Notes under the pieces: generated by a model
Database searches by the model: none
What the model was told of the DNA's origin: nothing
What the model saw: only the letters and a program-made list of their open reading frames with translations
In this document: positions 1 to 9,795 of the stretch, piece after piece
How positions within the stretch are numbered: position 1 is the stretch's first letter
Layout: each line of letters starts with the position of its first letter
NCBI GenBank assembly: GCA_021160245.1
Contig: JAGHCW010000228.1
Span: 1-9,795 of the forward strand
Direction of reading: 5' to 3'
DNA from: a bacterium
GTDB lineage: Bacteria > B130-G9
Length of the DNA: 9,795 nucleotides
Made by a program: the position numbers and the translations under genes

Positions 1-559
1 ATGTTAACCCCGAAACCAACACCACTTTCTTAACATCAAAGTCAATAGACAAGCCCCCGCCATGAAGCCTAATTCCCTCACCAGTCACAACCACGAGCCC
101 TTTAGCGAAAGATTTCATGGAGGAGCGGCCAAAATCGATCTCGTCGCATTTCAGCGATAGACCGTTCGAGAGCATCGCAAGGACATTGCCCCGGAGAATT
201 AGATTGTCCGATAGAGCGCCATAGATGCCCTCATCCGCCGAGAGAGAGATGTCCTGCCCCTTCTCCCCGAAATATGTGCTGGACGGAAGAATCCCCTTAA
301 GCGAGTATTCCTTGGTCGCAACCTTGAGCGTTGCGGATGAGGCCCAGAGCTCGTAGAGAGTCCTCGCGCCCTCGGCAACAGTCCTCCGAAATCCCTTGAT
401 CTGAATCGATCCCGAGGAGCCGTTATTGTCCACCTTCGATGCAAATTCAGAACGCGACGCGTCTTGGCGTTGTGGCAGAAGAAGAAAGTACGCCAGAAGC
501 CCGATCAGACTGGCCGCGATTAAGATGAGCAGAACTCGCAGCCTATGTTTTGCCCTCAT
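1..559 (-). CDS. lptC: LptC-like LPS export periplasmic protein (C-terminus cut by window edge)
   Basis: The frame is open for 186 codons from the ATG at 557-559 to the window edge with no stop, so the C-terminus is missing. Residues 9-28 are one uncleaved-looking membrane anchor (VLLILIAASLIGLLAYFLLL). The rest is a soluble beta-rich domain with LptC-family features: GFRRTVAEGARTLYELWA (56-73), ISLSADEGIYG (104-114), LILRGNVLAML (120-130) and GEGIRLHGGGLSIDF (160-174). In the known Lpt system LptC is a bitopic inner-membrane protein that receives LPS from LptB2FG and passes it to LptA. The start lies inside the upstream HIT gene (17-base overlap), and no good ribosome-binding site is visible, so translational coupling is likely. 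An lptA-like gene would be expected just beyond the left edge. The family call rests on recalled motifs. Confidence 0.8.
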   Translation of the reverse strand, partial: MRAKHRLRVLLILIAASLIGLLAYFLLLPQRQDASRSEFASKVDNNGSSGSIQIKGFRRTVAEGARTLYELWASSATLKVATKEYSLKGILPSSTYFGEKGQDISLSADEGIYGALSDNLILRGNVLAMLSNGLSLKCDEIDFGRSSMKSFAKGLVVVTGEGIRLHGGGLSIDFDVKKVVLVSGLT

Positions 560-1052
560 AGTTCGCACCATACGCAGCGAAGCTGGGCTTCAGCCGCCTT
601 AATGTGTCGTCCAGAAGCTCCGGTATTACCCTGGTCTCCGACACCGTGGTCATAAAATTGCTGTCGCCAGAAAAACGAGGCACAACATGAACGTGAATAT
701 GGCCTAAAACACCCGCTCCCGCGCAGCTACCGATGTTGATCCCGACGTTGAATCCCTCGGGGGTCATGGTCTCAGCGAGAACCTTCTCGCAGTGCCTAAC
801 TGTGCGAAACAGGTCTATGAGCTCGGATTCTGAAAGCCCAGATAGGTCTTTTACGTGACGCTTTGGAGCGACCATGAGGTGTCCGTTATTGTAAGGATAT
901 TTGTTGAGAGCCACGATGCTCAAAGCAGTGCGATGAACAACGAGCGACTCCTCCTCCTCCGGACCCCGGACCATCTTGCAGAAAATGCAGTCGTCAGTCT
1001 TCTTATCCGACAGGATATACTCCATTCTCCAAGGTGCGAATTGAATCCACAT
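543..1052 (-). CDS. HIT-family protein, Ap4A phosphorylase type
   Basis: A complete 169-residue histidine-triad protein. It opens with FAPWRMEYI (5-13) and a CIFC pair at 22-25, continues with NGHLMVAPKRH (56-66), and ends the core with GINIGSCAGAGVLGHIHVHVVPR, where H118, H120 and H122 form the HxHxH triad. The segment after it (FSGDSNFMTTVSETRVIPEL) matches my recollection of mycobacterial Rv2613c, an Ap4A phosphorylase, better than the short Hint-type hydrolases. The middle His of the triad is expected to form a nucleotidyl intermediate on diadenosine polyphosphates or similar substrates. GGAG at 1062-1065 lies 9 nt before the ATG, supporting this start. Stop is TAG. It is probably co-transcribed with lptC, which it overlaps. 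The exact substrate cannot be told from sequence. Confidence 0.92.
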   Translation of the reverse strand: MWIQFAPWRMEYILSDKKTDDCIFCKMVRGPEEEESLVVHRTALSIVALNKYPYNNGHLMVAPKRHVKDLSGLSESELIDLFRTVRHCEKVLAETMTPEGFNVGINIGSCAGAGVLGHIHVHVVPRFSGDSNFMTTVSETRVIPELLDDTLRRLKPSFAAYGANYEGKT

Positions 1053-1061
1053 CAGGCAATT

Positions 1062-1065
1062 CTCC
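1062..1065 (-). promoter_or_regulatory. Ribosome-binding site of the HIT gene
   Basis: GGAG read on the minus strand, 9 nt upstream of the ATG at 1050-1052. It fixes the start of the HIT gene. Confidence 0.6.
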
Positions 1066-1073
1066 GCAGGCCG

Positions 1074-1102
1074 ATGAATGGTATTTGTGGCTAATCCGTC
1101 AA
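1074..1102 (-). promoter_or_regulatory. Possible sigma70-type promoter for HIT-lptC
   Basis: On the minus strand a TTGACG (-35, five of six consensus bases; 1097-1102) is followed after 17 nt by ATTCAT (-10, only three of six; 1074-1079). It lies between the hairpin behind the Sm-like gene and the HIT start, where a new promoter would be useful. The -10 is poor, so this is a weak prediction. Confidence 0.25.
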
Positions 1103-1154
1103 CTGCTGTCGTCTTCTAAAAGCACTGCCCGGGCCTTGGTTGCCCCAAAGGAAT

Positions 1155-1193
1155 AACCATCGGCGGAGCCCCTATGTTCCCCGCCGCATGGTT
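1155..1193 (-). terminator. Terminator-like hairpin after the Sm-like gene
   Basis: AACCAT + CGGCGG pairs perfectly with CCGCCG + ATGGTT, a 12-bp GC-rich stem with one bulged base (1187) and a 14-nt loop (1167-1180). It begins two bases after the TAA of the Sm-like gene. On the minus strand it is followed by ATTCCTTTGG, so the U-tract is weak. It may be an imperfect intrinsic terminator or a 3'-end stabilising/processing structure separating the rpsA unit from HIT-lptC. Confidence 0.5.
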
Positions 1194-1194
1194 C

Positions 1195-1482
1195 TTAGCG
1201 CTCTAACCAGTCCTTCTCATCCTCGCTGGATGTGCCGCCCTCGAGTATCGTAATCTCCTCAAGAAGTACCAGCACTCTCGGCGGATAAGTATAATGACTG
1301 TTCCAGAAATCGACTCCATCGCATGCCTTGACGTCAACCAACTCAAGGTCCACATCCGTCACCTCTTTCACTGTGCCCCGGTAATTCGTCCCGGACGATG
1401 TGAAGATGCGGACCTCATCATCCACACTGCTAGCCAACTGGCTGACAATCTTCTGCGACTTTATGTTGCTCTGCTTACGCAT
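1195..1482 (-). CDS. Small protein with Sm-like features, directly downstream of rpsA
   Basis: A 95-residue protein without signal peptide or membrane segment. Residues 21-51 (VRIFTSSGTNYRGTVKEV, then DVDLELVDV) resemble the Sm1 half of Sm/LSm/Hfq folds: a beta strand, a turn with Gly, Y-x-G, and a strand ending in alternating hydrophobics. RVLVLLEEITILE (69-81) resembles the short Sm2 pair of strands. The tail (82-95) is acidic. It starts 14 bp after the rpsA stop and is surely in the same transcript. GGAAGA at 1483-1488 directly abuts the ATG, too close for a standard ribosome-binding site, so coupling to rpsA translation or a slightly different start is possible. No Hfq signature is seen. 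The fold assignment is inference; existence of the gene is well supported by context. Confidence 0.65.
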   Translation of the reverse strand: MRKQSNIKSQKIVSQLASSVDDEVRIFTSSGTNYRGTVKEVTDVDLELVDVKACDGVDFWNSHYTYPPRVLVLLEEITILEGGTSSEDEKDWLER

Positions 1483-1496
1483 TCTTCCAGATGTAT

Positions 1497-3659
1497 CTAT
1501 GCTTTGGGTTCATCATGCTCTTGACTTTCGGCCGTATCAGTCGCATCCGGCGCCTCGTCCCGCCGAATCTCATCCGGAGACTCTGACACGGGCTCGGGTT
1601 CAGGCTCTGAAGAAACATCAGCCGCCGAATCGAGCTCCGTGGGGGACTCATCTGGCGCAGGCTCCTGCTCGGCAATCTTCTCAGCCTTTGGCCCCGAAAC
1701 GTCCGATGCCTCCGCCGTCGGCTTCTCTACAGCTGCGCCCTGCGACTCATCGGGAAGGCTCTGATCTGTGTCTGCAGCATTCGAACTCACATCCGATGAC
1801 GCTTCCTGACGGACATCCTCGTCCTCAAGGCATTCGCGAATGCTAAGGCTCAAGCGATGCTCCTGCTCGTTCACCGAAAGCACCTTGACCTTCACATCCT
1901 CGTCCTGCTTCAAGACCTGACTCGGATGACTGATGCGCCTGTTGGCTATCTCAGAGATATGAACCAGACCCTCAACACCGGGTCGAACCTCTACAAAGGC
2001 GCCAAAATCTAGAATGTTGATGATCCGCCCGGTTATCTTCATATCCTGCTTGAGTTCCTGCTCAATACCCTCCCACGGGTCTGTCTTGATCTGCTTCAGG
2101 CCAAGCGACAACTTGTGCGCCTCGGGATTGACCTCCAGCACGATAAGCTCCACGCTATCGCCGAGCTCAAGAACATCCGCCGGGTGTCGCATGTGACGGC
2201 TCCAGGTGATGTTACTGCGGTGCAAAAAGCCAATTATGTCCTCGTCAACCTCAACCTTGCAGCCTATATTGCTTATCTCACGCACAATACCAGTTACTCT
2301 TGACCCTATGGGATACTTGTCACCAATCTCCATCCAGGGGTCATCTGTCAACTGCTTCAATCCGAGAGAGATCTTTCGCTCTGCGGCATCAACCCGCAGA
2401 ACAACCACATCTATGATGTCATCCTCGGAAATCAGCTGCGACGGATGCTCTATCCGTCTAGTCCAAGACATCTCGGAAACGTGCAATAGGCCCTGAACGC
2501 TCTCCTCTAACTCCACGAAACCACCATATTGCTTGAGGCTAACTACCCGGCCCTTGAGACGTGCGCCCTCGTAATACTTCTCCTCAACGTGCTGCCACGG
2601 ATCAGGAGTCTTCTGCTTGTAGCCCAAGGAGACCTGATTGCGCTCTCGATCAAATCGCAGAATTATCACATCAAGCTCGTCGCCCACGTGGAAGTACTGC
2701 GAGGGATGCTCTGTTCTACCCCACGATATGTCCGTCCGATGCAACAAGCCGTCTATCCCTCCGAGATCGACAAAAACACCCCAATCCGTGATGTTCTTCA
2801 CGATTCCCTTCACTATGCGACCTTCCTGGAGCTTCGACAGTGTCGCCTCAATTCGATCCTTGAGGTCCTCCTCAAGCACCGCGCGCCTGGAGAGGACTAT
2901 GTTCCGATGGCTGCCCTCAACCTGAAGGCTTAATATCTTCATCGGATATCGCTTCCCAACGAATTCGTCCATGTCCCGAACTGGGTGAAGGTCAAGCTGA
3001 GAACCCGGCAAGAAGGCTTTTATGCCCCGTATATCGACGGTGTAGCCCCCTCGCTTGCGACTGATTATCGTCCCATCGATTGGCTCATTGTCCTGGAACC
3101 GCTGCTTCAGATCCTCCCAAAAACGCAGCCTATCTGCTCTGCGCTTGGATAGCAGAACATGACCGTCCTGACTCTCGATTGACTCGAGAACAACCTCAAC
3201 CTCCTGACCTATCTCGGCCGGAACGGGGAAAAGCCCCTCCTCTAACTCCGAACGGCGCAGCACACCCTCAGATTTGTAGCCAATATCGACCAAGACGGAC
3301 TGATCGTCCACCTCGATGATGATGCCTGTGACGGTATTGCCTTCCTTGAGATCCTTGAGGCTTTCATCATACATCTGGGCCATCGTCTCGCGATCGAACT
3401 CCTGGTCCTCTTCAGCCTCATCAAAGCCGAATTCCTCCTCATCCTCATCAAAGAACATCTTCTGCGCTGCAAAACTCGAGGCCACTTTCGGCCTCGCGTC
3501 AGACCTGTCAGGCGATTTGTCTAAATCTTCCGGCTCAGAATCTTCCGGCTCAGATGCAGATGCCGTGTCAAGAGGCGCATTTTGACTGCCTGCAGCCTCT
3601 ACCAGCTCCTCAGCAGACTCGTCCTGCTGATTCTTTTCCAGGTTTTCAAAGTCCATCAT
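1497..3659 (-). CDS. rpsA: 30S ribosomal protein S1, six S1 domains with acidic N- and C-terminal extensions
   Basis: A 720-residue protein with six S1 (OB-fold) repeats at about 106-172, 190-258, 278-348, 363-435, 450-522 and 537-608. Domains 3-6 carry the typical G-x-V...GxFV...G-hh-H-x-S/T-ph pattern, for example WGVFVDLGGIDGLLHRTDIS and FGAFVEVRPGVEGLVHISEI. Domains 1-2 are the more divergent ribosome-docking pair (VDIGYKSEGV; RGGYTVDIRGIKAFLPGS). S1 brings mRNA to the 30S subunit. The E. coli protein has about 557 residues. The excess here is a roughly 100-residue acidic N-terminus with a SEPED tandem repeat and an acidic, Ser/Pro/Glu-rich tail of about 110 residues (611-720). Of the two adjacent ATGs the first is better placed, with a perfect AGGAGG 11 nt upstream. 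Stop is TAG. Confidence 0.97.
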   Translation of the reverse strand: MMDFENLEKNQQDESAEELVEAAGSQNAPLDTASASEPEDSEPEDLDKSPDRSDARPKVASSFAAQKMFFDEDEEEFGFDEAEEDQEFDRETMAQMYDESLKDLKEGNTVTGIIIEVDDQSVLVDIGYKSEGVLRRSELEEGLFPVPAEIGQEVEVVLESIESQDGHVLLSKRRADRLRFWEDLKQRFQDNEPIDGTIISRKRGGYTVDIRGIKAFLPGSQLDLHPVRDMDEFVGKRYPMKILSLQVEGSHRNIVLSRRAVLEEDLKDRIEATLSKLQEGRIVKGIVKNITDWGVFVDLGGIDGLLHRTDISWGRTEHPSQYFHVGDELDVIILRFDRERNQVSLGYKQKTPDPWQHVEEKYYEGARLKGRVVSLKQYGGFVELEESVQGLLHVSEMSWTRRIEHPSQLISEDDIIDVVVLRVDAAERKISLGLKQLTDDPWMEIGDKYPIGSRVTGIVREISNIGCKVEVDEDIIGFLHRSNITWSRHMRHPADVLELGDSVELIVLEVNPEAHKLSLGLKQIKTDPWEGIEQELKQDMKITGRIINILDFGAFVEVRPGVEGLVHISEIANRRISHPSQVLKQDEDVKVKVLSVNEQEHRLSLSIRECLEDEDVRQEASSDVSSNAADTDQSLPDESQGAAVEKPTAEASDVSGPKAEKIAEQEPAPDESPTELDSAADVSSEPEPEPVSESPDEIRRDEAPDATDTAESQEHDEPKA
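3524..3553 (-). repeat. Two exact 15-bp tandem copies inside rpsA (SEPED x2)
   Basis: The unit AATCTTCCGGCTCAG (plus strand) occurs twice without a gap (3524-3538 and 3539-3553) and encodes SEPEDSEPED at residues 36-45 of S1. It keeps the frame and lies in the low-complexity acidic extension. This is typical of slippage or short duplication in an unstructured region. Confidence 0.9.
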
Positions 3660-3670
3660 AGAGTTAAGAA

Positions 3671-3676
3671 CCTCCT
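3671..3676 (-). promoter_or_regulatory. Strong Shine-Dalgarno of rpsA
   Basis: A perfect AGGAGG on the minus strand, 11 nt before the first ATG and 14 nt before the second (ATGATG). It favours the upstream ATG at 3657-3659. Confidence 0.85.
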
Positions 3677-3708
3677 AAATATTGATAACGACGCGAGAGC
3701 CCAATGCC

Positions 3709-4515
3709 CTAGCCGCCGTGCTTCTCCCTTGTCTTGGCCATCTGAGTCCTAATTCCAAGGAGGAAAAGCAGGACCCAGATTGCCATTGGCAAAATCAACT
3801 CCGTCTTAGTACTCACTGAAATACCCCTGAAACCGTGCAGGAGCGCTGCCGCCCCCGCCACGATTACGTAGGAGCCGCAGAGCGATGTGGAGAGTATCAT
3901 CGCGAACTTAATCAGAAATACCGACAGAAAACCGATGATTAAAAATGACGCAAGCGTCCAAAGCCAAGACGACCCCAGACCAATGCGCTCACAAAGATAG
4001 GAAACCAATACCGCTCCTGAAAGCCCGCAGGAAACGAAAACCATCAACTTGACAAACGGTATCGCAAGCCCCCCAAGCACCAGCCCAAGGGCAACGGCCC
4101 CTATCCACGCCGTTGTGTCTGGAATCATCCCAAAAGTGCTGCCAAACCACTCTCCAAGACCAAATCCCACAAGCGATCCGACCAAGAGACCGAAGACAAC
4201 AAGAGATATCTTATAGAGCTTCCAGCCAAAAACCAAATACAAAAGGCCCAAAATCATGGCGCCCATCACAATTGCGTTGGGCCTCTCAAAGAATATGTTG
4301 AAAGTCGTTAACGCATTACCAAATACTCCGGAGAGAGCTGCCTCAATCTGGTCAAAGAAGCCTTGTTTGGCTGACATATCGACGAACTGAATCGCCTCAA
4401 TGCCCCCAACCTGCTCCGGCGCCATTTCAACCTGCTGGGCAAGCAAAATAATCGACTTCCAAATACTCAAACCCATTACACCGAAAAAGATAACTCCACA
4501 CAAGAAATTATGCAA
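3709..4515 (-). CDS. Polytopic membrane protein, TM7S3/TM198-like (DUF4203)
   Basis: About 268 residues with roughly eight hydrophobic segments: 5-26, 80-97, 102-120, 133-153, 156-174, 186-204, 206-226 and 239-254. The stretch from 80 on (GLLYLVFGWKLYKISLVVFGLLVGSLVGFGLGEWFG, then a Gly-rich helix pair) has the look of the TMEM198/TM7SF3 domain (DUF4203). Its function in bacteria is not established. A 50-residue extracytoplasmic-looking segment separates the first helix from the rest. The 5' end is uncertain: the longest frame begins at a TTG (4513-4515) with no clear ribosome-binding site. The first ATG is at codon 14 (4474-4476). It sits 49 bp before rpsA in the same direction. Stop is TAG. 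Confidence 0.8.
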   Translation of the reverse strand: MHNFLCGVIFFGVMGLSIWKSIILLAQQVEMAPEQVGGIEAIQFVDMSAKQGFFDQIEAALSGVFGNALTTFNIFFERPNAIVMGAMILGLLYLVFGWKLYKISLVVFGLLVGSLVGFGLGEWFGSTFGMIPDTTAWIGAVALGLVLGGLAIPFVKLMVFVSCGLSGAVLVSYLCERIGLGSSWLWTLASFLIIGFLSVFLIKFAMILSTSLCGSYVIVAGAAALLHGFRGISVSTKTELILPMAIWVLLFLLGIRTQMAKTREKHGG

Positions 4516-4607
4516 CTCATTGAACGAAACAAATCAACTGGCTTTATGGCGGGCGGCAAATACAACCCGGAGCTTTTAAGAATGCTATCCGAGACTATCC
4601 CGAAGTC

Positions 4608-5066
4608 TCAATCACAAGCCGCTTGTTCATCCCCAGGCCACGCAATCCGAACATCATACGAGCCCGACCTCCGAAGCCGGCCAGCAAGCCTCCTGTTGCC
4701 CCAAAACGAGGCGAAAAGCCCGGCGCAAACACCCAAGAGAAGCCCCGCGTCAGGCGATACAAAGCCAAAATGCCTCCCAATGTGAAAGCCCGACACCGCC
4801 CCTAAAACAACGCAGCAAAGCGGTACAAGATAGAGAACGAACGAGGCGCTAACAAGTGACGATGACTGCATCAGCAGCAAGACCTCTTGCCCAACATCCG
4901 CCCCTATAGTGTTCTCCACCTCAACATAATTCTCCTTTTCGCCAAACGGATGGCAGAACCCTCTCGCCTGGCACATACCGCACGCCTCGGCCCTTTTTGT
5001 GCGAACCTTAGCCAACTCGCCATTCGTCTCAATCACGAGACCTTTGTTGACAATCGTCCCCGTCAT
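4608..5066 (-). CDS. rseC: RseC/MucC-family envelope regulator-like membrane protein
   Basis: A 152-residue protein with the RseC/MucC layout. The N-terminal small domain (GTIVNKGLVIETNGELAKVRT) is followed by a Cys cluster C29-x2-C32-x5-C38 in AEACGMCQARGFC, then VEVENTIGADVGQEVLLLM, then two membrane helices (about 71-92 and 107-123), the first with the family's LYLVPL. In E. coli RseC sits in the inner membrane, influences sigma-E signalling and is linked to SoxR reduction and Rnf-type complexes; the role here is unproven. No sigma-E, rseA or rseB gene is nearby. AAGAGG at 5073-5078 lies 6 nt before the ATG and fixes the start. It is 21 bp downstream of the preceding membrane-protein gene. 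Stop is TGA. Confidence 0.85.
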   Translation of the reverse strand: MTGTIVNKGLVIETNGELAKVRTKRAEACGMCQARGFCHPFGEKENYVEVENTIGADVGQEVLLLMQSSSLVSASFVLYLVPLCCVVLGAVSGFHIGRHFGFVSPDAGLLLGVCAGLFASFWGNRRLAGRLRRSGSYDVRIAWPGDEQAACD

Positions 5067-5072
5067 ATTGCG

Positions 5073-5078
5073 CCTCTT
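5073..5078 (-). promoter_or_regulatory. Ribosome-binding site of the RseC-like gene
   Basis: AAGAGG on the minus strand, 6 nt before the ATG at 5064-5066. It lies in the 21-bp gap after the preceding gene. Confidence 0.6.
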
Positions 5079-5087
5079 GAGCCTAGC

Positions 5088-5570
5088 TCAGTCTCCGTCA
5101 GGGACTGAGTCCTCTTCTTTGTCTCTCACCGGAATCTTTGTCTTTAGATAACTCGTGATCTCATCTCTCCGCTTGGGTATCCGCAGAAATATCCCCCGGA
5201 AGTTCTCAAGCCTATTGGCAGACTCAAAGGGGGAAAGAAACGCTCCATTTCGGTCGCGACAGACTCTCTGGAAATCGGTGTAGTACTTCTTCTGAGTAGT
5301 TAGGAATCGCTTGATGACAATATGATCATCAAAGAGCTCGTAAGTCGTCGGAACGAAATATGCAGACAGAGAGAGGAAAAGCATCAGCCCGGAGATTGCT
5401 GCCCAATAGGCGTTGCCAACCCAGGAATAGACCCCAAACATGATGAGGCCAAGCAGCAAGATGACCCCTACCGACGTCAAGGGCGTCTCAATCAACGGAT
5501 GCGTTGACCAGATTATTCTGGGCGTTCCCTCTTGAGCAGGCGCCTTTTCATCCCTCTTGCGATCTGGCAT
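5088..5570 (-). CDS. Two-TM membrane protein with a possible PH-like cytoplasmic domain
   Basis: A 160-residue protein I do not recognise with certainty. A charged N-terminus (1-18) precedes WSTHPLIETP and two hydrophobic helices (about 32-49 and 56-73). The remainder (YELFDDHIVIKRFL..KKYYTDFQRV...GIFLRIP) alternates strands and ends in a short helix (DEITSYLKTKI). This is the arrangement of bacterial membrane-anchored PH-like (bPH) proteins, so that is the best guess. The C-terminus is charged and acidic. GGAG at 5578-5581 is 7 nt before the ATG. Stop is TGA. It lies between the DUF350 and RseC-like genes and is probably part of one membrane-protein operon with them. Confidence 0.8.
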   Translation of the reverse strand: MPDRKRDEKAPAQEGTPRIIWSTHPLIETPLTSVGVILLLGLIMFGVYSWVGNAYWAAISGLMLFLSLSAYFVPTTYELFDDHIVIKRFLTTQKKYYTDFQRVCRDRNGAFLSPFESANRLENFRGIFLRIPKRRDEITSYLKTKIPVRDKEEDSVPDGD

Positions 5571-5577
5571 TCATAAA

Positions 5578-5581
5578 CTCC
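5578..5581 (-). promoter_or_regulatory. Ribosome-binding site of the two-TM protein gene
   Basis: GGAG on the minus strand, 7 nt before the ATG at 5568-5570. Confidence 0.55.
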
Positions 5582-5610
5582 ATAGCTCGTGAACCGTCCC
5601 AGTAATAGGC

Positions 5611-5642
5611 AGCCCTCGCATTACTTCAGAGTCGCAAGGGCT
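5611..5642. other. Intergenic hairpin between the DUF350 and two-TM genes
   Basis: AGCCCTCGC (5611-5619) and GCAAGGGCT (5634-5642) form a 9-bp stem with one mismatch (a G-U wobble in the minus-strand RNA) and a 14-nt loop. No U-run follows on either strand, so it is not a classical terminator. It could set relative expression or stability of the two genes. Confidence 0.4.
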
Positions 5643-5658
5643 GGGGCTGGTTGCTTTG

Positions 5659-5901
5659 CTAGAAGCCGCGAGCGACGAACTTAGCCATCACATAAATGAT
5701 GATCAACGCAACGCTGAAGATTACAGAACCGGCGATGATGCCCAATGGAAGGTTCTTCTCCTCTGCAATCTGCCTGTCAAAATCGTAAGGAGTGATGAAC
5801 TCAAATATCTTGTAGCCGATTCCCAAGAGACCAAAGCCGAGAATGCAATAGATGATGGTCGAGCAGATGTTTACTAAGCCCTCCCAAAGATAACCCCACA
5901 T
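5659..5901 (-). CDS. DUF350 small membrane protein
   Basis: An 80-residue protein with two membrane segments (about 8-36 and 51-75). Between them is the DUF350-like loop GYKIFEFITPYDFDRQIAEEKNLPLGIIAGSV: an aromatic and Gly-rich helix end, T-P-x-D, then Q-I-x-E-x-x-N-L-x-x-G-I at the start of the next helix. It is a single-repeat form; larger family members carry two such units. No biochemical role is firmly known. GGAGG at 5910-5914 is 8 nt before the ATG. It is the first gene of the minus-strand array and faces the divergent glycosyltransferase genes. Stop is TAG. Confidence 0.85.
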   Translation of the reverse strand: MWGYLWEGLVNICSTIIYCILGFGLLGIGYKIFEFITPYDFDRQIAEEKNLPLGIIAGSVIFSVALIIIYVMAKFVARGF

Positions 5902-5909
5902 AGGAAGAA

Positions 5910-5914
5910 CCTCC
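5910..5914 (-). promoter_or_regulatory. Ribosome-binding site of the DUF350 gene
   Basis: GGAGG on the minus strand, 8 nt before the ATG at 5899-5901. Confidence 0.7.
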
Positions 5915-6008
5915 GATGTTCGTTATTTTGTCCAATACATTATCAATTATGAACTCACCTAAGAGACTGCAAACCCGGCAACGGATTGTCAAGAGGCCCA
6001 AACGCCTC

Positions 6009-6052
6009 GCGCCTCGATTCAGGAAACCGGCCATTGCCTTCCAATCGAGCGC
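6009..6052. repeat. Bulged inverted repeat in the divergent region
   Basis: GCG + CTCGATT (6009-6011, 6013-6019) pairs with AATCGAG + CGC (6043-6052), ten base pairs with one bulged base (6012) and a 23-nt loop. The two CGCCTCG copies at 6003-6016 overlap its left arm. It could be a protein site or an RNA hairpin. Confidence 0.4.
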
Positions 6053-6084
6053 AGTTTGAGCGCGGCCCGGGCGAGCTGGGGTAG

Positions 6085-6116
6085 CTGACAACTACACTCC
6101 CAGGTTGAATTGTCAG
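6085..6116. promoter_or_regulatory. Possible operator dyad
   Basis: CTGACAA (6085-6091) and TTGTCAG (6110-6116) are perfect inverted copies with an 18-bp spacer. The right arm overlaps the end of the putative -35 box and the start of the spacer of the plus-strand promoter, as a repressor site would. A 7-bp match can also arise by chance. Confidence 0.3.
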
Positions 6117-6133
6117 ACATCATTCTGTAAATT
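6105..6133 (+). promoter_or_regulatory. Possible sigma70-like promoter of the ILEI/PIG-V gene
   Basis: TTGAAT (6105-6110), a 17-nt spacer and TAAATT (6128-6133), each with four of six consensus bases. The -10 ends only 10 nt before the ATG at 6144, so a transcript from here would have almost no leader. Confidence 0.3.
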
Positions 6134-6143
6134 GCCGTTCGTT

Positions 6144-6401
6144 ATGCCCATCTACCCTCTGTTAAACAAACTCGGAAAGACATTACGGAGCAAAAGGGCA
6201 ACCCGCGCCGGTTTCCTGCTCTCGGCCATCATCGCCGCCCTGTCCCTTTCTGGCCTCGTGACGCTTATCGCCGCCGCCCCAGATCGATTGCAGGGCCGAC
6301 TCGCCGCTCTGTTGCTGGAGAACTACCAGCTTCTTGTCTATCTTCTATTCGCGTCTGTCCTAGCCGCAGCCTTCATAGCAACCCGGTCCGAGCGGCTTTG
6401 A
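6144..6401 (+). CDS. N-terminal membrane segment of the interrupted ILEI/PIG-V gene
   Basis: An 85-codon frame ending in TGA at 6399-6401. After a basic start (NKLGKTLRSKRATR) it has two membrane helices, about 23-45 and 61-80. There is no Shine-Dalgarno before the ATG. An in-frame TTG 39 bases upstream (6105) is a worse alternative because it lies in the putative -35 box. The frame is the same as that of the large gene downstream, and the codons after the TGA continue as plausible protein. I therefore read it as the amino end of that gene rather than as a separate small protein. If it is independent, it is a two-TM protein of unknown role. Confidence 0.5.
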   Translation: MPIYPLLNKLGKTLRSKRATRAGFLLSAIIAALSLSGLVTLIAAAPDRLQGRLAALLLENYQLLVYLLFASVLAAAFIATRSERL

Positions 6402-6512
6402 GGCGCCAAGATTCCGGGTTTCGAGGCGATTGTCAGCCGCATCAGAGAAATTTGGGCTAAGACCGCCCTGACCACGCCTGTATGGTTCAGACTATCCGCT
6501 ATCGCCGCCATA
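6399..6512 (+). other. In-frame TGA and coding-like junction joining the two parts
   Basis: The TGA at 6399-6401 is the only stop between 6144 and 8556. The 37 codons after it (6402-6512) include an Arg/Lys-rich amphipathic stretch (SRIREIWAKTALTTPVWF) and the first half of a helix, LSAIAAI, that is completed by MVAFVLLIALS after 6513. By hand count about two thirds of these codons end in G or C, as expected for a coding segment here. The only conventional start in this segment's frame before the large domain is the ATG at 6513, inside the helix and without a ribosome-binding site. A single C-to-T change (CGA to TGA) would explain the stop. Confidence 0.6.
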
Positions 6513-8558
6513 ATGGTCGCGTTCGTTCTCTTGATCGCGTTGAGCCGGGGAGACACGTCCGAGCTCCGGGCGGTCACGATAGAGCGTGAAGACATCAATA
6601 TGCCTCAGATAATTGCCGAGTCGAGGGCGGTCGGCGTTAACGGCTTCTCCCGATGGCGAGTCGGAGACAACGTTCAATACGTGAGCCATCCGGGCTTTGG
6701 AATATCTATCATCGACCGGAGAAACGGTGACATCGCCTGGCAAGGCGCCGTCCGCGATGACAACATCGACGAGGCGCGCAACCTGGGCCGTTATCTCGCT
6801 CTGTGTCCAGATGATGTCCTGGTCGTCATCACCGGGCACTGGCTAACGCCGCGATTCCTTTCCAAAGAGCTGGAGACGTTGCTCAAGGACTTGGGCGGCC
6901 GGCAGATTGAGAAGGGCTTTGATAAAAGCGGCTATGTTCTCATATCCGAGCGAAAGGCCGGCCGGTTCGAGAGAGTCGCGGAGCAAGTTGGCGATCATCT
7001 CATTGTGGCCGTCAATCCTAACATCGTTATGAGAGCCTATTTTCTCTTTAGAATCGCCCTGCCGGCAATAAACGTCCTCGCTCTCTACGTCATTCTCATC
7101 TTGCTCGTCGCGGCTTTCACAAGGGCTAATCACTCCGTCAGTTGGCCGGATTCATTCAGATATGCCTTAATAGGAGCGCCTATACTCGGAGCTCTCTTGC
7201 TGGGACTCGTTCGCTATCGGCCTCTATTCGTATCGGCAATGGGCCTAGTTATCGCCATTGGCGCCTACATACTCTATCGCGAGGCGTTCTCGTATCGACG
7301 TCCATGGCTATACAAGACCCTCATCGTCCTGCTCGCGATCGTGGCGTTCTCCAACCAGCTATTCCTCGGCAAGAATTATAGCTTCGTCAGCCTGCTTGTC
7401 ATGTCCGCAGCCGTATATCTTATATGCAAGACCTATTCCCATCTCTTTGGCTCAACGCGCTGCGTGAGCTTTCCACTCCTGGTCTTCTTCGCGACGCGTA
7501 TCCCCCTTGCCGCAGTCGCATACATAAGCAGACTCTATCTGCACGGCGGGCCGAAATCGCTGCGAGAATTACTCGTCCACTGGGACGCTGCCTACTATCT
7601 GGGAATAGCATCTGAGGGTTATCATCTGCGACTCGCGGACTGGTCCCCAGCGCCGTTCTTTCCGCTTTTCCCTTTCATCATAAGGACATTCAATCTCATC
7701 TGGGACGATATCACGGTTGCAGGAGCGCTGGTCGCGAATCTCGCCTTCCTGATTTCCCTCATATTGTTATATCTTCTGGCGAGACGTCGATGGGGCGAGA
7801 GTGTTGCCGAGAGGTCCGTATTCTTAATGGCATTGGGACCTGCCTCGTTCTTCTTCTTGGTGGGCTATACGGAATCGCTCTTTCTTCTCTGCTGTCTGGC
7901 CTGTTTCACCTTCGTACTTGACAGGAAATGGCTATGGGCAGGGGTTTTGGGTGGCCTGGCAACGATAACAAGGTCCTTGGGCCTTATCTTGTGCGCTGTG
8001 GCAGCGTGGGAGTATCTGAAGAGTATTGATTACCGTCCGTTTAGGATTCGCGCCTCGGTGGCCTGGCTGATGCTTATCCCCCTGTGCCTCGGCCTTTTTG
8101 TCTTCGTCCAATACGGCTCCACCGGCGACATGTTCGCAAACGTAACTGCACAGAAAGTCTGGGGCAGGCAGCCGATGCAGAATCCTATTTCAGTGTTGGT
8201 CAGAGACTGGGGGGGAGTTGATTTCAATATCTCTCTGCAAAGCATAAGCAAGCTGCAGGTTACAATAGCAGACGGCGCATGCATCGTTGCCGCGTTTCTC
8301 GCCCTTATCTTAATCGTGCCAATAGGCCGTGAGCTCGGCATTGCGTGCGCGATATTCGTGGGCTTGGGCGCGTTGCTGCCCTTATCAACGGGGACTCCTA
8401 ACTCCATGCTCAGATACGCTCACGTGCTCTTCCCGATCTTCATCTGGCTTGGCATCAAGACTAGGAAAGAAAGAACCTTCATGGCGCTGATTGCCGCTTT
8501 CCTTATGATCTTGGTCTTTTTCACCATACTGCATATTAATGGCATACTCATAACCTGA
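6513..8558 (+). CDS. ILEI/FAM3-like domain fused to a PIG-V-type GT-C mannosyltransferase-like protein
   Basis: 681 codons from the ATG at 6513. Residues 1-11 are the end of a membrane helix. Residues 38-150 resemble the ILEI/FAM3 domain (interleukin-like EMT inducer; also the POMGnT1 stem): GFGISIIDRRNGDI, LGRYLALCPDDVLVVITG, LETLLKDLGG, SGYVLISERKAGRFE. After about six membrane segments (174-340) comes a PIG-V-like core: HWDAAYYLGIASEGY (356-370), with the W-D pair known to matter in PIG-V, then FFPLFP (382-387), GPASFFFLVGYTESLF (442-457), TRSLGL (486-491) and TPNSMLRYAHVLFPIF (628-643). Such enzymes move mannose from a polyprenyl-phosphate donor at the outer membrane face; the acceptor is unknown. 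The true N-terminus probably includes 6144-6512 (about 804 residues with the TGA read). Stop is TGA. Confidence 0.85.
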   Translation: MVAFVLLIALSRGDTSELRAVTIEREDINMPQIIAESRAVGVNGFSRWRVGDNVQYVSHPGFGISIIDRRNGDIAWQGAVRDDNIDEARNLGRYLALCPDDVLVVITGHWLTPRFLSKELETLLKDLGGRQIEKGFDKSGYVLISERKAGRFERVAEQVGDHLIVAVNPNIVMRAYFLFRIALPAINVLALYVILILLVAAFTRANHSVSWPDSFRYALIGAPILGALLLGLVRYRPLFVSAMGLVIAIGAYILYREAFSYRRPWLYKTLIVLLAIVAFSNQLFLGKNYSFVSLLVMSAAVYLICKTYSHLFGSTRCVSFPLLVFFATRIPLAAVAYISRLYLHGGPKSLRELLVHWDAAYYLGIASEGYHLRLADWSPAPFFPLFPFIIRTFNLIWDDITVAGALVANLAFLISLILLYLLARRRWGESVAERSVFLMALGPASFFFLVGYTESLFLLCCLACFTFVLDRKWLWAGVLGGLATITRSLGLILCAVAAWEYLKSIDYRPFRIRASVAWLMLIPLCLGLFVFVQYGSTGDMFANVTAQKVWGRQPMQNPISVLVRDWGGVDFNISLQSISKLQVTIADGACIVAAFLALILIVPIGRELGIACAIFVGLGALLPLSTGTPNSMLRYAHVLFPIFIWLGIKTRKERTFMALIAAFLMILVFFTILHINGILIT

Positions 8559-8790
8559 TGGGCCACCGGCGCTGTCCTAGTCGCGAGGGACGTACTTCTC
8601 TAGAGCCGGCCCAAGCGGTGTCTCAATGAAGAGTCGTCGAGGCTTGTCATGCAATGTGCCATGTCATCAAGGGCTGAGCCGTTGGGTCGGGGCGGTTTAG
8701 CGAGTCTTCGTGCTTGCTGTTGATGAACTGATGGAGCCTCGACAAGATGATCCGTTGTGGTTCCCCTGAGGCTCGTTTATTATTCGGACA
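8559..8790. other. Intergenic gap between the two glycosyltransferase-like genes
   Basis: A 232-bp gap with no supported gene. It holds a possible promoter near its right end and a perfect but widely spaced 9-bp inverted repeat (GTCGAGGCT at 8636-8644, AGCCTCGAC at 8735-8743). No U-tract terminator was found after the stop at 8556-8558. The gap suggests the second gene has its own promoter rather than tight operon coupling. Confidence 0.5.
8755..8783 (+). promoter_or_regulatory. Possible promoter of the second membrane glycosyltransferase gene
   Basis: TTGTGG (8755-8760, three of six), a 17-nt spacer and TATTAT (8778-8783, five of six). The -10 ends 7 nt before the ATG at 8791, so transcription would begin at or next to the start codon. 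Confidence 0.35.
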
Positions 8791-9795
8791 ATGCCAAAGA
8801 TGAATCCTAAACTAGCCTCATTCTTAGCCGTGTGCTGCCTCTTCCTGGTATGCACGTTCGTGTTTCTGTATCCGTACTCGTTTGACCCGGCGCATACGGT
8901 GAGCGACGCTGGAGACCCGCTGCTCAACGTCTCGACCCTTTGGCTAGTCCAGCAGCACCTCGCGAAAGGAGAAATACTCGACATCTACGAGGCGGACTAC
9001 TGGTATCCCCGAAAGGGCGTCCTGGCATACTCGGAGATCATGCTGCCAACTGCCATAATCGCGTGGCCCGTCGCGGCGATCACCGGCAACCCAGTTCTGG
9101 CCTATAATTTCTCCTTTCTGCTGGCCTATTTCCTTACCGCTCTGTTTACATTCCTGCTCGTCAGGCGACTGACCGGCTCGTCCTTAGCCGGCATAGTCTC
9201 CGGCCTGCTCTTCGCCTTCTGCCAGTGGCGGCTCCATCGTCCGGCGCACCTTCAACTACTGACGAATCAGTGGGCGCCTCTTGTGATGCTCTTTCTGCAC
9301 AAGTTCTGGGATACACGGCGATTGAGGCATATCGTCATAGCAGCGTCGTTGTTCGCCATCCAGACGATGAGCTGCATCTACCTCGGCCTAATATTCTCAG
9401 TTGGTGTAGGGATATCGTTCCTCTTCATTGGAATTTCGCACTATCGGGACGACTTGACAGCCTCTTTGACCGCAAGTCGTAGAACAAGACGCTACCACCG
9501 GCAATGGATCGCTGCACGAGAGGCGGTGCAACCCATGGTTATCTTTGCGCTTGTATCAGCAGTTCTTCTTGTACTGCCCTTATGGCCTTATTTACGGATG
9601 TCGCATCTGCTTTCGAAGTCGCGCTGGGGTAGCGATGGTGCTGACCTTATGTCTTACATCCTCACTGACCAGATTCTGTACGTTAACTTCGTTGCAGTTG
9701 CCCTGGTTGTTCTGGGTCTTATTTTGTGGCGCAAACATCCACGCTCAAGCCGCAATCGGTCCGCGCCAGTGGGATACTGGTCAACCGCTTTGAAA
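8791..9795 (+). CDS. Large polytopic membrane protein, GT-C glycosyltransferase-like (C-terminus cut by window edge)
   Basis: 335 codons, open to the window edge with no stop. An N-terminal helix (about 8-28) is followed by an extracytoplasmic loop with acidic residues, HTVSDAGDPLLNVSTLWL (35-52, D39 and D42), and WYPRKGVLAYSEIMLP (71-86). Several helices follow (about 87-98, 103-124, 131-143, 159-170, 181-215, 247-267 and 298-313) with HRPAHLQLLTNQWAPL (149-164) between two of them. The early Asp-containing loop and the N/Y-P-x-G-x-L-x-Y-S-E pattern match large uncharacterised GT-C-type membrane proteins, probably using a polyprenyl-phosphate sugar donor; no specific family is claimed. The start is ATG 8791 or ATG 8800; neither has a good ribosome-binding site. 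An in-frame TGA at 8767 bounds the gene upstream. Confidence 0.75.
   Translation, partial: MPKMNPKLASFLAVCCLFLVCTFVFLYPYSFDPAHTVSDAGDPLLNVSTLWLVQQHLAKGEILDIYEADYWYPRKGVLAYSEIMLPTAIIAWPVAAITGNPVLAYNFSFLLAYFLTALFTFLLVRRLTGSSLAGIVSGLLFAFCQWRLHRPAHLQLLTNQWAPLVMLFLHKFWDTRRLRHIVIAASLFAIQTMSCIYLGLIFSVGVGISFLFIGISHYRDDLTASLTASRRTRRYHRQWIAAREAVQPMVIFALVSAVLLVLPLWPYLRMSHLLSKSRWGSDGADLMSYILTDQILYVNFVAVALVVLGLILWRKHPRSSRNRSAPVGYWSTALK

Follow-up and report, generated by a model that had tools for sequence, protein, structure and literature searches.

Human protein O-mannose beta-1,2-GlcNAc transferase 1 (POMGnT1) carries an N-terminal stem with the ILEI/FAM3 fold, and its soluble catalytic part, of the GT-A type, uses UDP-GlcNAc. 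The fold has been studied almost solely in this stem and in human secreted signalling proteins. POMGnT1 binds beta-linked GlcNAc via Arg129, Asp179 and Arg207; other sugar binders with this fold are FAM3A, FAM3C and an FAM3-like domain from a nematode, and how FAM3 proteins work at the molecular level has been reported as unclear (PMC9802357). The POMGnT1 stem additionally binds fukutin (PMC8478517). In the GT-C glycosyltransferases, an acidic residue in the first lumenal/periplasmic loop is a hallmark (PMC6801728), and large GT-C enzymes (AftD, potentially YfhO) have outer carbohydrate-binding domains which, according to PMC8035078, are thought to bind acceptor polymers. The protein described here follows the same design, although the passage on these enzymes makes no mention of an ILEI-type accessory domain. 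PIG-V (GPI mannosyltransferase II, GT76, PF04188) and its bacterial homologues share with our protein an Asp loop of the HWD type and the motifs FFPL.P, TR..G and Arg-Tyr; the bacterial homologues found are mostly about 380–550 aa long and, unlike our protein, none of the matches covers an ILEI region.

The gene studied is located in a stretch of 9,795 nucleotides (the window), which constitutes one whole contig (C214) of a 3.43-Mb genome in 244 contigs, assigned through its relatives to the phylum Candidatus Coatesbacteria. Four genomes of this phylum were compared, and one of the relative loci is the public record QMNL01000120.1. The initial annotation took as the gene an ORF of 681 aa on the + strand (6513–8558). 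This ORF exists, but it covers just the 3' portion of a longer, interrupted gene (6144–8558; this and all features below are on the + strand), which, read by alignment with uninterrupted relatives, has 804 residues and one in-frame TGA (6399–6401). The relatives, from two Coatesbacteria, encode 798 and 806 aa without interruption, keep the whole architecture and share 58% and 44% identity with the part from 6513 to 8558. The 5' part as far as the TGA (6144–6401) consists of 85 codons and was assigned because it is homologous to the relatives' N-termini and has two transmembrane helices. The first ~120 residues of the relatives align upstream of 6513, straight through the TGA. The sequence from the TGA to 6513 contains no in-frame ATG, GTG or TTG, and transmembrane helix 3 (6486–6542, from hydropathy and model helix 113–128), which precedes the ILEI domain, includes the ATG at 6513. 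The gene is therefore read as 6144–8558 with one nonsense codon. The 681-aa ORF as a complete protein was ruled out by the same homology across the TGA.

At the position of the TGA the two relatives have CGC and CGA, both encoding Arg, so that the stop is most simply explained by one C-to-T change. TGA also terminates two other genes in the window and is thus not recoded; a selenocysteine or otherwise recoded reading was ruled out on this ground and because the aligned residue is Arg. Mutation, variation within the population or an error in the assembly would account for the nonsense codon. Because it removes the first two helices, the copy in this genome is probably non-functional, or else a variant of the assembled population. 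We give about even chances to the window gene being a pseudogene, with its ILEI and GT-C pair functionless in this genome, as would follow from a stop after codon 85, the lack of a usable start before 6513 and an ATG buried within a transmembrane helix. However, no second in-frame stop or other disabling change was found in the 718 codons downstream of the TGA, a single-base error in the metagenome assembly or a population variant would look identical, and this reading bears on the window copy only, not on the family.

The region 6570–7019 (residues 143–292 of the read-through protein) is an ILEI/FAM3-fold domain of the FAM3-type beta-beta-alpha kind; in one of the intact relatives this domain is encoded by L002:1444–1938. 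When the window protein was searched alone, its match to Pfam ILEI (PF15711; E 0.094, 13.7 bits) was under the cut-off of 27 bits, both relatives were likewise under the curated cut-off in single-sequence searches, and phmmer of the single window protein against the PDB gave nothing useful. Because the Pfam match was weak, profile comparison and folding were used. The ILEI part of a family profile of 3 rows (the window protein and the two relatives) matched 11 other bacterial ILEI domains with an hhalign probability of 97.6% (E 2.8e-12), and the best match of the 3-row family alone in a PDB profile search was FAM3B (2yop, E 0.012). AlphaFold2 modelling of the segment encoded by 6546–7034, from an alignment that included other ILEI domains, gave pLDDT 84.8 and pTM 0.83. 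All 21 Foldseek matches of this domain model with E of 0.001 or less were POMGnT1, FAM3A/B/C or TMEM2, and in VIA comparison with the PDB the POMGnT1 stem, FAM3A/B/C and TMEM2 scored Z 15.5 to 10.3, followed by the first unrelated row at Z 3.3; the top score was to POMGnT1 5ggf (Z 15.5 over 135 residues at 2.7 A). In a full-length model used as control, whose ILEI region draws on little more than the three family rows, residues 152–291 again adopted this fold (Z 14.4 to 5ggf). The N-terminal ILEI-like domain that had been proposed from the sequence is therefore borne out by the profile comparison, the predicted fold and the likeness to the POMGnT1 stem, with POMGnT1, FAM3A/B/C and TMEM2 as the sole strong PDB matches, although a single-sequence Pfam search would have left it undecided.

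Residues 436–802 (7449–8549) are a GT-C core of the PIG-V/PMT_2 kind. In Pfam, the window protein scores above the cut-off for PMT_2 (E 1e-8), and PIG-V (PF04188) is absent from its matches; the two relatives match both PMT_2 and PIG-V, the latter with E 3.7e-11 and 1.8e-10 (43.5 and 41.2 bits versus a cut-off of 22.4). An alignment of 18 proteins, comprising the three family members and 15 homologues from other genomes and numbered by the 804-residue read-through, showed that Asp481 (in HWD), Tyr493, Pro507, Pro566 and Arg757 (in the Arg-Tyr motif) are invariant in all 18. The HWD motif (7578–7586) is in the first outer loop, and its Asp481, the presumed catalytic residue, follows the first core helix of the model (439–467), the place where the GT-C acidic residue is expected. 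In the model, residues 436–802 superimposed by VIA on Pmt4 (Z 20.7), ALG12 (Z 19.9) and ArnT (Z 18.9). The PIG-V-like core of the initial annotation thus stands on the Pfam matches, the invariant Asp and Arg and a GT-C fold at Z of about 20, with the reservation that PIG-V itself is matched above the cut-off by both relatives but not by the window protein, which scores to PMT_2.

Five transmembrane helices (7074–7448, model helices 311–435) connect the ILEI domain to the GT-C core. In the full-length model, the chain passes through six transmembrane helices on its way from the ILEI domain to the HWD loop, and the two therefore lie on the same side of the membrane; the Lys/Arg-rich N-terminus and the segment 84–112 fall on the cytoplasmic side. 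The model has a pTM of 0.56 and helices 1–8 mostly have pLDDT 40–60, so the placement of the ILEI domain relative to the core is unreliable. The window also contains an RseC gene (by Pfam) and an LptC-like gene slightly below the Pfam cut-off. Since these genes fit a two-membrane envelope, the outer side, on which the ILEI domain and the active site would be located, is most likely the periplasm, judging from gene content.

The gene product may be an inverting GT-C glycosyltransferase with a PIG-V-like core, presumably dependent on a polyprenyl-phosphate sugar, and is probably a mannosyl- or other hexosyltransferase at the outer face of the inner membrane. Its ILEI domain, placed between transmembrane helices 3 and 4, would face the active-site side and could dock either a partner enzyme or an acceptor, be it a glycan, a glycolipid or a glycoprotein, next to the GT-C site, in a manner analogous to the roles proposed for the POMGnT1 stem and, in PMC8035078, for the AftD/YfhO accessory domains. 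The protein differs from POMGnT1 in having a multi-pass GT-C core and in the loss of the GlcNAc-binding triad. The spacing of the triad on the POMGnT1 stem sequence (50 and 28) agrees with the published numbering, and comparison with the stem placed Pro (6690–6692), Trp (6840–6842) and Lys (6924–6926) in the window protein at the positions of Arg129, Asp179 and Arg207, respectively. The corresponding residues in the two relatives are Ser/Asp/Asn and Pro/Gly/Lys, so the triad is lost there as well. The Coatesbacteria family thus has the fold of a glycosyltransferase stem with the known sugar site absent. The Arg and Asp of the triad are retained in other bacterial fusions (L075, L076, L078, L079 and L082).

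It was suggested in the initial annotation that the domain holds the acceptor sugar as in POMGnT1. The fold and the shared outer side with the active site agree with this suggestion, but the Pro/Trp/Lys replacement does not, which leaves the proposal partly supported. A true lectin, with a beta-linked GlcNAc or mannose from the acceptor bound in the canonical pocket, would be in keeping with the sugar binding of FAM3C, FAM3A and the nematode domain (PMC9802357) and with the modelled position on the active-site side; nevertheless, since the three pocket residues are replaced in the window protein and unconserved in the two relatives, we regard it as improbable. The same loss fits a structural or protein-protein module, serving folding, dimerisation or enzyme recruitment without binding sugar, as do the lower conservation of the ILEI region (38–40%, versus more than 50% across much of the GT-C core), the binding of fukutin by the POMGnT1 stem (PMC8478517) and the occurrence of ILEI on proteins that are not glycosyltransferases. 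Such a module is nonetheless somewhat doubtful, since the recurrence of ILEI on enzymes that transfer sugars argues for a connection with glycans. By analogy, the most likely role of the ILEI domain would be docking of an acceptor or partner via a surface other than the POMGnT1 pocket; with the residues of that pocket lost, the docking surface would differ from it. Taken as a whole, a GT-C enzyme whose ILEI module docks an acceptor or partner near the active site, present as an interrupted copy in the window genome, has in our estimate an even chance of being the correct description.

The fusion of an ILEI domain to a PIG-V-type GT-C core in bacteria, as the initial annotation had read it, is real and common to the two relatives, as judged by profiles and predicted folds. 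In the sets surveyed, an N-terminal ILEI domain followed by PIG-V was seen in three Coatesbacteria genomes only: it had no match in the fourth Coatesbacteria genome (86% complete), none in 290 genomes outside the phylum, and none in 149 genomes of one phylum rich in PIG-V homologues, 118 of which encode PIG-V homologues whose matches do not span the ILEI region. ILEI domains themselves are more widespread, with matches in 26 of 386 genomes across bacteria, 22 of these outside Coatesbacteria. ORFs checked by Pfam showed ILEI joined to YfhO in 5 genomes and a PMT_2 protein with two ILEI copies in 1 genome, while three more ILEI proteins are multi-pass membrane proteins whose membrane part has no Pfam family. 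In the phylum of genome G146, 9 of 14 genomes have two ILEI domains in one frame of ~1200 aa, and both frames examined encode YfhO proteins. The YfhO and PMT_2 proteins (L073, L074, L076, L080, L081 and L082) likewise combine ILEI with a GT-C membrane enzyme but differ from the window protein in that the ILEI domain is C-terminal, in one or two copies, and attached to other GT-C subfamilies, some of them keeping the Arg and Asp of the triad. Genome G203 (L076:270–6454) has its YfhO-ILEI gene ~2 kb from a PIG-V gene; the frame in between, of 567 aa, contains two repeats that resemble each other, and all three are on the same strand within ~6 kb. ILEI was also detected on secreted multidomain proteins and CotH proteins.

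The initial annotation did not know the combination as a described system. The literature searched contained nothing on point for bacterial ILEI or ILEI-GT-C proteins, nor a description of ILEI as a GT-C accessory domain; however, a related design is discussed for AftD/YfhO in PMC8035078, and ILEI-GT-C fusions recur elsewhere; what was seen solely in the three Coatesbacteria, among the genomes surveyed, is the N-terminal ILEI plus PIG-V arrangement. GT-C enzymes that carry an extra domain on the outer side are a known design, of which this arrangement is a new form. The wider pattern of repeated fusions between ILEI and bacterial GT-C enzymes is of more interest than the window gene, and it offers a simpler, testable setting for the basic role of the fold. 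An ambitious and rather unlikely extension is that ILEI/FAM3 is an old, widespread acceptor-guiding GT-C module joined independently to the YfhO, PMT_2 and PIG-V types, that the POMGnT1 stem and the FAM3 'cytokines' descended from this accessory role, and that the Coatesbacteria form has acquired a new ligand site.

All four Coatesbacteria genomes carry ILEI domains. Two of the proteins (L085:3500–6907, on contig C52 of the window's genome, and L086:3367–4788, on its contig C147) combine TPR repeats with one or two ILEI domains and a single hydrophobic segment at the N-terminus. A third (L087:4937–6808, on contig C207 of the same genome) is a 624-aa multi-pass protein with an apparently circularly permuted ILEI domain, the usual first strands coming last, at the end of the protein. 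A domain like this one is found in the other three Coatesbacteria genomes (L011, L012 and L014), twice beside a Ppx/GppA-like gene.

The last ~150 codons of the window gene and ~70 bases past it (8102–8629) are 84% identical to L088 6883–7411, the locus of one of the relatives, whereas the rest of the gene mostly shows 45–65% DNA identity to that relative, and synonymous divergence falls from saturated to 0.2–0.6 in this stretch. As each of the two genomes contains this stretch only once, its high identity suggests, from the comparison of the two sequences, recombination between species. Downstream of the gene, on the same strand, is a second gene for a GT-C-like membrane protein (8791–9792; PTPS_related, E 2.1e-6), which is truncated by the end of the contig. 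Its first part (8832–8889) matches 58 bases of L088 (4848–4905) at 78%, and these bases are located directly upstream of the ILEI-PIG-V gene of the relative.
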